Shown: piece by piece, positions 1-64,000 of the stretch
Position numbering within the stretch: position 1 is the first letter of the stretch
Layout of the letters: each line of letters starts with the position of its first letter
Source: a virus
Reading direction: 5' to 3' (one strand)
Virus record (IMG/VR): IMGVR_UViG_3300044846_004119
Span: 113,136 to 177,135 of that record
DNA length: 64,000 bases
Translations under genes and position numbers: made by a program
The notes under the pieces: model-generated
What the model saw: the letters and a program-made list of their open reading frames with translations, nothing else
Databases searched by the model: none
What the model was told of the DNA's origin: nothing

Positions 1-105
1 AGAAAAAATCCACAACTAATTATGAACCGATTAGTTAAAATTTATGGGGATAAATTTTTAGAGTTTGCCGAAAAAGCTTACATTAAGAACTATAAAATAA
101 AATAA
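1..105 (+). CDS. C-terminal fragment of an unidentified protein
   Basis: An open frame enters from the left edge and ends at TAA 103-105, giving the last 34 residues of a basic, helical-looking tail (ending AYIKNYKIK). The start lies outside the window and the family cannot be recognised from this fragment. The next gene starts 22 bases downstream in the same direction, so both may be in one transcription unit. Confidence 0.6.
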   Translation, partial: RKNPQLIMNRLVKIYGDKFLEFAEKAYIKNYKIK

Positions 106-127
106 TATTTAAATTAATTAAAATACA

Positions 128-724
128 ATGAATAATTCGCACGATGAAATTAAAAATTTATTAAAAGCCTCTAGAAAATTATTAAATAATGAGACTATTA
201 ATGAAGATATCCGTAGACAATATGGGGTATTAACCGAACAAGGTGTTGACATGACTGACGATAATGTTACTAAAAAACTTAATATTACACAATCTGTTGA
301 AGACGAAATAGATGATAATACAGAATCCTCAAAAGATAAAACACAAGGGTATAGAATATCTGGTGGTGTATTGGTTTTACATGGTAAAACCCAAACTGAA
401 TTAGAATTAACAACTGATGAAAAAACTGCATTCCAAGAAACTATGGATGAGTTTGTTACTGGGGTTTCTGATTTAGTTGATTTTAATAAGTTAAATGTAT
501 TCCCAAACAATGTTGAATGGTCGGGTAAAATAATTGATTTTGATATTGAGTTTTTTTTCACAATTGGCGAAGAAAATGGAGTTTATATTAATGGACAAAT
601 GATTAAGGTAGATGATAAATTTTTAGATATGGTTAATAAATTAAAAACTTTTTATGAAAAGTTTAAATCAAAATGGGCTAAAATTATGGCATCAAGAAAA
701 AAAACAAAAAAAACCGAAGAATAA
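128..724 (+). CDS. Hypothetical phage protein, acidic N-terminus and basic tail
   Basis: 198 aa, family not recognised. The N-terminal half is acidic and low in hydrophobics, the middle (about 75-165) looks like a compact alpha/beta domain, and the last 15 residues are lysine-rich (ending KKTKKTEE). The stop codon shares one base with the next start (TAATG), so it is translationally coupled to the spanin-like gene that follows. Its place ahead of a possible lysis pair and of low-complexity structural-type proteins suggests late expression, but no function can be assigned. Confidence 0.8.
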   Translation: MNNSHDEIKNLLKASRKLLNNETINEDIRRQYGVLTEQGVDMTDDNVTKKLNITQSVEDEIDDNTESSKDKTQGYRISGGVLVLHGKTQTELELTTDEKTAFQETMDEFVTGVSDLVDFNKLNVFPNNVEWSGKIIDFDIEFFFTIGEENGVYINGQMIKVDDKFLDMVNKLKTFYEKFKSKWAKIMASRKKTKKTEE

Positions 725-1065
725 TGAAAAAATTTTTTAATGAACAAACAATTTTATTATTAATTATTGCCGTATTGGCAATTTGGAATATATTCAACAC
801 TAACAGTATTAAAACGGATGTTGATTCATATAAAGATAAGATAAAGACAATTCAAGTACAAGTAGACTCTGTCCAAACGGTAAATAAAGAAATTGATGGA
901 AAAATTGGTAAAGTTGACAAAAAAATTGTTAATGTTACTAAAGAGATTCATCATATTGATAATACAATAACAATAGTAAAAAATAACACAAATGAAAAAA
1001 TTAATACTGCTGACAATTTTGGCGTTAACGAGCTTGAATTGTTTTTCGCAAACAGGTACCAATAA
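724..1065 (+). CDS. Small inner-membrane coiled-coil protein, candidate i-spanin-like
   Basis: 113 aa with one N-terminal membrane helix (about residues 8-27, LLLIIAVLAIW) followed by a long charged helix with heptad-like hydrophobics (about 30-95), the architecture of inner-membrane spanins (Rz) and of some phage membrane anchors. The downstream gene begins inside its 3' end in another frame (74-base overlap), an arrangement also seen for Rz/Rz1. Rz-like genes normally act with an outer-membrane partner to fuse membranes during lysis; no endolysin or holin is adjacent, so this remains a structural resemblance. Confidence 0.75.
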   Translation: MKKFFNEQTILLLIIAVLAIWNIFNTNSIKTDVDSYKDKIKTIQVQVDSVQTVNKEIDGKIGKVDKKIVNVTKEIHHIDNTITIVKNNTNEKINTADNFGVNELELFFANRYQ

Positions 1066-1414
1066 AGAATCAGACACCACTAAAGTTGTTTTAACTAAAG
1101 AGGTTGCTAAACAAATTGTGAAAGACTTGATTAGGCTAGATGGATGTCAAGAAGAGTTAAAATTAACTCAAAATAAAATTATTAAACTTGAAGAAAGAGA
1201 AATTCAAAAAGATACAATCATTTCTTTATTGAGAGATAAAGATAAGAATAACCAATTTGTTATTACTCAAAAAGATAAACAATTACAAATATCTGACGAG
1301 TTATCTAAAAGTTTAGGTAAAGAATTAAAAAGTTCTAAACGTACCACTTCCTTATATAAATTAGGAACTTTAGTTGGGATTATATCAACATCACTTTTAT
1401 TAATTATTAAATAA
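992..1414 (+). CDS. Exported coiled-coil protein with C-terminal membrane helix
   Basis: 140 aa. Residues 1-20 form a signal peptide of flavobacterial type (MKKLILLTILALTSLNCFSQ, cleavage probably after FSQ). A Cys lies near the site but the preceding residues do not fit a lipobox well. Residues 35-115 are charged and helical, and the C-terminus (about 120-139, LGTLVGIISTSLLLII) is a membrane helix. Export signal plus C-terminal anchor resembles a unimolecular spanin if the Cys is lipidated, otherwise a periplasm-spanning inner-membrane protein. It overlaps the upstream gene by 74 bases in a different frame. Confidence 0.75.
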   Translation: MKKLILLTILALTSLNCFSQTGTNKESDTTKVVLTKEVAKQIVKDLIRLDGCQEELKLTQNKIIKLEEREIQKDTIISLLRDKDKNNQFVITQKDKQLQISDELSKSLGKELKSSKRTTSLYKLGTLVGIISTSLLLIIK

Positions 1415-1415
1415 C

Positions 1416-2147
1416 ATGAAAATTAAAGAAACATATTCTGGTGACCTAAAAACTAAAATGGCGGATGAAATGAGTAAAACAGGTGTTTTCTCACAAGGTT
1501 CAGACGCGGTCCAAACTGCAAACTCTTTTATTAGAAGTATACCTGAAAGTAAAAACAAAAAAGAAGAGATTATTCGTAAACCATTAAAGAAAGGTTTTAC
1601 CAATAAGTTAGTTAGTACTAAAAAAATAACAAAACCTATAGGCAAATTAACTATGGGAATGCCAATAATGGGTGAAAAAAAAACAGAATCAACAGAATCA
1701 ACAGGTTCAGGTTCTGCGGGAGGATTCTCAGAGCCATTATTCTCAACAACTAAAAAAGAAATGGAAGAAAATACGTTCAAAGCCCCAAAACTAACTATGT
1801 TTTCGGATGAAAAACCAAAACTTAAAAAAGTTGAGGCGACAGAAGCTACAGGTTCATCATCTTCAGGTGCTTATGAAACCAATGCGGCTTGGGCAAAATC
1901 CACAAGTAAAAAAGATTGGAGAGGTAAATCTAAACCTCAAATACCTGGAGGTAAGTTCGTCCAAGTTAAAGAGAAGTGTAAAAAATTCCCATACTGTAAT
2001 CAAGGAGATATTAAAGCTTTAAAAATATTTGAAAACAATACTGTTAAAAAAGTGATTACAAATATTAGTAAAAAACATAACATAAGTGAAAACGTGATTA
2101 AAACGATACTATCTTATGAGTATGAAAATAGTAAATCTAACAAATAA
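1416..2147 (+). CDS. Low-complexity basic protein, probable structural or packaged protein
   Basis: 243 aa, rich in Lys, Ser, Thr and Glu. Two Ser/Thr/Gly linkers (TESTGSGSAGG near 90-100; EATGSSSSGAYETNAAW near 145-160) separate basic segments. A short Cys module near 170-195 (PGGKFVQVKEKCKKFPYCNQG) resembles small cysteine/basic modules elsewhere in this window (37.4 kb, 50.2 kb). No enzymatic domain is visible. Disordered linkers plus a compact basic Cys module would suit a virion-internal protein, but that is inference. Confidence 0.75.
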   Translation: MKIKETYSGDLKTKMADEMSKTGVFSQGSDAVQTANSFIRSIPESKNKKEEIIRKPLKKGFTNKLVSTKKITKPIGKLTMGMPIMGEKKTESTESTGSGSAGGFSEPLFSTTKKEMEENTFKAPKLTMFSDEKPKLKKVEATEATGSSSSGAYETNAAWAKSTSKKDWRGKSKPQIPGGKFVQVKEKCKKFPYCNQGDIKALKIFENNTVKKVITNISKKHNISENVIKTILSYEYENSKSNK

Positions 2148-2161
2148 ACTGAAATATTTAG

Positions 2162-2170
2162 ATATTTATA
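2162..2170 (+). promoter_or_regulatory. TATTTAT-type (phage class) promoter candidate
   Basis: ATATTTATA lies 14 bases before the ATG at 2185. The same oriented box precedes the first gene of many units in this window on both strands and is absent before internal genes of operons, which is why it is read as a promoter element rather than a ribosome site. Confidence 0.5.
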
Positions 2171-2184
2171 TTAAAAACAAGAAA

Positions 2185-3732
2185 ATGAAAAACACAAATA
2201 ACAAATACCTTGATAATTTGGTCGCTAGATTGGTTAAAGAAACCTTAGAGGAAAGAACCGATGAGTTAACTACCAAGATAAATGAATTAGGTGGTATGGA
2301 TGATGGTCATCCTAAATTTGGTAAGTTAAATTTAAATAAAATGTCAGATGAAGACTTAAATGACTTAATGAGTTCTAATGTTGAAGGTGATGACGACGAC
2401 TATAAAGACCGAAGTGCGTATAAACCATATTATGGTGAAGAAGATGGTGACGATGATTTCCAAGACGATGATTTCCAATACAATGGTGACATTGACAATG
2501 ACTTTGATAATGATGAGGAATTAGACGAATCATCAGAAGTATGTGAATGTGGTGGTGGTATGTATGAAGGTATTTGTGAAGAATGTGGTTATAGTAAAGT
2601 AGACGAAGGAATTGATGATGAAGAAGACCTTAATGGTAAATTTGATTATGTTGAGGAAGAAGTTGATTTTGAAGATGAGGAAGAAATTGAAGACGAGACT
2701 CAATCAGAAGATAAAGAGGCTTGCAAGTACCATATGGATAATTTTGGTCCTGAGGACAAAAGAACACAACAGTTCTGTGGTTCAAATAAAATGGGTTTAA
2801 ACAAATTTAAATTCTCAATGAATGAAAGATTAAAAGGTCGACAAAGAAATATTGACAAAAACAAAAATGGTAAAATTGATTCTGAAGATTTTGAAATGTT
2901 AAGAAAAGGTGAGACTAAAGAAGGTAAAATGAATGAGAAATTAAAAGGTCGACAAAGAAATATTGACAAAAACAAAAATGGTAAAATTGATTCTGAAGAT
3001 TTTGAAATGTTAAGAAAAGGTGAGACTAAAGAAGGTAAAAAATCTGTTAAACTTTCTGAGAACGAAATGATTGATTTAATAGAAAAACTTGTTAGAGAAG
3101 AAAATGCTGGCAAAAAACAAACTAATAATATTAAAAGTGCCGGAAAACCTAAAGGACTTACAAAATACGAACAAATTCACACTAAAGATGGTAAAGAAAA
3201 TGATAACTATCTTAAGGATGTTTCTAAAAAAATGAAAGATTATTTAAAAGACGGTTCTAAAGGTGATTTTGATATGAACCCTAAAATGTTTCCTAAAGGA
3301 AATGGTGAATTAGCAACAATGAAAAAGAAAGCATATATCCCATCAACTGCGGTTGAGGACTACGTTGACAACTTTACGGCTGCTGCGTTAGAAAATTTAG
3401 ATTACGATGGTATCCATGCAAATGAAGAATGGGTAACAGATAACATCGAAGGTTCTTCAAGAACAGGTAATAACCCTGAATGGGCTAACACGGGGGAATC
3501 TGATGTGAACAAAAAACGTAACAAAATCAGAAAAGATAATATGTTGGCTAAACTTAAGAGAAAGGCCTACAACAAATCACCACAACCAGTTGTTAACGAT
3601 ACTGCGGGTGAAGATAAAGGTAGTGTGATTATGGCTAAATTAGAGTCAACTGAACCAAAACAAGCGAAACAAATTAATGAAGAGTTTGATAGAATGAAAT
3701 CTTTAATAGGTTACAATCAAAAAACTCAATAA
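2185..3732 (+). CDS. Acidic modular protein with zinc-ribbon-like and duplicated EF-hand motifs
   Basis: 515 aa from the ATG that follows the TATTTAT box (a longer reading from 2116 would overlap the previous gene). The N-terminus carries a tag-like helix ending LVKE (16-19). Residues 60-190 are very acidic; CECGGGMYEGICEECG near 120-135 has the spacing of a small zinc ribbon. Two almost identical 37-residue units (from 212 and 249) each start M-N-E and carry an EF-hand loop DKNKNGKIDSED. A second tag-like helix (KLSENEMIDLIEKLVREE) follows near 295. The C-terminal region is basic. Likely a multi-domain virion or scaffold-type protein; calcium binding is predicted only from the loop. Confidence 0.8.
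   Translation: MKNTNNKYLDNLVARLVKETLEERTDELTTKINELGGMDDGHPKFGKLNLNKMSDEDLNDLMSSNVEGDDDDYKDRSAYKPYYGEEDGDDDFQDDDFQYNGDIDNDFDNDEELDESSEVCECGGGMYEGICEECGYSKVDEGIDDEEDLNGKFDYVEEEVDFEDEEEIEDETQSEDKEACKYHMDNFGPEDKRTQQFCGSNKMGLNKFKFSMNERLKGRQRNIDKNKNGKIDSEDFEMLRKGETKEGKMNEKLKGRQRNIDKNKNGKIDSEDFEMLRKGETKEGKKSVKLSENEMIDLIEKLVREENAGKKQTNNIKSAGKPKGLTKYEQIHTKDGKENDNYLKDVSKKMKDYLKDGSKGDFDMNPKMFPKGNGELATMKKKAYIPSTAVEDYVDNFTAAALENLDYDGIHANEEWVTDNIEGSSRTGNNPEWANTGESDVNKKRNKIRKDNMLAKLKRKAYNKSPQPVVNDTAGEDKGSVIMAKLESTEPKQAKQINEEFDRMKSLIGYNQKTQ
2818..3039 (+). repeat. Tandem 111-bp duplication encoding an EF-hand unit
   Basis: Units 2818-2928 and 2929-3039 are identical except for two substitutions near their starts. 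The near identity at synonymous sites indicates a recent duplication or gene conversion. Each unit encodes one EF-hand-like loop preceded by the residues MNE. Confidence 0.95.
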
Positions 3733-3760
3733 TTTACAAACACATAATATAACTTATAAT

Positions 3761-3794
3761 TTCTCCATAGACTAACTCTATGGAGAATTTTTTT
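3761..3794 (+). terminator. Intrinsic terminator overlapping the next start codon
   Basis: An 11-bp perfect stem (3761-3771 with 3777-3787, loop CTAAC) is followed by seven T residues (3788-3794). The ATG of the next gene (3780) lies in the 3' arm, so a transcript that reads through would present that start inside a hairpin. Confidence 0.85.
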
Positions 3795-4247
3795 AATTAC
3801 ATATCAAATCCGTTAACTCCTGAGGATGTTGACATCTGGTTTAGGGTAAATAATATCATACCTGAAAAAATAGAGTTATTTTCCGACTTCTCACATTCCC
3901 TGAACATATTAATTGTTGAAACTTATTTAGGTGAGAATAACACCGCAAATGAAACCAAAATTGTTATGTCGTTAGACGATAATCACAAACATTTTGAATG
4001 GTGTTGGAATAAAATAATTGATAACTTTACTAAAGAGAATATTAGATTCCAACCAATTGGTGACCACTACGAATACTTCCAATCATTTTTTGTTGATATC
4101 TTTTATAATCAAAGTGACGTTAAAATTAGACATTCTATTGATAGTTACCTCAACGACCTTTTTGACACCAAAAAATCTTTCACTAAATCTGATTTAGATA
4201 TGATATTAACCATATATAAAGTGTTAGATAAAAATCTTAAAATTTAA
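3780..4247 (+). CDS. Hypothetical protein, start codon inside a terminator hairpin
   Basis: 155 aa, family not recognised; mixed alpha/beta composition with aromatic residues and no membrane segment. The only ATG before residue 63 is at 3780, within the 3' arm of the terminator 3761-3794. No TATTTAT or TAnnTTTG box is visible in the usual place, so expression may depend on readthrough of the hairpin or on an unrecognised start. Confidence 0.75.
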   Translation: MENFFNYISNPLTPEDVDIWFRVNNIIPEKIELFSDFSHSLNILIVETYLGENNTANETKIVMSLDDNHKHFEWCWNKIIDNFTKENIRFQPIGDHYEYFQSFFVDIFYNQSDVKIRHSIDSYLNDLFDTKKSFTKSDLDMILTIYKVLDKNLKI

Positions 4248-4329
4248 AAAATACCTTTATAGTGTTTACTATAGACCAAAAAAAATTATTTTATAATAAA
4301 ACAATAAATAAACTAATTGAATTTTAAAA

Positions 4330-4506
4330 ATGGAAACATTAGAACAAATTAAAACACTAACTGAAGAATTGTCACAAGAAGTGGCCAAATTCTTTAAAGG
4401 TAATAAAAGTGCGGGTACTAGAGCTAGAAAAAACGCTCATGACTTGAAAAATTTATTACAAACACTAAGAACTGAAATACTTGAAGAAAGAAAAAAACCT
4501 CAATAA
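4330..4506 (+). CDS. Histone H1-like (Hc1-type) DNA-binding protein
   Basis: 58 aa, shorter than common gene-calling cut-offs. An N-terminal helix (TLEQIKTLTEELSQEVAKF) is followed by FKGNKSAGTRARKNAHDLK and a final basic helix. The GNK-AGTRARK core is the hallmark of the short histone H1-like proteins common in Bacteroidota (Hc1 family), which bind DNA without sequence specificity. Its stop overlaps the next start (TAATG). In a phage it could compact DNA or modulate host chromatin; that role is inferred. Confidence 0.85.
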   Translation: METLEQIKTLTEELSQEVAKFFKGNKSAGTRARKNAHDLKNLLQTLRTEILEERKKPQ

Positions 4507-4694
4507 TGCATAATTTAAATGCAATATATTTGTTTTTATTTATCTTTTCGGTTCTGACCGTAATTAGAACGGTCGCTAGGTTTATAAGTACCCTATTACA
4601 GAACCCACCAAGTCAACTAAAATTGACTAGGTGGGAACTTATACACTTAGGATTATCACTATCCTATGTCATAACCTATTTTATTAAAAATTAA
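4506..4694 (+). CDS. Small membrane protein, two predicted helices
   Basis: 62 aa. Hydrophobic segments near residues 5-28 (YLFLFIFSVLTVI) and 43-59 (LIHLGLSLSYVITYF) flank a short polar loop. The start overlaps the stop of the H1-like gene by one base, indicating coupling. Size and topology would fit a class II holin, but many phage membrane peptides look like this and no lysis enzyme is adjacent. Confidence 0.7.
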   Translation: MHNLNAIYLFLFIFSVLTVIRTVARFISTLLQNPPSQLKLTRWELIHLGLSLSYVITYFIKN

Positions 4695-4696
4695 TT

Positions 4697-5146
4697 ATGA
4701 GTTTATATAAAGAGTTTTCAACATTACTTCCATACATACAGTCTGTAAGGAAACTTAAAAACTATTTAAGTTTTGACGTTAGTTTTCCTAAAACATGGAA
4801 ATTACCTAAAAAATATATTGAAGAAGATAAAATTTTAGAACAAGAAAGTACTATTATTGATAATAGATTTTTTTCTTTTGTATCTGAGATAACTGAAGAA
4901 GGTGTTGAAAACACATCTAAAAATATTCAAAATATTATTAAATATAATTTAGAAAGAGAAGAGAAAGAAAAATTATTCCAAAATAAAGTAGATGAATTAA
5001 AGCATATTTTTGAAAAACAAAATCTTAAAAACTTAAAAAGTTTACAATTTGAAATAAAAAATAATAAATTAGAACTTGAATACGATGAAGAAGAGCTCGA
5101 AGGTGCTAGAGTGGTTCCAGAACGAATTAACAAAGGACAAGATTGA
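4697..5146 (+). CDS. Hypothetical helical protein
   Basis: 149 aa, family not recognised. Residues 75-130 are strongly charged and helical (EREEKEKLFQNKVDELKH), suggesting a coiled coil. Its last 62 bases overlap the next gene in another frame. It belongs to a row of small co-directional genes (4330-5560) spaced by 2 bases or less. Confidence 0.75.
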   Translation: MSLYKEFSTLLPYIQSVRKLKNYLSFDVSFPKTWKLPKKYIEEDKILEQESTIIDNRFFSFVSEITEEGVENTSKNIQNIIKYNLEREEKEKLFQNKVDELKHIFEKQNLKNLKSLQFEIKNNKLELEYDEEELEGARVVPERINKGQD

Positions 5147-5279
5147 TTTAGATAAAGGAAAGTCTGATTTAATCAACCAAATTAAAAAATTAAAAAAGGA
5201 AGAAATACTTCCTAAAATACCTCAAACCCCTGAAAAAATATCACTATGGAAGAGAATCAAAAAAGTATTGATGGGATAA
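5085..5279 (+). CDS. Small helical hypothetical protein
   Basis: 64 aa from ATG 5085; a TTG three codons earlier is possible. It is highly charged (WFQNELTKDKIDLDKGKSDL) and ends in a basic amphipathic segment (SLWKRIKKVLMG). It overlaps the preceding gene by 62 bases and the following gene by 34 bases in other frames, a compact arrangement that suggests coupled translation. Confidence 0.7.
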   Translation: MKKSSKVLEWFQNELTKDKIDLDKGKSDLINQIKKLKKEEILPKIPQTPEKISLWKRIKKVLMG

Positions 5280-5560
5280 TTGAAAAATTAGCGTTAGTTG
5301 CTGATGCGATTGACAGTTTATTTCCTGATGGAAAATCCGCAATCGCCTTTGAACTTAAATCAGAAGATTTTAAAAGAGTTCAAAATAACTTTCGACAAGT
5401 TGACCATACACATAAACAATTCAAAATAGTTATTTCAAATACCGAATTTATGTTTTTGTTGGATGGGTTGTTGATTGACGAAACAGATAGGTTTTCGGAA
5501 ACCCTTTCTCAGATAAAATTAAATAAAGATACTTCCTCTGAGCAGTTGAATAATCTTTAA
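5246..5560 (+). CDS. Hypothetical protein
   Basis: 104 aa, family not recognised. The ATG at 5246 lies within the preceding gene. Its last 113 bases are antisense to the end of the minus-strand gene 5448-6095, an unusually long tail-to-tail overlap of two frames that both look coding. Confidence 0.65.
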   Translation: MEENQKSIDGIIEKLALVADAIDSLFPDGKSAIAFELKSEDFKRVQNNFRQVDHTHKQFKIVISNTEFMFLLDGLLIDETDRFSETLSQIKLNKDTSSEQLNNL

Positions 5561-6095
5561 CAAACATACAATCACTTCTTTTTTGAGATATGAAATTTTC
5601 AGAAAGATTATCTAATAGTCTTGATGAATCATCATCATTTTTTAATGTGAATAAATTATAATTGTCATCGTTTTGTACAATTACTTTATTATTTAATTTA
5701 GATATCATTTTTAAACCAGGTGGGTCTAAATATTTTTTAATAAAATCATTGATTGTTATTCTAGTATTGGTGGAATAGTCAACAATAAGTTCCTCTAAAT
5801 TATATTTTGATATTTTGATAATTGAGAAATCATTATCGTCTAAGTCAACTTTAACCTGTCTACCAAAAACATCTTTCATATACATTGGTGACAAAGTTCC
5901 TGATGTTTTTTCTAACAATGCTAATTCATACAATGATTCGTAACCATTTTCATATTTTTTATCAAAAAAAATGGAATTACTTTTCTCAACCAATAAATTA
6001 TATAACTCATTTGCTTTTTTATGTGTTTTAAATTTATTGATTATTTTCTTTTTTACTTTATTCTTAAACAGTACTACTTGATAGTTGTATGACAT
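5448..6095 (-). CDS. Hypothetical phage protein
   Basis: 215 aa, no recognised domain. The N-terminal third is basic (YQVVLFKNKVKKKIINKF), the centre alternates hydrophobic and polar residues as in beta structure. A minus-strand TATATTTG box (complement of 6132-6139) lies about 37 bases upstream of its ATG, so it has its own host-like promoter and is divergent from dnaJ. Confidence 0.8.
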   Translation of the reverse strand: MSYNYQVVLFKNKVKKKIINKFKTHKKANELYNLLVEKSNSIFFDKKYENGYESLYELALLEKTSGTLSPMYMKDVFGRQVKVDLDDNDFSIIKISKYNLEELIVDYSTNTRITINDFIKKYLDPPGLKMISKLNNKVIVQNDDNYNLFTLKNDDDSSRLLDNLSENFISQKRSDCMFVKDYSTAQRKYLYLILSEKGFPKTYLFRQSTTHPTKT

Positions 6096-6131
6096 TGAAA
6101 AATGATAATATTAACTAAATTAGTTTCAAAA

Positions 6132-6139
6132 CAAATATA
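6132..6139 (-). promoter_or_regulatory. Host-like TAnnTTTG box for the minus-strand gene
   Basis: The complement reads TATATTTG, the -7 element of Bacteroidota sigma-A promoters. It sits in the short space between the divergent gene 5448-6095 and dnaJ; a clear -33 TTTG is not obvious. Confidence 0.5.
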
Positions 6140-6144
6140 AGTAA

Positions 6145-7068
6145 ATGAGTATGGATAATTTTTACAATACAATAGGGGTTAATGAAACCGCAACACAAGA
6201 TGAGATTAAAAAAGCTTACCGTAAATTAGCAATTGAACATCATCCAGATAAAGGTGGTGATGAAAATAAATTTAAAAAAATTTCGGAAGCCTACGATACT
6301 TTAGGTGACGAGATTAAAAGAAGTCAATATGACAATCAAAGGCAAAATCCTTTTAATAACATGGGAGGTGGAGGATTCAACCCATTTGAAGATTTGTTTA
6401 AAGGAGCATTTCATACTCAAAGAAGACGAACTGTTCCTGATAAAGTAATTGAAGTTCAGATTAGTGCTCTTGAATCGTTTATTGCGGGGGATAAGGTAAT
6501 TAGTTATTCAAGACAACATATGTGTAATGATTGTGTTGGACAAGGTGGAGATAGAGACACTTGTAATGTATGTAATGGAGATGGATTTATTGTTCAAAAA
6601 ATTGGTGGAAGTATGTTTTCTCAGGTGGTTAGACAAACGTGTAACAAATGTAAAGGGAATGGATTCGCCTATAAAAAAACTTGTGGTACTTGCCACGGAC
6701 AAACAACTAGGTCTGAAACGGAATCAATTAAGATTAAATTACCACATGGGATTGATGATGGACAATTTTTAAGGTTACAAGGTAAAGGTGATTATAAAGA
6801 TGGTATGTATGGTAATTTGGTTATTAGAGTTAAAGTGATGTCTGAAAATAATTTTGAAAAACTTGGGGATGATTTAATCTATAACGCTTATTTTGATTTA
6901 AATGGGTTACACAGTGATAATTTAGAGATTCCGCATCCACAAGGGAATATATCAATTAAATTACCAACTCAATTTGATACATCAAAACCCCTTAGAGTTA
7001 AATCTAAAGGGTATAATAATGTTGGTGATATGTTTGTTAAACTTTTTGTTAGGTTTAACCGTAATTAA
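6145..7068 (+). CDS. dnaJ: DnaJ (Hsp40) co-chaperone
   Basis: 307 aa. The J domain (about 4-65) carries the HPD motif at 33-35 that stimulates DnaK ATPase. A Gly/Phe stretch (70-90) and four CxxCxGxG-type zinc repeats (starting CNDC near 127 and ending CGTCHG near 190) follow, then a substrate-binding C-terminal domain. It is shorter than bacterial DnaJ (about 370 aa), mainly at the C-terminus. A second ATG at 6151 is an alternative start. No dnaK is nearby, so it probably works with host DnaK in virion assembly or replication. Confidence 0.95.
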   Translation: MSMDNFYNTIGVNETATQDEIKKAYRKLAIEHHPDKGGDENKFKKISEAYDTLGDEIKRSQYDNQRQNPFNNMGGGGFNPFEDLFKGAFHTQRRRTVPDKVIEVQISALESFIAGDKVISYSRQHMCNDCVGQGGDRDTCNVCNGDGFIVQKIGGSMFSQVVRQTCNKCKGNGFAYKKTCGTCHGQTTRSETESIKIKLPHGIDDGQFLRLQGKGDYKDGMYGNLVIRVKVMSENNFEKLGDDLIYNAYFDLNGLHSDNLEIPHPQGNISIKLPTQFDTSKPLRVKSKGYNNVGDMFVKLFVRFNRN

Positions 7069-7268
7069 TTTGTGAAGTAATTTTGAGCTTCGTGTATTAA
7101 TTTTATAGTCCCGTATATTGCGGCAAATAAAATATAGAATGATATTGCAATTAAAAACCACTGTTGTTTTCGGAATTTACCACAAGAACTACATTTTTTT
7201 GTTGATTTAGAGGATTTACCTGTATTAATTTCGGTTTCATCAATTACTGTTCCTTCGACTGTATCCAT
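7065..7268 (-). CDS. Small membrane protein with CxxC pair
   Basis: 67 aa. Residues 26-29 contain CSSC next to basic residues; residues 38-58 (FLIAISFYILFAAIYGTI) form one membrane helix. Its stop overlaps the end of dnaJ by 4 bases tail to tail. A minus-strand TACTTTTG box about 30 bases upstream can drive it. The pair of cysteines could be a half zinc site or a redox pair; not resolved. Confidence 0.75.
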   Translation of the reverse strand: MDTVEGTVIDETEINTGKSSKSTKKCSSCGKFRKQQWFLIAISFYILFAAIYGTIKLIHEAQNYFTN

Positions 7269-7297
7269 TGTTTTTTAAATTTAAATAGTTTATGACC

Positions 7298-7305
7298 CAA
7301 AAGTA
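7298..7305 (-). promoter_or_regulatory. Host-like TAnnTTTG box for the small membrane protein gene
   Basis: The complement reads TACTTTTG about 30 bases upstream of the ATG at 7268. It matches the -7 consensus TAnnTTTG; the -33 element is weak. Confidence 0.45.
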
Positions 7306-7386
7306 ATCTAAAAATACATTAAAGTAAAATACCTAAAACATTTGCCTTTTTGGTTTTTTTCACTTATACTTTTAAAAAAAATAACT

Positions 7387-8226
7387 ATGCTATCATACAT
7401 CGGAGGTAAAAGTAAAATTGGAAAGTGGATTGTCCCTTTCTACCCTGAGGATATGGAGACGTACGTAGAAACATTCGGAGGGATGTTTTGGTGTTTCTTC
7501 AACATGGATTTATCCAAATATCCAAATCTTAAAGAAGTCGTATATAACGACTTCAATCCATTAAATTATAACTTGTTTCAATGTGTTAAAAATCCTAAAC
7601 TATTATTGGATGCGATTAATGCAATACCATGTCAACAATTTGGTGAAGAAATTACACCGTCAATTTACAAAGAACAATTTATCAGCTTCCAAGCTGAAAT
7701 ATTTGCCGATAATTACAGCGTACAACCTGGCGATTATGTTGTTGCCGCGAAATATGCTTACGTATTAACACAAGTATTTAGTGGTAGTAAACCTGAAACG
7801 AGTGGTTTTATTGACTTAAAAGGTAAGTATAAATCAAAATACCTTACATTTAGAGATAAGTTATCTAAACCTGAATGGGTTGAACATTTTTTAAAGATAA
7901 CCAAGGTTGAGAATATGGATTTTGAGGATGTTATTAAAAAATATGACTCACCAACAACATATATCTATTTGGACCCACCTTATTGGAAAACGGAAAATTA
8001 TTACAATAATCATGACTTTGATAGAGATGACCATGAGAGATTGGCTAATGTATTAAAAGATATTAAAGGTAAATTTAGTTTATCTTATTATGACTTTGAA
8101 TTATTACATACTTGGTTTCCTGAACCAAAATATCGATGGGAGAAAAAAGAATTCGCCAAAGCTGCGGCGGCTAAAAAAGGTAAGACTCAAAACATGGGGG
8201 AAGAACTTTTAATTATGAATTACTAA
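7387..8226 (+). CDS. D12-class DNA adenine-N6 methyltransferase (Dam-like)
   Basis: 279 aa from ATG 7387, chosen because YIGGKSKIGKWI (SAM-binding motif I of the D12 class) then lies at the N-terminus as in the family; a longer frame from 7342 is less likely. The catalytic DPPY sits near residue 196 (YLDPPYWKT). It transfers a methyl group to adenine N6. No endonuclease partner is adjacent, so this is an orphan methylase that may protect phage DNA from host restriction or mark it for regulation. Confidence 0.92.
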   Translation: MLSYIGGKSKIGKWIVPFYPEDMETYVETFGGMFWCFFNMDLSKYPNLKEVVYNDFNPLNYNLFQCVKNPKLLLDAINAIPCQQFGEEITPSIYKEQFISFQAEIFADNYSVQPGDYVVAAKYAYVLTQVFSGSKPETSGFIDLKGKYKSKYLTFRDKLSKPEWVEHFLKITKVENMDFEDVIKKYDSPTTYIYLDPPYWKTENYYNNHDFDRDDHERLANVLKDIKGKFSLSYYDFELLHTWFPEPKYRWEKKEFAKAAAAKKGKTQNMGEELLIMNY

Positions 8227-8251
8227 ATAATGGATTATTTCTTAATTCTGA

Positions 8252-8260
8252 ATATTTATA
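8252..8260 (+). promoter_or_regulatory. TATTTAT-type promoter candidate
   Basis: ATATTTATATTAAAAACA before the ATG at 8276 almost duplicates the sequence before the gene at 2185 (ATATTTATATTAAAAACA), supporting a shared control element. Confidence 0.5.
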
Positions 8261-8275
8261 TTAAAAACATTTAAA

Positions 8276-9652
8276 ATGAGAATAACAACATTACTTTCGA
8301 ATTTAATAGTAGAACAATCTAGATTTCAGGTTTTATTTGATAAATTAGTTAAACCTGCCACTAAATCTAAAAATATTGAGACAGGAAAAAAACCAAAAGG
8401 TATTATGGATTTTGAAACCCTAAAGGCGATTATCCTTGCTGACCCAACAACTAGAGTACCTGAAGGTAAAGATATAGACACTTTATCCATGGAAGATATG
8501 GAAAGAGTTAAAGTTGGTAAATACTCACAATGGTTACTTAAAAACTATGTTAGTCCTCAGATTGAAACTGATGATGAAGTTGATTTTAAAAGTCCTGCAT
8601 ATCAAAAGTCTTTAGTTGAAGGCCGAAGATTATTCATGGAGGATTTATATAAAACTACCGCTGATTTAGTTAAGTTTGAAAAGGCTAAACCCTATTTACC
8701 CCAAGAACAAAGAGACATCAATAAATTTACGGTAACATCATTATTTGATACTTTAAAAGATTTTCAAATTCCTGAAAAGAAAAGGGGTGAACTTGAAAAG
8801 AAAGAAGCTAAAAAATCAAGAGAAGGTTTTAACCACGCTGGTGGTAAAATCGTTTATGAAGGTCCAAATTGGACAATGATTAAAATTGAAGACCAAGGTA
8901 GTGTTGGTAAAGACGCGGCGGTTTACTATGGTGGATTCCATGAGTACGACCAAGGAGAATCAAGATGGTGTACGTCATCACCTGGATTAACTTATTTTAA
9001 TGGATACATTAAAGATGGCCCATTATATGTCGTATTTCCAAATGATGACAAAGGTTTAGTTGGTAAAAAAACAGGTTTACCACAAGAAAGATTCCAATTC
9101 CATTTCCCTTCAAATCAGTTTATGGATAGACATGACAGACAAATTAATTTAGTTGAATATTTGAACGGACCTATGTCTGAACTCAAGGACTTCTTCAAAC
9201 CTGAATTTGCGAAAGGATTAGTAACTAAAGGTGGTAATAAGGTTGAAATTAACTATCCTGATAGTTCTGCGGGTAAATTTGTTGCTTTATATGGATTTGA
9301 TGAATTATTTGATAGTTTACCTGAAAATATAGAACACTTATTAATTAATAACAAATCAAAAGAAGAGATTGCGTTAACAGTTCCTGAGTCTTTAGGTAGA
9401 TTCAAAGACTTACAAGCATTGTTATTACAAAATATCGCTAAAACATTACCTGAGTCAATCGGTCAATTACAGAATTTAAATTTCTTGGCGTTACCGTCAA
9501 ATAAATCGTTACAAAGTTTACCTGAATCAATTGCTGATATACCAGGTTTAGCGTTTATTAACTTAAAAGATAGTAACCCTGGTGTTAAAATACCTGAAAG
9601 ATTAAAAGAAAAACTATCTGATGAAGGTAGTGGGTTTTATTATGTAAACTAA
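8276..9652 (+). CDS. Tagged phage protein with WCTSS motif and C-terminal leucine-rich repeats
   Basis: 458 aa. The N-terminal helix ends LIVE (10-13), as in other tagged proteins of this window. The central part (about 185-300) holds the motif RWCTSSPGLTYFNGYIKDGP, which recurs in large marine phage proteins of unknown function. The C-terminus (about 335-440) has leucine-rich repeats of the form LPESIGQLQNLNFLALP. LRR domains bind proteins, so host or virion interaction is plausible. The gene stands alone behind a TATTTAT box. Confidence 0.85.
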   Translation: MRITTLLSNLIVEQSRFQVLFDKLVKPATKSKNIETGKKPKGIMDFETLKAIILADPTTRVPEGKDIDTLSMEDMERVKVGKYSQWLLKNYVSPQIETDDEVDFKSPAYQKSLVEGRRLFMEDLYKTTADLVKFEKAKPYLPQEQRDINKFTVTSLFDTLKDFQIPEKKRGELEKKEAKKSREGFNHAGGKIVYEGPNWTMIKIEDQGSVGKDAAVYYGGFHEYDQGESRWCTSSPGLTYFNGYIKDGPLYVVFPNDDKGLVGKKTGLPQERFQFHFPSNQFMDRHDRQINLVEYLNGPMSELKDFFKPEFAKGLVTKGGNKVEINYPDSSAGKFVALYGFDELFDSLPENIEHLLINNKSKEEIALTVPESLGRFKDLQALLLQNIAKTLPESIGQLQNLNFLALPSNKSLQSLPESIADIPGLAFINLKDSNPGVKIPERLKEKLSDEGSGFYYVN

Positions 9653-9681
9653 TTTACTTATTTTTTTACAAAAATAATGTT

Positions 9682-9972
9682 ATGGGAAATGTTGACGTAG
9701 ACATATATGTTAATCAGTTTATATCATTTTTTGATAAAAACCCTGAAGAGTTAAAAATTTTAATCGGTGATGTGGATAAAAATGAATTTTATCTTAAAGT
9801 TACTGAACAATGTTATGTTAATGTTGAAAATGGGGAAGAAATTTCTTTAACAAGGCCTCAGATACTTAAAATAATTGTTAAACTTAGAAAGAGTGAAATT
9901 ACTATCTTTGAAAAAACTAAGATTTACGAAATTCACCAAAAAACAAAATTCGGAAACATTTGTTTAAATTAA
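9682..9972 (+). CDS. Hypothetical protein
   Basis: 96 aa, family not recognised, no membrane segment; a beta-rich middle (NEFYLKVTEQCYVNVENG) followed by a basic helix. It lies 29 bases after the LRR-protein gene and ends just before the promoter of the DUF932 gene. Confidence 0.65.
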   Translation: MGNVDVDIYVNQFISFFDKNPEELKILIGDVDKNEFYLKVTEQCYVNVENGEEISLTRPQILKIIVKLRKSEITIFEKTKIYEIHQKTKFGNICLN

Positions 9973-9973
9973 A

Positions 9974-10005
9974 TTTGGTAATATGAATGGTATTCATTAC
10001 TTTTG
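9974..10005 (+). promoter_or_regulatory. Bacteroidota sigma-A-type promoter, TTTG-N20-TACTTTTG
   Basis: TTTG (9974-9977) and TACTTTTG (9998-10005) are separated by exactly 20 bases, matching the Bacteroidota consensus. The predicted start of transcription is about 20 bases before the DUF932 gene, so this gene should be read by unmodified host RNA polymerase early in infection. Confidence 0.75.
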
Positions 10006-10031
10006 TATTATAAATTTAAAAACAACAAAAT

Positions 10032-10787
10032 ATGTCATACACTTCCGAGTCAATTAAATCAACCGCACCAGCAGTATTTGCAACGTTCCCATCTCAAAAG
10101 ATGTCGGATAAGTATGTTTTCGTACCAACATTTGAAATTCTTGAGAATTTTGAACGTGAGGGATGGCAATTATCATCTGTTAAACAAACAGGTCGTGGTG
10201 AACATGGTGTTCACGAATTAAGATTTCGTAATGGGGAATTACCTAAAGTTGGTGATTCAATCGTAGAGGCAATTATTCGTAACTCGCATAACGGATTGGC
10301 AACATTCTCAGTTAGTGCTGGCCTTCATCGATTAGTATGTAGTAACGGTTTAACGGTACCTACGTCACTTTCTGAGTCATTCAACCTTAGACATCAAAGA
10401 TTTGATTTAAATGAGGTAAAACAACTTACAGAGAGTTTTGCGGGACGGTTACCTGTAATCCAAAGGTCAGTAGACCGAATGATGAATAAAGAACTGACTT
10501 TACCTGAGAAAATTCAATTCATTAAGAAAGCTATCAACACTCGTTGGAAGACTGGTACTGTACCGCCAACTCTTGATGTTATGGAGATTATGTACCCTAA
10601 ACGTGAGGAAGATAACAAGAATGACTTATGGACGGTATTCAATGTGGTACAAGAGAAGTTTATTAAAGGTGGTCTTGAGTATCAAACACAAAGAGGTAGA
10701 AAAACATCCTTAAGAGGTTTAAGTAGTATTATGGCGGTTAACCAAGTTAATACCAAACTTTGGGAACTTGCAGAAGAGATGTGTTAA
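10032..10787 (+). CDS. DUF932 family protein
   Basis: 251 aa. The pattern around GLHRLVCSNGLTVP (near 95-110) and the overall length fit DUF932, a family common in phages and plasmids near replication or anti-restriction genes; its biochemical role is not settled. The N-terminal region is alpha/beta and the C-terminal half helical. A good host-type promoter lies upstream and a strong hairpin follows, so it is probably a single early gene. Confidence 0.85.
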   Translation: MSYTSESIKSTAPAVFATFPSQKMSDKYVFVPTFEILENFEREGWQLSSVKQTGRGEHGVHELRFRNGELPKVGDSIVEAIIRNSHNGLATFSVSAGLHRLVCSNGLTVPTSLSESFNLRHQRFDLNEVKQLTESFAGRLPVIQRSVDRMMNKELTLPEKIQFIKKAINTRWKTGTVPPTLDVMEIMYPKREEDNKNDLWTVFNVVQEKFIKGGLEYQTQRGRKTSLRGLSSIMAVNQVNTKLWELAEEMC

Positions 10788-10791
10788 TTTA

Positions 10792-10814
10792 AATGGGGGT
10801 AATAATCCCCCATT
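10792..10814 (+). terminator. Hairpin after the DUF932 gene
   Basis: AATGGGGG (10792-10799) pairs perfectly with CCCCCATT (10807-10814) over a 7-base loop. No T-run follows, so termination may be weak or the hairpin may protect the 3' end. The next ATG is 16 bases downstream. Confidence 0.6.
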
Positions 10815-10829
10815 CATTTAATTTAAATT

Positions 10830-12596
10830 ATGAAAGAAATTTATTCATATACTTTGACGGATTACACCACGATAAAATTCGAGGGTACTAATGATTTATG
10901 TTTTGATAAACATGAGACTGTGAATCCATTGGGGGATGACGAACCATTAAAGAAAAAAGTTACACTATCAACCGATGATTGGGATGGAGGGTATTATGGT
11001 AAATTTAAACAAGAATCTGTTAGTGAAGACAAAGAGGATTTTATTAAAAACTATGGTAATCCTTTATGTACTGTAAGGTTGTACAGAAGAACCATTGTTG
11101 TTACTGAGAAGGATAATAAGATTGCTTTAAAAATATTTGAATATAACCGAGTTAGGATTAAGGCGACCAAATATTTTAGGTTATCAACAAGAGTTGAATT
11201 TCTAACATTTAATCATACAACAAATTCATTATATACGGGTTATATTCTAGACTATCATAAAAAAAGAAAGTGTCGTAAAAAAATTAGAAGGTGTATTTTT
11301 GCTGAAGACCCAATTAATCGTTTTCGTTCTTTAATAAATTCTTTATTTGGTGACTACAATAAAAAAGTTATTGAACCTAAAATTTGGGGGAGGTCTGATT
11401 TAATTAATCATATTATTAATTTGTTTGTTAACTCAATCCCTGGCACTGAAAAATACCCTGAATTATCACCTGAGTTAAAATTATATAAACGATACTTAGA
11501 TTATTCGGGTATTAAATTCTCAAACAATTGGAGTTCGTTTATATTATATAATCCACAACCTAAAAAGGTTGAGTTGGTTAAGAATGGTATGAAATATATT
11601 GATACTATTATTAGTAACGCAGGTCTTAATGGAGATAAACTTAAACGTGTATTACATAAAGTAAAACAATGTGATTTTACAACATTATCTTATACTTATG
11701 AGGTTTTTGGTAAGAATTTTATAATGTCACAAAATGACGATATCATTAAAAAAATGATTGAAAACTCCGTGGTTAACGGTAGTGGCGTACAGGTTAATTT
11801 TACTAACAAGGAAAACCAAAACTCGTTCGATATCTTCAAGTTAGTATTAGATGGACAAATAAATTATAATACCTTCCATGACCATTTAAACTTTCATAAT
11901 TTCTTAAATAATTTAGAAACAATTAAGTGGAAGTCTTCTAATTACGAAGACTTTATGGATGAACACTTTGAGTGGTCAGAAAAACAAGCGTTCTATACGT
12001 CAGGTGACTTTAAAAGATATTATGGTGAGAAGTTTAAGTCAGAAGTTGAAAGACCGTTATTGGGTGTAAATGTTCATTTTCCTGTTTTATTGACCACTAG
12101 TAAAGAATATAATAAAGAATCTTTCATACAGTCTAATTGTGTTAAAACTTATATTAAAAAACCACACTCAGTTATTGTATCTTTAAGAAGAGATAATGTT
12201 GATTCTGAATATAGAGTGACTATTGAATACTTTATTAAGTATAGTGGTGGTAAAGTAGTTGAATTGAAAAGAGTACAATCATTAGGTAAATTTAATTATA
12301 ACTTTGGGGAAGATTGGTCAATTATTTTAGAAAACCTTGATAGACGAATAGATAACTTGGTTAAAAAAGAATTGTTTGTTTTACCTGAGATAGAATCTAT
12401 ATTTGGTCACAAAACAATCAAAAGTAAATTAGTTGAAATAGGCCCAAACCAATTTTATGATGTTCATAACAGAGGTAGTGAAACTAAATTAGATTGGGAT
12501 AATGATATGATATATAATGTTGCTTTAAAACAAAGTATATTTGATGATTTTGAACCTAATAATTTACTAAATATGATTAATGAATTAGATTTTTAA
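10830..12596 (+). CDS. PcfJ-like protein
   Basis: 588 aa. The C-terminal third contains SFIQSNCVKTYIKKPHSVI followed by VTIEYF and RVQSLGKFN (about 425-500), a pattern like the PcfJ family (HCVxxY, then VTIE and a VQ-R-GK/N segment) found on conjugative elements and in phages. The rest has no recognised domain. It precedes a 103-aa gene by one base. PcfJ function is unknown, so no activity is claimed. Confidence 0.75.
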   Translation: MKEIYSYTLTDYTTIKFEGTNDLCFDKHETVNPLGDDEPLKKKVTLSTDDWDGGYYGKFKQESVSEDKEDFIKNYGNPLCTVRLYRRTIVVTEKDNKIALKIFEYNRVRIKATKYFRLSTRVEFLTFNHTTNSLYTGYILDYHKKRKCRKKIRRCIFAEDPINRFRSLINSLFGDYNKKVIEPKIWGRSDLINHIINLFVNSIPGTEKYPELSPELKLYKRYLDYSGIKFSNNWSSFILYNPQPKKVELVKNGMKYIDTIISNAGLNGDKLKRVLHKVKQCDFTTLSYTYEVFGKNFIMSQNDDIIKKMIENSVVNGSGVQVNFTNKENQNSFDIFKLVLDGQINYNTFHDHLNFHNFLNNLETIKWKSSNYEDFMDEHFEWSEKQAFYTSGDFKRYYGEKFKSEVERPLLGVNVHFPVLLTTSKEYNKESFIQSNCVKTYIKKPHSVIVSLRRDNVDSEYRVTIEYFIKYSGGKVVELKRVQSLGKFNYNFGEDWSIILENLDRRIDNLVKKELFVLPEIESIFGHKTIKSKLVEIGPNQFYDVHNRGSETKLDWDNDMIYNVALKQSIFDDFEPNNLLNMINELDF

Positions 12597-12597
12597 G

Positions 12598-12909
12598 ATG
12601 AAAGAAATTCCTTTATTTTGTGTTGAAATGTTTACCAAAAAGTATGGTGTTCATCCTAGTTTTGTTGAGGTGATGTTACCATATTCAGAATCCGCAATTA
12701 AAACGGTAATTAAGAAATCGTATTTACTATGGTACAATGACTTTGTTAATGAGAAAGGTGAAGTGTTAACTAAAGACACGTTATATGAATACGATTCAAC
12801 AGGAGTTCTTTTGTATTTTAAAAACGGTACTCATATATTTATATTAACAAAACCCGACAAGAAAAGTATTGTTGAGTTTTTTATACATAACTTAAAAAAA
12901 ATAAAATAA
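12598..12909 (+). CDS. Hypothetical protein
   Basis: 103 aa, no recognised family. It starts one base after the PcfJ-like gene and three bases before thioredoxin, so it belongs to the operon 10830-13513. Aromatic-rich with a predicted beta hairpin near 65-85. Confidence 0.7.
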   Translation: MKEIPLFCVEMFTKKYGVHPSFVEVMLPYSESAIKTVIKKSYLLWYNDFVNEKGEVLTKDTLYEYDSTGVLLYFKNGTHIFILTKPDKKSIVEFFIHNLKKIK

Positions 12910-12912
12910 ACT

Positions 12913-13236
12913 ATGGAAATTACACAAGAATTATTACAGGAAAAAATTAACAACGGAGAAAAATTAGTTGTGGATTTTTGGGCACCTTGGTGTGGCCCTT
13001 GTAAAATGATGAAACCTGTTTTTGAAACCGTTGCGGAAAAATATCAAAAAGAAAATTCTGAAGTACAATTATATACATTGAATGTTGAAGAGAATAAAGA
13101 ATTTTCGTCCAAGTTAGGAATTAGAGCAATCCCTACAATAAAATCTTTTGCCAATGGTAAAGAACAATTTTCAAGACCAGGATTACAAATGGAGTCTCAA
13201 ATAAATGATATTGCAAAAAATTTATTAAATGGATAA
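12913..13236 (+). CDS. trxA: Thioredoxin
   Basis: 107 aa, normal thioredoxin length. The active site WCGPCK is in the expected place after VDFWAPW (residues about 20-31), and the cis-proline loop appears as IRAIPTIKSF (about 70-80). It reduces disulfides, and phage thioredoxins can feed ribonucleotide reductase or, as in T7 (host protein), aid the DNA polymerase. It overlaps the glutaredoxin-like gene by 8 bases, so the two redox proteins are co-expressed. Confidence 0.97.
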   Translation: MEITQELLQEKINNGEKLVVDFWAPWCGPCKMMKPVFETVAEKYQKENSEVQLYTLNVEENKEFSSKLGIRAIPTIKSFANGKEQFSRPGLQMESQINDIAKNLLNG

Positions 13237-13513
13237 AGTATTAATTCTTTTCACAATGGAGGGTTGTCCTTTTTGTGATATAATGAAAGAACAATTAAAT
13301 GAGATTGATATCGATTATGTGGTTAGGGATATTAACGAATATGAGGAAGAATATGACATGTTTGTTGAGATTACCGAAAATGACTTTGTACCGGCATTTA
13401 TGATTATTGAATCACCTGATGAAAATCCTAAGACCATGTTATTTGCTCCTGATAGAGATTTCAATGAAATTGAAGACGGGGTTAAAATAATTAAAGAACA
13501 TTTTAATTTATAA
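13229..13513 (+). CDS. Glutaredoxin-like protein
   Basis: 94 aa. ILFTMEGCPFCDIMKEQL places a CxxC active site (CPFC) at residues 13-16 after the first strand, as in glutaredoxins. A Val-Pro-Ala segment (DFVPAFMI, about 48-55) corresponds to the cis-Pro loop. It overlaps thioredoxin and is followed by a terminator, closing the operon. Substrates may include ribonucleotide reductase; not shown here. Confidence 0.88.
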   Translation: MDKVLILFTMEGCPFCDIMKEQLNEIDIDYVVRDINEYEEEYDMFVEITENDFVPAFMIIESPDENPKTMLFAPDRDFNEIEDGVKIIKEHFNL

Positions 13514-13536
13514 AAATCCTTCACTGGATTTTTTTA
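13512..13536 (+). terminator. Intrinsic terminator after the redox operon
   Basis: AAAAATCC (13512-13519) pairs with GGATTTTT (13526-13533) over the loop TTCACT, with the T-run as part of the 3' arm. It starts at the glutaredoxin-like stop codon. Confidence 0.8.
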
Positions 13537-13548
13537 TGTATTTACGAT

Positions 13549-14073
13549 ATGAATTTGACTTTTAAAAAAAATGGTGTCACTCATCATCCTGCAAGAACTT
13601 GGGAATTAACTGACGGTAATTACATTAATATTTATCAGGGTAGTCGTGGACACAATCCAGAGTTAGATTTTATTGTTAAATATAAAACTGAAAAATCTAG
13701 ATTAAGAGCACCATCACATACTCATTGGATTGTTGATTTACTTTTAAAATGTGAACATAATCCAAATGGAGTTAATTCTTATGTAACTGAATGGTTAGAG
13801 ATATACGATGTTGCCTCAGCATTCAACTCTATTGAGGAACGTAATAATTATTGTTTAATGTATAACGATTATTTTACCGAAAAATATGATTTATTACAAA
13901 ATTTAGGTGTTTTTTCAGTTGAATTTTTATCCGCAATGATTGAATTGTTTATTAAGTGTGAAAAACAAACGCCCAATGCCTTCATGTTTAAAACCCTTTT
14001 AGTTTTAATTAAAGATTATTGTGAGGGTAAAAAAGACTTCTACCAAGTAGTGTCCTATTCTAAACGAGTTTAA
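13549..14073 (+). CDS. Hypothetical protein
   Basis: 174 aa, no family recognised. The N-terminal 55 residues look beta-rich (TWELTDGNYINIYQGSRGHN) and the C-terminal 100 residues helical. It ends tail to tail with the next minus-strand gene (4-base overlap). Confidence 0.7.
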   Translation: MNLTFKKNGVTHHPARTWELTDGNYINIYQGSRGHNPELDFIVKYKTEKSRLRAPSHTHWIVDLLLKCEHNPNGVNSYVTEWLEIYDVASAFNSIEERNNYCLMYNDYFTEKYDLLQNLGVFSVEFLSAMIELFIKCEKQTPNAFMFKTLLVLIKDYCEGKKDFYQVVSYSKRV

Positions 14074-14891
14074 AAAATAATTAAATCTTTTGTTCTATCA
14101 TGGATTAACCATGGTTTATCACTAATAGGATTATTTAAATCCTCAGAAACATCGTAGTTTAATATGGTAGTTTGAAATTTATTTAAATTAAAATCAAATA
14201 CATCCAATACCATAGATTTAATTGTTTCTTCCTGATAAATCGAATCTGAAATTATTCTTATATTAAAATCGTAATCTTGGTTTTTAAGCGTTGATATTTT
14301 GAATAATATCTTATTTGAATTAATTACTTTGAATAACTGATTACAAATATATTCTGAATAATAAAAATATAATCTACCCATACTTAAACTATGTCCGTAT
14401 GGGAATTCTGATGAAATATTAAGAGGTGAATAAGAGAAGTAACTTAATTTTGTTGTATCTTCATGACCAAAATCTAACTCAACCATGAACCCTTTATGGT
14501 CCGATACTGAATTATATTTAACAGTATTATCTGATTGAACAAAGTCAATCATTTTTTGGTTAAATGACGGTCTTTCAGTATTATAGAAGGTGAACCAATA
14601 TTCTTCCTTCTTAACTAATTCATTATTGTATAAGATTAGGTCGACAACATTTATATTATCATAACCGTACTTGTTCAACAAGGATTCGTTTTCTTTATAA
14701 AACCTTTCTTTAACGTCAGACATGTCTAATATCTTAGAAGAGTTTGTCATACCGTTTATTACAAAGAATTTACCACAATCAGTTATCTCAACTACCGTAT
14801 CGTATTTTGTATCTTTGTTTATCTCTTTTAAAACAAAATCGGCAAAACTGTTTACGATTCCTTTATTTGAATATTTATTGATGTAGTTCAT
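14070..14891 (-). CDS. Hypothetical protein, faint similarity to MetK N-terminal region
   Basis: 273 aa. Residues 15-75 show the order of a helix (SFADFVLKEI), a strand segment (VVEITDCGKFFVINGMTNSS) and a helix (DVKERF), reminiscent of S-adenosylmethionine synthetase N-terminal domains, but the catalytic residues of MetK are not apparent. The rest is not recognised. Treat as hypothetical. A TATAAATA (minus-strand TATTTATA) box lies about 40 bases upstream (14933-14940). Confidence 0.7.
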   Translation of the reverse strand: MNYINKYSNKGIVNSFADFVLKEINKDTKYDTVVEITDCGKFFVINGMTNSSKILDMSDVKERFYKENESLLNKYGYDNINVVDLILYNNELVKKEEYWFTFYNTERPSFNQKMIDFVQSDNTVKYNSVSDHKGFMVELDFGHEDTTKLSYFSYSPLNISSEFPYGHSLSMGRLYFYYSEYICNQLFKVINSNKILFKISTLKNQDYDFNIRIISDSIYQEETIKSMVLDVFDFNLNKFQTTILNYDVSEDLNNPISDKPWLIHDRTKDLIIF

Positions 14892-14941
14892 TTTTAATAA
14901 TTATACCAATTAATAGTAAAAATAATTTAGATTATAAATAG

Positions 14942-14969
14942 AAAAAGAGGTGTTTATCACCCCTTTTTA
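14942..14969. terminator. Terminator-like hairpin in the divergent/convergent spacer
   Basis: AAAGAGGTG and CACCCCTTT pair with one mismatch over TTTAT, flanked by A- and T-runs that would serve either strand. It lies downstream of the minus-strand gene 14991-15164. Confidence 0.6.
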
Positions 14970-14990
14970 ATAACAGAAATAAGAAATATA

Positions 14991-15164
14991 TTACTTCTTA
15001 TTGTAGTACTTCTCAACAACTTTCTTAATTGACTCTTGAATAGAAGAGTTATTAGTAGTTTGCCCTTGAACCTGAGCCAAAGTTTGATTTTGACTACTTT
15101 GTTGAGGGGTCGAAACTGTTTGAGGTTGAGTTTGATTTCCTTTATTTTTGCAACCGCAGCCCAT
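14991..15164 (-). CDS. Small Cys-start, Gln-rich protein
   Basis: 57 aa, below usual ORF cut-offs. It begins MGCGCKNKGNQ, continues with a Gln/Ser/Thr-rich linker and ends in a helix ESIKKVVEKYYNKK. The two N-terminal Cys after Gly may bind metal or be modified. It has a clean stop before the hairpin 14942-14969 and an AT-rich upstream region, and the codon pattern is coding-like. Confidence 0.7.
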   Translation of the reverse strand: MGCGCKNKGNQTQPQTVSTPQQSSQNQTLAQVQGQTTNNSSIQESIKKVVEKYYNKK

Positions 15165-15260
15165 GGTAATAATATTTAGATTTGTTTATTCTTATTTATA
15201 AATATCACCAATTAATATTTAATGTCAAGAAAATCAAGTTAAATTTATTTTATTTTCAAG

Positions 15261-15268
15261 TATTTATA
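15261..15268 (+). promoter_or_regulatory. TATTTATA promoter candidate, nearly leaderless
   Basis: TATTTATA ends only 3 bases before the ATG at 15272. If it acts as a -10 box, the transcript would begin at or inside the start codon. Confidence 0.5.
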
Positions 15269-15271
15269 GAC

Positions 15272-16636
15272 ATGGCAAATAAAGTGAGACTTACTGAACA
15301 GGGGTTACAACAACTAATTAAAAGAATTGTTGAGGAAGTTGATGGTGAATATTATAAAATATCACCAGAAGAATATTTAGAACTATTAAAGTTATCGGGG
15401 TATCACGGACAAGGAATTAGCAGATTACCAAAGTTTCAAGGAAAACCTTTGTGGATAACCGGTGATTTAAAAATAAGTAACACATCAACAGATTCTTTAG
15501 GGAATGTTGGTTATGTTGATGGTAGTTTAGATATATCAAACACTAAGATAAGTGACATATCAAAAATTAATGTTAAAAACCATGTATGGGATGGCGGGAC
15601 TCCAGTTCAACGAAAAAGATTGGCGGCCGAATTACAAAAAAAGAAAAATGAAATGGATGTTCTTCGCGATAACGATGAATGGAACATTAATAATACAGAT
15701 GATGTAGGTTTAAAGGCTAATGCCTTATTTAAATATTTAGTTTCTGTCGGTTTAGATGTATTAGACGAAGAGGGTCAAGAAAAATTATCTAACTTAAAAA
15801 TTGAGTTAGATAAACTACAAGACAAATATAACAACGTTGAAGAACCTGAATTAGTTTCTGGTTTATATGATGAAATTAGTGATTTAGAGGGTGATATTGA
15901 AGGTTTAGAGAATGAAAATAATGATGTTTATATCATTTCCCCAAATCGTTATAGTACCTATGGGTTACAAAGTTTTGAAGTCTTAAGCCCTGAGTTTACA
16001 GACATGGTTTATAGTGTTGGGACCTCTGATGAGATGGATGACGCGGCGTTAATATACGCTAAAAATTATATTGATGAGGTTGGACTTGATGGGTTTAATC
16101 GGGGTTTTATTGATGAATACATTGATATTAATTATCTTAGAAGTTACTTTAGTGATTGGTTTGAAGATGATATACGACAAAATTCTGAAGTTTATTTTAG
16201 TGAAGATGATTTTAAATTAACTCAAAAACAAGAAGAAGAAAAAACTAAATTAGAACAAGAGATTGAAGAATATGAAGAAAGACAAAGTAATTTAGATTTT
16301 GACACTGAAGCTCCTGAGGAATTTCATAGAATGTATGACCAAATACAAGACCACATCGATACCTTACAAGAAGAATTAGATAATATAACACCTGATGATG
16401 AACCTACCGAGGAAATGATAGAAGAACTTCTTGAAAGTAGGTTAAATGATGTTGAAGACAGTCCTATATATTATATTAAAGAATATGGTGCTGACATTAG
16501 AAATTTTATTGACGAAGACGCTTTAGCTAAAGGACTTGTTGATAGCGACGGATGGGGTGTTATGAACGGGTATGATGGAGATTATGAGGAAGTAACCGTA
16601 AATGGGCAAGATTTTTATATTATGAGAGTCGAGTAA
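15272..16636 (+). CDS. Tagged acidic repeat/coiled-coil protein
   Basis: 454 aa from ATG 15272 (a longer frame from 15182 would include the promoter box). The N-terminal tag VRLTEQGLQQLIKRIVEE (5-22) matches the tags at 63444 and 63860. Residues 50-100 have solenoid-like repeats (LKISNTSTDSLGNV, SLDISNTKISDI). Two coiled-coil stretches follow (about 105-220 and 330-390), and the C-terminus is acidic. It is likely a virion or virion-loaded protein; no catalytic motif is seen. Confidence 0.82.
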   Translation: MANKVRLTEQGLQQLIKRIVEEVDGEYYKISPEEYLELLKLSGYHGQGISRLPKFQGKPLWITGDLKISNTSTDSLGNVGYVDGSLDISNTKISDISKINVKNHVWDGGTPVQRKRLAAELQKKKNEMDVLRDNDEWNINNTDDVGLKANALFKYLVSVGLDVLDEEGQEKLSNLKIELDKLQDKYNNVEEPELVSGLYDEISDLEGDIEGLENENNDVYIISPNRYSTYGLQSFEVLSPEFTDMVYSVGTSDEMDDAALIYAKNYIDEVGLDGFNRGFIDEYIDINYLRSYFSDWFEDDIRQNSEVYFSEDDFKLTQKQEEEKTKLEQEIEEYEERQSNLDFDTEAPEEFHRMYDQIQDHIDTLQEELDNITPDDEPTEEMIEELLESRLNDVEDSPIYYIKEYGADIRNFIDEDALAKGLVDSDGWGVMNGYDGDYEEVTVNGQDFYIMRVE

Positions 16637-16678
16637 AAGTATTCATTTATTTATAAAATTTTTGTATATTTTTAATAA

Positions 16679-17455
16679 ATGGAAAAGAAAGGGAGACATA
16701 AAAAAGTTGAGTTTATAATGGATACTGATTGGTTATTTCAAGGTATCTTAGATGCTGAACAAAAACAATACGTTTTATTAGACTATTTCCAAAAATTAAA
16801 TAAACATTTGGAATTAATGGAGGTCTATCCAATGTTTATTGAACTATCACTACATTTAGGGAATATTCAAACCTTACTTAATAAAAACCAAATTTTATAT
16901 ACTGATAAAAAATTTTTAACTAATGATGATGAGTTAGTATTATCGGATTTAAAAGTTAAAGACATTCCTGTTCTTGCGGACGAAGAAATTGACGAGTACC
17001 ATCAGATTTTAAAAAATACACAACCACAATTATTTTACTACTTTAATTTTGCAAAATCAATTTGGAGTATGGTGTATGATTCTGTCGATATTGTTGTAAA
17101 AAAAAATAAAAATAATTTTAAAAGTAATTCAGGGTTTTTTTATTTTAAATCTAAAAATATTGTTTATGTATGGCAATATACCACCAAAAAAGTTTATAGG
17201 GTTAAGAATCAAAGTAAAACAACTACAAAATTAGTTTACGAAGGACCACAAAATAATTTGACAATGTTAGAAATTATTTCTAAATTTTCTAAAACATATG
17301 AAAAGAACGAGGAAGTTAATAATCCTGTTTTTGAAATGTTTTGTAAAGATATATTTCCGCTTGAGGAAACGTTAATTCCAATCTTTAAAAGAAAAGTGTT
17401 AACATATATTAGTCAAAGTGGTGGTAGTAAAAAAACGGTTAAATATATAGAATAA
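16679..17455 (+). CDS. Hypothetical protein
   Basis: 258 aa, family not recognised. Mixed alpha/beta with a basic central strand region (NSGFFYFKSKNIVYVWQ). Its stop overlaps the next ATG by one base (TAATGG), so the two genes are coupled. Confidence 0.78.
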   Translation: MEKKGRHKKVEFIMDTDWLFQGILDAEQKQYVLLDYFQKLNKHLELMEVYPMFIELSLHLGNIQTLLNKNQILYTDKKFLTNDDELVLSDLKVKDIPVLADEEIDEYHQILKNTQPQLFYYFNFAKSIWSMVYDSVDIVVKKNKNNFKSNSGFFYFKSKNIVYVWQYTTKKVYRVKNQSKTTTKLVYEGPQNNLTMLEIISKFSKTYEKNEEVNNPVFEMFCKDIFPLEETLIPIFKRKVLTYISQSGGSKKTVKYIE

Positions 17456-17661
17456 TGGGGCTCAAAAGTAGATTTATTGATATTGATAGCATCAATCATT
17501 ACTTAAAAGGTAATGAAAAATTAGATATGTTATTTAAGGCGGATTCTTTTATTTTTATGGATGAAACTGCGTCTAAAGTTTACGAGTGGTATATTAAAAA
17601 GTTAACTGATGAAGAAATAAAATTAAAAATCAGTGAGTATTATATAAATAAAATAAAGTAA
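17455..17661 (+). CDS. Small hypothetical protein
   Basis: 68 aa, not recognised. Coupled to the upstream gene by a one-base stop/start overlap and 5 bases before the glutamine synthetase gene, so these three form an operon. Confidence 0.7.
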   Translation: MGLKSRFIDIDSINHYLKGNEKLDMLFKADSFIFMDETASKVYEWYIKKLTDEEIKLKISEYYINKIK

Positions 17662-17666
17662 AAAAG

Positions 17667-18860
17667 ATGATAAAAATTGAATATGTATGGTTAGATGGAT
17701 ATGCACCAGAACCTAATTTAAGAAGTAAGATAAAAGTAATTGAAGGTGTGATTACTGATTTAACAAAAGTACCTGAATGGAACTTTGATGGTTCGTCAAC
17801 AAAACAAGCCGAAGGATATAGTTCTGATTGTATATTAAAACCCGTTCGAATATATCGTGAGAATGATTGTTATAATAAAGTGTATGTGTTTTGTGAGGTA
17901 ATGAATCCTGACGGAACACCACATGAATCAAACCATAGAACCATGTTAGGTGACGAGGTTAATGATATGTGGTTTGGGTTTGAACAAGAATATTTTATTC
18001 AAGAGGGTATTGGGAAATCAATATTAGGATTTAATCGAGGTCATATTGAAGGACAAGGTAAATACTATTGTGGTGTCGGTAGTAATGTTGTTGGACGACA
18101 ATTAGTTGAAGAACATATGGATTTATGTTTAAATATGGGGATTGAAATTACCGGAGTTAATGCTGAAGTTGCTTTGGGACAATGGGAATATCAAGTGTTT
18201 GCTAAAGGTAAAATTAAAGCTGGTGATGATTTATGGATGTCAAGATATTTGATGGAGAAATTATCTGAAAAATACGGATATCATATTAACTACCACCCAA
18301 AACCTATTACTGCGGGTGATTGGAATGGTTCGGGTTTACATACAAACTTTTCAACAAAAAAGATGAGAGAAGTTGGGGGTGAAGGTTATTTCAAAACACT
18401 ATTCAATGCGCTTGAGTCAAGAAAAGAACAACATATTGAAGTTTACGGTTCAGATAATAATCTTAGATTAACTGGTAAACATGAGACACAATCAATCCAT
18501 AAATTTAGTTGGGGGGTAAGTGACAGAGGAGCTTCAATTAGAGTTCCAAGGTTAGTTGCAGAATTATGGAAAGGGTATCTTGAAGATAGACGGCCAGCAT
18601 CCAATGCAAACCCATACGAGGTTATCAAAGCAATTAGTGATACTATTGATATGGCTGACGAATTATCGGTTACATTAAGTAATATGTTTTCAAATGTTAA
18701 TACTAAAAACTTTGATGATTTAAAATCTAAATACAATGGAATACCAACCGCAGAAGAACTTTTGGAGGAGTATAAAAATGATGATGATTATGAGTTATCT
18801 GAAAAAATGATGGAGTCTAAAGCAAATGTTAAACCAGAGTTTATTAATAACAAAAACTAA
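17667..18860 (+). CDS. Glutamine synthetase, type II (eukaryotic-like, GSII)
   Basis: 397 aa. Family signatures appear in order: EWNFDGSST near 33-41, the metal-binding FGFEQEYF near 100, NAEVALGQWEYQ near 168-179, the ATP-site HPKPITAGDWNGSGLHTNFS near 210-229, and NNLRLTGKHETQSIHKFSWG with RGASIRVPR and LEDRRPASNANPY toward 260-315. It makes glutamine from glutamate, ammonia and ATP in the cytoplasm. The catalytic residues appear intact and the length is normal for GSII plus a short acidic C-terminal extension. As a phage-borne metabolic gene it may support nucleotide synthesis. Confidence 0.95.
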   Translation: MIKIEYVWLDGYAPEPNLRSKIKVIEGVITDLTKVPEWNFDGSSTKQAEGYSSDCILKPVRIYRENDCYNKVYVFCEVMNPDGTPHESNHRTMLGDEVNDMWFGFEQEYFIQEGIGKSILGFNRGHIEGQGKYYCGVGSNVVGRQLVEEHMDLCLNMGIEITGVNAEVALGQWEYQVFAKGKIKAGDDLWMSRYLMEKLSEKYGYHINYHPKPITAGDWNGSGLHTNFSTKKMREVGGEGYFKTLFNALESRKEQHIEVYGSDNNLRLTGKHETQSIHKFSWGVSDRGASIRVPRLVAELWKGYLEDRRPASNANPYEVIKAISDTIDMADELSVTLSNMFSNVNTKNFDDLKSKYNGIPTAEELLEEYKNDDDYELSEKMMESKANVKPEFINNKN

Positions 18861-18868
18861 TAATATAA

Positions 18869-19168
18869 ATGAAAGATAATTGTGTGTGTAACCCAATAAA
18901 TGGGGGAGATGGTAATTGCCAGTGTGTAAATTCATCTAATGTTAACATAGAAAAAGAAATGGTAAATCATCCTGACCATTACCAATTTGGTAAAAATAAT
19001 GAATACGAAGCAATAAAAGTTATTGACGCTTGGGATTTAGGGTTTAGTTTAGGAAATGCAATAAAATATATTAGTCGTGCAGGAAAAAAAAGAAAAGATA
19101 CAGAACTTGAAGACCTCAGAAAAGGACTTTGGTACCTCCAACACCATATCGAAAACATCGAAAAATAA
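18869..19168 (+). CDS. DUF3310 family protein
   Basis: 99 aa. NHPDHYQFGKNNEYEAIKVI (about 33-52), GNAIKYISRAGKK and LEDLRKGLWYLQHHIE match DUF3310, a small helical family common in phage nucleotide-metabolism regions and sometimes annotated as nucleotide-kinase-like. An extra N-terminal stretch holds four Cys (CVCNP..., CQCVN). A membrane-protein frame begins within its 3' end. Confidence 0.9.
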   Translation: MKDNCVCNPINGGDGNCQCVNSSNVNIEKEMVNHPDHYQFGKNNEYEAIKVIDAWDLGFSLGNAIKYISRAGKKRKDTELEDLRKGLWYLQHHIENIEK

Positions 19169-19472
19169 AACAGGACTTAGTAAAGAAATTTCAGTTTTAG
19201 ATGCAATTACAACACCAAGTGAATTACTACGAGAAACTTTTATTAATTTTATGTGGGGATTTTTAGGTAATTCTATTGTTGTGTTTGTCGCAAAAGAATT
19301 GGACTTTTTAGTTTTAATAAATTATATTTTGTATTACGTTTTAATTTCGTATATTGTCAACAGAAAAAAATATGATACAATTTTAGGTAAGTTTATAGTT
19401 CTCCCTGGTTCGGCCGCGGGAGGAGCATTTGCGGGATATAAATTAGCTCAAATAATTACAGAAATGGTTTAA
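19077..19472 (+). CDS. Membrane protein with unclear start, overlapping DUF3310
   Basis: Up to 131 aa if started at GTG 19077, inside the DUF3310 gene in the +1 frame. Hydrophobic segments lie near 55-75 (FINFMWGFLGNSIVVFVA), 77-92 and 108-125 (VLPGSAAGGAFAGYKLAQII, glycine-rich). No ATG occurs before the first membrane segment, so the true start may be a non-ATG codon or translation may arrive by +1 frameshift from DUF3310. The frame is clearly coding downstream of 19170. Confidence 0.65.
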   Translation: MQEKKEKIQNLKTSEKDFGTSNTISKTSKNKTGLSKEISVLDAITTPSELLRETFINFMWGFLGNSIVVFVAKELDFLVLINYILYYVLISYIVNRKKYDTILGKFIVLPGSAAGGAFAGYKLAQIITEMV

Positions 19473-19489
19473 TTAAAAAAAGATAAGAT

Positions 19490-19561
19490 ATGATAGGTAG
19501 TTTAGTGTATGTAAGTTTGTTATTGAATGTAGTATTAATTTTAAAATTGATACGCAAATGA
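19490..19561 (+). CDS. Tiny membrane peptide (23 aa)
   Basis: MIGSLVYVSLLLNVVLILKLIRK is one membrane helix with a basic end. Its TGA overlaps the next ATG (ATGATGA around 19558-19561), and the following peptide in turn overlaps the next gene by ATGA, a chain of stop/start overlaps that is unlikely by chance. Function unknown. Confidence 0.6.
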   Translation: MIGSLVYVSLLLNVVLILKLIRK

Positions 19562-19647
19562 TGATAGTAATGGGAATTTTAATTGTTGTTGCGATAGTGT
19601 TAACAACTGTGTTAGTGATGGACATTTTAATTGATATAATAATATGA
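19558..19647 (+). CDS. Tiny membrane peptide (29 aa)
   Basis: Starts MMIVMGILIVVAIVLTTV (a second ATG at 19561 is possible) and is almost entirely one hydrophobic helix ending in DILIDIII. It overlaps the upstream peptide and, by 4 bases (ATGA), the gene at 19644. Single-helix peptides of this size can regulate membrane proteins or act as holin-like toxins; nothing here decides which. Confidence 0.6.
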   Translation: MMIVMGILIVVAIVLTTVLVMDILIDIII

Positions 19648-20174
19648 AATACTACAAAATAATTTTGGCCGGTAAAGGAGCTGAACTTTACCCATTTCAA
19701 TTAAACACAAAACAATACGAAACTTTTCGTGATAACGGGGTAGAACAAGATGAGATGGAATGCGATGATATATGTGAAATATTAGAAGTTGAAAGTTTCC
19801 TTGATTCGACAAACGAATCTATTATGGGGCCTTTTGCGGATTCATTTATTTTAAGAGTTGAAGATGAGTATGGAAAAGTTGTTTATGAAACAGAAGTTTT
19901 GGATATAAAAAAAATTGATTACGAAGAAAAATATTGTAGTAATAAAGCTTTTTTAATTGTTGAAAATTATTGTAAAGGTGAACAAGTAATTTATGATATA
20001 CCACTTGAAGAAGATTTTGATATTGATAAATTAAGATTAAAAGTCTATGATGTTGGTTGTAGAGTCGAAGTAGTAAACGAAATTATATATGATGAAAAAT
20101 CATATGAAATTTATAAATCATATGGTGATACAACTAGTAAAGGATTTAATTATCATTTAACCGCAGGAATTTAA
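19644..20174 (+). CDS. Hypothetical acidic protein
   Basis: 176 aa, beta-rich and acidic, no family recognised. Its ATG overlaps the stop of the tiny peptide by 4 bases, and it ends 5 bases before the methylase gene, so it belongs to the operon 18869-21031. Confidence 0.75.
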   Translation: MKYYKIILAGKGAELYPFQLNTKQYETFRDNGVEQDEMECDDICEILEVESFLDSTNESIMGPFADSFILRVEDEYGKVVYETEVLDIKKIDYEEKYCSNKAFLIVENYCKGEQVIYDIPLEEDFDIDKLRLKVYDVGCRVEVVNEIIYDEKSYEIYKSYGDTTSKGFNYHLTAGI

Positions 20175-20179
20175 AAATT

Positions 20180-21031
20180 ATGGAAACAGGAAAAATAATA
20201 AATGGAGATTGCATCAAGGTAATGAAAACATTATCTGATGGGTGTGTTGATTTGGTTGTGACATCACCACCATATAATTGCGGAATTAAATATGATACCC
20301 ACATAGATGACTTACCTATGGATAAATATTGGGGTTGGACAAGAGAATGGTTAACAGAAACTTACCGATTGATTAAAGATGACGGTAGAGTCTCAATTAA
20401 CATTCCCTACGAAGTGAATGTTCAAGATAGAGGAGGTAGAGTATTTTTTGTTTCAGAATTTTATCAAATAATGAAAGAGGTTGGATTTAAATTCTTTGGA
20501 ATCGTGGATTTAGAAGAAGATTCGCCACACAGAAGTAAGACAACCGCATGGGGTTCTTGGATGAGTCCTAGTTCTCCATATATTTATAATCCAAAAGAAT
20601 GTGTAATATTAGCTTATAAAAAACAACACATTAAAAAAGTTAAAGGTGAGCCAGAGTGGAAAGGAGTCCCAACTGAGATTGAACAGGAAGATGGGACATT
20701 AAAGAAAAAAATTGTATATGAGGAAAAAGATAAGAAAGAGTTTATGGAACTTGTATTTGGTCAGTGGAATTACTTTGCAGATACTAAATCACTCACCAAG
20801 GCAACTTTCTCGATGGACATACCAACAAAAGCAATTAAAATATTGTCCTACAAAAACGATGTAGTTCTTGACCCATTTGCGGGTAGCGGGACATCATGCG
20901 TTGCTGCGGAAATATTAGATAGACGATGGATAGGTATAGAACTAAGTCCTGACTACGCTGAGATTTCTCGTAAACGAATACAATCTTTTGTGGATAAGAA
21001 AAAACAACTTAAATTAGAATTTAATAAATAG
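20180..21031 (+). CDS. DNA methyltransferase, N4-cytosine/N6-adenine type (N6_N4_Mtase)
   Basis: 283 aa. The catalytic motif TSPPYNCG lies near residue 29-36 and the SAM-binding motif DPFAGSGTSCVAAEIL near 233-248, i.e. motif IV before motif I, the beta-class order. It modifies an exocyclic amino group in DNA; target sequence and base (A or C) cannot be read from this. It is the second orphan methylase in the window. It ends in TAG, which shows that amber is a genuine stop in this genome. Confidence 0.93.
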   Translation: METGKIINGDCIKVMKTLSDGCVDLVVTSPPYNCGIKYDTHIDDLPMDKYWGWTREWLTETYRLIKDDGRVSINIPYEVNVQDRGGRVFFVSEFYQIMKEVGFKFFGIVDLEEDSPHRSKTTAWGSWMSPSSPYIYNPKECVILAYKKQHIKKVKGEPEWKGVPTEIEQEDGTLKKKIVYEEKDKKEFMELVFGQWNYFADTKSLTKATFSMDIPTKAIKILSYKNDVVLDPFAGSGTSCVAAEILDRRWIGIELSPDYAEISRKRIQSFVDKKKQLKLEFNK

Positions 21032-21054
21032 GGGAATTTAATATCCCCTTTTTT
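21031..21054 (+). terminator. Intrinsic terminator after the methylase operon
   Basis: GGGGA pairs with TCCCC (21031-21035, 21044-21048) and is followed by TTTTTT. It begins on the last base of the methylase stop codon. Confidence 0.8.
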
Positions 21055-21063
21055 GTTTTCATG

Positions 21064-21073
21064 ATATTTATTA
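21064..21073 (+). promoter_or_regulatory. TATTTAT-type promoter candidate
   Basis: ATATTTATTA begins 22 bases before the ATG at 21086 and immediately follows a terminator, so a new transcription unit starts here. Confidence 0.5.
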
Positions 21074-21085
21074 TAAAAAATACAC

Positions 21086-22234
21086 ATGAAAGGAATGAAA
21101 CTTAATGAGTCTGAATTAAAAGACAGGATATTTCAAATTTATAAAGAGGAACAATATAAGATTCTTGAAGAAAAATGGAACAAATTATCTAAAGAAGATA
21201 AAATATTTGTTTTTGAATTTGCAAAAAAAATATACACTGAACAAACCAAGTTAATAAAAGAATCTAAATGGTATAATACTCTTGGTGATGTTGTCGGTAT
21301 CTTTGACCCAACAGGTATTGTTGATATTGTTAATGGTATTAGTTATTGGAGACAAGGTGATAAATTATATGCAATTCTTTCATTTGTTTCGGCAATCCCT
21401 TATTTAGGTGACCTTATCGCTAAACCTGTCATTGGTGTTATGAAATTAGGTGGTGGAGCCGCTAAAGCGTTTAAAGCAGCAACTTTAACTGGCGATGCCG
21501 TTAAAATTGCTGGTACGGCAAAAAGAGCTGGTGGACCTATTGCTAAGATGGTTGAGACTGCTCCAACTTGGGGTGAGAAATTAGTGACCGCTTTAAAAGG
21601 GTCTATTGGCCGAGTTCCTTTGTTAGGTTCTGGCTTAGTAAAAGTTATTGAAGAGTACGTCCAAATTTTTGGTAAAGCCGGAAAAGAAATGAAAGCGGGA
21701 ACTGAAATTGGTAAAGGTATTGTAAAAAGTGAAAAGGCGTTAAGCGCTGTTGAAAAAGAAGAATTATTAAAACAAATGAGTAAAGACCAATCTTTCAGAG
21801 GGTTTAGAGATTTAGGCACTGGAAAAAATAGTTGGTTAAGTTTTATGAAATCGGATGCAAGTTTAGGCGCTAAATTTTATGCGGGGGTTCCTAGAATTTT
21901 TGGTGGTAATCCTGCAACAAGGTCTTTGATGAAAAGAACTAAATTTTATGCGGGGTTTTTAGATTGGTTAGGTGTTGGAAATTTTGTTGGTCCTGATGAG
22001 CTTGAAAAAATGTACCCTGACGTTGAAAAACAGTATGAACAATACGCTCAATTACCCGAATCACAAAATTTATGGAATCAGGAGTTTGCCTCAGGACAAA
22101 CAACACAAACTACTGTAGCGTCCGAGTTACCATCATTGTCTACTGCAAAACAATCAACATCAACTGCGGTTAAAACAGATGCATTCACATCATTAATTAG
22201 TTCACTATTAGGTGGGGGAAAAGCGTTAGTATGA
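21086..22234 (+). CDS. Virion-like protein with hydrophobic Gly/Pro domain
   Basis: 382 aa (ATG at 21095 is an alternative). The N-terminus carries the tag-like KLNESELKDRIFQIYKEEQ. Residues 68-125 (GDVVGIFDPTGIVDIVNGIS, then SAIPYLGDLIAKPVIG) form a hydrophobic pattern frequent in large phage structural proteins and reminiscent of pre-toxin domains that help proteins cross membranes. The C-terminus is Ser/Thr/Gln-rich. It overlaps the DHH gene by 4 bases (ATGA). A role in ejection or membrane penetration is plausible but unproven. Confidence 0.8.
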   Translation: MKGMKLNESELKDRIFQIYKEEQYKILEEKWNKLSKEDKIFVFEFAKKIYTEQTKLIKESKWYNTLGDVVGIFDPTGIVDIVNGISYWRQGDKLYAILSFVSAIPYLGDLIAKPVIGVMKLGGGAAKAFKAATLTGDAVKIAGTAKRAGGPIAKMVETAPTWGEKLVTALKGSIGRVPLLGSGLVKVIEEYVQIFGKAGKEMKAGTEIGKGIVKSEKALSAVEKEELLKQMSKDQSFRGFRDLGTGKNSWLSFMKSDASLGAKFYAGVPRIFGGNPATRSLMKRTKFYAGFLDWLGVGNFVGPDELEKMYPDVEKQYEQYAQLPESQNLWNQEFASGQTTQTTVASELPSLSTAKQSTSTAVKTDAFTSLISSLLGGGKALV

Positions 22235-23637
22235 AAAACTTACTAAAAGAAAGTGGTATCAGAGATATCAATAAGTTAGCTAAACGTTATTCTAAAGCTG
22301 AAATTTATTTTCACCAAGATTTGGATGGCGTAACAACCGCACTTGCGATGAAAAAATACCTTGAAGACAATGGTATTAAAGTTGTTGATGCTCACGTTAT
22401 TCAATACGGGGATAAAGAGTTCTCGGTAAAGAAGAATGACGCTCAAGGTGATATTATGCCAGTACTTGTGGATTTTGCTCATGGTAAACCAATGTTTGTT
22501 ATCCATACAGACCACCACGATAGACAAGCGGGTGCGGAAGACACTAAATCAACTTCATTTAGAAGTTCACGTTCAAATGTTGAAACAATATCCCAGGTGG
22601 TATCACCTAATGAAATATTCTCACCTGAAGATATTCAATTAATATCTATGGTTGACTCAGCTAATTACGCGGCGAACGAAGTAACGGTTGACCAAGTAAT
22701 AAATTATTTATTCAAATTAGATAAAGATAAATCTTTGGGTAAAAACAAAACTGCCTTAGGTTTAGTTGCTAATAAGTTATTATTGGCGTTTAAAAATAAA
22801 CCAGGGTTTTTAGAAGAACTTGTTATGGTTGGAACCCCATCACTTATGAATCTTGTTACTAACATAAAAAGAATCATGATTGAAAAAGGTTACGCTACCG
22901 TACCCGAATTACAGAAAAACAAAGAAGGTTATATTGACCAAATGAAAAACCACCATAATGTTAAAATTGAAGGTAACATTATTGTTCAATACGGAGGTGG
23001 TAGTATGATGAAACCTGGTTCTTATGATAGATACACGCCCTTCAAAAATAACCCTGACGCTGATTTCTTAGTTATTGCTTGGCCATTAGGTTTAGTTCAA
23101 GCGTCTTGTAATCCTTATAAAAAAGAACGTGAGTTAAAAGGTGTTAACTTAGGTGAGATTGCTCAGGAAGTACTTGCTAAATGGGAGACTCAATTACAAG
23201 AAAGACAAATACCGTTATCAACAATTAAATGGATTTCTGAAGGTTCAAAAGGATTTGGTCCTGAATCAGTTGGGTTTACCTTTAAAGATTTTGTTGCGTT
23301 ATATGGTAACAATTTTAAAACAATGGAGAATGGTAAAAAACATTTAACTCAAATTGGTAAAATGATGGAAATTCCTTTTACTGAATTAAGCGAGGAAGAA
23401 ATGAAAATGTTAGATGGTGTCACAATTAATGCTTGGGATTTAATTCAAGCTAATAGTGGTGGACATAAATGTATCACGAACATTTCGGGGCTTAGTTATT
23501 TAGGTAGGTCTAAAAGACCGCCAGATGGAAAGTACAAGTATAATGCTGAGTCAGATGATTCTCCTTATGTGAAGTTTACTAAAATGGTTCAAAAAGAATT
23601 GGTAAATGTGTTACAGTCTAAAATTAATGAAGGTTAA
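22231..23637 (+). CDS. DHH-family phosphoesterase
   Basis: 468 aa. IYFHQDLDGVTTALAM (about 26-41) supplies the first metal aspartates, VLVDFAH another, and HTDHHDRQ (near 92-99) is the DHH motif. NSGGHKCITNISG (near 410-420) matches the GGH motif of the DHHA1 domain. Enzymes of this family are RecJ-type exonucleases, nanoRNases or cyclic-dinucleotide phosphodiesterases; the exact substrate is not clear. The N-terminal MKNLLKESGIRDINKLAKRY is tag-like. Coupled to the upstream virion-like gene, it may be packaged. Confidence 0.9.
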   Translation: MKNLLKESGIRDINKLAKRYSKAEIYFHQDLDGVTTALAMKKYLEDNGIKVVDAHVIQYGDKEFSVKKNDAQGDIMPVLVDFAHGKPMFVIHTDHHDRQAGAEDTKSTSFRSSRSNVETISQVVSPNEIFSPEDIQLISMVDSANYAANEVTVDQVINYLFKLDKDKSLGKNKTALGLVANKLLLAFKNKPGFLEELVMVGTPSLMNLVTNIKRIMIEKGYATVPELQKNKEGYIDQMKNHHNVKIEGNIIVQYGGGSMMKPGSYDRYTPFKNNPDADFLVIAWPLGLVQASCNPYKKERELKGVNLGEIAQEVLAKWETQLQERQIPLSTIKWISEGSKGFGPESVGFTFKDFVALYGNNFKTMENGKKHLTQIGKMMEIPFTELSEEEMKMLDGVTINAWDLIQANSGGHKCITNISGLSYLGRSKRPPDGKYKYNAESDDSPYVKFTKMVQKELVNVLQSKINEG

Positions 23638-23975
23638 AAATTAACCTCATCACCGATTTGTAATCCTAATTTTTTTGCGGTACCCCCCATAATTTCTAAA
23701 ATTATATCACCTTCACCACAGTAATTAACACATTCATCTGTCGTACATGGGGAACAATTATGGTGTATTTTAGTTATGGTATTACTATCAATAAAAATAA
23801 TGTCTAACGGGATAATACAATTTTTCATCCAAAAACAATGTTCACCATCATCTATTAAAAATAACATACCATTATAGGAACTGTCAAATTTTTTACCCAT
23901 CATACCACTTTCAGTATCTTTTGGAGTAATAACTGTTTTAACTTTAAACTTATTGTTATTAATTTTTATTATCAT
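23634..23975 (-). CDS. DUF192 family protein
   Basis: 113 aa. GMMGKKFDSSYNGMLF, HCFWMKNCIIPLDIIF and GDIILEIMGGTAKKLGL are the hallmarks of DUF192, a small beta-barrel family also found in T4-like marine phages; function unknown. Family members usually follow a signal peptide, but none is present here. Tail-to-tail with the DHH gene (4-base overlap). A minus-strand TATTTATTA box precedes the ATG (about 23978-23987). Confidence 0.92.
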   Translation of the reverse strand: MIIKINNNKFKVKTVITPKDTESGMMGKKFDSSYNGMLFLIDDGEHCFWMKNCIIPLDIIFIDSNTITKIHHNCSPCTTDECVNYCGEGDIILEIMGGTAKKLGLQIGDEVNF

Positions 23976-24098
23976 ATTTAATAAATATCTTAAGTTTTTA
24001 TAATAAAATTTTAAAAATAGTTTTTCTTTTTGAAAAGTTTAATATATTTATATCCTACAAAGCCCCAACGACCCCCTTTCTTGAGTTGGTTAATAATT

Positions 24099-24138
24099 AA
24101 ACCCTAACAGTGTAAAAATTGTTAGGGTTTTTAATTTT
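24099..24138 (+). terminator. Strong intrinsic terminator abutting the smpB promoter
   Basis: AAACCCTAACA (24099-24109) pairs perfectly with TGTTAGGGTTT (24120-24130), followed by a T-rich run. Its 3' arm occupies the -33 region of the promoter at 24146, so terminator and promoter are interlocked. Confidence 0.85.
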
Positions 24139-24145
24139 TAATCAC

Positions 24146-24153
24146 TATCTTTG
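24146..24153 (+). promoter_or_regulatory. TATCTTTG box, four bases before the smpB ATG
   Basis: TATCTTTG matches TAnnTTTG and is followed by exactly four bases (CTTT) and then ATG 24158. The -33 position holds TTAG rather than TTTG. Predicts a leaderless smpB mRNA. Confidence 0.65.
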
Positions 24154-24157
24154 CTTT

Positions 24158-24592
24158 ATGGGGACTCAAATCAGCATAATAAATCGTAAAGTTAAGTTCG
24201 AATATTCATTTATTGAAACTTTGATTGTTGGTATAAAATTGGTTGGTCCTGAAGTTAAATCAATTCGTAGTGGTAAAGTGTCATTAGTTGATGCTTATTG
24301 TTTTTTTATTGATAACGAGTTAGTAGTTAAAGGAATGAATATTCCAGAATATAAAATGGCGTATACTCACGAACCATTGCGAGATAGAAAGTTATTACTT
24401 AAGAAAAAAGAAATTGTTAAATTACAAAAAGAACTTGTTAAAGGATTAACATTGGTCCCATATAGAATATTTTCAAATGATAGAGGATTGTTGAAGATGG
24501 AAATAGTTTTGGGTAAGGGTAAAAAATTACATGATAAGAGAGAATCTATTAAAGAAAGAGATATTAATAGAGAAATTATGCGTGGCATTTAA
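24158..24592 (+). CDS. smpB: SmpB, tmRNA-binding protein
   Basis: 144 aa from ATG 24158 (the longer frame from 24119 would start upstream of the promoter). Conserved SmpB segments: NRKVKFEYSF, GPEVKSIRSGKVSLVDAYC, HEPLRDRKLLLKKKEI, GLTLVPYRIF, and the C-terminal GKKLHDKRESIKERDINREI. The canonical GTE is GPE here. SmpB brings tmRNA to stalled ribosomes. No tmRNA gene was recognised in the window, so it would use host tmRNA, serve an undetected phage tmRNA, or interfere with host trans-translation. Rarely reported in phages. Confidence 0.95.
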   Translation: MGTQISIINRKVKFEYSFIETLIVGIKLVGPEVKSIRSGKVSLVDAYCFFIDNELVVKGMNIPEYKMAYTHEPLRDRKLLLKKKEIVKLQKELVKGLTLVPYRIFSNDRGLLKMEIVLGKGKKLHDKRESIKERDINREIMRGI

Positions 24593-24602
24593 AAATTTTT
24601 TG

Positions 24603-24610
24603 TATCTTTG
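24603..24610 (+). promoter_or_regulatory. TATCTTTG box upstream of 24631
   Basis: Matches TAnnTTTG; the ATG is 20 bases downstream. No good TTTG is seen at -33. Confidence 0.55.
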
Positions 24611-24630
24611 TAATCACAAACACCGATACT

Positions 24631-25374
24631 ATGACAGACGCATTAACACAAAAAAAAATTGCAAAAACTAAGTACCAAGACGCTAAGCGTAGTGCGTTAA
24701 GAAGTTATGACCAACAAAAGTTGGTAATTGACATTAAACAAAAAGTTTTTGAAGATTTTTATACCGATATGGTTAAAGTATCTCCTGATTTTGAATTGGT
24801 TAAAACTCAAAATTCTTTGGACTATAAAGTTTGGGTTAATTCATTTCCTGTTGAAACTTTAACATTAAATTATTTTGATTATGAAATTAAATACACAGGT
24901 AAATTACCTGAAGTAGTATCAAAAGGTAAAATTCGTATTGATGTTAGTGAACACTATGTTACTCCAAGAGGTTCGTGGAAACAAAAAAACTTGGGTTTTA
25001 AAATTAAAACTTTATTAGGTTATAATGAAGAAAGTCCATATTACAAATCTGGTAGAACTGTTGCTAAGAAAATAATTGAATATGTAGATTCTTTATGGGT
25101 AATTGAAAAAGACAGATTATTAAAACAAGATATAAGAAGCCGTGCCTTCAGAGAATTAATTGGCATGTTTAGTTTTTCTAGAGTTGATTTTGGTACACCA
25201 ACAACGCCAAACGACCCTAATACTTTTACAGTAACTAATGTTAATAAAACCAAGATTATTTTAGGGTACAGATATCGTTCTGTTAATGATAAGATTGAGT
25301 TTATTAAAAAGGATATCATTGTACCTAAAGAATTTAATTTAACTTCTTTAGTGGAAAAATTAGGAGAATTGTAA
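24631..25374 (+). CDS. Hypothetical protein
   Basis: 247 aa, no family recognised. Helical N-terminus (about 1-55), a beta-rich middle and a basic helix region near 140-180 (GRTVAKKIIEYVDSLW). It has its own host-like promoter box and is followed by another such box, so it is probably monocistronic and early. Confidence 0.78.
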   Translation: MTDALTQKKIAKTKYQDAKRSALRSYDQQKLVIDIKQKVFEDFYTDMVKVSPDFELVKTQNSLDYKVWVNSFPVETLTLNYFDYEIKYTGKLPEVVSKGKIRIDVSEHYVTPRGSWKQKNLGFKIKTLLGYNEESPYYKSGRTVAKKIIEYVDSLWVIEKDRLLKQDIRSRAFRELIGMFSFSRVDFGTPTTPNDPNTFTVTNVNKTKIILGYRYRSVNDKIEFIKKDIIVPKEFNLTSLVEKLGEL

Positions 25375-25383
25375 AAAACTCAG

Positions 25384-25391
25384 TATATTTG
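25384..25391 (+). promoter_or_regulatory. TATATTTG box upstream of 25409
   Basis: Matches TAnnTTTG, 17 bases before the ATG at 25409 and directly after the previous stop codon. Confidence 0.55.
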
Positions 25392-25408
25392 TAGAAACAA
25401 TTAAGGAT

Positions 25409-25684
25409 ATGAACACACAGACATACAACATCAGAATCGAGAACGAGAAATTTGGTAAACTTTTGAATGAAACATTCATTGATGGAATCCAATTCAAATT
25501 ATTTTTGAAGATGGTTAGTGGATGTTTAGAGTTAAAAAATGACTTAACATTTTTCAACGGAACCGATTTCTTAATCAACATTCCTTACAAATTTTTAAAG
25601 GATTCAATTATTGTTACATCAACTAACGAGTTCACTTTGGCTGACCATGCAAAAAGCAAAATTGAAGCGTTAGTTACTAAATAA
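25409..25684 (+). CDS. Small hypothetical protein
   Basis: 91 aa, no family recognised; compact alpha/beta, no membrane segment. Preceded by a host-like promoter and followed 8 bases later by a membrane-protein gene in the same unit. Confidence 0.7.
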   Translation: MNTQTYNIRIENEKFGKLLNETFIDGIQFKLFLKMVSGCLELKNDLTFFNGTDFLINIPYKFLKDSIIVTSTNEFTLADHAKSKIEALVTK

Positions 25685-25692
25685 AATAAATT

Positions 25693-25935
25693 ATGAGCAT
25701 TGAAACAGGATTATTAATCTCAATTTTAGCATCACTTTATATCATCTATAAGTTTTGGAAAAAAATTCTTAAAACTTTGTTGATTATTACAGTACTTTTT
25801 TTTGTTTTTTTAGTAATTAAAGTAAAAAGTGTTTACGATAAATTAATTTCAAAAGATACTATTGAACAACCTAGTGAAACAATTCTTAATAAAAAAGAAC
25901 TTAATAAAGTTTGGGAATTAATTACTAAAGAATAA
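25693..25935 (+). CDS. Small membrane protein
   Basis: 80 aa. Two hydrophobic stretches, about 5-20 (GLLISILASLYIIYKF) and 26-45 (LKTLLIITVLFFVFLVI), then a charged cytoplasm-type tail. Function unknown. Confidence 0.7.
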   Translation: MSIETGLLISILASLYIIYKFWKKILKTLLIITVLFFVFLVIKVKSVYDKLISKDTIEQPSETILNKKELNKVWELITKE

Positions 25936-25942
25936 TAAAAAA

Positions 25943-26053
25943 ATGTCTTTTATTAATATAAGAACAATTTTGTTAATAAAAATGTTGATGGTTTTAGAGT
26001 TTTACCTGTTTCTGAATTCTCATAATATATTGTTTCCTTGTTTAAAAAAATAA
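25943..26053 (+). CDS. Possible 36-aa hydrophobic peptide
   Basis: An ATG 7 bases after the previous stop opens a short frame (MSFINIRTILLIKMLMVLEF...) that ends just before the hairpin region at 26080. It has no visible ribosome site and could be chance; listed because it fills the gap between two genes. Confidence 0.3.
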   Translation: MSFINIRTILLIKMLMVLEFYLFLNSHNILFPCLKK

Positions 26054-26085
26054 GGTGGTGGTGTCTGACATAACCTGTCGGCCCT

Positions 26086-26113
26086 AAAGGAGACTTAGGT
26101 CTCCTTTTTTTTG
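26086..26113 (+). terminator. Intrinsic terminator with a competing hairpin
   Basis: AAAGGAGAC (26086-26094) pairs with GTCTCCTTT (26099-26107) over TTAG, followed by T residues. CCTAA (26083-26087) can instead pair with TTAGG (26095-26099), which would break the terminator stem, so a switch is possible. Confidence 0.8.
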
Positions 26114-26142
26114 TTTTAATGATATTTATAACTAAAACAATT

Positions 26143-26463
26143 ATGGCTAAAGATATTATTATTTCGGAAAAACAATTAGAACTGTTAGTTAATGGCGTTA
26201 AAAAAGGAAATATACAAGAGCACGGACAAGAAGGGTCTTATATGGCAAAACAACAATTATTCACTATTGCAACATTAGCACATGCTATGTGGGAAAAAAT
26301 GGAACAAGGTGAACAACTTGAGGATTGGATGGAGACTAAACTTGCTCAGGCCGAACAAAGTGTTGTTAGTGTTGTTAAGACATATATGTATGACGAATTT
26401 GAGTCTAAAGACTCTGAAGGTATGGGTAAATTAAATTACGATGAAATAGTAATTGGTAAATAA
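26143..26463 (+). CDS. Tagged conserved phage protein
   Basis: 106 aa from ATG 26143, which follows a TATTTATA box at 26123-26130. It begins with the tag-like KDIIISEKQLELLVNGVKK. The helical body (SYMAKQQLFTIATLAHAMWE, then EDWMETKLAQAEQSVVSVVK) matches a small protein seen in many T4-like marine phages, of unknown function. Confidence 0.8.
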   Translation: MAKDIIISEKQLELLVNGVKKGNIQEHGQEGSYMAKQQLFTIATLAHAMWEKMEQGEQLEDWMETKLAQAEQSVVSVVKTYMYDEFESKDSEGMGKLNYDEIVIGK

Positions 26464-26522
26464 TTAGAAAATACTTTTACATTTAAAAACTTTTGTTTTA
26501 TTATTAAGACAAAAGTTTTTTT

Positions 26523-27419
26523 ATGAGTAAAATTATAGTAACAGGTGGGTTAGGTTTTATTGGGTCACATTTTGTAAATTATGTTAGAGAAAATACATAC
26601 CACAAAGTATTAATTATTGATAAACTTACATACGCAGGTAATCTTAATAATCTTATATTACCAACCGATTATTTAAAAAAAGATATATGTGATGTGATAC
26701 CTGAGGATTTAGGTGACTACGATTACATAGTTAATTTTGCTGCTGAGTCACACGTTGACAATTCAATTAAAGACGGATTACCATTTGTTAAATCAAATGT
26801 ACAAGGTACCTTCAACATGATTGAGGTCGCAAGAAAAAACAAAAACCTAATTAAATTCTTACACATTTCAACGGACGAAGTTTATGGTGATATAGATGAG
26901 TATTCAGCAATTGAATCCGATAACATTATTCCAAGTTCATATTATTCTGCAACTAAAGCATCTGCCGATATGTTGGTAATGTCTGCAGGAAGAACATATG
27001 GGTTTCCATATTTAATCACACGTACTTGTAATAATTACGGGGAAAATCAACACCACGAAAAATTTATACCAAAGATTATTAGGTCAATTAAAAACGGTGA
27101 TGAGGTACCGGTGTATGGTGATGGTGAACAAGTTAGGGAGTGGATACATGCTGATGATAACGCAAAATCAATATTAACCTTATTAATGTCGGATGAAGTT
27201 AATGAAATATATAATATTGGAACTGGAGAATCATACACTAACAACCAAATAATCAAAATGATTGGTGATATATTAGGTAAGGATGTTAAATTTAAATACG
27301 TTGAGGATAGACTAGGCCACGATAGAAGATATTCATTAAGTTCTTTAAAATATGAAAACAAATTTGGTGTAATGCAAAATACTAAACTAACCGAATGGTT
27401 AAAAAAAATAATTAAATAA
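26523..27419 (+). CDS. rfbB: dTDP-glucose 4,6-dehydratase (RmlB-like)
   Basis: 298 aa. The NAD site GGLGFIGSHF is at residues 8-17, NFAAESHVDNSI near 75-86, and the catalytic YxxxK appears in SYYSATKASADM near 140. This short-chain dehydrogenase makes dTDP-4-keto-6-deoxyglucose for deoxysugars. It is about 40 residues shorter than cellular RmlB. With RmlC 260 bases downstream it could supply a rhamnose-type sugar for modifying host surface glycans or virion proteins; RmlA and RmlD are not in the window. Confidence 0.92.
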   Translation: MSKIIVTGGLGFIGSHFVNYVRENTYHKVLIIDKLTYAGNLNNLILPTDYLKKDICDVIPEDLGDYDYIVNFAAESHVDNSIKDGLPFVKSNVQGTFNMIEVARKNKNLIKFLHISTDEVYGDIDEYSAIESDNIIPSSYYSATKASADMLVMSAGRTYGFPYLITRTCNNYGENQHHEKFIPKIIRSIKNGDEVPVYGDGEQVREWIHADDNAKSILTLLMSDEVNEIYNIGTGESYTNNQIIKMIGDILGKDVKFKYVEDRLGHDRRYSLSSLKYENKFGVMQNTKLTEWLKKIIK

Positions 27420-27425
27420 ATAAAA

Positions 27426-27647
27426 ATGGTAGAAAAACAAAACAGATTACTTAATGCGTTAGACGCAAAATATCGAGCGGAAATAATGGACGCTTTAGCA
27501 AGATTAGAAGTTTACGTAACTTCACCCGTTGCAATTGGGGAACATCCACAACATACTGAAGAAATGGATAAATTAATTGAACAGTATGCAAATGCTAAAG
27601 ATAAAGCTGAATCATTAATGATTATGAAAGCGGAATTAGGATTTTAA
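27426..27647 (+). CDS. Small conserved phage protein
   Basis: 73 aa, helical. EIMDALARLEVYVTSPVAIG followed by EHPQHTEEMDKLIEQ resembles a small protein that accompanies T4-like marine phage gene clusters. Function unknown. It sits between the two dTDP-sugar genes. Confidence 0.75.
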   Translation: MVEKQNRLLNALDAKYRAEIMDALARLEVYVTSPVAIGEHPQHTEEMDKLIEQYANAKDKAESLMIMKAELGF

Positions 27648-27677
27648 ATGAGTTAATTTAAACAAATAATAAATAAT

Positions 27678-28199
27678 ATGGAAGAAGGTTTATTAATACA
27701 TAATTCAGTATTCAAAGATAGTCGAGGAACATTTGCACCTTTACCTTTAAAATTTGATGAAAGTAACTTATCTGTTTTACGTAAAGATTGGGTACAAAGT
27801 AATATTAGTGTTAACCCTAATAAATTTACGTTTAGAGGATTACATTTTCAAGTTGGTGAGTTCGCTCAGTCAAAGTTAGTTAAGGTCATTACGGGGAAGA
27901 TAATCGACTTCATCGTTGATATTAGACCTAATTCGCCTAACTATCTAAAGACTTATGAGTTTGTTGTAGAACCTAACAATGAATTGTTTGTCCCTAAAGG
28001 ATTTGCCCACGGGTTTATAACTACTGAGGATAACACGGTAGTTCAGTACTTGGTAGACAATGATTACTCACCATTAAAGGAGGGTTCCATTTTTTGGGCT
28101 GACTTTAATTTAGTTAAACAAACCGTAGAACGAGTGATTGAGGATAATGAGTTAACAATTTCAACAAAGGATTTGGTAACTAAAAATTTTAATGTATAA
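27678..28199 (+). CDS. rfbC: dTDP-4-dehydrorhamnose 3,5-epimerase (RmlC-like)
   Basis: 173 aa, the normal length. FRGLHFQ (about 54-60) carries the catalytic His, and GKIIDFIVDIRPNSPNY, FVPKGFAHGFITTEDN and the Asp/Tyr region match the cupin fold of RmlC. It epimerises C3 and C5 of the product of RmlB. It overlaps the next gene by 8 bases. Confidence 0.93.
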   Translation: MEEGLLIHNSVFKDSRGTFAPLPLKFDESNLSVLRKDWVQSNISVNPNKFTFRGLHFQVGEFAQSKLVKVITGKIIDFIVDIRPNSPNYLKTYEFVVEPNNELFVPKGFAHGFITTEDNTVVQYLVDNDYSPLKEGSIFWADFNLVKQTVERVIEDNELTISTKDLVTKNFNV

Positions 28200-28458
28200 T
28201 CAAGCGATAAAATTTCATGAGAATAAGACAATACCAATTGAACTACCAAGTCCAACAGGCACAACTTCTGTTGATATAAAGTTAAAAAGTGGGAAGAATG
28301 ACCTCAGTTTTATTGTTGAAGTTTATAGAACCAAGGATATTAATGGTTTAACTAATAAAGTAATACAACACTATATCTACAAACAATTATCATTGTATCT
28401 AACATTATTCTCAATCGATGACGAATATAACATAGAGACTTTTAATTTTATTGATTGA
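28192..28458 (+). CDS. Hypothetical protein
   Basis: 88 aa, no family recognised; proline-rich N-terminus (IPIELPSPTGTTSVDI) then beta/alpha. Its start overlaps the RmlC gene by 8 bases, suggesting coupled expression with the sugar genes. Confidence 0.65.
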   Translation: MYNQAIKFHENKTIPIELPSPTGTTSVDIKLKSGKNDLSFIVEVYRTKDINGLTNKVIQHYIYKQLSLYLTLFSIDDEYNIETFNFID

Positions 28459-28485
28459 TAAGATATTTATAGTGAAAACATTACT

Positions 28486-28929
28486 ATGAAAAATGAAATT
28501 TTAAAAGATAAAATATTTGAGGTTATTAAACAACAAGAATTATTAACCGAACAAAAAACAGGTACTAAAGATTTTATTGAGATGGTTTCTCTGTTATTTC
28601 ACTCTAGAACTCAAGCACATACATTACATTTACAGACCAAATCATTTGCTGAACATAGTGCATTAAATGGGTATTATGACGAAATTGGAGGATTGGTTGA
28701 TGGGATTATAGAATCATACCAAGGTAAATATAGTATCCTCAAAGGGTATAAAAAATACGATATTGAAGATTATAAAGACTCAACAACCACAATTAATTAT
28801 TTTAAAGACCTTTGTGGACAAGTTAATGATTTAAGAGATTGTTGTAAAGATTCTTATATTCAAAATCAAATTGATACTGTTTGTGAATTAATTAACTCAA
28901 CATTATATAAATTAAGATTTTTAAAATAA
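28486..28929 (+). CDS. Tagged ferritin-like protein (DUF5856-type)
   Basis: 147 aa. The N-terminal helix ends ELLTEQ (L-T-E at 20-22), a possible processing site. The body (LLFHSRTQAHTLHLQTKSFA, HSALNGYYDEIGGLVDGII) is a four-helix pattern with His and Glu placed like Dps/ferritin-like phage proteins of the DUF5856 type. Metal binding is possible but not shown. A TATTTAT box lies at 28463-28470. Confidence 0.82.
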   Translation: MKNEILKDKIFEVIKQQELLTEQKTGTKDFIEMVSLLFHSRTQAHTLHLQTKSFAEHSALNGYYDEIGGLVDGIIESYQGKYSILKGYKKYDIEDYKDSTTTINYFKDLCGQVNDLRDCCKDSYIQNQIDTVCELINSTLYKLRFLK

Positions 28930-28949
28930 TTAAATCAATATTTATTTTT

Positions 28950-30137
28950 ATGAATAAACGAGAAATTCTTAACGATTTAATTAAAAAAATAATTTCATGT
29001 AATACTCAACATGAACTTAAAGAAATTGTTAAAGATATTAATGATTTTATTAATGATTATTCTATTGTCAATAATTCTAATGAGTATAAGAGGCTCAAAA
29101 ATGCCGTTGGAATTATGAGAATAAAACTAAAAAAAGATTTTAAGATTGATGAGTCAAAAACAATTCGTGTTACTGAGTTTGACTTAGTTAAAATTGTTAA
29201 ATTAATTATTAAAGAACAACTTGAAGGTCAAGGAGAAAATCCTTTGTCGGAAAAAGAGATTAGGTTATTCAAATATCTTAATAAAAATAAACAAGATATG
29301 GGTAACCAATCTAAAATGTTAGCTTTTGTTAAAACCATGATGCCTTTTGTGGGGAGACCTGAATCTGATGCAAGATTCTATTACGAAATTTATACCGCGA
29401 ACTACAGACCTGATGGTGATTACGAGAATTTAGATAAGACAACTTTCAGAAACTTCAAAGAGTTTAAACAAAGAAGAACGCCAAACAATAACGCGTACCA
29501 ATTCAGTAGCGCTAAAATTCCTTTTAAAGGTTCTAATATTGAAGGGTATTGGGATGTTAATAGAAAAAATGAATGGTATTATGTTGTTAAGTCTTATGGT
29601 TGGTATCCAGTTTATTTATTCATTAACAATCAATGGTATGTAGTTAGTAATACCTATTCATCATCAACATCTAAACAAATGTCACACGCTAATCCTGTAA
29701 GATATAATTCAGGTTTAGATGCTAAAGTTATTAGTGTAACAAAGGAAGAAATCCAAAATCTTATTAACGGAAAAAGTTTAGATGATGTTAAATCCGAAAG
29801 AGTAACTAATTTTGGTGATAAATTTGCTAGTTCTTTAATTGGTACTAAAAAATTATTAACTATTGATTTTGGATGGGGTGATAACAGAAAGAAAGTTAAT
29901 TATACTATCACAGACGTTAAGAATGACGGTGGTAAAATTAAAATTGACATCACTATTAATAAAGCAGGTACCGTTGAAGGTACAAATAAGATGGTTGTTA
30001 ATCCTGAAGGTTATGTACACCCAAGCCCTTTCTCAGAAGATTTGGAAAATGGTATTGAGTTAAAAATAATTTCTGATAATAAAGATTATTTAACTGATGA
30101 TAATACTGAGTTTACTTTTCATCACCCCTCAAAATAA
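28950..30137 (+). CDS. Large protein with an internal tag
   Basis: 395 aa. An extra N-terminal helical domain (1-68) precedes the tag sequence TIRVTEFDLVKIVKLIIKEQ (about 71-90), which elsewhere stands at the N-terminus. The C-terminal 300 residues contain aromatic-rich beta segments (GYWDVNRKNEWYYVVKSYGW) with no recognised family. The ATG follows a TATTTATT box by 3 bases. Confidence 0.8.
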   Translation: MNKREILNDLIKKIISCNTQHELKEIVKDINDFINDYSIVNNSNEYKRLKNAVGIMRIKLKKDFKIDESKTIRVTEFDLVKIVKLIIKEQLEGQGENPLSEKEIRLFKYLNKNKQDMGNQSKMLAFVKTMMPFVGRPESDARFYYEIYTANYRPDGDYENLDKTTFRNFKEFKQRRTPNNNAYQFSSAKIPFKGSNIEGYWDVNRKNEWYYVVKSYGWYPVYLFINNQWYVVSNTYSSSTSKQMSHANPVRYNSGLDAKVISVTKEEIQNLINGKSLDDVKSERVTNFGDKFASSLIGTKKLLTIDFGWGDNRKKVNYTITDVKNDGGKIKIDITINKAGTVEGTNKMVVNPEGYVHPSPFSEDLENGIELKIISDNKDYLTDDNTEFTFHHPSK

Positions 30138-30140
30138 GGT

Positions 30141-30845
30141 TTAAAATTTTATTAAAAAATCTATTGAGATTGGTACTTCTTCTTCTCGATTCTCGGAAAA
30201 GTCTAAGGTAACATCCTTTGACTCATTATTAAAGATAAAACGACCTTGAGAACCTTCATTAATTTCCCATCCACCCATGTGTTTTTCTAATTGTTCGTAA
30301 ATGAAATTAACAATTTTAACGTCTAAATTTATCCGGCCTTCAAAATCTCCGTATGCAAAGTCATTACAGTCACCACTATCACCACCACCACTAAAATCAA
30401 CATAACCTTCAGAAACATTTTTTTCGTGAAGTTGGTCAAATAAATTCACAATTGCTTCATACAATTCATCACTATAATCTTCTTTAATTTCTTCTAATGT
30501 GGTTTCTGATTGAGATTCTAATGTTGTGTATTGCATTTCCCATACGTTTAAAAATAATATACGTTCTTTACAATCAATATTAATTCTAATTGTGCCTCTA
30601 TACTCACAATCTGACATTACTTTGTAGACCTCATTTTTGTCTAAAATATGTTCTAAAGTGTCAGATATTGCTTCATATAATTCTATTGTTGTTCCGTCGT
30701 CACTGTACGCACTGTCGTCCATGTAATCAAGGTGGCATTCTTCAGTATAAACGGTAATGTTAACCTCACTACTTCCATATGACATGCAATAATATGAAAA
30801 TAGTTTAAGGGTTTTTAATTGTTCTTCAGTTACTTGAGGTGTCAT
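30141..30845 (-). CDS. Hypothetical acidic protein, DUF6878-like end
   Basis: 234 aa, very acidic. The segment HMGGWEINEGSQGRFIFN near 195-212 resembles DUF6878-type proteins (GGWENNEGxxGxxxF). Starts TPQVTEEQLKTLKLF, weakly like the tags. A minus-strand TATTTATA box (complement of 30858-30865) precedes it. Confidence 0.75.
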   Translation of the reverse strand: MTPQVTEEQLKTLKLFSYYCMSYGSSEVNITVYTEECHLDYMDDSAYSDDGTTIELYEAISDTLEHILDKNEVYKVMSDCEYRGTIRINIDCKERILFLNVWEMQYTTLESQSETTLEEIKEDYSDELYEAIVNLFDQLHEKNVSEGYVDFSGGGDSGDCNDFAYGDFEGRINLDVKIVNFIYEQLEKHMGGWEINEGSQGRFIFNNESKDVTLDFSENREEEVPISIDFLIKF

Positions 30846-30867
30846 ATTGTTTTTAACTATAAATACT

Positions 30868-31215
30868 TTAATCTATGTTAATATCTAAAGTTCTCATCAT
30901 CCACATAGGTCTTTCTTTAGATTCTAAAGCCATTATCCATTCTTTAGCACAAGGTAAATGGTTATAACAATCTTCTCTAACATGTTGTTCACCAACATAA
31001 CGAGTGTAAACAATCTTATCATCACTATTTACAAATGACATACCAAAAACCTTTTCCATTTCAAAAATACCCTCACTATGATGTCTAAACATTCTGTGAT
31101 TAGAATGTCCATACCAAGCCTTGGTCTCGTCAAACCAATTGTGTATGTTTATGTATTCTTCCCAAGTTCCACCAAATTTTTTGGCCGATGATTTTGCGTG
31201 AATAATAGGGTGCAT
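30868..31215 (-). CDS. DUF6915-like protein
   Basis: 115 aa. HAKSSAKKFGGTWEEYINIH, WFDETKAWYGHSNHR and HHSEGIFEMEKVFG match a small family (DUF6915 type) in phages and bacteria. Several conserved His could bind metal. Function unknown. Confidence 0.8.
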   Translation of the reverse strand: MHPIIHAKSSAKKFGGTWEEYINIHNWFDETKAWYGHSNHRMFRHHSEGIFEMEKVFGMSFVNSDDKIVYTRYVGEQHVREDCYNHLPCAKEWIMALESKERPMWMMRTLDINID

Positions 31216-31293
31216 AATGTTTTTAATGTAAATATAAGTATTTTGTTCACATGATAAATAAAAAATATTTCTTAACCCAATATATTTATTAAT

Positions 31294-31731
31294 ATGGAAA
31301 ATACATCATTCGGTAATGATTACCAATTTGGACATTGTCATTACTTTGCAAAATATCTAATAAAAGTATTCCAAGAGTTACTTCCTAATGAGGAAATTAA
31401 TTACCATTTAATATTAGCTGAAAGACTTGATGATGATAATGAAAATATTGACGATGTGTTAGTCCATGTTTATCTTAAAGTAGGTGACTATCTAATTGAT
31501 TCTGAAGGTGTACATTCTATTGATATTGCTTCAGAAAGAGAAAAAGAATGGGCCGACAGAGAAATGGATTTAACCCCTGATGGGTATGACTTCTCAACTT
31601 GGGAAGAAAGTAGAGATGAGATTCCTGAAATGTTCTTCAATAGATTCTGTTCAACCAAAAAATTAAAACAAGATGTAATTGATTTTGTTAAAAGACAAGA
31701 TGTTCAAGAAGTTATTCAAAAATTAAAATAA
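31294..31731 (+). CDS. Possible papain-fold (Cys-His) protein
   Basis: 145 aa. A Cys followed by a helix (GHCHYFAKYLIKVF, Cys at 15) and later HVYLKVGDYLIDSEG (His near 57, Asp near 66) follow the order of Cys-His-Asp hydrolases of the papain/NlpC type. No further family evidence. A TATTTATT box precedes it by 4 bases. Confidence 0.7.
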   Translation: MENTSFGNDYQFGHCHYFAKYLIKVFQELLPNEEINYHLILAERLDDDNENIDDVLVHVYLKVGDYLIDSEGVHSIDIASEREKEWADREMDLTPDGYDFSTWEESRDEIPEMFFNRFCSTKKLKQDVIDFVKRQDVQEVIQKLK

Positions 31732-31743
31732 ATTTACTACATT

Positions 31744-32313
31744 ATGAAACTTAAAATAACAGAACAACAATTACACAGTATCAACGAATTCCTTGCCGAA
31801 AAGAAAGCTTTCTTTAAATATTGGGATAGATTTGGTGGTAAAATTGATGATAACTTTTATAAGTTATTTGGTTTTGACGGTACTCGATTACCTGAGTTAA
31901 TTGTTGGTAAAACTAAAATTAGGTATTACGATGTTTTAGGTTTTTTAAGAGAGTGGTTAGGTGAGTCTAAATCAATTGAAATGACTGAAGAATTGTTAAA
32001 AGGCACCCACCATGTTGTTGGGCCTATTTATGGTGGTTATGATTACAAATTTACTGTATCTGAAGTACAAGAAAAAAATTCAACCCAATTTACAACTACA
32101 GTACTTATTGATGATGTTAATGGTGAGGTGACTTTATTTCAGAATGAAGAACTTTATAAATTAATTGACGCGAGAAATGAAGAAAATTTTGGATGGGAGA
32201 TTGAAAATGAAATTCAAGACTGTACTGATGAATACCTTTCAAAAGAAATAACTAGCCGTACGGGAATTGTAATTGTGTTTAATGATATTGATTTCACAAG
32301 TGGTGAAAAATAA
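31744..32313 (+). CDS. Tagged small-protein family member
   Basis: 189 aa. It starts with the tag LKITEQQLHSINEFLAE and ends with a helix plus TGI strand (YLSKEITSRTGIVIVFND), the same C-terminal pattern as several tagged paralogs in this window. The middle is beta-rich. Function unknown. Confidence 0.75.
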   Translation: MKLKITEQQLHSINEFLAEKKAFFKYWDRFGGKIDDNFYKLFGFDGTRLPELIVGKTKIRYYDVLGFLREWLGESKSIEMTEELLKGTHHVVGPIYGGYDYKFTVSEVQEKNSTQFTTTVLIDDVNGEVTLFQNEELYKLIDARNEENFGWEIENEIQDCTDEYLSKEITSRTGIVIVFNDIDFTSGEK

Positions 32314-32703
32314 TTATCTTTTTTGTCTTTGTTCCCAATCTGTTTTACCTGTACTTCCAGGTTTCATTTGACTTAATCTATGTTCCCAATCAAAAATTGA
32401 AATACCTTTTCCATCGTAAATAATTACTTGATAATCATAACTTTTAAGCGGTAAATGTTCAAAAGGAATTAATTTTGAAACGACATTCATTATTTGATGG
32501 TCAATCAACCAAAGAACGTCAATGTCATCCTCTACCTCTTCTATGGTTATATCTTCATCTTTCATATAAATTTTATAGATAAGATATGGCTGACGCACCC
32601 CATGTATAGACACATCAATATGGTCAACATTGGGGTACGTCGATAGTATAAGACCTGAATTAACAATCTTGTTTAACGCTTGTATTTCTTGGTCTTGAGT
32701 CAT
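32314..32703 (-). CDS. Hypothetical protein
   Basis: 129 aa, not recognised. Its start overlaps the stop of the upstream minus-strand gene by one base; it ends tail to tail with the tagged gene 31744-32313 with no spacer. The C-terminus (KPGSTGKTDWEQRQKR) is disordered and basic. Confidence 0.7.
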   Translation of the reverse strand: MTQDQEIQALNKIVNSGLILSTYPNVDHIDVSIHGVRQPYLIYKIYMKDEDITIEEVEDDIDVLWLIDHQIMNVVSKLIPFEHLPLKSYDYQVIIYDGKGISIFDWEHRLSQMKPGSTGKTDWEQRQKR

Positions 32704-33299
32704 TATTTAATATCGTTACTTCCGATTAAAGTATAACTGAATGAGTTACCATGGATGTTTTTAGACTTTCTACAGATTGACATGAATTCCTCAAAATCCG
32801 CAGCTTTCTTAAATACTTGACAACCTTCAGACCAATTCTCTACGTAAGTTGAGTCAGCACCCGCTTTATGAATATTAATACCGTAAACACCTTCAGTTAT
32901 TTTTGTTTCATCATATTTCATATCACGATTTGCATCACGATAAACCTTAACATTCTTTGCTTGACCTAACGCTTCATATTTACCTTGGTGTAATCTAATA
33001 GTGTGGGAACCACGATATTGGCCCTCAACTAAACGAGCAACACCCGCAGCGTTATGATATTCCATAACACCTTTTTTACCTGGGTCAGTAGTTGCTGGCC
33101 AAATATGGAATTTCCATTCACCATTTTCTTTGTATGATAATGTAATATAATCATCAAATACATTGGTAACTTTATCACCTGTAGAATCATTTCTAACTCC
33201 CACAATGTTCACATCAAAACCTTTGTTGTTTGCATCCTCAAACCATACGTGACCTTTACTTTTAACCGCCGATTCAATTTGCTCTCTTTTGTAAGACAT
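32703..33299 (-). CDS. L,D-transpeptidase-like (YkuD-type) candidate
   Basis: 198 aa. The segment YGINIHKAGADSTYVENWSE followed by GCQVF places a His and a SxGC cysteine with the spacing of YkuD catalytic motifs (H-x14-17-SxGC). It has a beta-rich N-terminal half and no signal peptide. It could act on peptidoglycan and would be the best cell-wall enzyme candidate in the window, but the motif match alone is not proof. A TATTTATT box (complement near 33328-33336) precedes it. Confidence 0.65.
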   Translation of the reverse strand: MSYKREQIESAVKSKGHVWFEDANNKGFDVNIVGVRNDSTGDKVTNVFDDYITLSYKENGEWKFHIWPATTDPGKKGVMEYHNAAGVARLVEGQYRGSHTIRLHQGKYEALGQAKNVKVYRDANRDMKYDETKITEGVYGINIHKAGADSTYVENWSEGCQVFKKAADFEEFMSICRKSKNIHGNSFSYTLIGSNDIK

Positions 33300-33410
33300 A
33301 ATTTAATTTTTAATTGTTTATTTATTAAATAAATATGAGGTTAACATTTAATCTGCGGTTTTGAAGTTAAATAATAATATAAACTATTATGGGATATATT
33401 TATATTATAG

Positions 33411-34145
33411 ATGAAAAAAAATTTGTATATCTCTGAGGTTGAGAAGGTGGTAAAACAAATATTACCTAAATTTATTGATAGGTTTAAATCTCAACACAAT
33501 TTTGAATTACCTAAATTTGTGATTGACATTAGTGGGTACCCAAACAATATGTGGAATCGGAGAGGTGAGTATGAACCTATTAGTTTTAATACAATAGTTG
33601 CTAAAGTCAAAGTTGATGTTAAAGATGGTCGTTTAGGTAGATTAAAGAAACTATTAAAAATTGTAATAGAACAATCTCTTAGTAGTTTAGGGTATAATTA
33701 CGGTGAGGTTTATATTGAGTTTGATAAAGAGTCAATCCAAGAACAAACAAACTCGGTTGATAGATTTAAAAGTATTATAACTAAGTTGATTAGCGATAAA
33801 CCTACACATCAAGGGTCATACACAATGCCTTATACTGATAATGATGATATGGTTGATTGGCACGTTGAGTACGTGGTGAAAAATGTTGAATTATGGAAAC
33901 CAAATGAACGTGAACTTAGTTTATGTGAACAAGATACTTTATATACTGGTACTGTATATATTAACGTAAATAGAATCTTAGTTGGGTTTGAAGAAACTGA
34001 CGAATGGGAAAGAGGTCATGGTGAAGATGATTTACCTAGTTGGTGTTGGGACGATGTTCAAGAAAATGTTATGAATACTATTGAACAAATGTTACCGCAA
34101 ATATGTATTGATGTAGATTTAAGTTTTAAAGTTAATTATGAGTAA
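33411..34145 (+). CDS. Tagged hypothetical protein
   Basis: 244 aa. Starts KKNLYISEVEKVVKQILPKF (I-S-E at 7-9), a tag-like amphipathic helix, and has a second such helix near 115-130 (VDRFKSIITKLISDK), so it may be two tagged units in one chain. Overlaps the next gene by 8 bases. TATTTATATTATAG directly precedes the ATG. Confidence 0.75.
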   Translation: MKKNLYISEVEKVVKQILPKFIDRFKSQHNFELPKFVIDISGYPNNMWNRRGEYEPISFNTIVAKVKVDVKDGRLGRLKKLLKIVIEQSLSSLGYNYGEVYIEFDKESIQEQTNSVDRFKSIITKLISDKPTHQGSYTMPYTDNDDMVDWHVEYVVKNVELWKPNERELSLCEQDTLYTGTVYINVNRILVGFEETDEWERGHGEDDLPSWCWDDVQENVMNTIEQMLPQICIDVDLSFKVNYE

Positions 34146-34632
34146 AGAAAAAAAAATATACGAATTAATAGAAAATCTTGGGTTAACTAACGCATCTAAT
34201 ATATTGGGGTTACCAAAATATGAATTAGTTAGGATTGCAAATTACCCTATTAATTATGAAACCGCAAATATGTTACTTTTTGATTTGAATAGAGATAATT
34301 TATTACCTACTGTTTATAAAGATTGTGAGATAAGTGTTAGTAATTGGGATGGTATATTTTATTGGGAGTATAAAGGACCTGACGATGAAAAAATGTTAAC
34401 CATGGCGACACCATTTTGGGATGGTAATAACATCACACCCGTTGAATCAATAGAATATAAAATCAACGGGTTTACAATTGATGAGGGTTTTTATATCGAA
34501 TTAAAAAGCCAAATAGAATTTGATGGTATTGAAGATTTATTAACTTGGTATAAACACTTTTATTTGCCAAAAGTTTATAATCTGATATTAAGTAATTTAG
34601 AAAGATTTAGAGATAATGCAACGTTCTATTAG
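34138..34632 (+). CDS. Hypothetical protein
   Basis: 164 aa, no family recognised. Coupled to the upstream gene by an 8-base overlap. It ends in TAG immediately before the stop of the convergent gene at 34633, so amber terminates here. Confidence 0.7.
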   Translation: MSKEKKIYELIENLGLTNASNILGLPKYELVRIANYPINYETANMLLFDLNRDNLLPTVYKDCEISVSNWDGIFYWEYKGPDDEKMLTMATPFWDGNNITPVESIEYKINGFTIDEGFYIELKSQIEFDGIEDLLTWYKHFYLPKVYNLILSNLERFRDNATFY

Positions 34633-35487
34633 TTAAACATAAAGACCTATAACCCTTAATGCACCTGAAAGATTTTGTAATTCAATCATTGGTTTTAAAT
34701 CTACAGTAATAAATACTGTTGTATTATCTTCCAAATCAAGAAGACCATGGTCATCAGACTCATCAACCCATTCTTTATTAAAGAATACTAATGATTGAGA
34801 GTTATCTATTAATTTAAGATAGGTTTCGTTATTAATTACTTTAGGTTGTTCCATAGTTTCAAACAAATCTCTAAATTTACTATTCCAAGATAATACAAAG
34901 AAATATTCTAATTTAAGTGAATCGTTAGTCGCAATATCACCATTACCATCACAATTATAACAATCAACACTACCAGTGGAATCACATGAGTTACATTCAA
35001 TATCCCCATCACCACCACATTCATCACAATACACTTGTCCGCCACCTTGACACTTACCACAATCTTTACCTTCCGAATCTTCATCTTCACCTGAACCCTC
35101 ACAATCAATACACGTAACTTCACCTGAACCATCGCACAAATCGCATCTTAAATACGAATCTCCCATACAATCTTCACAACCATTTTGGCCAGCACCGTCA
35201 CAGGAAGGACACTCAACATTTGGGTCATGTTCTAATATAGTTGCAATTGATACCCCAAATAAATTGGATTTCATAATATCATAAGCAACGTTAATATCTC
35301 TACCTTTTTTTTCTTGAGGTATAAGAAAACACATATATGCTAAATCTTCACCAGATATCCTATCACCAAATAATTCTGTAATAAACTTATTTTCTCTTAA
35401 TGTACCTAATACATTACCAGGATGTAAACCATTTTTATATTGTATTGATAATTTTTTAACTAATGACAGTAATTGTTCTTTTTTCAT
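34633..35487 (-). CDS. DnaJ-type zinc-finger repeat protein without a J domain
   Basis: 284 aa. Between about 90 and 185 there are eight CxxC pairs in DnaJ-like repeats: CPSCDGAG, CEDCMGDS, CDLCDGSG, CIDCEGSG, CGKCQGGG, CDECGGDG, CNSCDSTG and CYNCDGNG, twice the number in DnaJ. No HPD J domain is present. The N-terminus is a helix (KKEQLLSLVKKLSIQYKNG) and the C-terminus is not recognised. It probably binds four or so zinc ions and unfolded or partner proteins; independent of DnaK unless it pairs with the phage DnaJ. Confidence 0.88.
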   Translation of the reverse strand: MKKEQLLSLVKKLSIQYKNGLHPGNVLGTLRENKFITELFGDRISGEDLAYMCFLIPQEKKGRDINVAYDIMKSNLFGVSIATILEHDPNVECPSCDGAGQNGCEDCMGDSYLRCDLCDGSGEVTCIDCEGSGEDEDSEGKDCGKCQGGGQVYCDECGGDGDIECNSCDSTGSVDCYNCDGNGDIATNDSLKLEYFFVLSWNSKFRDLFETMEQPKVINNETYLKLIDNSQSLVFFNKEWVDESDDHGLLDLEDNTTVFITVDLKPMIELQNLSGALRVIGLYV

Positions 35488-35488
35488 T

Positions 35489-35977
35489 TTAACTAATTTT
35501 TCTTACTGAACTATAGTCATAACTAACATCTGTTGTTTCACCATCGTAATAGTCTTCATCAATCATATCACCATCGTAATAATCAAATACCCCTTCGCCT
35601 TCAGCCATTCTACTTGTTGGAATAACTAAGTTTGCATCATAAGAACTCATTTCATGGCGATATGTTCTTGTAACATGCTCCGTTCTATCTTCAGAAATTT
35701 CAAACTTATAGACACCAACTGACGGTCTTTTAATTTCACCATTTGGTTTTTGTGTTGAAAAATCATAATTTGTATTTAGGTGTAATGTTGCGACAATATA
35801 ATTTTCGTCAATTGGAAAATTTAAATCCAACCCAACAATTTTTGCTGCGTGGTCACAATTATTTGATAAACCATAATCTTCCATATCAGGCGTTGAATCA
35901 TTAGATTTTGATATAAAACTTTTAAGTAAGTAAAATAATTGTTTATTACCAATGTTTTCTAATTTTGACTTTTCCAT
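35489..35977 (-). CDS. Hypothetical protein with acidic Tyr-rich tail
   Basis: 162 aa, not recognised. Beta-rich middle and a C-terminal stretch rich in Asp and Tyr (YYDGDMIDEDYYDGETTDV). One base separates it from the zinc-repeat gene downstream, so they form an operon. A minus-strand ATATTTATA box precedes the ATG (35982-35990). Confidence 0.7.
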   Translation of the reverse strand: MEKSKLENIGNKQLFYLLKSFISKSNDSTPDMEDYGLSNNCDHAAKIVGLDLNFPIDENYIVATLHLNTNYDFSTQKPNGEIKRPSVGVYKFEISEDRTEHVTRTYRHEMSSYDANLVIPTSRMAEGEGVFDYYDGDMIDEDYYDGETTDVSYDYSSVRKIS

Positions 35978-36005
35978 ATTTTATAAATATAATAATATAA
36001 TAAAA

Positions 36006-36398
36006 TTAATTTTCAGCAATACTAACCGCATTTAAATCATAACGTTTGTTTAACCACTCAAGAACTAATTGAGGTGCATATAAATCACCAAACAAATCAA
36101 CTATTTTTTGGTAGAGATAAGTATCTATCTCAATTAAAGGGTATGTTGATAACACATAAGGGGTCGTAATGTTATGATATTCTTCATAATCTTCTGAGGT
36201 TCCAAAATAGGTAAATACAAATTCATAGTCAGAATCCATATCCATATCCTCACCATCGTTAGGGTATTCGTAAAAAAACTCTCTAACACTATTACCATAA
36301 CCTGTTCTATGCTCATTAGCATATTTTAATTCATCCTGTGAATCCAAGTACTTGAACAGTAGTTTTTTAAATTTATCCTTATTTATTTTAATGTCCAT
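36006..36398 (-). CDS. Tagged small-protein family member
   Basis: 130 aa. Starts with MDIKINKDKFKKLLFKYLD, very like the gene at 47265-47582 (KYLD after the same helix), and ends with a helix plus strand (VLEWLNKRYDLNAVSIAEN). The acidic beta-rich middle differs from its relatives. Function unknown. Confidence 0.72.
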   Translation of the reverse strand: MDIKINKDKFKKLLFKYLDSQDELKYANEHRTGYGNSVREFFYEYPNDGEDMDMDSDYEFVFTYFGTSEDYEEYHNITTPYVLSTYPLIEIDTYLYQKIVDLFGDLYAPQLVLEWLNKRYDLNAVSIAEN

Positions 36399-36420
36399 AT
36401 TGTTAAATACTTTTAAACTG

Positions 36421-36451
36421 TTGTTTTACCCCAATAATTTTTATATATTTG
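36421..36451 (+). promoter_or_regulatory. Host-like promoter TTG-N20-TATATTTG
   Basis: TTG (36421-36423) and TATATTTG (36444-36451) are 20 bases apart; the ATG at 36503 follows after a roughly 45-base leader. Confidence 0.6.
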
Positions 36452-36502
36452 TAATATAAAAATAGAATAAAAAAACACATTATTTAAACAATATAAAAAA
36501 AT

Positions 36503-36724
36503 ATGCAAACACTCACATTCAACACAACATTTAAAAAAGTAGTTTTATTATCAGGTTCAAGAGAAGATTCAAAAGTTTTAGAAACATTTGACAATGTTTC
36601 AACTGTAAAATGTTCTGAATTAGGATTTTACGAAATTATGCAGAAATTAGAAACTGATTCGATTTCGGCAATTCCTGTGATGAGACTACCTATTACAAGC
36701 ACAAATATGATTATTATTAAGTAA
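36503..36724 (+). CDS. Small conserved-type early protein
   Basis: 73 aa, beta-rich (QTLTFNTTFKKVVLLSGSRE ... IPVMRLPITSTNMIII). Behind a host-type promoter, so probably expressed early. Function unknown. Confidence 0.72.
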   Translation: MQTLTFNTTFKKVVLLSGSREDSKVLETFDNVSTVKCSELGFYEIMQKLETDSISAIPVMRLPITSTNMIIIK

Positions 36725-36736
36725 AAAACTAAAAAT

Positions 36737-36955
36737 ATGACTGAAGAAGAATTTGAAAATTGGAAATCGGTTGATTACCGAATGAGAGAAGAAGGAATTG
36801 ATTATTGTTTTGAGCATTATAGTCGATTCGAAGAAATCAAAGATGAAGAATTCCACAAATTAAGATTGGAGTTTTTATCTAGTATGCACAAAATACGTGA
36901 ATACGTTAAAAACACAATAGAAAGTTACGAAGAGGAAGACACAAATATGTTGTAA
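36737..36955 (+). CDS. Small charged hypothetical protein
   Basis: 72 aa, highly charged and helical (REEGIDYCFEHYSRFEEIKD). It follows the previous gene by 12 bases and is closed by a terminator. Confidence 0.68.
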   Translation: MTEEEFENWKSVDYRMREEGIDYCFEHYSRFEEIKDEEFHKLRLEFLSSMHKIREYVKNTIESYEEEDTNML

Positions 36956-36958
36956 TAC

Positions 36959-36996
36959 TTTTGAGAGGGACATCAATATCCCCCTCAAAATTTTTT
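36959..36996. terminator. Terminator between convergent genes
   Basis: TTTTGAG...CTCAAAA plus an inner GGGA/TCCC form an 11-bp stem with one mismatch, followed by TTTTTT. The A-run complement on the other side may also stop the minus-strand unit ending at 37020. Confidence 0.8.
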
Positions 36997-37019
36997 ATAA
37001 TGTTTTTTGGGGTAAAGGA

Positions 37020-37397
37020 TTACCAAGTTTTACACGCCCAATATCTTGCTTTCCATCTTGGACCTGGTGTCTCACAATGATGACGAGCTCTAAATGATTT
37101 TCTTCTTGCTGGGTTATTCTTTTTTATCACCATTCTTTTTCCTTTAGCGGATTTACCGCCAAATCCAAAGTTTACTTTAACAACATTACCTTTGTCGTTT
37201 TTAACGTAAACTTTAGATTTCTTTACATCACCTTGCATTATCTTACCTAATTGAACTTTACGTCCTTGGTATTCTGCTTCCGTTAATAAGTCAGTAACTT
37301 TAAATTCAGTCTCCTCGACTGACCCATAAAAACTATCAACCATTTCTTTTAGGTTAAACAGTTTATTGTATTGTGATTCTGTGATTATGAATTTCAT
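37020..37397 (-). CDS. Tagged small basic Cys protein (ARRKSFRARH module)
   Basis: 125 aa. Tag KFIITESQYNKLF, then DLLTE (L-T-E at 38-40) exactly before the conserved module that starts EYQGRKVQLGK, continues GDVKKSKVYVKNDKGNVVKV and ends with NNPARRKSFRARHHC and WKARYWACKTW. This module recurs in T4-like marine phages as a small basic virion-type protein. The L-T-E before it fits prohead-protease processing. Overlaps the upstream gene by 4 bases. Confidence 0.85.
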   Translation of the reverse strand: MKFIITESQYNKLFNLKEMVDSFYGSVEETEFKVTDLLTEAEYQGRKVQLGKIMQGDVKKSKVYVKNDKGNVVKVNFGFGGKSAKGKRMVIKKNNPARRKSFRARHHCETPGPRWKARYWACKTW

Positions 37398-37750
37398 TTT
37401 TTTTCGTAGTGTGTCATTGTTGGTTTATTACCTTTCCCTATTTTAGGGTCTTTCTTTTCAGCTCTTCTCTTTTGTTGAGTCATTGCTTTTTTTTCATCTT
37501 TATCGTATGATGAAGCAATCTTTGGTGTTTCAGATGAAACTTTTTTTGAGGGGCGACATTTTGGATATGATTTTCCGTCGGCATCCTTTCTTCCACAAGG
37601 TGGATGTTTTCCGTCAACTTTTTTACTTACATCAACCCACTTCTCTTTAAACCAGTTTCTTAAATCTTCATTAACATTTTTGTTTTTTTCAGAAGTGGTT
37701 AAACCGTTAAGTAGTTTTTTGTATTGAGATTCTGTTAAAATAATTTTCAT
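37394..37750 (-). CDS. Tagged DUF5872-like basic protein
   Basis: 118 aa. Tag KIILTESQYKKLLNG, then NVNE (26-28) before DLRNWFKEKWVDVSKK, CGRKDADGKSYPKCRPSKK and a lysine-rich tail. The WVDVS...CGR...YPKCRP order is that of DUF5872-type proteins of phages and giant viruses. Basic and cysteine-containing, it could bind DNA in the capsid; inferred. ATG follows a minus-strand ATATTTATTA box by 3 bases. Confidence 0.82.
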   Translation of the reverse strand: MKIILTESQYKKLLNGLTTSEKNKNVNEDLRNWFKEKWVDVSKKVDGKHPPCGRKDADGKSYPKCRPSKKVSSETPKIASSYDKDEKKAMTQQKRRAEKKDPKIGKGNKPTMTHYEKK

Positions 37751-37792
37751 ATTAATAAATATATGAATATTTATAAATCAAACAATATAAGC

Positions 37793-38920
37793 ATGAGTAA
37801 TCAAAAAGCATCGGAGATTTTAAATAGATTTAACGATGGTGAGTGGGATGAGTTACAACCATATTTTAATAATATAATAACTTTTTTTAAATTTGTTAAA
37901 AAATATGGACTTTTAGAAGAGATAGATTTAGGGGAGATTCCTTCTGGTTATTTTAGTAATGAAGTGTTTGATTATTTGGTTGAAAATGGTATAATGTCTA
38001 ATTTAGATTATGATTCTGTTCCTGAAGAATTTAAAAACAATTATCTAATACATGGTTTAGAACATAACTACGAAAATACTATTAAGTATATTACAAACGA
38101 CCTTTTAACCGATGTTAAAATTAGACCTGATGGGTTCTATCTATATTTAGGTAATGATAGAGATGATTTAGCTTCTTTTTTCTGTGGTTCCTCCCGTCGT
38201 GACGTTTCTTCTGAAGATGTTGCAAAACAAATATTTAGTGAAGATGGTTTAGGTCACGATTGGTATTTTGATGTTGATACAAAACCATCTGATGTTATTG
38301 ACGATTTAGACGAAAAAAATACCACCCATTTAAAAGATGTTATTTTTAAAGAAATTGGAGATAAAGAATTATCTTTAGAAGATTATGATTCTGATTTTTT
38401 TGAAAGTTTATCAGAAGAACAGGGGACTGAAGGTTATTTTAGAATTAGGCCTGAAGACTTAAATGAATTAATTAAAGATTCCGAAGCAATAGATGAACTA
38501 TGTAAAAATGACTTAAGTGAGTTAGGTCAAGAATTACAAAGTGTTTATTGGAATGCTTATAATTCTGCATATGAAGATGAAATATATGAATTAGTATATG
38601 GTGGTTTAGATGAATACTTTGAAGGAAAAATTGATGAAGTCCCAAAAGAAACTACCAAATCGGATGGTAAAAAAGTAACCACATACTTAAATTATATTAA
38701 AATTAGAGATTTTGTTGGAAACATCACTTTATTTTTAGAAAACAATAAAGGTCAATCATATTCCGATTCATATTTAGACTATTTTGGTAGTTATACTACT
38801 TTGATGAAACAACTAATCGACGATGGTGATTTTGACTGTATAGATTTTAGAACTCCTGATTATCCAGATTGGTCTGATATTAAAAAAAATATAAACGAAA
38901 TGTTTGATGAATATATTTAA
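37793..38920 (+). CDS. Acidic hypothetical protein
   Basis: 375 aa from ATG 37793; an earlier ATG at 37763 lies inside the TATTTAT box (37765-37771) and is less likely. Strongly acidic, helical, no family recognised. Divergent from the tagged basic pair, with a shared control region of about 40 bases. Confidence 0.75.
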   Translation: MSNQKASEILNRFNDGEWDELQPYFNNIITFFKFVKKYGLLEEIDLGEIPSGYFSNEVFDYLVENGIMSNLDYDSVPEEFKNNYLIHGLEHNYENTIKYITNDLLTDVKIRPDGFYLYLGNDRDDLASFFCGSSRRDVSSEDVAKQIFSEDGLGHDWYFDVDTKPSDVIDDLDEKNTTHLKDVIFKEIGDKELSLEDYDSDFFESLSEEQGTEGYFRIRPEDLNELIKDSEAIDELCKNDLSELGQELQSVYWNAYNSAYEDEIYELVYGGLDEYFEGKIDEVPKETTKSDGKKVTTYLNYIKIRDFVGNITLFLENNKGQSYSDSYLDYFGSYTTLMKQLIDDGDFDCIDFRTPDYPDWSDIKKNINEMFDEYI

Positions 38921-38967
38921 TTGACAATTTAAATTTTAATTACTATTTTTATTTTAAAATTAATAAA

Positions 38968-39345
38968 ATGATTGAAGAAATTAAAATTGAGAAAGATAAA
39001 ACTCCAAAAACAACTCCTAACAAACCTATTTTAGATGTTGACCATAAAAATGGTAAAAAAAAATATTATAAACCTAAAAAGAAAAGAGAAATTTTAAATA
39101 TTGAAATTGGTAAAATTGGGTTTGATAATTTTCATAAAGTAGTTCATACAGAAAAACCATATTTAGAATACAAAAAACTAATAACAAATAAAAATGTTGG
39201 TAGCGACTTTATTGATAATAGTAAAAAATTTAGTTTTATCAAATCAGGAATTAGAATTGTTGCTTGTATTTGTGGATTATTCGGTGAATTTGAGTTGGCG
39301 TTTATTTTATTAGGTGTTGCGGAGATTTTTGACGTTTACAAATAA
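38968..39345 (+). CDS. Basic protein with C-terminal hydrophobic hairpin
   Basis: 125 aa. A Lys/Pro-rich N-terminus (KTPKTTPNKPILDVDHKNGK...) leads to a hydrophobic C-terminus (IRIVACICGLFGEFELAFIL) that could form a membrane hairpin. Function unknown. Confidence 0.7.
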   Translation: MIEEIKIEKDKTPKTTPNKPILDVDHKNGKKKYYKPKKKREILNIEIGKIGFDNFHKVVHTEKPYLEYKKLITNKNVGSDFIDNSKKFSFIKSGIRIVACICGLFGEFELAFILLGVAEIFDVYK

Positions 39346-39373
39346 TTAGTTTAAAAAAGTCAAATTAATTTTG

Positions 39374-39381
39374 TATCTTTG
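39374..39381 (+). promoter_or_regulatory. TATCTTTG box, four bases before ATG
   Basis: TATCTTTG, then TACT, then ATG 39386. Same four-base spacing as smpB and the genes at 44315, 44482 and 61921. Confidence 0.65.
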
Positions 39382-39385
39382 TACT

Positions 39386-39667
39386 ATGGATAAAGAACTA
39401 GTATATTTGATTACATGGTTAGTAACGTGGAGCGACTTCAAATCAAAAGAGGTTGTTCGGATTATTTTTACTAATGAAAAAGAATTACGCAATGTACCAA
39501 CAATTAAATTAGAAACAACAAAAACTGTTGAGTTTAAAGGTTCTGTTAAGTCTAAAAAAGAAGAACTTCAAGAGGCATTATCCGTTTTAAAATCCAAAAA
39601 GAATAAAACGGTTAAAGATAAAAATTCTATTGGTGTTCTTGAATCGGTCCTGAATAATTATCGTTAA
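39386..39667 (+). CDS. Small hypothetical protein, probably leaderless
   Basis: 93 aa from ATG 39386 (frame open from 39371, but that start lies upstream of the promoter). An N-terminal beta/alpha part (VYLITWLVTWSDFKSKEVV) and a lysine-rich helical end. Function unknown. Confidence 0.72.
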   Translation: MDKELVYLITWLVTWSDFKSKEVVRIIFTNEKELRNVPTIKLETTKTVEFKGSVKSKKEELQEALSVLKSKKNKTVKDKNSIGVLESVLNNYR

Positions 39668-39749
39668 CAATAACCCCATTTATAAGGTTGGGTTTATTAT
39701 TTAATTGTTAATTGTTTATAATCTTAAATTTTTAACCTATTTATGAAAT

Positions 39750-40472
39750 ATGGATTTAAATAAATATATTACCATCGTAATACCTTGTAAAAACGAAAAA
39801 GACATTATATTAAAAACATTGGACCTGTTAAATTATCAGTCAGATATATATAATGTGAAAGTTATTGTGTGTGATAAATCAAACGATAATATAACAAACC
39901 AATCATTAATTAATAGGATGGGGAATAAATCAAATAATGATGTGTTTGATTTATATGTGATAGACGGTGGATTACCTGCTAAGGCAAGAAATAACGGGTT
40001 TAAATTAGTTACAACACCATACGTTTTATTTATTGATGCTGACGTATTTTTGTTGGATTCAAAAACAATCAAGAGAGCTTTTTTAAAAATATATAAAAAT
40101 AATTTAGATTTAGTGACCACCAAATTTAGAAGCGACAACGGTAAATACAATTACATTTATAAAACATTTGATTTTTTACAAATAATTTCAAAATGGTCAA
40201 CACCATTTTGTTTGGGTGGATTTATGATGATAAAATCTAAAACATTTACTGATTTGGGTGGGTTTGATGAAGAAATAAAAATTGCTGAGGATTATCAATT
40301 TTCAAAACAAATTAAACCAAGAAAGTTTGGTAGAATAAATAATGTTGTTTTTACCCCTCCAAGAAGATTTGAAAATAAAGGAATTTTATATATGACCAAA
40401 CTATTTTTAGGTTCATTTTTTAACAACAACAATAAACCATACTTTACAAAAGACAATGACTATTGGACATGA
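39750..40472 (+). CDS. Family 2 glycosyltransferase
   Basis: 240 aa. TIVIPCKNEKDIILKTLDLL at the N-terminus is the nucleotide-sugar fold start of GT2, LPAKARNNGFKLV and YVLFIDADVFLL (DxD-like, near 88-98) bind the UDP-sugar and metal, and GGFDEEIKIAEDYQFSKQ carries the catalytic-base ED motif. It adds a sugar to a glycan or protein. Its stop overlaps the next ATG (ATGA) with the LpxH-like gene, so both act on envelope carbohydrate or lipid. Confidence 0.9.
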   Translation: MDLNKYITIVIPCKNEKDIILKTLDLLNYQSDIYNVKVIVCDKSNDNITNQSLINRMGNKSNNDVFDLYVIDGGLPAKARNNGFKLVTTPYVLFIDADVFLLDSKTIKRAFLKIYKNNLDLVTTKFRSDNGKYNYIYKTFDFLQIISKWSTPFCLGGFMMIKSKTFTDLGGFDEEIKIAEDYQFSKQIKPRKFGRINNVVFTPPRRFENKGILYMTKLFLGSFFNNNNKPYFTKDNDYWT

Positions 40473-41182
40473 AAACATGGAGAACAATAATAATGAGTGA
40501 TTTACATCTTGGTGCAAGACAATCACAAACAGACAATATTATTAAATTCTTGGAAGAGAATGAGTCTTTAATATTAATTTTAAATGGTGATATCATTGAT
40601 GGATGGGCACTTAAAAGTGGGGGGAAATGGAAAAAAGAATGTTCCAAGATATTCCGAAGATTTATGAAAAGAAGTGAGACAGGAACAAAAGTGGTTTATA
40701 TCAGAGGCAATCATGACGATTTCTTAAAACCATTCGTACCTTTCTTTATGAATAACATTCAAATCGTTAGGAAGTATATACACATTGGAGTTGATGGTAG
40801 AAAGTATTATTGTTTTCATGGTGATGTTCTTGACTTTGTTATTATGAAAGTAAGATGGTTGGCAGTACTTGGAGGGATATCTTATGACTTAGTAATCAAA
40901 TTGAATACGTTATATAATTTGATTAGGAGAAAGTTTAATCTACCTTATTATTCATTGGCGAATCATATCAAACAAAGTGTAAAGGGGGCAATTAATTTTG
41001 TGTCTGACTTTGAAGAAAACGCCAAAAGATTAACAAAAAGTAAAGATTGTGATGTTGCAGTATGTGGACATATCCACCAACCAAAATTAACTGAAGACTA
41101 TATGAATTCAGGTGATTTTTGTGAGAATTCAACTTGTTTAGTTGAAGACTTTAACGGTAATTGGAAAATACTAACATATTAA
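40469..41182 (+). CDS. LpxH-like metallophosphoesterase
   Basis: 237 aa from ATG 40469. All calcineurin-like motifs are present: MSDLHLGARQ, NGDIIDGW, RGNHDD, FHGDVLDF and GHIHQPK. The nearest relatives by pattern are UDP-2,3-diacylglucosamine pyrophosphatase-like proteins (LpxH/UDP-2,3-diacylglucosamine hydrolase family). It may alter lipid A synthesis or hydrolyse another nucleotide ester. It is co-translated with the GT2 gene. Confidence 0.9.
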   Translation: MKTWRTIIMSDLHLGARQSQTDNIIKFLEENESLILILNGDIIDGWALKSGGKWKKECSKIFRRFMKRSETGTKVVYIRGNHDDFLKPFVPFFMNNIQIVRKYIHIGVDGRKYYCFHGDVLDFVIMKVRWLAVLGGISYDLVIKLNTLYNLIRRKFNLPYYSLANHIKQSVKGAINFVSDFEENAKRLTKSKDCDVAVCGHIHQPKLTEDYMNSGDFCENSTCLVEDFNGNWKILTY

Positions 41183-41194
41183 GTATTTATTAAT

Positions 41195-41908
41195 ATGAGT
41201 AATTCAAAATCAAATAATCAATTAATTAATTTATTTTATTCAAAATATCTTAAAAAAATTAACGACATTAAAGGTTTAGTTTTTGACTCATCAATTAATG
41301 GTGATAATATTATAATCAATATTAGTAACCCAAATGATTTATCTTATAGTCCCGACGCTGTTGTTGGTTATTTTGAAGAAGTTGTTCATGACTTTAGTAA
41401 ATTTATAAATGGTGCGGAAACTGGTGGTAATCGTCTCTATAAAAATATTTCTGATAGTTTAATTATTTCCATAGATGGTGAATACGCTAAAAACATGAAT
41501 ATTGTTTATGATAAAAAATTTTACTTAAATAAACAAGATTTACGTAATGTTGAACATATATGTGACATGATTCGTGTATATAAAATTGATGAGTTTTGGT
41601 CCAAATGTAAAGTTACTTTTGAGAAAGCTTACGTTGAAAGTGGTGACGATATCGCACTTATTGAACTAAACGTTGTCTTATTGACACCTGAATGGGAAGG
41701 GCAACCTCTTAGAAATATGGGCATTTTAAGTGATAAAATTTCTGAAATGTCAGAAAATGAAAACTTCATTGACTATGAATACGAGTTCGCAAGTTCAGTT
41801 ACAAGTTTTTTTTGGAATAACCCATTAATGGTTGATAAGGATTATATGGGGACACAACCTGTACTTAATTTTTATACTCCAGAAGGAAAATTTATAAATT
41901 ATTGGTAA
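41195..41908 (+). CDS. Hypothetical protein
   Basis: 237 aa, no family recognised, alpha/beta with aromatic C-terminus (LNFYTPEGKFINYW). A TATTTATTAAT sequence abuts the ATG. A short A/T-flanked hairpin (41911-41930) separates it from the convergent lipoprotein gene. Confidence 0.72.
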   Translation: MSNSKSNNQLINLFYSKYLKKINDIKGLVFDSSINGDNIIINISNPNDLSYSPDAVVGYFEEVVHDFSKFINGAETGGNRLYKNISDSLIISIDGEYAKNMNIVYDKKFYLNKQDLRNVEHICDMIRVYKIDEFWSKCKVTFEKAYVESGDDIALIELNVVLLTPEWEGQPLRNMGILSDKISEMSENENFIDYEYEFASSVTSFFWNNPLMVDKDYMGTQPVLNFYTPEGKFINYW

Positions 41909-41928
41909 AAAAAAGGAATTATTCCCTT

Positions 41929-42216
41929 TTAGTTTAATTCTCCCCAAAGAACCTTATATTGTAAAGTGTCGACATGGTCAACTTTAACCGAGTCAATCAC
42001 TCGGTAAATGTTGTAACGATATTCATACTGTAATGTTTGAGTTTGACCATTCTTGTAATTCACAAAGTATGTGTTGTACAAGTTAGTGTCAACCTCAACT
42101 ACACTAACACTCGTTTGAGTATTTTTATCCGTTGACAGTGGCTTGAACCCTTTGCAAGAAGTTAACACTAAAAAAGATGCGATAACGCCGAATACTATTA
42201 AAACTATTTTTTTCAT
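41929..42216 (-). CDS. Small lipoprotein
   Basis: 95 aa. The signal peptide IVLIVFGVIASFLVLTSC has a good lipobox (LTSC, Cys 21), so the mature protein would be a lipid-anchored periplasmic or outer-membrane protein of about 75 residues, beta-rich. Phage lipoproteins often block superinfection or serve as outer-membrane spanins; neither can be decided here. Confidence 0.8.
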   Translation of the reverse strand: MKKIVLIVFGVIASFLVLTSCKGFKPLSTDKNTQTSVSVVEVDTNLYNTYFVNYKNGQTQTLQYEYRYNIYRVIDSVKVDHVDTLQYKVLWGELN

Positions 42217-42290
42217 ATCTTTAATTATTTATATTGCTAAGATACGCATTTATTCTTAAACTACAAACTATTTATTAAAAAAATTTAATC

Positions 42291-43415
42291 ATGAGCTATA
42301 AAAGATTCTTAATAAACGAATTAGAAAAGAAAGACATATTAAAACAATATGACTTATTAGTTGAAGTTGCAACAGTTGACCCTGAACCAGTGTCTACCCT
42401 AACTATAGATAAAAATGTTCAATTTCGTGGAGGTTATTGGAGTGAAACCTATTTACCAGAAACTTTAGGCCCCGAGATTGAAAAAGTTAAAAAATATTTA
42501 AGTAGTGGGGCTGGTAAAATATATTTAGTTAGTGTTACTATTGAATCAGGTGAATCTCAATTACCAAATGTTGACAATGAAAATGGTGGTAAGGCAGTTC
42601 CCCCACTTTATTTAGCGACAAAAAGAAATGAGTCAATTCAAAACTATATTACAACACAATTACAATCATTTGTTGACCAAAAACTATTAATTAGTTTACC
42701 TAAGTTTCAAGTTGCTCAACCTAAAATAGGCGCGACACCATTCCTTGGTGCACCATTTTGTCCTCAAGGAATGACTGATGTACAACAAAGAAATGTATGT
42801 GTTAAAAAATATAGAGAGGGTAAAACCACTATATATAAAACTGATTATGCTGACAAATATTTAACGGAACAATATGTTCGGGTAATTTTAAAGTTAGAAG
42901 AACTAACGGGCATGAAAAAGTGTTTAGATAATATGGTTATTGAAGTTAATTATACTGATTTATCTAAAAAACATGTATGTAATAGTGCTATTTACGAAAT
43001 ATCATTAAACGATGTTAAACTATTTAGAGATGATAAAAAACCATATGCAAGTTTAAATAACAATTATAATAAGGCTAAAAACTATCCAGGGATTGATGTA
43101 TACGATAACACTAAAGTTGTTGGTGGTAAAAGATTTAATAAATTTATAATAACACCTGAAATTGCTAGTCAGATATTAATTCAAACTATTGGTAAAAACG
43201 GAGCTGAAAAACCATCATTTATTTTAAAAGCGAAATGTCTTAACCCATTCAATAATACAGACTGGAATGGAGGATGTCATAAAGGTGTTGGTAATATTGT
43301 GGTTACGAATGGACAAAAAGAAGTTTTCAATTATATATCCGCAACTCCTAACGCTAAAGATGAGGTTAAAAATTTGGCGACATTCAATGCTTGTGGTAGT
43401 GGTAAAGCACAATAA
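42291..43415 (+). CDS. Tagged hypothetical protein
   Basis: 374 aa. Starts with the tag-like YKRFLINELEKKDILKQYDL and LLVE (23-25), a processing-type tripeptide. Residues 50-120 (KYLSSGAGKIYLVSVTIESG) resemble an OmpA-like alpha/beta pattern, and the middle contains several Cys (PFCPQGMTD, RNVCVKKY). The C-terminus holds KCLNPFNNTDWNGGCHKG. No clear family. Confidence 0.78.
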   Translation: MSYKRFLINELEKKDILKQYDLLVEVATVDPEPVSTLTIDKNVQFRGGYWSETYLPETLGPEIEKVKKYLSSGAGKIYLVSVTIESGESQLPNVDNENGGKAVPPLYLATKRNESIQNYITTQLQSFVDQKLLISLPKFQVAQPKIGATPFLGAPFCPQGMTDVQQRNVCVKKYREGKTTIYKTDYADKYLTEQYVRVILKLEELTGMKKCLDNMVIEVNYTDLSKKHVCNSAIYEISLNDVKLFRDDKKPYASLNNNYNKAKNYPGIDVYDNTKVVGGKRFNKFIITPEIASQILIQTIGKNGAEKPSFILKAKCLNPFNNTDWNGGCHKGVGNIVVTNGQKEVFNYISATPNAKDEVKNLATFNACGSGKAQ

Positions 43416-43417
43416 AA

Positions 43418-43834
43418 ATGACAGACGATTTAATTGCGTACCCAAGCTCATTTATGCCTAAATTGAATATTAACGTAATCTTCAAGGAGAACCCTAATTA
43501 CCCACAAATGAAAGAATATTTTAATATGATGGGTTATGGTTTTCTTGCTCCCGAATTTAAAACAATTTTCTTAGATGGTGAAAACTTTATTGGTGAAAAC
43601 GCATTCACCTTTGACGATATGAAATTCGTTGAGGCTCATGAAGTGTCTCATCTTATATTAGGACATAATGGTCCTCGTTCAGAAGAAGATGAGATTGAGG
43701 CCGACTTAGGTGCGTACATTCTACTAACTAAATATAATATGTCAACAGAACGATTGAAGGACGAGTTTGAACACAGACACGGAGTTCCTTTTTCTGAAGA
43801 ATTATTGGATAAAGTAAATGATAGAATGTTATGA
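43418..43834 (+). CDS. ImmA/IrrE-like zinc metallopeptidase
   Basis: 138 aa. VEAHEVSHLILGHNG (HExxH near 71-75) followed by DEIEADLGAYILL supplies the third zinc ligand, the pattern of IrrE/ImmA-type zincins. Such enzymes cleave repressors or sit in mobile elements. It follows the tagged gene by 2 bases and overlaps the next gene by 4 bases (ATGA). Confidence 0.85.
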   Translation: MTDDLIAYPSSFMPKLNINVIFKENPNYPQMKEYFNMMGYGFLAPEFKTIFLDGENFIGENAFTFDDMKFVEAHEVSHLILGHNGPRSEEDEIEADLGAYILLTKYNMSTERLKDEFEHRHGVPFSEELLDKVNDRML

Positions 43835-44298
43835 GAGTAATAGTAAATGAAGATGTATATAATAATTTATCTCTGAAGTTTAGTAATGAGTTTAGAAGAC
43901 GTATTCCCCTTCTTGATAAATTAATAAAGGTTTTATTACCTCAAATGTTTCCTTGTGACTTTGATGACAAGGATGATTTTGTTAGAGGGGTTATGGATGA
44001 AATATCTTGGTTAGTAAGGAATGAAAAGTATGGATTAGATATGGTTGACGTTGGTGACATATCAGATTATTTATTTTCAATTAAGAAAGGTTATTTAATC
44101 CAATACTATAAAGAACATTGTGAACCCTCTGAAAATGATATTAACGAAATGATTAAATTAGACATTAAAGTTGGTGACATCCTAATGGGTGGTAAATTTA
44201 AAAACAAAAAAGTTGTTGTCAAAGATATTGGTAAAAACGAAAAAGGTGACATAACTATCAACGGAAAACCATTACTTAGATTTAGAATCCAAAAATAA
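43831..44298 (+). CDS. Hypothetical protein coupled to the metallopeptidase
   Basis: 155 aa. Starts RVIVNEDVYNNLSLKFSNEF (tag-like), contains an acidic helical middle and a basic beta C-terminus (VVVKDIGKNEKGDITINGKP). ATGA overlap with the peptidase gene suggests a functional pair, for example substrate or regulator. Confidence 0.72.
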   Translation: MRVIVNEDVYNNLSLKFSNEFRRRIPLLDKLIKVLLPQMFPCDFDDKDDFVRGVMDEISWLVRNEKYGLDMVDVGDISDYLFSIKKGYLIQYYKEHCEPSENDINEMIKLDIKVGDILMGGKFKNKKVVVKDIGKNEKGDITINGKPLLRFRIQK

Positions 44299-44302
44299 TT
44301 AT

Positions 44303-44310
44303 TATCTTTG
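44303..44310 (+). promoter_or_regulatory. TATCTTTG box, four bases before a tiny gene
   Basis: TATCTTTG, then ACAT, then ATG 44315; a dedicated leaderless promoter for a 26-aa membrane peptide. Confidence 0.65.
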
Positions 44311-44314
44311 ACAT

Positions 44315-44395
44315 ATGGATAAATTAATTATTGCTCTCACATTATGGTTTTGTATTGTTTATTTCGGTAGAAGTAAGAAAAAGTACGAAGATTAA
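44315..44395 (+). CDS. Tiny membrane peptide (26 aa)
   Basis: Starts MDKLIIALTLWFCIVYFGRS and ends in basic and acidic residues (KKKYED): a single N-out/C-in type helix. The exact four-base spacing to its own TAnnTTTG promoter supports expression. Function unknown. Confidence 0.62.
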   Translation: MDKLIIALTLWFCIVYFGRSKKKYED

Positions 44396-44469
44396 CTTCA
44401 ACTGAATATCTAATTCATTTTCCATCCAACAAAGATAAGAAAATAGTTGTTATAAACAAAATAATATTC

Positions 44470-44477
44470 TATCTTTG
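44470..44477 (+). promoter_or_regulatory. TATCTTTG box, four bases before GTG
   Basis: TATCTTTG, then CTAT, then GTG 44482. The spacing rule picks GTG over the overlapping ATG at 44480, whose frame stops after seven codons. Confidence 0.65.
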
Positions 44478-44481
44478 CTAT

Positions 44482-45102
44482 GTGGAAGGATACATTTATT
44501 TAGGACAGTACTATGACGTGTTAGGGAGAGAGTTGAATCTATCTGATAAGAAGATAGGATTTTCAATCGACCCTGTCAGTAGAGAATATCAATTAAATAG
44601 GACAAAATCTCCCATAGGTTACTCGATTATCTCTGTTTTTAAGGTAGACAATATGAATAAGGTAGAAAAGATGTTACATGCAATCTTAGACAGTCGTAGA
44701 GTATTTGGTGAGTGGTTTAAAGATGATGAAGATACTTTAACAGGTGAGTTCATTAACTTCATGATTGCTTACGGTGGAACAACATGCGATACCACAGAAC
44801 TCAAACAAAGTCGTGAGACGGTAGAACTAACACCTGACAATAGATTAGTTGATGTTGCTAATAATTTTGGCCAAGATAAAATGTTAATTAGAACTTATAT
44901 GGGGATTGATTATGATGTATTACTTAACACCAAAGGTATGTTAGTTTTTAATGGTGAGCAGTTTGACACCCCAAATAAATTATACAACAACGGTGTTGTC
45001 AAGTTTGTTAAAGGTAAGAAAGGTAACAGTGGGACTAATAACTTATCTCAATTTAAAATTAAAGAAACAGGTGAGCGATTAGTTGACACCGTAATAGAAT
45101 GA
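44482..45102 (+). CDS. GIY-YIG-like protein (T5orf172/MUG113 type)
   Basis: 206 aa starting at GTG. GYIYLGQYYDVLG begins the GIY-YIG core, followed by KIGFSIDPVSREYQLNRTK and AILDSRRVFGEWFK, the order of the T5orf172 domain (residues 3-80). These are putative DNA-cleaving domains in phages. The C-terminal 120 residues (RLVDVANNFGQDKMLIRTYM) are not recognised. Own host-type promoter, so likely early. Confidence 0.85.
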   Translation: MEGYIYLGQYYDVLGRELNLSDKKIGFSIDPVSREYQLNRTKSPIGYSIISVFKVDNMNKVEKMLHAILDSRRVFGEWFKDDEDTLTGEFINFMIAYGGTTCDTTELKQSRETVELTPDNRLVDVANNFGQDKMLIRTYMGIDYDVLLNTKGMLVFNGEQFDTPNKLYNNGVVKFVKGKKGNSGTNNLSQFKIKETGERLVDTVIE

Positions 45103-45133
45103 TATAAAAAATCTTATTTACAATTATTTTTCA

Positions 45134-45961
45134 CTAATCTTTGTCTTTACAGTGACGCGAAGTATGAATCATTACGATTATGTTGATAGGTAAAAAACTT
45201 TTAATGTACGACGACAACGTTGTTTCATTCATAGAATAGGACATCAAAACCAATAAAATGTATTCATCCAAATTGGTTTTAATACAGATTATATCACAAA
45301 CGTCATCAGAGTTCTCAAAATAAGAAAGAGCAATATCCTCAATTAGTTTACCGTACTTACCTTGGTCAGGATTACTATCTCTGTTAAACTTTTTCATAGG
45401 TTTTTCTTCAGATTCTTTAACCGTATTTACATCTTCAGTATCAATTTCATAAGTTCCATCAACACCTTTTTCCCACATACCAACAACGGTGCCTTCATTA
45501 CCTTTCAAGTTTTTGTTTTTACTTTTACGATTAAATTTAGAATCAACACTATTAATAAATGGATATAATAATGATTTTTCCCATTTTCTAATACCAAGTT
45601 CGATAGGTCCGTTATATTCACCAGCACTAATTAAAGTTGTATTTTCATTAAGATAAAGACCAACATTGTATTCTTTAAGACCAATCCAAATAGATTTTGG
45701 TTTTAGGTTTGTTTTACTACGAATCCATTTAGCGACATTAATAGCAAATTCCTTATCTATTTTAACAGGAACAAAACTTTTAACTTTATTGATGAAATCA
45801 AGACCAACATTAACAATACCATTTTCATAATGAAAAAGTTCCTCATTGTCATACTCAATTCTGTATGTTGGGTTATACGAATATATTCTCGTAACAGACA
45901 ACTCTGAGAAGAGACTATCTAATAATAAGAAAAACTGAGGACCATTAATGATTACGTTCAT
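45134..45961 (-). CDS. Tagged paralog-family protein, long form
   Basis: 275 aa. Starts NVIINGPQFFLLLDSLFSEL (tag-like) and appears to contain two related halves joined by a charged linker (about 165-205). The C-terminal half ends with a helix and strand (YIKSFLPINIIVMIHTSRHC) like the other family members. A minus-strand ATATTTATA box (45966-45974 complement) abuts the ATG. Confidence 0.72.
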   Translation of the reverse strand: MNVIINGPQFFLLLDSLFSELSVTRIYSYNPTYRIEYDNEELFHYENGIVNVGLDFINKVKSFVPVKIDKEFAINVAKWIRSKTNLKPKSIWIGLKEYNVGLYLNENTTLISAGEYNGPIELGIRKWEKSLLYPFINSVDSKFNRKSKNKNLKGNEGTVVGMWEKGVDGTYEIDTEDVNTVKESEEKPMKKFNRDSNPDQGKYGKLIEDIALSYFENSDDVCDIICIKTNLDEYILLVLMSYSMNETTLSSYIKSFLPINIIVMIHTSRHCKDKD

Positions 45962-46027
45962 AAACTATAAATATTAGTTATTACTAAATATACGGATTAC
46001 TTATTTTGGTAATGTTAATAATTTTTG

Positions 46028-46035
46028 TATATTTG
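46028..46035 (+). promoter_or_regulatory. TATATTTG box
   Basis: Matches TAnnTTTG; predicted to start transcription about 35 bases before the tiny gene at 46074. Confidence 0.5.
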
Positions 46036-46073
46036 TAATGTAGTCAGTTATTAATCTTTAAAAAAATATAGTT

Positions 46074-46193
46074 ATGGAATTAAGTGTGGGTTTATTAGGT
46101 ATTTGTATATTAATTTTAATTGCCGTGTGCGATTTAAATAAAAAATAATTAAACTTATGGTCATTTTAAATATATTTATATTGTGTAAATAAT
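46074..46193 (+). CDS. Tiny hydrophobic peptide (39 aa)
   Basis: Starts MELSVGLLGICILILIAVCD, a membrane helix, then a short basic part and a second hydrophobic run. Its 3' end overlaps the TATTTATA box (46174-46181) of the next gene. Supported by the upstream promoter; otherwise weak. Confidence 0.45.
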
Positions 46194-46214
46194 TCATAAA
46201 AAAAAATAGAAAAA

Positions 46215-46823
46215 ATGACAATTACAGAACAAAGATTACAAGAATTAACCAACGTTGCTCCAACAGTATCAGTCAAAATGGATATGGAGTGGTTGAGTTC
46301 AACAACAAACACCGCAGACTTCCAAATTCGGTTAACAAACACTGGTACATCAGTAATTAAATTAAACGCTTTGATTATTCGTGGTGTTCATTCACCAAAG
46401 ATAACAACAGGAACTATAACATGGAAAGCATTAAATGACAATACTATTCCAGAATGGTTAGGATGGCCTAAAAAAGGAACAACCAACTTACCATATATCT
46501 CAGGACAAAGGAAATTAAATTTCTCTTCAGCAACAAATATCTTTACCAATGAAACATCTCCTATCATACCAACGGGAACAGGAGTAGTAGTTGGAACTTT
46601 TAGAGTTTCAACAACAACAACATGGAACCCAAATAGTAACTTTGGTTTTGTATGGGAAATGACAACAGGTGGAGTTGTTGGTTATGTAAATTTTGAAACA
46701 CAGTCTTCAACTACATCACTACCAGTTGGTTTTATGCATTACGGACCAACAACAAATACAAATATAGGTAAATGTTTAACAGTAACTGCCCCAAGTGTAC
46801 AACTATTAAACCCAAAGTTATAA
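46215..46823 (+). CDS. Beta-sandwich (Ig-like) protein with short tag
   Basis: 202 aa. Starts TITEQRLQELTNVAPTV, then alternating Thr/Asn/Ser-rich strands (FQIRLTNTGTSVIKLNALII) typical of an Ig- or adhesin-like beta sandwich. No signal peptide, so it is more likely on the virion (decoration or fibre) than exported by the host. Tail to tail with the next gene (6-base overlap). Confidence 0.7.
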   Translation: MTITEQRLQELTNVAPTVSVKMDMEWLSSTTNTADFQIRLTNTGTSVIKLNALIIRGVHSPKITTGTITWKALNDNTIPEWLGWPKKGTTNLPYISGQRKLNFSSATNIFTNETSPIIPTGTGVVVGTFRVSTTTTWNPNSNFGFVWEMTTGGVVGYVNFETQSSTTSLPVGFMHYGPTTNTNIGKCLTVTAPSVQLLNPKL

Positions 46824-47249
46824 CAACAATATTCTATTAGCATTAAAACCAAATTGTTTGTTTACCAAATCTAATAACTGATTTTCCCATATATCAGAAG
46901 AACCTAAGAAGTCGGTAATAAATTCCATACGTTCTTCGTAGAATATAACCACATTAAAATCAAGATTGGTAATGTCGGGTTGTTGTTCACAAACTTCAGG
47001 TAGTTCACCACTAAGTTCAGGATATTTACCATTATTGTGATAGTTCTTACCATCAACCAATTTAAATAAGTAATTGTCGTGACTATCCTTGGGTAAAACA
47101 AAACCAACAGCGTAAGGGTCACAACAAATACCCATACCACAATTAAATTCTGCCCAATCATAATAACAATCATCAAAGTTTTTAAACTCTGACTTAAGAA
47201 GTTTAAGGAGTATAGATTCTAGTTTATTATTGGGGATTATATATTTCAT
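46818..47249 (-). CDS. Tagged paralog-family protein
   Basis: 143 aa. KYIIPNNKLESILLKLLKSEF tag, a Cys-rich middle (CGMGICCDPYAVGF), and the C-terminal helix/strand QLLDLVNKQFGFNANRILLL. A minus-strand ATATTTAT box precedes it. Function unknown. Confidence 0.72.
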   Translation of the reverse strand: MKYIIPNNKLESILLKLLKSEFKNFDDCYYDWAEFNCGMGICCDPYAVGFVLPKDSHDNYLFKLVDGKNYHNNGKYPELSGELPEVCEQQPDITNLDFNVVIFYEERMEFITDFLGSSDIWENQLLDLVNKQFGFNANRILLL

Positions 47250-47264
47250 ATAGATAAATATTAG

Positions 47265-47582
47265 TTAATCCGCACCAGAGTCAGAATAGTAGTAAGTAAC
47301 CTCAACACCAAGTTTATTTTCAACCCAATCAGATATAATACTCAAAGTATTGTCGGAGTATAAAGAAAACATAGTGGCAACATCACTAGCAAAGTCGGAA
47401 CTAATAAAACAATCCTTATCACCAATGGAGTAATTCATAATAGGATTTTCACCATCTTCAATAGTTTGACGGGAAGTAAAGAACATATAACTATGGGATG
47501 TCTTTAATACATAGGGGTCTTTCATATCAAGATACTTAAATACGGACTTCTCCAATTGTGACTCTGTTATAATTAATTTCAT
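47265..47582 (-). CDS. Tagged paralog-family protein
   Basis: 105 aa. KLIITESQLEKSVFKYLD tag and C-terminal IISDWVENKLGVEVTYYY. One base separates it from the upstream family member, so they are co-transcribed. The middle is beta-rich and unlike its relatives in sequence. Confidence 0.75.
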   Translation of the reverse strand: MKLIITESQLEKSVFKYLDMKDPYVLKTSHSYMFFTSRQTIEDGENPIMNYSIGDKDCFISSDFASDVATMFSLYSDNTLSIISDWVENKLGVEVTYYYSDSGAD

Positions 47583-47583
47583 A

Positions 47584-47898
47584 TTAGTATTCTACGTATT
47601 TTATTTTAACATTATACATATCTTCAAACCAATCCTTAATGAATGATTTTGATTGTTCCATATCAAGGGGAAACCAAGAAGTGAACTTATCAAAGAAATC
47701 CTTATTAACAAAAAGTCTACCATCACTACTATCATATTCCATTGCAACATCGTCAACTGAATACTCGTCAGGCTCAGGGTAGTTGTAGTCAACAACGATA
47801 TAAGAATCGACCTCATGTACACTACAATGATTAAGAAAATCATCAAGATATTCAATCATAAACTTACGTAACTGAGGATGAGTAACAAGGTAATTCAT
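47584..47898 (-). CDS. Tagged paralog-family protein
   Basis: 104 aa. NYLVTHPQLRKFMIEYLDDF tag; acidic beta middle; C-terminal FIKDWFEDMYNVKIKYVEY, the same helix-strand ending as its neighbour. An ATATTTATTA box (47902-47910 complement) abuts the ATG. Confidence 0.75.
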   Translation of the reverse strand: MNYLVTHPQLRKFMIEYLDDFLNHCSVHEVDSYIVVDYNYPEPDEYSVDDVAMEYDSSDGRLFVNKDFFDKFTSWFPLDMEQSKSFIKDWFEDMYNVKIKYVEY

Positions 47899-47983
47899 AT
47901 TAATAAATATAAGGTTTTAGATTATAAGATAATATTGATTTTACAGAAGTTATTATGTATTATTATTAAAAAATATAAAACTT

Positions 47984-48523
47984 ATGAAAAAACTAAAACT
48001 ATTATTAAGTGCTCTACTACTATTGGGCACAACTAACACATTCTCACAAAACAACACAATTGAAGGCAAATGGAAAATGCTAAACTTCAACAATACGATG
48101 TTTATTTTTGAAAATGGTGAACGATTTACTTATTATTGTACAGCAGGAAATTGTGATTCTTTATACAACACCTTTGAGGCTGGAGATGGTAATCACATTC
48201 CAGGAACAGAAGAGTATACTGTGACTAACGATACAATTACTATGGATTACAATTTTGGAAATATCTTAGTTACTAGTATGGTATTTAGTTGTGAAGGAAA
48301 CATTGTCACATTCGTTGACCAAAATAATTTGAATTATGTTCGTTTAGGAACTAATCTTAACGACTGTAATTCGGCATCACTTACTGAACAAACTCAAAAT
48401 TCATTATTAATGGATAACAAATACTATGACTTATTAGGTAGAGAAATTAAAGACATAGCAACATACTCATTTAATTCTCTTTACATCAAGAACGGTAAAA
48501 AATATATTAAAACTCAACAATAA
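47984..48523 (+). CDS. Exported protein with type IX secretion-like C-terminus
   Basis: 179 aa. Signal peptide KLLLSALLLLGTTNTFSQ (about 1-22). A lipocalin-like beta domain (GKWKMLNFNNTMFIFENG) follows, and the C-terminus YYDLLGREIKDI ... SLYIKNGKKYIKTQ has the layout of T9SS sorting domains. It would be exported to the periplasm and possibly the cell surface by the host secretion system. It precedes a second such gene by 2 bases. Host-derived cargo is likely. Confidence 0.82.
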   Translation: MKKLKLLLSALLLLGTTNTFSQNNTIEGKWKMLNFNNTMFIFENGERFTYYCTAGNCDSLYNTFEAGDGNHIPGTEEYTVTNDTITMDYNFGNILVTSMVFSCEGNIVTFVDQNNLNYVRLGTNLNDCNSASLTEQTQNSLLMDNKYYDLLGREIKDIATYSFNSLYIKNGKKYIKTQQ

Positions 48524-48525
48524 CT

Positions 48526-49542
48526 ATGAAAAACTTAAAATTATTATTACTTACGTTACTAAGCGTAATATCTTTTAACTTGTTCTCACAGACACAAGTT
48601 TACACAACAAACACATCGGGACCAAACATTTGTGATGGTACTGCGGTATTGGACACAACCAATATTAATATGACATCAATCTATTGGCAAGGAATGGGGA
48701 TGATTATTAATCAGGGAAGTTACATTGTAACAAACCTTTGTCCTGGTACATACGGTGTTACATTCATCAGTAACGGAACTTCGGTTACATTAACGTTTAT
48801 CGTCATGGCAGGAAACTTTAATCCATGTTTAAACTTCGGTGGGTTTATAACACCAACAAACTCTGTTGACTCCACAACTTGTGATGGTATTGTAACGGCA
48901 ACAGTAACAGGAGGACAAGCACCATACACATATCTATGGAGTAATGGTAATATGCTTCAGACAATCGATAACTTATGTCCTGGCACATATTGTTGTTATG
49001 TTACGGACTCATACGGTTGCACAATAACATTATGTGATACAATAGGAGTTCAATCTTCAAACTACGGAGATACATTATATATAACAAATGCGGGGATGTG
49101 CAATCTTCCTATTGGTACATTAGTTTCAACAATAGAAGATTGTAAATTAAATTATAATTCTATTGGTGGTGCATTTATTTCAGATGTCACACCAATATCA
49201 GATACTCTTAATATTGTAATGGTTACTTGGATACTTGTAGATACTAATGGTTTTAATGTGTCTACACCTCAGTATCAAACATATACATATATTCCTACAG
49301 TAGGATGTTATAACTTACAATTAATTATATTTTGTTATCAAAAATCTATGAACTATAACACTATCGTTATAAATCAAAATTGGTACGTAGGGTTCGCAGG
49401 TATTAATGAACTATCAGGTAATGGTAAACAACTTATCAGTGTGGTAGATTTAATGGGTAAAGAAACAAATATACAACCAAACAAACATTTAATCTATACA
49501 TACAGTGATGGTTCTAAAGATATAAGATACATTAAAGAATAA
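48526..49542 (+). CDS. SprB-repeat surface protein with T9SS-like C-terminus
   Basis: 338 aa. Signal peptide LLLLTLLSVISFNLFSQ (to residue 22). One clear SprB-type repeat near 115-160 (GGQAPYTYLWSNGNMLQTID ... CPGTYCCYVTDSYGC) and a degenerate one near 30-80. The C-terminus (LISVVDLMGKET ... YTYSDGSKDIRYIKE) resembles a T9SS sorting domain. SprB proteins are gliding adhesins of flavobacteria; a phage copy may alter the infected cell's surface or derive from a host gene. Confidence 0.85.
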   Translation: MKNLKLLLLTLLSVISFNLFSQTQVYTTNTSGPNICDGTAVLDTTNINMTSIYWQGMGMIINQGSYIVTNLCPGTYGVTFISNGTSVTLTFIVMAGNFNPCLNFGGFITPTNSVDSTTCDGIVTATVTGGQAPYTYLWSNGNMLQTIDNLCPGTYCCYVTDSYGCTITLCDTIGVQSSNYGDTLYITNAGMCNLPIGTLVSTIEDCKLNYNSIGGAFISDVTPISDTLNIVMVTWILVDTNGFNVSTPQYQTYTYIPTVGCYNLQLIIFCYQKSMNYNTIVINQNWYVGFAGINELSGNGKQLISVVDLMGKETNIQPNKHLIYTYSDGSKDIRYIKE

Positions 49543-49563
49543 TACATTCCATTCACTCACTAC

Positions 49564-49593
49564 AAAGGGAGACTCCATTCGGGTCTCCTTTTT
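49564..49593 (+). terminator. Intrinsic terminator after the exported-protein genes
   Basis: GGAGAC (49568-49573) pairs with GTCTCC (49583-49588), extended by A/T pairs, then a T-run. Similar in sequence to the terminator at 26086. Confidence 0.8.
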
Positions 49594-49845
49594 CGTTCAT
49601 TCATGTATTGTATTATTTTAATATTATAATCGGAATATATCCGATTATCTATAAGGTTATTTACAGTAAACTTTACCTTCGTATTAATAACAAGAGTAAT
49701 GATTACCTTTGTATAAAGGATATGTGGTAATTATTGGGGCATATCACAAACAGTAATGTAAAAATTTTATACCTGATTAGACTATCATGATAAAATACTG
49801 ATATAGTTTAATTCTTCAAACTAAATAAACGGTATATTTATTAAT
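49594..49845 (+). other. Intergenic region with promoter box and hairpins
   Basis: About 300 bases without a gene lie between 49543 and 49845. Beyond the terminator it holds a perfect 9-bp inverted repeat (ATAATCGGA/TCCGATTAT near 49627-49649), a TACCTTTG box (49704-49711) followed by TATA as at 58396, a short GATATG/CATATC pair, and the TATTTATTAAT box (49834-49844) of the next gene. A small RNA from 49716 onward is possible but unsupported. Confidence 0.4.
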
Positions 49846-50415
49846 ATGAACCTACAAGAATCCATAAGAAGAGTATTAAGAGAGGAAACTCAGATACCTT
49901 CATCAATTAGAAGAAGGGTAAGCTATTCGGATATCGAAGAGGCGTTTCTAAATGCGTTAGATTCAATTGATTATTCTCGATTACACAATCAATTCTCACC
50001 AATAAAGAATATATCGTTAAAGACATTTGCTAAACTTGTTATAGATGAACTGAATATGTATTTAGAGCAAGACTATTTTAGTGACGAGAATAGGATTTAT
50101 TTTGATGACGAAACATATCACGAAAAAATTAGAGTTCCACTTATGAATTATTTTGGTAATAGAATTAAAAAAAGATATAATAGTGATGAATCAGAAGAAG
50201 AATTAACAGAAAAGTGGTCACAAAAGTATAAAAAATCTATCAACTGCAATAACCCAAAAGGATTTAGTCAAAGAGCTCATTGTCAAGGTAAGGGTAAACA
50301 TAGTGAGATGAAAGAAGGTGAGATAACCGAAAAATGTTGGGCAGGATATACTCAAAAAGGTATGAAGACAATGTTTGGTAAGAGATACCCTAATTGTGTT
50401 AAGAAGACAAAATAA
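49846..50415 (+). CDS. Tagged modular protein: RRR domain plus two Cys/basic modules
   Basis: 189 aa. Tag MNLQESIRRVLREE (L-R-E at 11-13), an RRRVSYSDIEEAFLNALD helical domain (about 20-110), then two small modules, each preceded by an (I/L)-T-E: ELTE (122) before KWSQKYKKSINCNNPKGFSQ and EITE (162) before KCWAGYTQKGMKTMFGKRYP. Both modules recur in marine phage proteins. The layout suggests a polyprotein cut into tag, domain and two mini-proteins. First gene of the MNLQE operon. Confidence 0.85.
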   Translation: MNLQESIRRVLREETQIPSSIRRRVSYSDIEEAFLNALDSIDYSRLHNQFSPIKNISLKTFAKLVIDELNMYLEQDYFSDENRIYFDDETYHEKIRVPLMNYFGNRIKKRYNSDESEEELTEKWSQKYKKSINCNNPKGFSQRAHCQGKGKHSEMKEGEITEKCWAGYTQKGMKTMFGKRYPNCVKKTK

Positions 50416-50416
50416 T

Positions 50417-51193
50417 ATGAATTTACAAGAAAACATACAAAGAATAAGAGAAATGATGATTTCTGAGGAGATGGTTCAATCAGACGCTTGGAAATCAATC
50501 AAACAAACTTTAGATATCCTTAAAGATAAGAAAAAAGTATTACTACTGAGTTGCTCCAACAGGTATAATTTTGATGAAAAGAATATAGACATACCAAAGT
50601 CTAAAATGATTGCAATGTACTTGAACGATGAGTTGGGTAATAAGTCAGTATTAATTGATGTCCCTGAACTTAAAATACTTCCTTGTGAAGGTAATGTATC
50701 AAGAAAAGATGGTAACTCTTGCGGGTTATTAAAAGCCGCTCTTAAAGATAAGAAAAAGAACCCATCAGGAGACCACAGATGTTGGGTTAACATTAACGAA
50801 CCTTCAGATGAGTTATGGAAGATATCAAAAGAGTTATTTGAGTCCGATGCGGTGATATTTTTTAGTTCAATAAGATGGGGACAAACAAATATGTATTACC
50901 AAAACTTAATTGAAAGATTAAATTGGTTGGAGAATAGACACACAACATTGGGTGAAGCCAACATTATCAAAGATATTGAAACAGGATTCATTTGTGTGGG
51001 TCAGAATTGGAATGGAGAAACCGTAACCAAAACACAAAAAGAAGTACACGAGTTTTATGGTTTCAAACCAAATAATGATTTGTATTGGAATTGGCAATAT
51101 ACCAAAGATAAGAATGACGAGACACAAAAATCATATAAAGCGTCACATAATAAATTTATAAAGGATACTAAACTTCCTGAAATAAAAGAGTAA
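50417..51193 (+). CDS. Tagged flavodoxin-fold (NADPH-FMN reductase-like) protein
   Basis: 258 aa from the ATG of MNLQENIQRIREMMISEE (I-S-E at 15-17). After the tag, KKVLLLSCSNRYNF (first strand and FMN loop) and FFSSIRWGQTNMYYQNLIER (second flavin loop, near 150-170) match flavodoxin-like NAD(P)H:FMN oxidoreductases. It would bind FMN and reduce flavin or a quinone. Its stop overlaps the next ATG by one base. Confidence 0.82.
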   Translation: MNLQENIQRIREMMISEEMVQSDAWKSIKQTLDILKDKKKVLLLSCSNRYNFDEKNIDIPKSKMIAMYLNDELGNKSVLIDVPELKILPCEGNVSRKDGNSCGLLKAALKDKKKNPSGDHRCWVNINEPSDELWKISKELFESDAVIFFSSIRWGQTNMYYQNLIERLNWLENRHTTLGEANIIKDIETGFICVGQNWNGETVTKTQKEVHEFYGFKPNNDLYWNWQYTKDKNDETQKSYKASHNKFIKDTKLPEIKE

Positions 51194-51852
51194 TGAACCT
51201 ACAAGAAAACATACAAAGGATTAAACAAATGATGGGACTTCTTACAGAAGAAGAAAAGTCTTATGAAAGTAAACCAATTGTCTTTGTTGGAACTGCGGGT
51301 AGTGGGAAATCTACTACCGCTAAAGCTTTGTCCGAAAAATTGGGAATACCACGTATTGATGTGGATGAAATGGAAGGTAGTGAAGAATATGAAAAATTGT
51401 GTAAGGATGAACCTGGTGTGGAAGTAAATATAGTAAGAACTTCAGATGGTCATAATTATGGTGAAACAAATGATGAATACAAAAGATGTGTTCTTACTAA
51501 ACTATTGGATAAATATGGTAATGATAAAGTAATTTTTGATATAGGTGGGGACAGTATAAAAAATCCTGACTTATTAGAAGATTTACCAAATCTATTTGTT
51601 TTTGGATTGCCAACAACACCTGAAGACGATAGACCATATATCCAATTTCTAAAACAAAGGAGAATTAAAAGGGCAACAGAAATGGGTCAAACTAATTTAG
51701 AGGATAAAACAAAAGACGAAGACATACAACAATCAATTAATAGTATTAGAGAATTTTATAAAGGTAAAACAACTATCAATCCACGTAATGAAAACGGGGA
51801 AAGTAAAACAACGGATGAATTAGTTGATGAGGTAATATTTAAACTTACATAA
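51193..51852 (+). CDS. Tagged P-loop kinase-like protein
   Basis: 219 aa. Tag MNLQENIQRIKQMMGLLTEE (L-T-E at 17-19). Walker A GTAGSGKST near 33-41 is followed by KALSEKLGIPRIDVDEM, as in shikimate-kinase-like small-molecule kinases. A lid-type basic region QRRIKRATEMGQT lies near 155-165. Substrate not known. The kinase domain starts just after the tag, as expected if the tag is removed. Confidence 0.85.
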   Translation: MNLQENIQRIKQMMGLLTEEEKSYESKPIVFVGTAGSGKSTTAKALSEKLGIPRIDVDEMEGSEEYEKLCKDEPGVEVNIVRTSDGHNYGETNDEYKRCVLTKLLDKYGNDKVIFDIGGDSIKNPDLLEDLPNLFVFGLPTTPEDDRPYIQFLKQRRIKRATEMGQTNLEDKTKDEDIQQSINSIREFYKGKTTINPRNENGESKTTDELVDEVIFKLT

Positions 51853-51853
51853 T

Positions 51854-52678
51854 ATGAACCTACAAGAAAACATATCAAGAATTAAATCAATGATGGGACT
51901 TCTTACAGAAGAAGAAATAAAACAAGAAATACCTTATGGTATCATAAAGTTTAGTGATAATAAAATATTGGTTGGTGATATGCACCAAACACCTTTAGAA
52001 CTACCTGATGAATGGGTTGAAAAAATTGTTAATGTTGCAAACGATAAAGGATATTATGGTGAAGGTATTGGACTTAAACATAATGAAGCGGTTACAAAAT
52101 CAAATTTTTATCATTTATTAAACCCAAAAAAGGAAATTGGTTCTTGGGATGAAAAATTAATTGAAAGTGGTGAAGTTCCGAAAGATAAAGAATATGTTTT
52201 TTTATATGCGTTATTCTCTAATCCAAAAGAGAATCGTAGATTAGAAAAGTTATTAAATAATATTGATGATGGTGATACCATATTTAATGTTCTTTTAAAA
52301 ACAATACCTGATTGGTCGGCGGATATGGGTAAATTTAATTTGGGTGAGAGAGAATTAACAAAGTTCCTTGAAGAAATTAGTGAACAAAATCATAATTTTA
52401 TTGAAATGTCCAAACAAGATGCAACTGAAGAGAATTTATCTAATTTTTTAGACGTAGGTGAAAAATTACAATGGCCATCAACAGAAAAAAATCCAAATTT
52501 ATGGCAACAATATCCTCATATGGCGGGTAAGTTTGCAAGAATAGCAACAACCATCAGAGACCAATTTTTAATAAACTCCGGACCTGGCGTTTATTTTGTC
52601 GGTGCGGGACATTTGAAAGATATTGTAGAAATGCCCGAAGGTAACAAATTAAATTTAATTGGAGGAGAAAAAATATGA
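51854..52678 (+). CDS. Tagged TraB/GumN-like protein
   Basis: 274 aa. Tag MNLQENISRIKSMMGLLTEE, nearly identical to its neighbour's at DNA level. ILVGDMHQTPLELP near 35-45 and GVYFVGAGHLKDIVEM near 245-260 carry the two GxxH motifs of the TraB/GumN/EreA superfamily, putative metal-dependent hydrolases. Overlaps the next gene by 4 bases. Confidence 0.75.
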   Translation: MNLQENISRIKSMMGLLTEEEIKQEIPYGIIKFSDNKILVGDMHQTPLELPDEWVEKIVNVANDKGYYGEGIGLKHNEAVTKSNFYHLLNPKKEIGSWDEKLIESGEVPKDKEYVFLYALFSNPKENRRLEKLLNNIDDGDTIFNVLLKTIPDWSADMGKFNLGERELTKFLEEISEQNHNFIEMSKQDATEENLSNFLDVGEKLQWPSTEKNPNLWQQYPHMAGKFARIATTIRDQFLINSGPGVYFVGAGHLKDIVEMPEGNKLNLIGGEKI

Positions 52679-53034
52679 ACCTACAAGAGAACATAAAAAG
52701 GATTAGAGAAATGATGAATCTGAATGAGTCAGATAAAAATAAGATTTGGTTATTAAGAAGACTGGAAACCCAAGATATAAAAGGTTACCTAGATGAACAA
52801 ATTGATAGTTTAACCAATCAAATTAGTCCTTGTGGTTATAGTACATTTGAAGATTATAAAGATATAATTTTTGAAGTTGCAGGAGCTAATTTTATTAATC
52901 ATTTTAGTGATGAACTTTATGTTAAACATGAAATGTCAGAAATTGAAGAAATTATATGGCACTTATTAACTAAAAAATATGGTAATTACCTTATAAATCA
53001 ATTTGACGGTAGAATCTGTGATGATGAGTATTAA
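52675..53034 (+). CDS. Tagged RRR-family helical protein
   Basis: 119 aa. Tag MNLQENIKRIREMMNLNES (L-N-E at 16-18) then LLRRLETQDIKGYLDEQID, an all-helical acidic domain related to those at 49846 and 53036. Function unknown; probably a free-standing copy of the repeated unit of the next gene. Confidence 0.75.
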   Translation: MNLQENIKRIREMMNLNESDKNKIWLLRRLETQDIKGYLDEQIDSLTNQISPCGYSTFEDYKDIIFEVAGANFINHFSDELYVKHEMSEIEEIIWHLLTKKYGNYLINQFDGRICDDEY

Positions 53035-53035
53035 T

Positions 53036-55030
53036 ATGAACCTACAAGAGAACATAAAAAGAATATTAAGGGAAGAAAGAAAACTTTCTAATTTTCTTAG
53101 AAGAAGATTGGAAATGTTGGATTATGAGGTTGAACGATTTAATAAATGGGGAGGTCATAATATATGTATATTTTTTAAAAGTGATATAGAATATTTTGAA
53201 ACAATTATGGAGAATGCAATTGATGCTATGTATTATAATTATTTTTCTCATATGGATGATAATTCAGGAGAATGGGCTCATGAATATCTTGATATGGTTA
53301 ATTATATTAGAGAAAACTACCAAAACAAAATAATGAAACATTACGATGATAATTGTGGTTCAGGTTTAAGTTCTATAAAAGAATCAACATTCTTTCGTAG
53401 AAGGGTTGATATGAGTTTAATAAATAAAGAATTCTTTGAAAATTTAAATATTATTACCGATGTTTATTTAAAAAAATATAATGAGGGGATAAATTTTAAT
53501 TTTGAAACCTTTGAACATCATCTCATACATTATCTTATGGATGGGTATCATGGTGAATTATCTAATGACGATTATGATAATTTCCCATATGATGAGGTTT
53601 ATAATTTTCTTTTAAATTATTTTCATGATAAGATTAAAGATAGATATGACACTTTTTTTGGTAATAAAATTAACGAATCAGTTGACAAATCTGAAGACAA
53701 AAAACTTAAGTTGGTTAAGGATATTATATATAACATGTTTGATGATATTATTGATTTAGAATATCACACTGAAAGAAATGAGATTATGGTTTACTATGAT
53801 AAACAAGAAGAATTAGAGAGTTCAGAAATATGTGATATTATAAATGATTTTACCGGTTTAAATGTTGTTCCTTGGTATGTTTATGATAAACGAGTAGAAT
53901 TAAAAAAGGAACCTGATTTTTATATAGATACTGAAAGATATGAGGAAGAGATTTATGAAAATTATAGTCCTGCTGGTAAAGAAATAACTCCAAACAAAAT
54001 TGTTATACATAAATCTAATCCTAAGTTCAGAGACAAGATTATAGAACAAGGATTAAAAGTTCGTGCTGGTGAATGTTATAAAATATATGCAGGATATGGA
54101 ACAAAATGTAAACCTGCAATATTTGCAACCAACTCAACAAATAAGAGATCGTGGTTTGATTCTACTTATGATGATGATGTTTGGGAAATTGATACAACAA
54201 TGATGCCCGAAATCAAATGGTATAAGGATAGACACTACGAATCAAGTAAAAAACATATAGTAACCTTTCAAGACATACCTAAAGAGGCAATCAAACTTAT
54301 TTATGAAGGTTCAGGTAAAGATGGGGGAATAATGGAATCAGTTGACAAATCTGAAGACAAAAAACTTAAGTTGGTTACAAAAATGATTCATAAGTTTTTT
54401 GATGATGTTAGTTTTATTGATATTAAAAAATATGAAAATAAACCAATGATAACAGTTTATTTTGATAACTATGAATATGCTGGTAATGAAGAGACTTATT
54501 TTGCCGAACAAATACAAAGTAAAATATATGAATATACAGGTATTAAACTTATTCCGTATTGGCACACTATTCAGTATAACACTGACGCAGATTTTCGTTT
54601 GGATGCCATTAAACTAAAATACGATAACGAAGGAAATGTTATAAACGAATCAGAAGATAAACTTAATATATTACTTAACCGTCACTTTGATGAGGTATTT
54701 GATAATCTAACATTGGTAATAGATAATGGTGGTTATTGTAGGTGGTTTTTTAATGATGAAGATATACCTGAAGATGACCATGATGATGATAGTGTTTTCA
54801 GTAAAAATCTTGCGGGTACTCTTTGGGTTCAGAACTGTGATGAGTTTAGAAAATTAGTTGATGTTAGGACTTATTTATCACTAAGCGCCCATGAGATTAA
54901 GATAAAATTAATGAGATACATAAACAATAGATACGAAGAACAATTCTTAGAAGGTTTTTTCGGAAAAGATGGATTTGTTAAAATTGTAGATAGTCATCAT
55001 TGTGTAGACTTATATGGTTTATTACCTTAA
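53036..55030 (+). CDS. Five-segment tagged protein with an ADP-ribosyltransferase-like domain
   Basis: 664 aa from the MNLQENIKRILREE tag (L-R-E 13). Every segment boundary has an (I/L)-x-E: IKE 116 before STFFRRRVD, INE 214 and IME 434 before SVDKSEDKKLKLV, INE 538 before SEDKLNIL. Segments 14-116 and 117-214 are RRR helical domains. Segment 215-434 ends with an ART-like region (VIHKSNPKFRDKIIEQGLKV, PAIFATNS, DVWEID, HIVTFQDIPKEAIKLIYEG). Segments 435-538 and 539-664 are alpha/beta. T4 Alt is a packaged ART processed in the same way; the parallel is inference. Confidence 0.82.
   Translation: MNLQENIKRILREERKLSNFLRRRLEMLDYEVERFNKWGGHNICIFFKSDIEYFETIMENAIDAMYYNYFSHMDDNSGEWAHEYLDMVNYIRENYQNKIMKHYDDNCGSGLSSIKESTFFRRRVDMSLINKEFFENLNIITDVYLKKYNEGINFNFETFEHHLIHYLMDGYHGELSNDDYDNFPYDEVYNFLLNYFHDKIKDRYDTFFGNKINESVDKSEDKKLKLVKDIIYNMFDDIIDLEYHTERNEIMVYYDKQEELESSEICDIINDFTGLNVVPWYVYDKRVELKKEPDFYIDTERYEEEIYENYSPAGKEITPNKIVIHKSNPKFRDKIIEQGLKVRAGECYKIYAGYGTKCKPAIFATNSTNKRSWFDSTYDDDVWEIDTTMMPEIKWYKDRHYESSKKHIVTFQDIPKEAIKLIYEGSGKDGGIMESVDKSEDKKLKLVTKMIHKFFDDVSFIDIKKYENKPMITVYFDNYEYAGNEETYFAEQIQSKIYEYTGIKLIPYWHTIQYNTDADFRLDAIKLKYDNEGNVINESEDKLNILLNRHFDEVFDNLTLVIDNGGYCRWFFNDEDIPEDDHDDDSVFSKNLAGTLWVQNCDEFRKLVDVRTYLSLSAHEIKIKLMRYINNRYEEQFLEGFFGKDGFVKIVDSHHCVDLYGLLP
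53675..53717 (+). repeat. 43-bp perfect direct repeat (second copy 54335-54377)
   Basis: The two copies are identical and 660 bases (220 codons) apart within one gene, encoding ESVDKSEDKKLKLV at the start of two segments. The flanking domain sequences have diverged, so the repeat probably reflects recombination at the segment boundary. Confidence 0.95.
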
Positions 55031-55037
55031 TCATAAT

Positions 55038-55205
55038 ATGACAACAATCGAAATTCAAATTAAAGAGAAAAATGAAATCTTAAAAGGTCTTGAAAAAACG
55101 TATGAAACACTTTTAGCATTTAAGAAATCAAAAAATAGTGAGTTAGTAGTTTTACGTAATAATAAGATTGTAAAACTAAAACCATATAAGTCCACAACCT
55201 TATAA
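55038..55205 (+). CDS. Small hypothetical protein
   Basis: 55 aa from ATG 55038, just after the previous stop. A charged helix (QIKEKNEILKGLEKTYETLL) then LVVLRNNKIVKLKPYK. Function unknown. The 153 bases that follow hold an inverted repeat (AATCCC/GGGGATT near 55286-55311) that may end this operon. Confidence 0.65.
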   Translation: MTTIEIQIKEKNEILKGLEKTYETLLAFKKSKNSELVVLRNNKIVKLKPYKSTTL

Positions 55206-55358
55206 TGTAAAATACTGTTTACAAAATAACGTGTATTTGTAAATTATATTTTACGTTATATCAACGTAGACACAAACAAAAGAATCCCAAAATACTAATG
55301 ATTGGGGATTAGGTAACACAGAAATTGAGTATAAAATTTATTAATTATAAATAAGATA

Positions 55359-56207
55359 ATGGAAAAAATAGGAGTTATAGGACAGGGGTTTGTAGGAAAT
55401 TCAGTTAAAGAAGGAATGAAGAATTATTTTGATGTAAGAACATACGATACCAATGGTAATTGCAATGAACCTTCTTTAAAAAGTTTAATTGAAAATGTAA
55501 ATGAGTTATTTCTTTGTGTACCTACTCCAATGAGAAAATCGGGTGAATGTGATTTATCAATTGTAAAAGAATGTTTACAAGATATTTTAAGTATAGTTGA
55601 GTATTACCAAAAAGAAAATTTTATAGTAATACTCAAGTCAACTATTCCACCGGGAACTACAGAAAAATTAAACCAAGAATTTAAAAATATCCACATCGCT
55701 TTTAATCCGGAATTTTTAACTGAGGCAAATGCTGTTGAGGATTATAAAAACCAAAATAGAATAATTATAGGAGCCGATAGACCATACTCTTCAAGGATAA
55801 AACAGATATTTTCAAAAGCATTTCCAAAAGTGCCTATTATTAAAACATCCTCAACCATAGCTGAAACAATTAAATATGTTACAAATACATTTTTATCAAT
55901 GAAAGTTTCATATGCAAATGAGATATATCAATTATGTAATACTTTAGAAATTGATTATGATAAGGTAATTGAATATGCTAGATACGATGATAGGTTAGGC
56001 AATTCACATTGGTCGGTTCCAGGACCCGATGGTGATTTAGGATTTGGTGGTCATTGTTTTCCTAAAGATATCGCGGCTTTGCAATATTTAATGAAAACAC
56101 TAAATGTTGATTCAACAATGTTAGATTCGACTATTACAAAAAATGAAATGGTACGAACAGATAAAGATTGGGAAAAACAAATCGGACGGGCTGTCTCAAA
56201 AAACTAA
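55359..56207 (+). CDS. UDP-glucose/GDP-mannose dehydrogenase family protein, short form
   Basis: 282 aa. NAD site GVIGQGFVGNSV at 4-15, CVPTPMRKSGECDLS, KSTIPPGTT, FNPEFLTEANAVEDY and the catalytic-Cys region LGFGGHCFPKDIAALQ (Cys near 229) are intact. Cellular enzymes have about 390-450 residues; the C-terminal UDP-binding domain is missing, so substrate binding may differ or need a partner. The family oxidises a nucleotide sugar to a uronic acid. Another glycan gene beside RmlB/C and GT2. Confidence 0.9.
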   Translation: MEKIGVIGQGFVGNSVKEGMKNYFDVRTYDTNGNCNEPSLKSLIENVNELFLCVPTPMRKSGECDLSIVKECLQDILSIVEYYQKENFIVILKSTIPPGTTEKLNQEFKNIHIAFNPEFLTEANAVEDYKNQNRIIIGADRPYSSRIKQIFSKAFPKVPIIKTSSTIAETIKYVTNTFLSMKVSYANEIYQLCNTLEIDYDKVIEYARYDDRLGNSHWSVPGPDGDLGFGGHCFPKDIAALQYLMKTLNVDSTMLDSTITKNEMVRTDKDWEKQIGRAVSKN

Positions 56208-56229
56208 GATTGATAAAACACCACACATA

Positions 56230-56436
56230 ATGAACCCATATATCTATTACAACAAGTTAGACTCCAATAAAGAAATACAAGGTAAATTTCAGGCCATTGA
56301 TTTAGAAGAGGCAACTAAAATTGCTGCCAATAAAAAACAAATGACAGTAGAAGATTTTCTAACAGTATTTAAAGTAGAAGAATGGAAAAAACAGTTTACG
56401 TTAAAAAAAAGGGGGCAATTATTAACTTCTAAATAA
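56230..56436 (+). CDS. Small hypothetical protein
   Basis: 68 aa from ATG 56230 (a longer frame from 56143 overlaps the dehydrogenase). Starts NPYIYYNKLDSNKEIQGKFQ, with a helix ATKIAANKKQMTVEDFL. The pattern is that of small phage proteins of unknown function. Last gene before the gene-poor island. Confidence 0.7.
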   Translation: MNPYIYYNKLDSNKEIQGKFQAIDLEEATKIAANKKQMTVEDFLTVFKVEEWKKQFTLKKRGQLLTSK

Positions 56437-56640
56437 TCCCCTTGTTGTAAAATATATCAGGTCCTTATCGTTAGTATTAAATACATTATTAATGATGGAC
56501 AACAAAGGTTCCCTCCAAATAATAATATCATTAAATAAACCATTAAGTCTTTCGGGTTAAGGGTAATGAAACACTCTAACTATTCATTTCATCCTACCGT
56601 TCGTAAACTCACTACGGATTCCATTCATAATTAGATTCTT

Positions 56641-56718
56641 TCATTACGTATATTTTTTGTAGTATCGTATCATTTAAGTATATTTCCGTATCATTACGTA
56701 TCACTTTAGTATATTTCC
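56641..56718. repeat. Iteron-like short repeats
   Basis: TCATTACGTAT occurs at 56641-56651 and 56691-56701, exactly 50 bases apart (a third CATTACGTA near 57086), and AGTATATTTCC at 56677-56687 and 56708-56718. Related GTATC(A/G) units lie between. Confidence 0.8.
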
Positions 56719-56889
56719 CCCCATATACATAGAGACCCCCGATTACTAAGGGACATTTATCTGAGAGACATATAGTATACTCTTTATAGTGTTCATCTCT
56801 AAGGAAGGTTCATAATGAACGGGTAAATTAAATGAACATTCATAGAGTATAAGATTATTCTATGGTAACTTATTATTCATATCAGTCTT

Positions 56890-56906
56890 GTGAGGTTAAA
56901 CCTCAC
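56890..56906. repeat. 17-base perfect palindrome
   Basis: GTGAGGTT-A-AACCTCAC is a perfect 8-bp inverted repeat with a one-base centre, the form of a dimeric-protein operator rather than a hairpin. Confidence 0.85.
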
Positions 56907-56970
56907 CACTGTGATACAAAAGATAAGTTCCACTTATTCCCACTATAGTATGTCATTATGGTATGTCAAC

Positions 56971-57009
56971 TTAAAGGGTCACTTGATAGGTGATTTAAAG
57001 GGTCACTTG
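56971..57009. repeat. 15-base direct repeat, 24-base period
   Basis: TTAAAGGGTCACTTG at 56971-56985 and 56995-57009, identical copies about two helical turns apart. Confidence 0.9.
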
Positions 57010-57273
57010 GGGGGTGTTATATGTCCCCTGACGGGTCGTTGAAGTGATAATTCTAACACACTACGTGTTCCACCGCTCTATGAACCATTACGTACATTAT
57101 TTGCTGGAATACATACATACTTAAAAAACTGGTCCTGTAGGGGTCTACAGAGGGGAAAAAGTGGTCATCAGTATGTCGTAGTGACCATAAACGGTGGTAA
57201 TTAGTGGGTAGAAATACATAGAACAAAGTGGGATAAAGTGGGTGAGGGGATTATCCCCATTGACAAGCGTGAC

Positions 57274-57383
57274 TGACATTCTGTCATTTCCTAATAAATC
57301 AAGTCTTATTTTAACTAAAGTTATCAACAATTTCCCCCCTGACATAGTGTCATGACCAATGTTAATAAATAAAGTTATCGACA
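57274..57383. repeat. Two palindrome plus DnaA-box-like modules
   Basis: TGACA-TTC-TGTCA (57274-57286) is followed by TTATCAACA (57321-57329); TGACA-TAG-TGTCA (57340-57352) is followed by TTATCGACA (57375-57383). The nonamers differ by one base from the DnaA box TTATNCACA, and AAAGTTATC(A/G)ACAATT is conserved around both. Confidence 0.75.
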
Positions 57384-57434
57384 ATTAACTGTACCATTGT
57401 GTACTATGTATTATATTTATTAAAAAACACAGTT

Positions 57435-57743
57435 ATGAAAATGTATTTAGATGACTTTTCAACAAGGATATCCCTAACAGAACATGGATATGATGTAATA
57501 TATAGTGAAGGAGAATTTACAGGAACGGTAAGTTACGTAAGATATGTAAGTGAGATAGGTAGGGTGATGAAGGGGAAACCTGTATACCTTATGACAAATT
57601 CAGACATGGGGGACATTATAGAATGTGTTCACCATAAGACCCCACTATCAAGTGAAGACTTCAACAAAATGAACATGGAGATTAGAACTCACTCAAAAAA
57701 CATAATCACTGAGTTTATTTCTCAAAAGGGTCTTCCCCAATAA
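57435..57743 (+). CDS. Small hypothetical protein next to the repeat island
   Basis: 102 aa from ATG 57435 (frame open from 57399). Alpha/beta (GYDVIYSEGEFTGTVSYVRY), ends with a helix. A TATTTATT box (about 57415) precedes it. Its position beside the repeat island makes a DNA-linked role possible but nothing in the sequence shows it. Confidence 0.72.
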   Translation: MKMYLDDFSTRISLTEHGYDVIYSEGEFTGTVSYVRYVSEIGRVMKGKPVYLMTNSDMGDIIECVHHKTPLSSEDFNKMNMEIRTHSKNIITEFISQKGLPQ

Positions 57744-57870
57744 TATGTCGTCGCCAAAACTTAAGGAACTTACTATCATCATTTAACTTGGGGATAATAA
57801 AAAGTTCTGTAATGTATATGAATACAATAAACGACAATCCAAATACTAAGGTAATTAAATAATAATTCAT
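57715..57870 (-). CDS. Small membrane protein (51 aa)
   Basis: Starts MNYYLITLVFGLSFIVFIYI, one membrane helix, then LFIIPKLNDDSKFLKFWRRH and an acidic end. It overlaps the previous gene tail to tail by 29 bases and follows the zincin gene by one base in the same direction, so it belongs to that unit. The KFLKFWRRH segment looks like a conserved cytoplasmic motif. Confidence 0.72.
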   Translation of the reverse strand: MNYYLITLVFGLSFIVFIYITELFIIPKLNDDSKFLKFWRRHIIGEDPFEK

Positions 57871-57871
57871 T

Positions 57872-58303
57872 CTAATAAGTATTTTCTATTTCAGTTAATA
57901 ATATAGGGTTATGAATTAATTCATTCTCTCTAGCCTCAATCTCAAAGGGGTGATTGTCATAACCATACTTATCCAACATCTTTGCATATTTGGTACGACA
58001 AGGTTGTAAAGAGTGGGTGTACTCATGAATATATGTTTTAGTGAAATCCCCCAAGGTCTTAAGGTTATCTTTATATAAACTAATCTGATTATCATAAGGA
58101 CAGTAAAGACCATATAACATTTCCTCAAAGGGGTTGTCTTCAATAACAACACTTAACTTATACTTCTTAGTATTGTTCACCCCAAGATTATTTACACAGT
58201 ATTTCTTACACTTCTTAACAATAGACTTTAACTCCTTGTCACTGAATAGATACAAGGGGATGGAAGAATATAAACCAAAGAATGTATATAAAGACTTTAT
58301 CAT
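57872..58303 (-). CDS. Zincin-type metalloprotease-like protein
   Basis: 143 aa from ATG 58303, chosen because a minus-strand TATCTTTG box lies 6 bases upstream. TYIHEYTHSLQPC (HExxH near 98-102) with PFEIEAREN (third ligand Glu, near 124-130) fits small gluzincin or SprT-like families. The N-terminus is hydrophobic (LYTFFGLYSSIPLYLF), a possible membrane anchor. Protease activity is predicted from the motif only. Confidence 0.78.
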   Translation of the reverse strand: MIKSLYTFFGLYSSIPLYLFSDKELKSIVKKCKKYCVNNLGVNNTKKYKLSVVIEDNPFEEMLYGLYCPYDNQISLYKDNLKTLGDFTKTYIHEYTHSLQPCRTKYAKMLDKYGYDNHPFEIEARENELIHNPILLTEIENTY

Positions 58304-58309
58304 ATAATA

Positions 58310-58317
58310 CAAAGATA
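58310..58317 (-). promoter_or_regulatory. Minus-strand TATCTTTG box for the zincin gene
   Basis: The complement reads TATCTTTG, six bases before ATG 58303, so the message would be leaderless or nearly so. Confidence 0.6.
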
Positions 58318-58371
58318 CATATTATTCCCCACTCCACCAAATAATATTGGGGTAAAATAAATACTTATTCC

Positions 58372-58403
58372 TTTGGCCATGTCAATCCTTTTCCGTACCT
58401 TTG
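58372..58403 (+). promoter_or_regulatory. Consensus Bacteroidota promoter, TTTG-N20-TACCTTTG
   Basis: TTTG (58372-58375), 20 bases, then TACCTTTG (58396-58403). One of the best promoter matches in the window, yet no coding frame follows, which points to an RNA gene. Confidence 0.75.
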
Positions 58404-58404
58404 T

Positions 58405-58490
58405 ATAGTCGGTGGTTAAGTCCGAGACGGGTTCGAGGGGTACAGTCTTCGCAGAGGCTAGACTCCAGCCTGCCTTTCCCCCACACTTAT
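58405..58490 (+). ncRNA. Candidate structured small RNA
   Basis: Directly downstream of the consensus promoter is a GC-rich stretch that can fold: TCGG/CCGA (58410-58413 with 58422-58425), an outer GGGG/CCCC pair (58437-58440 with 58478-58482) enclosing AGGCT-AGACTCC-AGCCT (58455-58471), a 5-bp stem with a 7-base loop; AGTCT/AGACT is an alternative pairing. GGGTTCGA resembles a tRNA T-loop but a full tRNA or tmRNA cannot be drawn. The length and 3' end are uncertain. Family not recognised. Confidence 0.45.
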
Positions 58491-58809
58491 TAACATGACA
58501 TACTGACTGTGTATAACTTTATTTGTATATGTCATTGTTTTTACATCACCCCATTAGAGACCCTCTAAGACAAGGGGGACCGTAGGGGTCAAAACAAAAG
58601 GACTCCCCCCTAATAATACCCCTAGACCCCCTCCATACGGGGGGTACCCCTCCCCTCCCCCGTATCCCCCCTCCGTATATGACATTCTGACAGGTCAAAA
58701 AGGGGGGATAATCCCTTAAATGAAATATTCGTATAAAAAAATGTTTATATAAATTTTTATGTAAAACTGAAAAAAAAATTTTCAGAAAAATTTGGTATTT
58801 ATAGTGTAT
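58491..58809 (+). other. Non-coding stretch with C-rich, quadruplex-prone tract
   Basis: After the RNA candidate there is no gene for about 320 bases. It contains TTAGAG/CTCTAA (58554-58568), then between 58605 and 58676 runs of 6, 6, 5, 4, 4, 5 and 6 C with a GGGGGG run; the G-rich minus strand could form quadruplexes. ATACGGGGG/CCCCCGTAT (58637-58645 with 58659-58667) and the palindrome GGGGTACCCC (58643-58652) overlap it. A TGACATTCTGACA near 58680 echoes the palindromes at 57274. Confidence 0.6.
58796..58803 (+). promoter_or_regulatory. TATTTATA promoter candidate
   Basis: TATTTATA ends 6 bases before ATG 58810. Just upstream, CTGAAAA/TTTTCAG (58768-58786) repeats an element also present before 59895. 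Confidence 0.5.
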
Positions 58810-59466
58810 ATGAAAAACACTGAAAATTATTACTCAACAATTACTAAAGTAGTTGATAAGTTAAAACCTAAAAAAATATTATTTTTATCTAAAGCCGCTT
58901 GTGAAGAATGGTTATCTCCTAGTATGTTAAAATATTCGGATGATATTCATATTGATTATGTTCTAATTCAAGAAGATGAAATTTTAAATCTTGAGTGTGG
59001 ACTTATGGAAAAAAATAAATACAAATTTCCATATCATTATGTTTCGTTTGATGAGTTTAAAAATTTTCCATTCTTGGGGTCTTATGATTTTATTATTATG
59101 GACACGGTTCATTATAAAGAATATATGGATTATATTTTCAAAAATATTATATCATTGTGTAATGGTTATGTTTTATTACATGATACATTACCTCAGAATG
59201 AGAAGGAAGACATGACAATACCACGTAGACGTAATACAGGTGCTTGGGCAGGTCAAACATTTACATCCTATTATAATTTTTGGTTGGGTAATAAAGATAA
59301 GTCCTATAATTTTAATGATGGTTATGTTGGTTATGGATTAATTGATTGTACCAATAATAACATAAATGTTAATTACGATGATTCAAAAATATGGGGATTA
59401 GATATTGTTAGAAAAGATTCAATTCCTCATGATAATTTTGATACTATATTTAAAAAAACTTTATAA
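58810..59466 (+). CDS. Methyltransferase-like protein (Rossmann fold, Methyltransf_24-like)
   Basis: 218 aa from ATG 58810. KPKKILFLSKAACEEWL, then YDFIIMDTVHYKEYMDYIF and YVLLHDTLPQNE resemble the second half of class I methyltransferases (D-x-x-H, then LLHD) that act on sugars. The glycine-rich SAM motif is degenerate, so activity is uncertain. Could modify glycans with the other sugar genes. Confidence 0.65.
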   Translation: MKNTENYYSTITKVVDKLKPKKILFLSKAACEEWLSPSMLKYSDDIHIDYVLIQEDEILNLECGLMEKNKYKFPYHYVSFDEFKNFPFLGSYDFIIMDTVHYKEYMDYIFKNIISLCNGYVLLHDTLPQNEKEDMTIPRRRNTGAWAGQTFTSYYNFWLGNKDKSYNFNDGYVGYGLIDCTNNNINVNYDDSKIWGLDIVRKDSIPHDNFDTIFKKTL

Positions 59467-59468
59467 CT

Positions 59469-59780
59469 ATGGATTATATTATTTCACCTGAACAATTAGA
59501 CAAAGTCATGAAACCTTTTTTTGATAAGGAATTTAAAGATGCTAAGTGGGGTGAACATACATCACCAAGAGATAGTAATGATGTATGGTATGGTTTTATT
59601 AATCAGGACGATGTTCTGTTAGTTGGTCATCCCTCCTTTAATGTTGATAATTACTACACTAATGGTCACCACTTTGAAAACATGTGGCATTATTTTAGTG
59701 TTAACCCTCGACAGTTCAGTCAATCAATTGGTAGATACATTAAGAAAAAATATGGTTGTGAATTTGTCAGTATTTATTAA
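59469..59780 (+). CDS. Tagged paralog-family protein
   Basis: 103 aa. DYIISPEQLDKVMKPFFDKE tag and C-terminal SIGRYIKKKYGCEFVSIY, matching the helix-strand ending of the family. The middle is aromatic and His-rich (GHHFENMWHYFSVNPRQF). Two bases after the methyltransferase-like gene. Confidence 0.75.
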   Translation: MDYIISPEQLDKVMKPFFDKEFKDAKWGEHTSPRDSNDVWYGFINQDDVLLVGHPSFNVDNYYTNGHHFENMWHYFSVNPRQFSQSIGRYIKKKYGCEFVSIY

Positions 59781-59810
59781 TTAGTTTTAACCCCCCTTCT
59801 TTTCAGGGAT

Positions 59811-59856
59811 ATCGACCCCTTCTTTTAATTTAACCCCTATATACTGAAAAAAAATT
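59811..59856 (+). repeat. Upstream repeat element, copy 1
   Basis: About 45 bases including CCTTCTTTTAATTTAACCCC and TATATACTGAAAAAAAATT recur at 60447-60491 with few changes. Each copy lies roughly 40-75 bases before a gene with a TATTTAT box, so promoter and gene were probably duplicated together. Confidence 0.85.
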
Positions 59857-59894
59857 TCTGGAAAATTTTAGGGGTTTATATAGTATTTATTCAT

Positions 59895-60440
59895 ATGAAG
59901 GAATCAAATATCATACCTCATCTTACCAAGTTATTAAAGAATCTTATTTTCAAGGATTTTGATTTGGAATTTAAAATTGCACCTGAGTCTATTTTGTCCT
60001 ATAACGATACTTATGATGATTATCTCATAACGATTTATCTTGACCCTGAGCTTATGTGTATGTCGGGGGATAAGTATATTCCTGAAGCAAATAATTTTTT
60101 ATATGAGTTGGAGGATAATATCCATAGTGTATTACCTTATGTTGGTTTGGCCGATTCAAACGTTATTGTAAAGTTTAAGTTTCTAAATGAGAAAGAATTT
60201 TCAAATAAACTTAGGGGTATGATTAATAGGATTACCCCTGAGTTATATAATAGGATTGAAGACTTACCCAAGTTGTCTAGGATTAAGGTGGGTCAACGTG
60301 GGGATATGGCCGAGTTTAAGGCATCCTTTAAATTTGATGAGTACCCAAAGATGGGTATAGATATAATTAAGTTGTATGAATACATTGGTGAATTACTTCC
60401 AACGTTTGATGATGTATATATGGATTTTGGTGTAGATTAG
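59895..60440 (+). CDS. Hypothetical protein of the tagged group
   Basis: 181 aa. Starts KESNIIPHLTKLLKNLIFKD (amphipathic helix) and appears to contain two related halves, each ending with a helix and acidic strand (NIHSVLPYVGLADSNVIVKF; YIGELLPTFDDVYMDFGVD). Stop is TAG. TATTTAT ends 4 bases before the ATG. Confidence 0.72.
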   Translation: MKESNIIPHLTKLLKNLIFKDFDLEFKIAPESILSYNDTYDDYLITIYLDPELMCMSGDKYIPEANNFLYELEDNIHSVLPYVGLADSNVIVKFKFLNEKEFSNKLRGMINRITPELYNRIEDLPKLSRIKVGQRGDMAEFKASFKFDEYPKMGIDIIKLYEYIGELLPTFDDVYMDFGVD

Positions 60441-60446
60441 GAAGTA

Positions 60447-60491
60447 TTCGACTCCTTCTTTTAATTTAACTCCTATATAGTAAAAAAAATT
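60447..60491 (+). repeat. Upstream repeat element, copy 2
   Basis: Second copy of the element at 59811-59856, starting just after the stop of the previous gene and placed before the TATTTAT box of 60530. Confidence 0.85.
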
Positions 60492-60529
60492 CCCACCTCA
60501 TCATTTGGGTTTTTAATATATTTATCAGT

Positions 60530-60991
60530 ATGAAGATTCTAATATCAAAAGAACAATATAGAATATTAGTGTTAAAACTTCTTGAAGGTTTGTTTGGTAA
60601 ACTTAGTATTACAACCGCCGAAGAAAAACAAAGATTAGGCCATGGTGATAGCAATTATCATGATATATTTGACGAAAATGGTGAGGAAATTGCGAATATA
60701 TGGATAAAAGGACAATCTAAAAATAAGGGATGTAAACGAGATTTGACCTTTAGTGTTGAAGCAACAGAACAAATGGAAAATTTCATACCTTATTATAAAC
60801 ATAAAATGTTTTCTAATGTTTTAATTGAATACGTTTATAAGTACACAGGTATTAAATGCGATTGTACTCAGTATGAATACAATTTTAATTATAAAAATAC
60901 GGATGATGATGATACTCCCTCATACTCATATACAAAACCTTACTCTAATACAAAAAAATATAACATAAAAAAGAAAAAGAAGATTAAATAA
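60530..60991 (+). CDS. Tagged paralog-family protein with basic tail
   Basis: 153 aa. KILISKEQYRILVLKLLEGL tag, beta middle, then a helix with EYVYKYTGIKCDCTQYEYN, the family ending, followed by an acidic Tyr-rich linker and a lysine tail (KKYNIKKKKKIK). The basic tail is unusual in the family and may contact DNA. Confidence 0.75.
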   Translation: MKILISKEQYRILVLKLLEGLFGKLSITTAEEKQRLGHGDSNYHDIFDENGEEIANIWIKGQSKNKGCKRDLTFSVEATEQMENFIPYYKHKMFSNVLIEYVYKYTGIKCDCTQYEYNFNYKNTDDDDTPSYSYTKPYSNTKKYNIKKKKKIK

Positions 60992-61003
60992 TATTTTTAC
61001 CAA

Positions 61004-61279
61004 TCACACCGCATAAATCCATAATTGAGTTATTTGTTCGTCAGTAATATTTTCTGGTGTTATATCATATTCGTCATATTTTTTCATATATGTTATATAT
61101 TCTAATTTCATATCTTTGGATAACGAGTTCCAAAAATTTAATGATTTTTGTCTGTCTTCCATTTCTTCATCATTCATAACTCTAATTATTTTATGTTCTA
61201 ATAATTGTGGCGCAATAATACCTTGATTATATAACCAACTCGCTAACTTAAATTGTAATTTTACTAATAATGTTTTCAT
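61004..61279 (-). CDS. Small hypothetical protein
   Basis: 91 aa, helical (LLVKLQFKLASWLYNQGIIA; EEMEDRQKSLNFWNSLSKDM). Its ATG overlaps by 4 bases (ATGA) the stop of the upstream frame that is split by an amber codon, so the two genes were built to be translated together. Confidence 0.7.
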   Translation of the reverse strand: MKTLLVKLQFKLASWLYNQGIIAPQLLEHKIIRVMNDEEMEDRQKSLNFWNSLSKDMKLEYITYMKKYDEYDITPENITDEQITQLWIYAV

Positions 61280-61620
61280 AAAGATTCTATTTTAATTTTA
61301 TATTTAATAACTTTAATTCCATTGTTTATTTCAATTACAGTATGGTGCTTTTCATTTGTTATAGGGTCTATAACTAATGGAGATATTTGATATTCACCAC
61401 TGCTTTGTTCTCCAATCAATTCATCAATAAAATTGATAAGTTTTTTTGGAACATTGTTACTCTACTGTCTCACTTCCTCCTCATCAATCAGTTGATTAAG
61501 TTCTTTTGTTACCCAATCTAAATTTTCACCATAAGTGTTAAAAGGTTCTTGTTGTAATTCTTGAAGAAGTTTGTTTTTGTTTTGTTCCGATTCTTCTCTT
61601 GTCCATTTTTTATTTTCCAT
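61276..61620 (-). pseudogene. Gene split by an in-frame amber codon
   Basis: From ATG 61620 a frame runs 52 codons (MENKKWTREESEQNKNKLLQ ... EEEVRQ) to TAG at 61464-61462 and then continues in the same frame for another 61 codons (SNNVPKKLINFIDELIGEQS ... IKVIKYKIKIESL) to TGA at 61278-61276. Total 115 codons including both stops. It may be a recent nonsense mutation, a sequencing error or programmed readthrough; TAG ends normal genes at 21031, 34632 and 60440, so genome-wide recoding is unlikely. Own TATATTTG promoter upstream. Confidence 0.75.
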
Positions 61621-61636
61621 AATTTATGTTTTTTTA

Positions 61637-61644
61637 CAAATATA
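61637..61644 (-). promoter_or_regulatory. Minus-strand promoter TTG-N20-TATATTTG
   Basis: The complement reads TTG, 20 bases, TATATTTG, with the ATG at 61620 about 17 bases downstream. Drives the amber-split gene and 61004-61279. Confidence 0.65.
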
Positions 61645-61729
61645 CTAATTTATTTTGTTAATATCAACCCACCGTACAAAATTACTGTGTATAACAAATG
61701 ATAAACAACATTAAAACGATTGTTTATCA

Positions 61730-61825
61730 TCAGACGTTTTGTGATGATGTATTACCGCAAGATATTGTGGTAAATAAAATGATAAGAGATAAGATAACTT
61801 TAGTGGATAAGATAATTTTTTTCAT
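61730..61825 (-). CDS. Tiny lipoprotein (31 aa)
   Basis: Signal peptide IILSTKVILSLIILFTTISC ends in a lipobox-like TISC (Cys 23), leaving a mature lipopeptide of nine residues (CGNTSSQNV). A minus-strand TATATTTG box (61839-61846 complement) lies 13 bases upstream, and a 9-bp hairpin (GATAAACAA/TTGTTTATC, 61700-61729) follows the stop. Similar in size and form to colicin-lysis or Rz1-type lipopeptides. Missed by length cut-offs. Confidence 0.65.
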   Translation of the reverse strand: MKKIILSTKVILSLIILFTTISCGNTSSQNV

Positions 61826-61885
61826 ATTGTTTTTTTTACAAATATAGAAAAAAAAATATAACATAAAAAAGAAGATTAAATAATC

Positions 61886-61916
61886 TTTGGTGTATTAAAA
61901 TCTTTTATTATCTTTG
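61886..61916 (+). promoter_or_regulatory. Host-like promoter TTTG-N19-TATCTTTG, four bases before ATG
   Basis: TTTG (61886-61889), 19 bases, TATCTTTG (61909-61916), then TGGT and ATG 61921. Both elements and the four-base start spacing are present. Confidence 0.75.
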
Positions 61917-61920
61917 TGGT

Positions 61921-62433
61921 ATGAGAATCGACAATTTTTTAAAGAACCTTACTATTGAAGAACTACTTGAGGTACAATCTAAATCTTCAGGTATAATTCA
62001 CGATTTTAAAGATGGATATTTCTATATCTGTGAGGTACGTTCTTATGGTCGTAATTGGAAAGAGTCGGATATCTACAATACTCATACTCTTCAGGAGTTA
62101 TGTTACCAATATGGTGGTGACGACGGTATTGTTGATGTATATTCCAATAACCCCGACTTGTCTGGTATTGATAACTATGGGGCTCTTAAGTTTATTCCAT
62201 CCGTGGAGGACCATAACAAATGGAAGGAATATATGTATCTTAAGAATTCTATTCCCCGACATGAGGTAGAACTTAAAGTGTGGGAAGAACGTGAAAATGT
62301 TCCATTCAGACAAAGACCGAGTTTCGCTCCGTTCTATAGTCGTGAGGATATTGATGAAATGAAATTAAAGTTGGAAAACTTTGATATGAATTTTGTTGAA
62401 CCAAAATCTTATATTAATAATGCTGAAGAATAA
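61921..62433 (+). CDS. Hypothetical protein, leaderless from a host-like promoter
   Basis: 170 aa, family not recognised. Acidic alpha/beta protein with a long C-terminal helical part (EDIDEMKLKLENFDMNF). One base separates it from the next gene, so they form an operon with the two small frames downstream. Confidence 0.75.
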   Translation: MRIDNFLKNLTIEELLEVQSKSSGIIHDFKDGYFYICEVRSYGRNWKESDIYNTHTLQELCYQYGGDDGIVDVYSNNPDLSGIDNYGALKFIPSVEDHNKWKEYMYLKNSIPRHEVELKVWEERENVPFRQRPSFAPFYSREDIDEMKLKLENFDMNFVEPKSYINNAEE

Positions 62434-62434
62434 G

Positions 62435-62641
62435 ATGAAACAAGAGATGACTGAATTCCTTGACAAGTTATATGCATTATGTTGGGAATATCACATTGAA
62501 ATTAAACCCACACATCCAGTACCTGATGATGAATATCCAACTATATCCATCATAAATGGTGATGAAGTTGTAAAATTATTATATGTTGATGGAGATGGAG
62601 AAAATTACTACAATGAAACCTTTAAAAACTCAGAACAATGA
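62435..62641 (+). CDS. Small acidic hypothetical protein
   Basis: 68 aa from ATG 62435. EFLDKLYALCWEYHIEIKPT, then IISINGDEVVKLLYV-like strands. Not recognised. Its end is overlapped by a 27-aa frame. Confidence 0.68.
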   Translation: MKQEMTEFLDKLYALCWEYHIEIKPTHPVPDDEYPTISIINGDEVVKLLYVDGDGENYYNETFKNSEQ

Positions 62642-62696
62642 GGAGGAAGATACGGATAGTAGTATTGATTTGGGAGTTATTGATGAAGAGGTTTAA
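62613..62696 (+). CDS. Possible 27-aa acidic peptide
   Basis: ATG 62613 inside the previous gene opens a frame (MKPLKTQNNEEEDTDSSIDL) ending at TAA 62694, and a 14-codon basic frame starts in its tail. Small overlapping frames like this may be chance. Confidence 0.35.
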   Translation: MKPLKTQNNEEEDTDSSIDLGVIDEEV

Positions 62697-62776
62697 ACGT
62701 AAAAGAAAAAGTATATGGGACTTATGATTATTTTTTATAATCTGTAAAATAAAATCCTTATAATCTGTAAAGTAAG

Positions 62777-62808
62777 CCCCCTTCTTATGTTGGGGGTTTT
62801 TTGTTTTA
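62777..62808 (+). terminator. Intrinsic terminator
   Basis: CCCCC (62777-62781) pairs with GGGGG (62792-62796), then TTTTTT. Ends the unit starting at 61921. Confidence 0.8.
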
Positions 62809-62851
62809 GGATAATAAATTCATACTTTTGAAGGGGCAGTATAAACCGAAC

Positions 62852-62893
62852 CCGACTTCGTCGGTATTTTTTCGTCCCCCGACCCCTTCGGGG
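62852..62893 (+). terminator. Two further short hairpins
   Basis: CCGAC-TTC-GTCGG (62852-62864) followed by TATTTTTT, and CCCC-TTC-GGGG (62883-62893). UUCG-like loops make them stable. Together with 62777 they fill the 300 bases before 62994, where no gene is seen. Confidence 0.65.
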
Positions 62894-62993
62894 ATTTATG
62901 GTAATCTACTTGGTGTCCCTCTTAAAAAAATAATCCCCTCCCCGCCGCGTTTTTTATTTGACTTATTAAATAATTTATTTTATAATTGGTCAT

Positions 62994-63350
62994 ATGAAAA
63001 AATATCTTACATTTAAAAACTTGGGGTGGTTGTTAACCGTCTTGGTTACGTTTATGTTGGGAATGTCTTCGGTTTCTAAAATTGTGGGAACTGAAGAAAT
63101 GGTTAATAACTTCACATTTATGAATCTTCTTCCTTATCTTGCTTTGCTTGGTGTGGTTGAACTTGCTGGTGTGATATTATTTATTATCCCAAAAACGTCT
63201 AAGTATGGGGCCGTATTGCTTTCATCTTATTTATCGGGCGCCGTGGCTATCCACATGGCAATGATGGGTGGGGTTGGAGTAATGGTACCTCTCACTCTAG
63301 GTTTGGCCGTATGGGGGGCATATTATTTGAGAAGTTGTAGTACCAAGTAA
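62994..63350 (+). CDS. DoxX-like membrane protein
   Basis: 118 aa with four hydrophobic helices (about 10-30, 45-65, 70-90, 95-112). MLGMSSVSKIVGTEEMVNNF and LLGVVELAGVILFIIPKTSK match the DoxX-like family of small four-helix inner-membrane proteins. Its codons are richer in G and C than those of neighbours, which may mean recent acquisition from a host. Confidence 0.85.
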   Translation: MKKYLTFKNLGWLLTVLVTFMLGMSSVSKIVGTEEMVNNFTFMNLLPYLALLGVVELAGVILFIIPKTSKYGAVLLSSYLSGAVAIHMAMMGGVGVMVPLTLGLAVWGAYYLRSCSTK

Positions 63351-63375
63351 TAAAACCATACAATCTAAATTAATT

Positions 63376-63408
63376 CCCCATTCCTTAATAAGAGTGGGGG
63401 TTTTTTTT
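63376..63408 (+). terminator. Intrinsic terminator after the DoxX-like gene
   Basis: CCCCATTC pairs with GAGTGGGG (63376-63383 with 63392-63399, one G-T pair), followed by eight T. Confidence 0.88.
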
Positions 63409-63419
63409 GGATATAGAAG

Positions 63420-63508
63420 TATTTATTAATAAATTAAAATATTATGGCAAGAATTGTAAGATTAACTGAAAGAGATTTAACAAGAATTGTTAAAAGAGTT
63501 ATTAGCGA
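63420..63508 (+). repeat. Promoter-plus-tag direct repeat, copy 1 (copy 2 about 63836-63924)
   Basis: From the TATTTATT box through ATG and the first 22 codons, about 88 bases match the second copy with scattered substitutions; TAAATTAAAATATTATGG is identical in both. After the tag the genes diverge. The unit promoter-start-tag therefore moves or duplicates as a block. Confidence 0.9.
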
Positions 63509-63719
63509 AATGGATGACAATGATGATTATGATAGTGATTTTGAAAATAAGTCGCTTAAAGAGTTAATAAAAATTGCTGAAGATTTTCTGTTAAACGAAC
63601 TTGGATTTTCACCAGACGCAATCGATGAAATTGATGAATGGTATATTATTGATGTTTTAAGAGACCACCATTATGATGAATTAGCGTCAGAAATAGAAGA
63701 AAAACTTTATGATTCTTAA
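63444..63719 (+). CDS. Tagged small acidic protein
   Basis: 91 aa. Prototype tag RIVRLTERDLTRIVKRVISE (3-22, ending I-S-E) followed by an acidic helical domain (MDDNDDYDSDFENKSLKELI, then FLLNELGFSPDAIDEIDEWY). The change from very basic tag to acidic body at residue 22 supports a two-part protein. Function unknown. Confidence 0.8.
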   Translation: MARIVRLTERDLTRIVKRVISEMDDNDDYDSDFENKSLKELIKIAEDFLLNELGFSPDAIDEIDEWYIIDVLRDHHYDELASEIEEKLYDS

Positions 63720-63800
63720 TGAACGATATATACTTAGGAAATGAACGATATATCTTAGGAATAACGAAGTAAGGATATAATACATAAAAAGAATGTTTGA

Positions 63801-63825
63801 ACCTCTATAGTAATAGAGGTTTTTG
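63801..63825 (+). terminator. Intrinsic terminator
   Basis: ACCTCTAT pairs perfectly with ATAGAGGT (63801-63808 with 63813-63820) over AGTA, then TTTTG. Confidence 0.85.
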
Positions 63826-63859
63826 TTTTTGTCGATATTTATTGATAAATTAAAATATT

Positions 63860-64000
63860 ATGGGAAGAATTACAAGATTAACAGAAAGAGATTTAACAAG
63901 ATTGGTTAGACGAGTTATTAAAGAAAATAAAACAAAAAAGAAACCTGTCAATGAAGGGTTAAACGACTATTTAACACTTATCGGAGGAACTTTGGTTTCA
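63860..64000 (+). CDS. Tagged protein, truncated by the window edge
   Basis: First 47 codons: tag RITRLTERDLTRLVRRVIKE (3-22, ending I-K-E), then a lysine-rich linker and EGLNDYLTLIGGTLVS. Continues beyond the window. The tag is a close paralog of that at 63444. Confidence 0.8.
   Translation, partial: MGRITRLTERDLTRLVRRVIKENKTKKKPVNEGLNDYLTLIGGTLVS

Follow-up and report, generated by a model that had tools for sequence, protein, structure and literature searches.

Predicted gp21-type cleavage sites ahead of small basic two-cysteine modules in a phage genome and its relatives

Several small phage genes encode different basic, two-cysteine modules that are each directly preceded by a tripeptide of the form (I/L/V)-x-E; this triplet is conserved in relatives, matches both the cleavage rule of the T4 prohead protease gp21 and the site in relatives' capsid proteins, and is absent from module copies in phages without gp21. 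From sequence comparison we consider it likely that these genes encode precursors of internal head proteins that are targeted by an N-terminal tag and processed by gp21, with the modules retained alongside the DNA; cleavage, head retention, DNA binding, and ejection are what we infer.

The window analyzed here is the 64,000-nucleotide stretch at bases 113136 to 177135 of a 177,135-base virus record. Matches to the sheath, tube, and hub of a contractile tail of the T4-like type are present in this record, while gp21 and gp23 had no match in its 177 kb, the record being linear and probably partial. The phage is probably a T4-like aquatic virus of a Bacteroidota host. Two signal-peptide-like proteins at 47984 to 49542 have C-terminal ends that, by our own reading, resemble Bacteroidota type IX sorting tails, and the second carries a SprB repeat (PF13573, 32.6 bits); together these features indicate such a host. 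The window also encodes an SmpB (SsrA-binding protein; 24119 to 24592, TIGR00086, 153 bits) and a glutamine synthetase-like gene (17667 to 18860; PF00120, PF03951) that is possibly an auxiliary metabolic gene. The modules, designated CNN, CW, A, and D, are encoded as follows.

49846..50415, plus strand: 189-aa gene with tag MNLQESIRRVLRE, acidic middle (net charge -8), L-T-E, CNN module, I-T-E, and CW module
49846..49884, plus strand: N-terminal tag MNLQESIRRVLRE, ending L11-R-E13; predicted capsid-targeting propeptide (tag survey, AlphaFold helix)
50203..50211, plus strand: L-T-E (L120-T-E122) before KWSQKYKKSINCNNPKG; predicted gp21-type cleavage site of the CNN module
50212..50322, plus strand: CNN module (KWSQKYKKSINCNNPKGFSQRAHC..), basic, two Cys
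50323..50331, plus strand: I-T-E (I160-T-E162) before KCWAGYTQKGMK; predicted cleavage site of the CW module
50332..50412, plus strand: CW module (KCWAGYTQKGMKTMFGKRYPNCVKKTK), two Cys, predicted beta hairpin
37020..37397, minus strand: 125-aa gene with MKFIITE tag, leader, and module A
37278..37286, minus strand: L-T-E (L38-T-E40), predicted cleavage site; module A (AEYQGRK...ARRKSFRARH) follows
37023..37277, minus strand: module A (AEYQGRK..ARRKSFRARHHC..ACKTW), 85 aa, PHROG 7595
37394..37750, minus strand: 118-aa gene with MKIILTE tag, leader, and module D (DUF5872)
37667..37675, minus strand: V-N-E (V26-N-E28), predicted cleavage site; module D follows
37397..37666, minus strand: module D, DUF5872 (PF19197), 90 aa

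An earlier note on this DNA had proposed that the four modules are set off by one type of tripeptide and released as small DNA-binding peptides inside the capsid, and the triplets it named (L-T-E 122, I-T-E 162, L-T-E 40, and V-N-E 28) all lie at the residues and coordinates listed above. The two minus-strand genes overlap by four bases, and only that at 37394 to 37750 matches PF19197 (46.5 bits, above the Pfam gathering cutoff of 27.5). Every module has exactly two cysteines, and all are strongly basic (net charge of +5 for CNN, +8 for CW, +20 for A, and +14 for D), so nucleic acid binding is plausible on the basis of charge; the modules could equally well be effectors that act on the host. 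The term "small peptides" suits CNN (∼40 aa, 4.6 kDa) and CW (27 aa, 3.2 kDa), whereas A and D, if released, would be proteins of ∼10 kDa, nearer to T4 IPI-IPIII. Searches of Pfam, PHROGs, and NCBIfam recovered no peptidase domain in the window's module genes. An AlphaFold model of the 189-residue protein has a helix in the tag (residues 3 to 13), a linker with pLDDT below 50 directly before I-T-E (residues 150 to 158), and CW as a beta hairpin predicted with confidence (pLDDT 87 to 91), consistent with an exposed site adjoining the folded CW module. For the module A gene the prediction is poor (mean pLDDT 44.7), with no usable fold.

Module boundaries in relatives

Relatives were collected from four IMG/VR scans and three phage-record searches, which yielded about 80 related loci per module; the counts given here are of nonredundant copies that have 10 or more residues ahead of the module, the IMG/VR relatives being partly redundant. 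A hydrophobic-x-E triplet falls exactly at the boundary in 93 of 94 copies of A, 61 of 61 of D, 124 of 138 of CW, and 24 of 27 of CNN. When the 20-residue upstream stretches were shuffled, the mean counts were 5.1, 3.6, 5.3, and 0.9, and the maxima 12, 10, 11, and 5, respectively, which speaks against chance LxE in glutamate-rich linkers. Other registers mostly hold the pattern in 0 to 10% of copies, the exceptions being -11 for A (0.23), -5 and -6 for CW (0.31 and 0.11), -7 for CNN (0.15), and -10 for D (0.78, because the D leaders are alike). Apart from the site, the leaders are mutually unrelated, forming up to 68 clusters: at 40% identity they fall into 19 (A), 7 (D), 68 (CW), and 19 (CNN) clusters, with the site borne by 18, 7, 59, and 17 of these. 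This likeness among D leaders means that conservation of their site in relatives is in part shared descent. Module A is conserved at P3 and P1 (entropy of 0.72 and 0.00 bits) and variable at P2 and P4 (2.22 and 2.70 bits). The idea of a single tripeptide type setting off four basic cysteine modules therefore holds in both the window and its relatives, beyond the shuffle expectation, and the triplet is present upstream of most homologs rather than missing from them.

Most of the CW exceptions are shifts rather than losses, with 11 of 14 holding hydrophobic-x-E 1 to 4 residues further upstream (LEE↓KKNCW, VNE↓AGQKCW, ITE↓AKKCW, and ISE↓DSPCW; here and below the arrow marks the predicted cut or the corresponding position). 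Three CW copies have no site at all, namely those of Aegir and S-TIM5, both without a gp21 match, and that of locus L191.

The relatives contain additional modules (KDACY, AAWT, GTGKKP, NPAQQAAIA, and others), and regular-expression cores for ten modules recovered at least 47 architectures, from single modules to six-module chains. KDACY, GTGKKP, and NPAQQAAIA are often preceded by hydrophobic-x-E; cyanophage AAWT has glutamate at P1 in 29 of 29 copies and an off-consensus histidine at P3 in 14 of 29, so some junctions are off the rule. Several cyanomyovirus chains belong to a family annotated as T4-GC 119, near terminase genes. A genome-contig scan for the CNN+CW stretch found 5 loci in MAGs, probably on phage contigs, and among 398 Pseudomonadota genomes DUF5872 had three weak matches, one of them above the cutoff. 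On a Rickettsiales MAG contig (L523, 110 to 409 and 1423 to 1716, minus strand), module D and AAWT-like proteins are encoded by neighboring but separate small genes.

The prohead protease and phages without it

T4 gp21 cleaves after L/I-X-E (PMC9026906). Of 43 module-bearing records, 18 match both gp21 (PF03420) and the capsid protein gp23 (PF07068) above the cutoff; these are for the most part the longer contigs, and their gp23 proteins mostly read NQAS(H/F)LINE↓A or a near variant at the expected T4-type maturation point; the capsid protein of Prochlorococcus phage P-SSM2 reads NFLSE↓A. Because the capsid site of the relatives matches the triplets, the head-maturation protease would be expected to recognize them as well. 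Among T4-like or cyanomyovirus isolates bearing modules, gp21 is present in 10 of 11, the exception being S-TIM5.

Comparison of phages with and without gp21 offers what we regard as the strongest test of predicted proteolysis. In 10 isolates without a gp21 match, which are podo- and siphophages of Pelagibacter, Roseobacter, Prochlorococcus, and others, module A or D is free-standing, with neither leader nor triplet. Four of these copies begin exactly at the predicted P1' of T4-like copies (Aegir gp13, M↓AKYQGR; CRP-902, M↓ATYKGK; HTVC023P, M↓SLKKWF; P-SCSP2, M↓SLRRWF), and those of HTVC027P, HTVC106P, C72C1, and DSL-LC04 have 4 to 8 additional residues. Module A was checked in two phages with gp21, and both have the site, C48C1 as LELTE↓AEYQGK and HTVC008M as LPLEE↓AEFQGK. 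Pfam gives no function for DUF5872, and its leader and protease site occur only in T4-like phage copies among those examined. The module gene of P-SCSP2 sits between the scaffold and capsid genes, and that of Aegir lies two genes upstream of a head-morphogenesis gene. In Roseobacter phage CRP-6 (L307:1333-2022), the C-terminal part of module A is fused to a domain that, by our own reading of the sequence, looks to be of the prohead-protease type.

The register shifts, taken with the loss of the triplet where gp21 is missing, speak against the triplet belonging to a fold common to the modules. The release that the earlier note had supposed, read here as a T4-type prohead protease cutting at (I/L)-x-E, is a prediction that these comparisons support strongly, because it fits the gp21 site rule and the relatives' capsid-protein site, because leader and triplet are lost without gp21, and because the triplet is retained through register shifts.

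N-terminal tags and virion proteins of homologs

T4 internal proteins carry targeting propeptides of 10 to 19 residues whose processing needs residues 8 and 10, and the propeptide of T4 Alt has 7 residues (PMC9026906). Putative tags ending in hydrophobic-x-E are found here as MNLQENI..RI, MKxIITE, and cyanophage MK(S/T)FKQF. The first begins six consecutive window genes with differing payloads (49846 to 55030), a putative cargo array in which the gene at 49846..50415 is followed by five others.

50414..51193, plus strand: MNLQENI-tagged gene, tag ends I-S-E; no Pfam or NCBIfam match for the payload
51193..51852, plus strand: MNLQENI-tagged P-loop kinase-like gene, tag ends L-T-E19
51854..52678, plus strand: MNLQENI-tagged gene, tag ends L-T-E19
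52675..53034, plus strand: MNLQENI-tagged small gene, tag ends L-N-E18
53036..55030, plus strand: MNLQENI-tagged gene, ∼664 aa, tag ends L-R-E13

An IMG/VR pattern scan recovered the MNLQE tag on 113 nonredundant ORFs with 52 payload clusters, and 108 of the 113 have I/L/V-x-E at residues 12 to 23 (shuffle mean 38, maximum 51). In cyanophages, proteins of 42 to 51 aa consist of MKSFKQFQE or MKTFNKFQE and a CNN module (MKSFKQFQE↓SWSNKYKK..); the T4 IPI record starts MKTFKEF, with ITE↓A at residues 17 to 19, and this resemblance is a direct link between the CNN module and a targeting sequence of the T4 style. The cyanophage tag has F rather than I/L at P3, and the site rule may be broader in these phages. 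Both MNLQENIQRIKQMMGLLTE and cyanophage MKSFKQFQE are candidate capsid-targeting tags. MKxIITESQ has ITE or LTE at residue 7, which would fit the T4 Alt propeptide, and similar N termini without LxE are present in the window, leaving it either a tag or a mere domain start. Many window proteins of ∼100 to 150 aa (47265 to 47582, 60530 to 60991, and others) start MK(L/I)II..(Q/K)L, have no evident LxE, and could be tagged cargo or a domain family. The protein at 22231 to 23637 begins MKNLLKESG, in which LLKE fits the tag pattern, and has a DHH phosphoesterase match too weak to reach the Pfam cutoff.

Packaging in the virion, a further element of the original proposal, gains support from published proteomics of homologs. 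S-CREM2 gp160, which contains D, CW, and KDACY modules with the sites LEE↓KKNCW and ISE↓GKKDACY, was identified by proteomics of virions (7 unique peptides, covering 13.1% of the protein), and the nearby gp154, gp155, and gp156 likewise belong to the virion (PMC10665884); gp154 starts MKNFSSFLTE↓A. A multimodule chain, S-SCSM1 ORF29, is deposited as a virion protein; virion proteins of this phage were identified by mass spectrometry (PMC9602691), and we infer that the label reflects actual detection.

Proposed processing and its alternatives

In the processing scheme that we favor, a short N-terminal tag would direct each precursor into the prohead core, and a gp21-type prohead protease would then cut after (I/L/V)-x-E, removing tag and leader and setting free the basic two-cysteine module or modules behind every site, with several small proteins or peptides arising from one gene. 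The freed modules would remain with the DNA and probably be ejected along with it. Most cleaved core fragments of T4 exit the head (PMC9026906), so very small peptides may escape retention. We entertain more tentatively a broader reading, in which T4-like aquatic phages possess a combinatorial peptide cassette of interchangeable basic two-cysteine modules that are released by gp21, packaged together with the DNA, and delivered on injection as a DNA-binding or host-acting peptide set, phages without gp21 using single genes instead.

A narrower form of the favored scheme, not exclusive of it, is that only the tag and leader are cut off and internal sites are used inefficiently, giving one mature protein per gene as in T4 IPI-IPIII. 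Most window genes have a single payload, and the T4 head proteins retained in virions mostly shed only an N-terminal propeptide (PMC9026906); we nevertheless think this restriction rather unlikely, given the two module-preceding sites in the gene at 49846 and the relatives' chains of up to six modules, most with a site. It is improbable that the triplet instead starts the module fold, for example as a helix cap, and stays uncut in intact multidomain virion proteins: the P1 glutamate is near-invariant even where P3 is off consensus (AAWT), and glutamate is common in these linkers, but the same P3/P1 pattern recurs in four unrelated modules with P2 and P4 free, the CW site survives 1 to 4 inserted residues, and modules of gp21-less phages have no triplet. 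That the modules belong to the tail or baseplate, or act outside the virion in host takeover, with LxE arising by chance in glutamate-rich linkers, is very improbable, since despite some cyanophage copies between tail-fiber and terminase genes the enrichment over shuffles is register exact, the P-SCSP2 gene lies among head genes, and the CRP-6 module is joined to a domain that we read as protease-like.

Among known systems, T4 IPI-IPIII and Alt are alike in their short N-terminal tag, L/I-X-E site, small payloads, and gp21-family protease (here in relatives), but our genes differ in having shuffled two-cysteine modules, frequently more than one to a polypeptide and mostly preceded by a site, and several tag families instead of one. 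The T4 core proteins gp22 and gp67 each receive several gp21 cuts, and their 2.5- and 3.9-kDa fragments kept in the head approximate CNN and CW in size (4.6 and 3.2 kDa); the putative products here are, however, basic conserved modules found in many genes rather than scaffold debris. Polyvalent proteins of phages and plasmids (PMC5512222) are similarly multidomain and injected, with shuffled domains and suggested processing, but they have an embedded metallopeptidase and large enzymatic domains, whereas a head protease is predicted to act here. The large multidomain protein with embedded peptidase that defines that group is not seen in the window's module genes; a putative N-terminal propeptide ending in (L/I)-x-E, as in T4-type internal head proteins, is. 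We found no prior description of these modules as protease-delimited cargo in the open-access literature.

The module system may thus extend the T4 capsid-targeting scheme. If this is true, unannotated genes of aquatic T4-like phages would be readable as packaged, protease-released cargo, the payload families of a single tag already numbering in the dozens, and their cleavage sites and mature products would be predictable from sequence. It would also supply a rule for spotting injected phage effectors in metagenomes and widen the T4 internal-protein system into a form of modular delivery in common aquatic phages.
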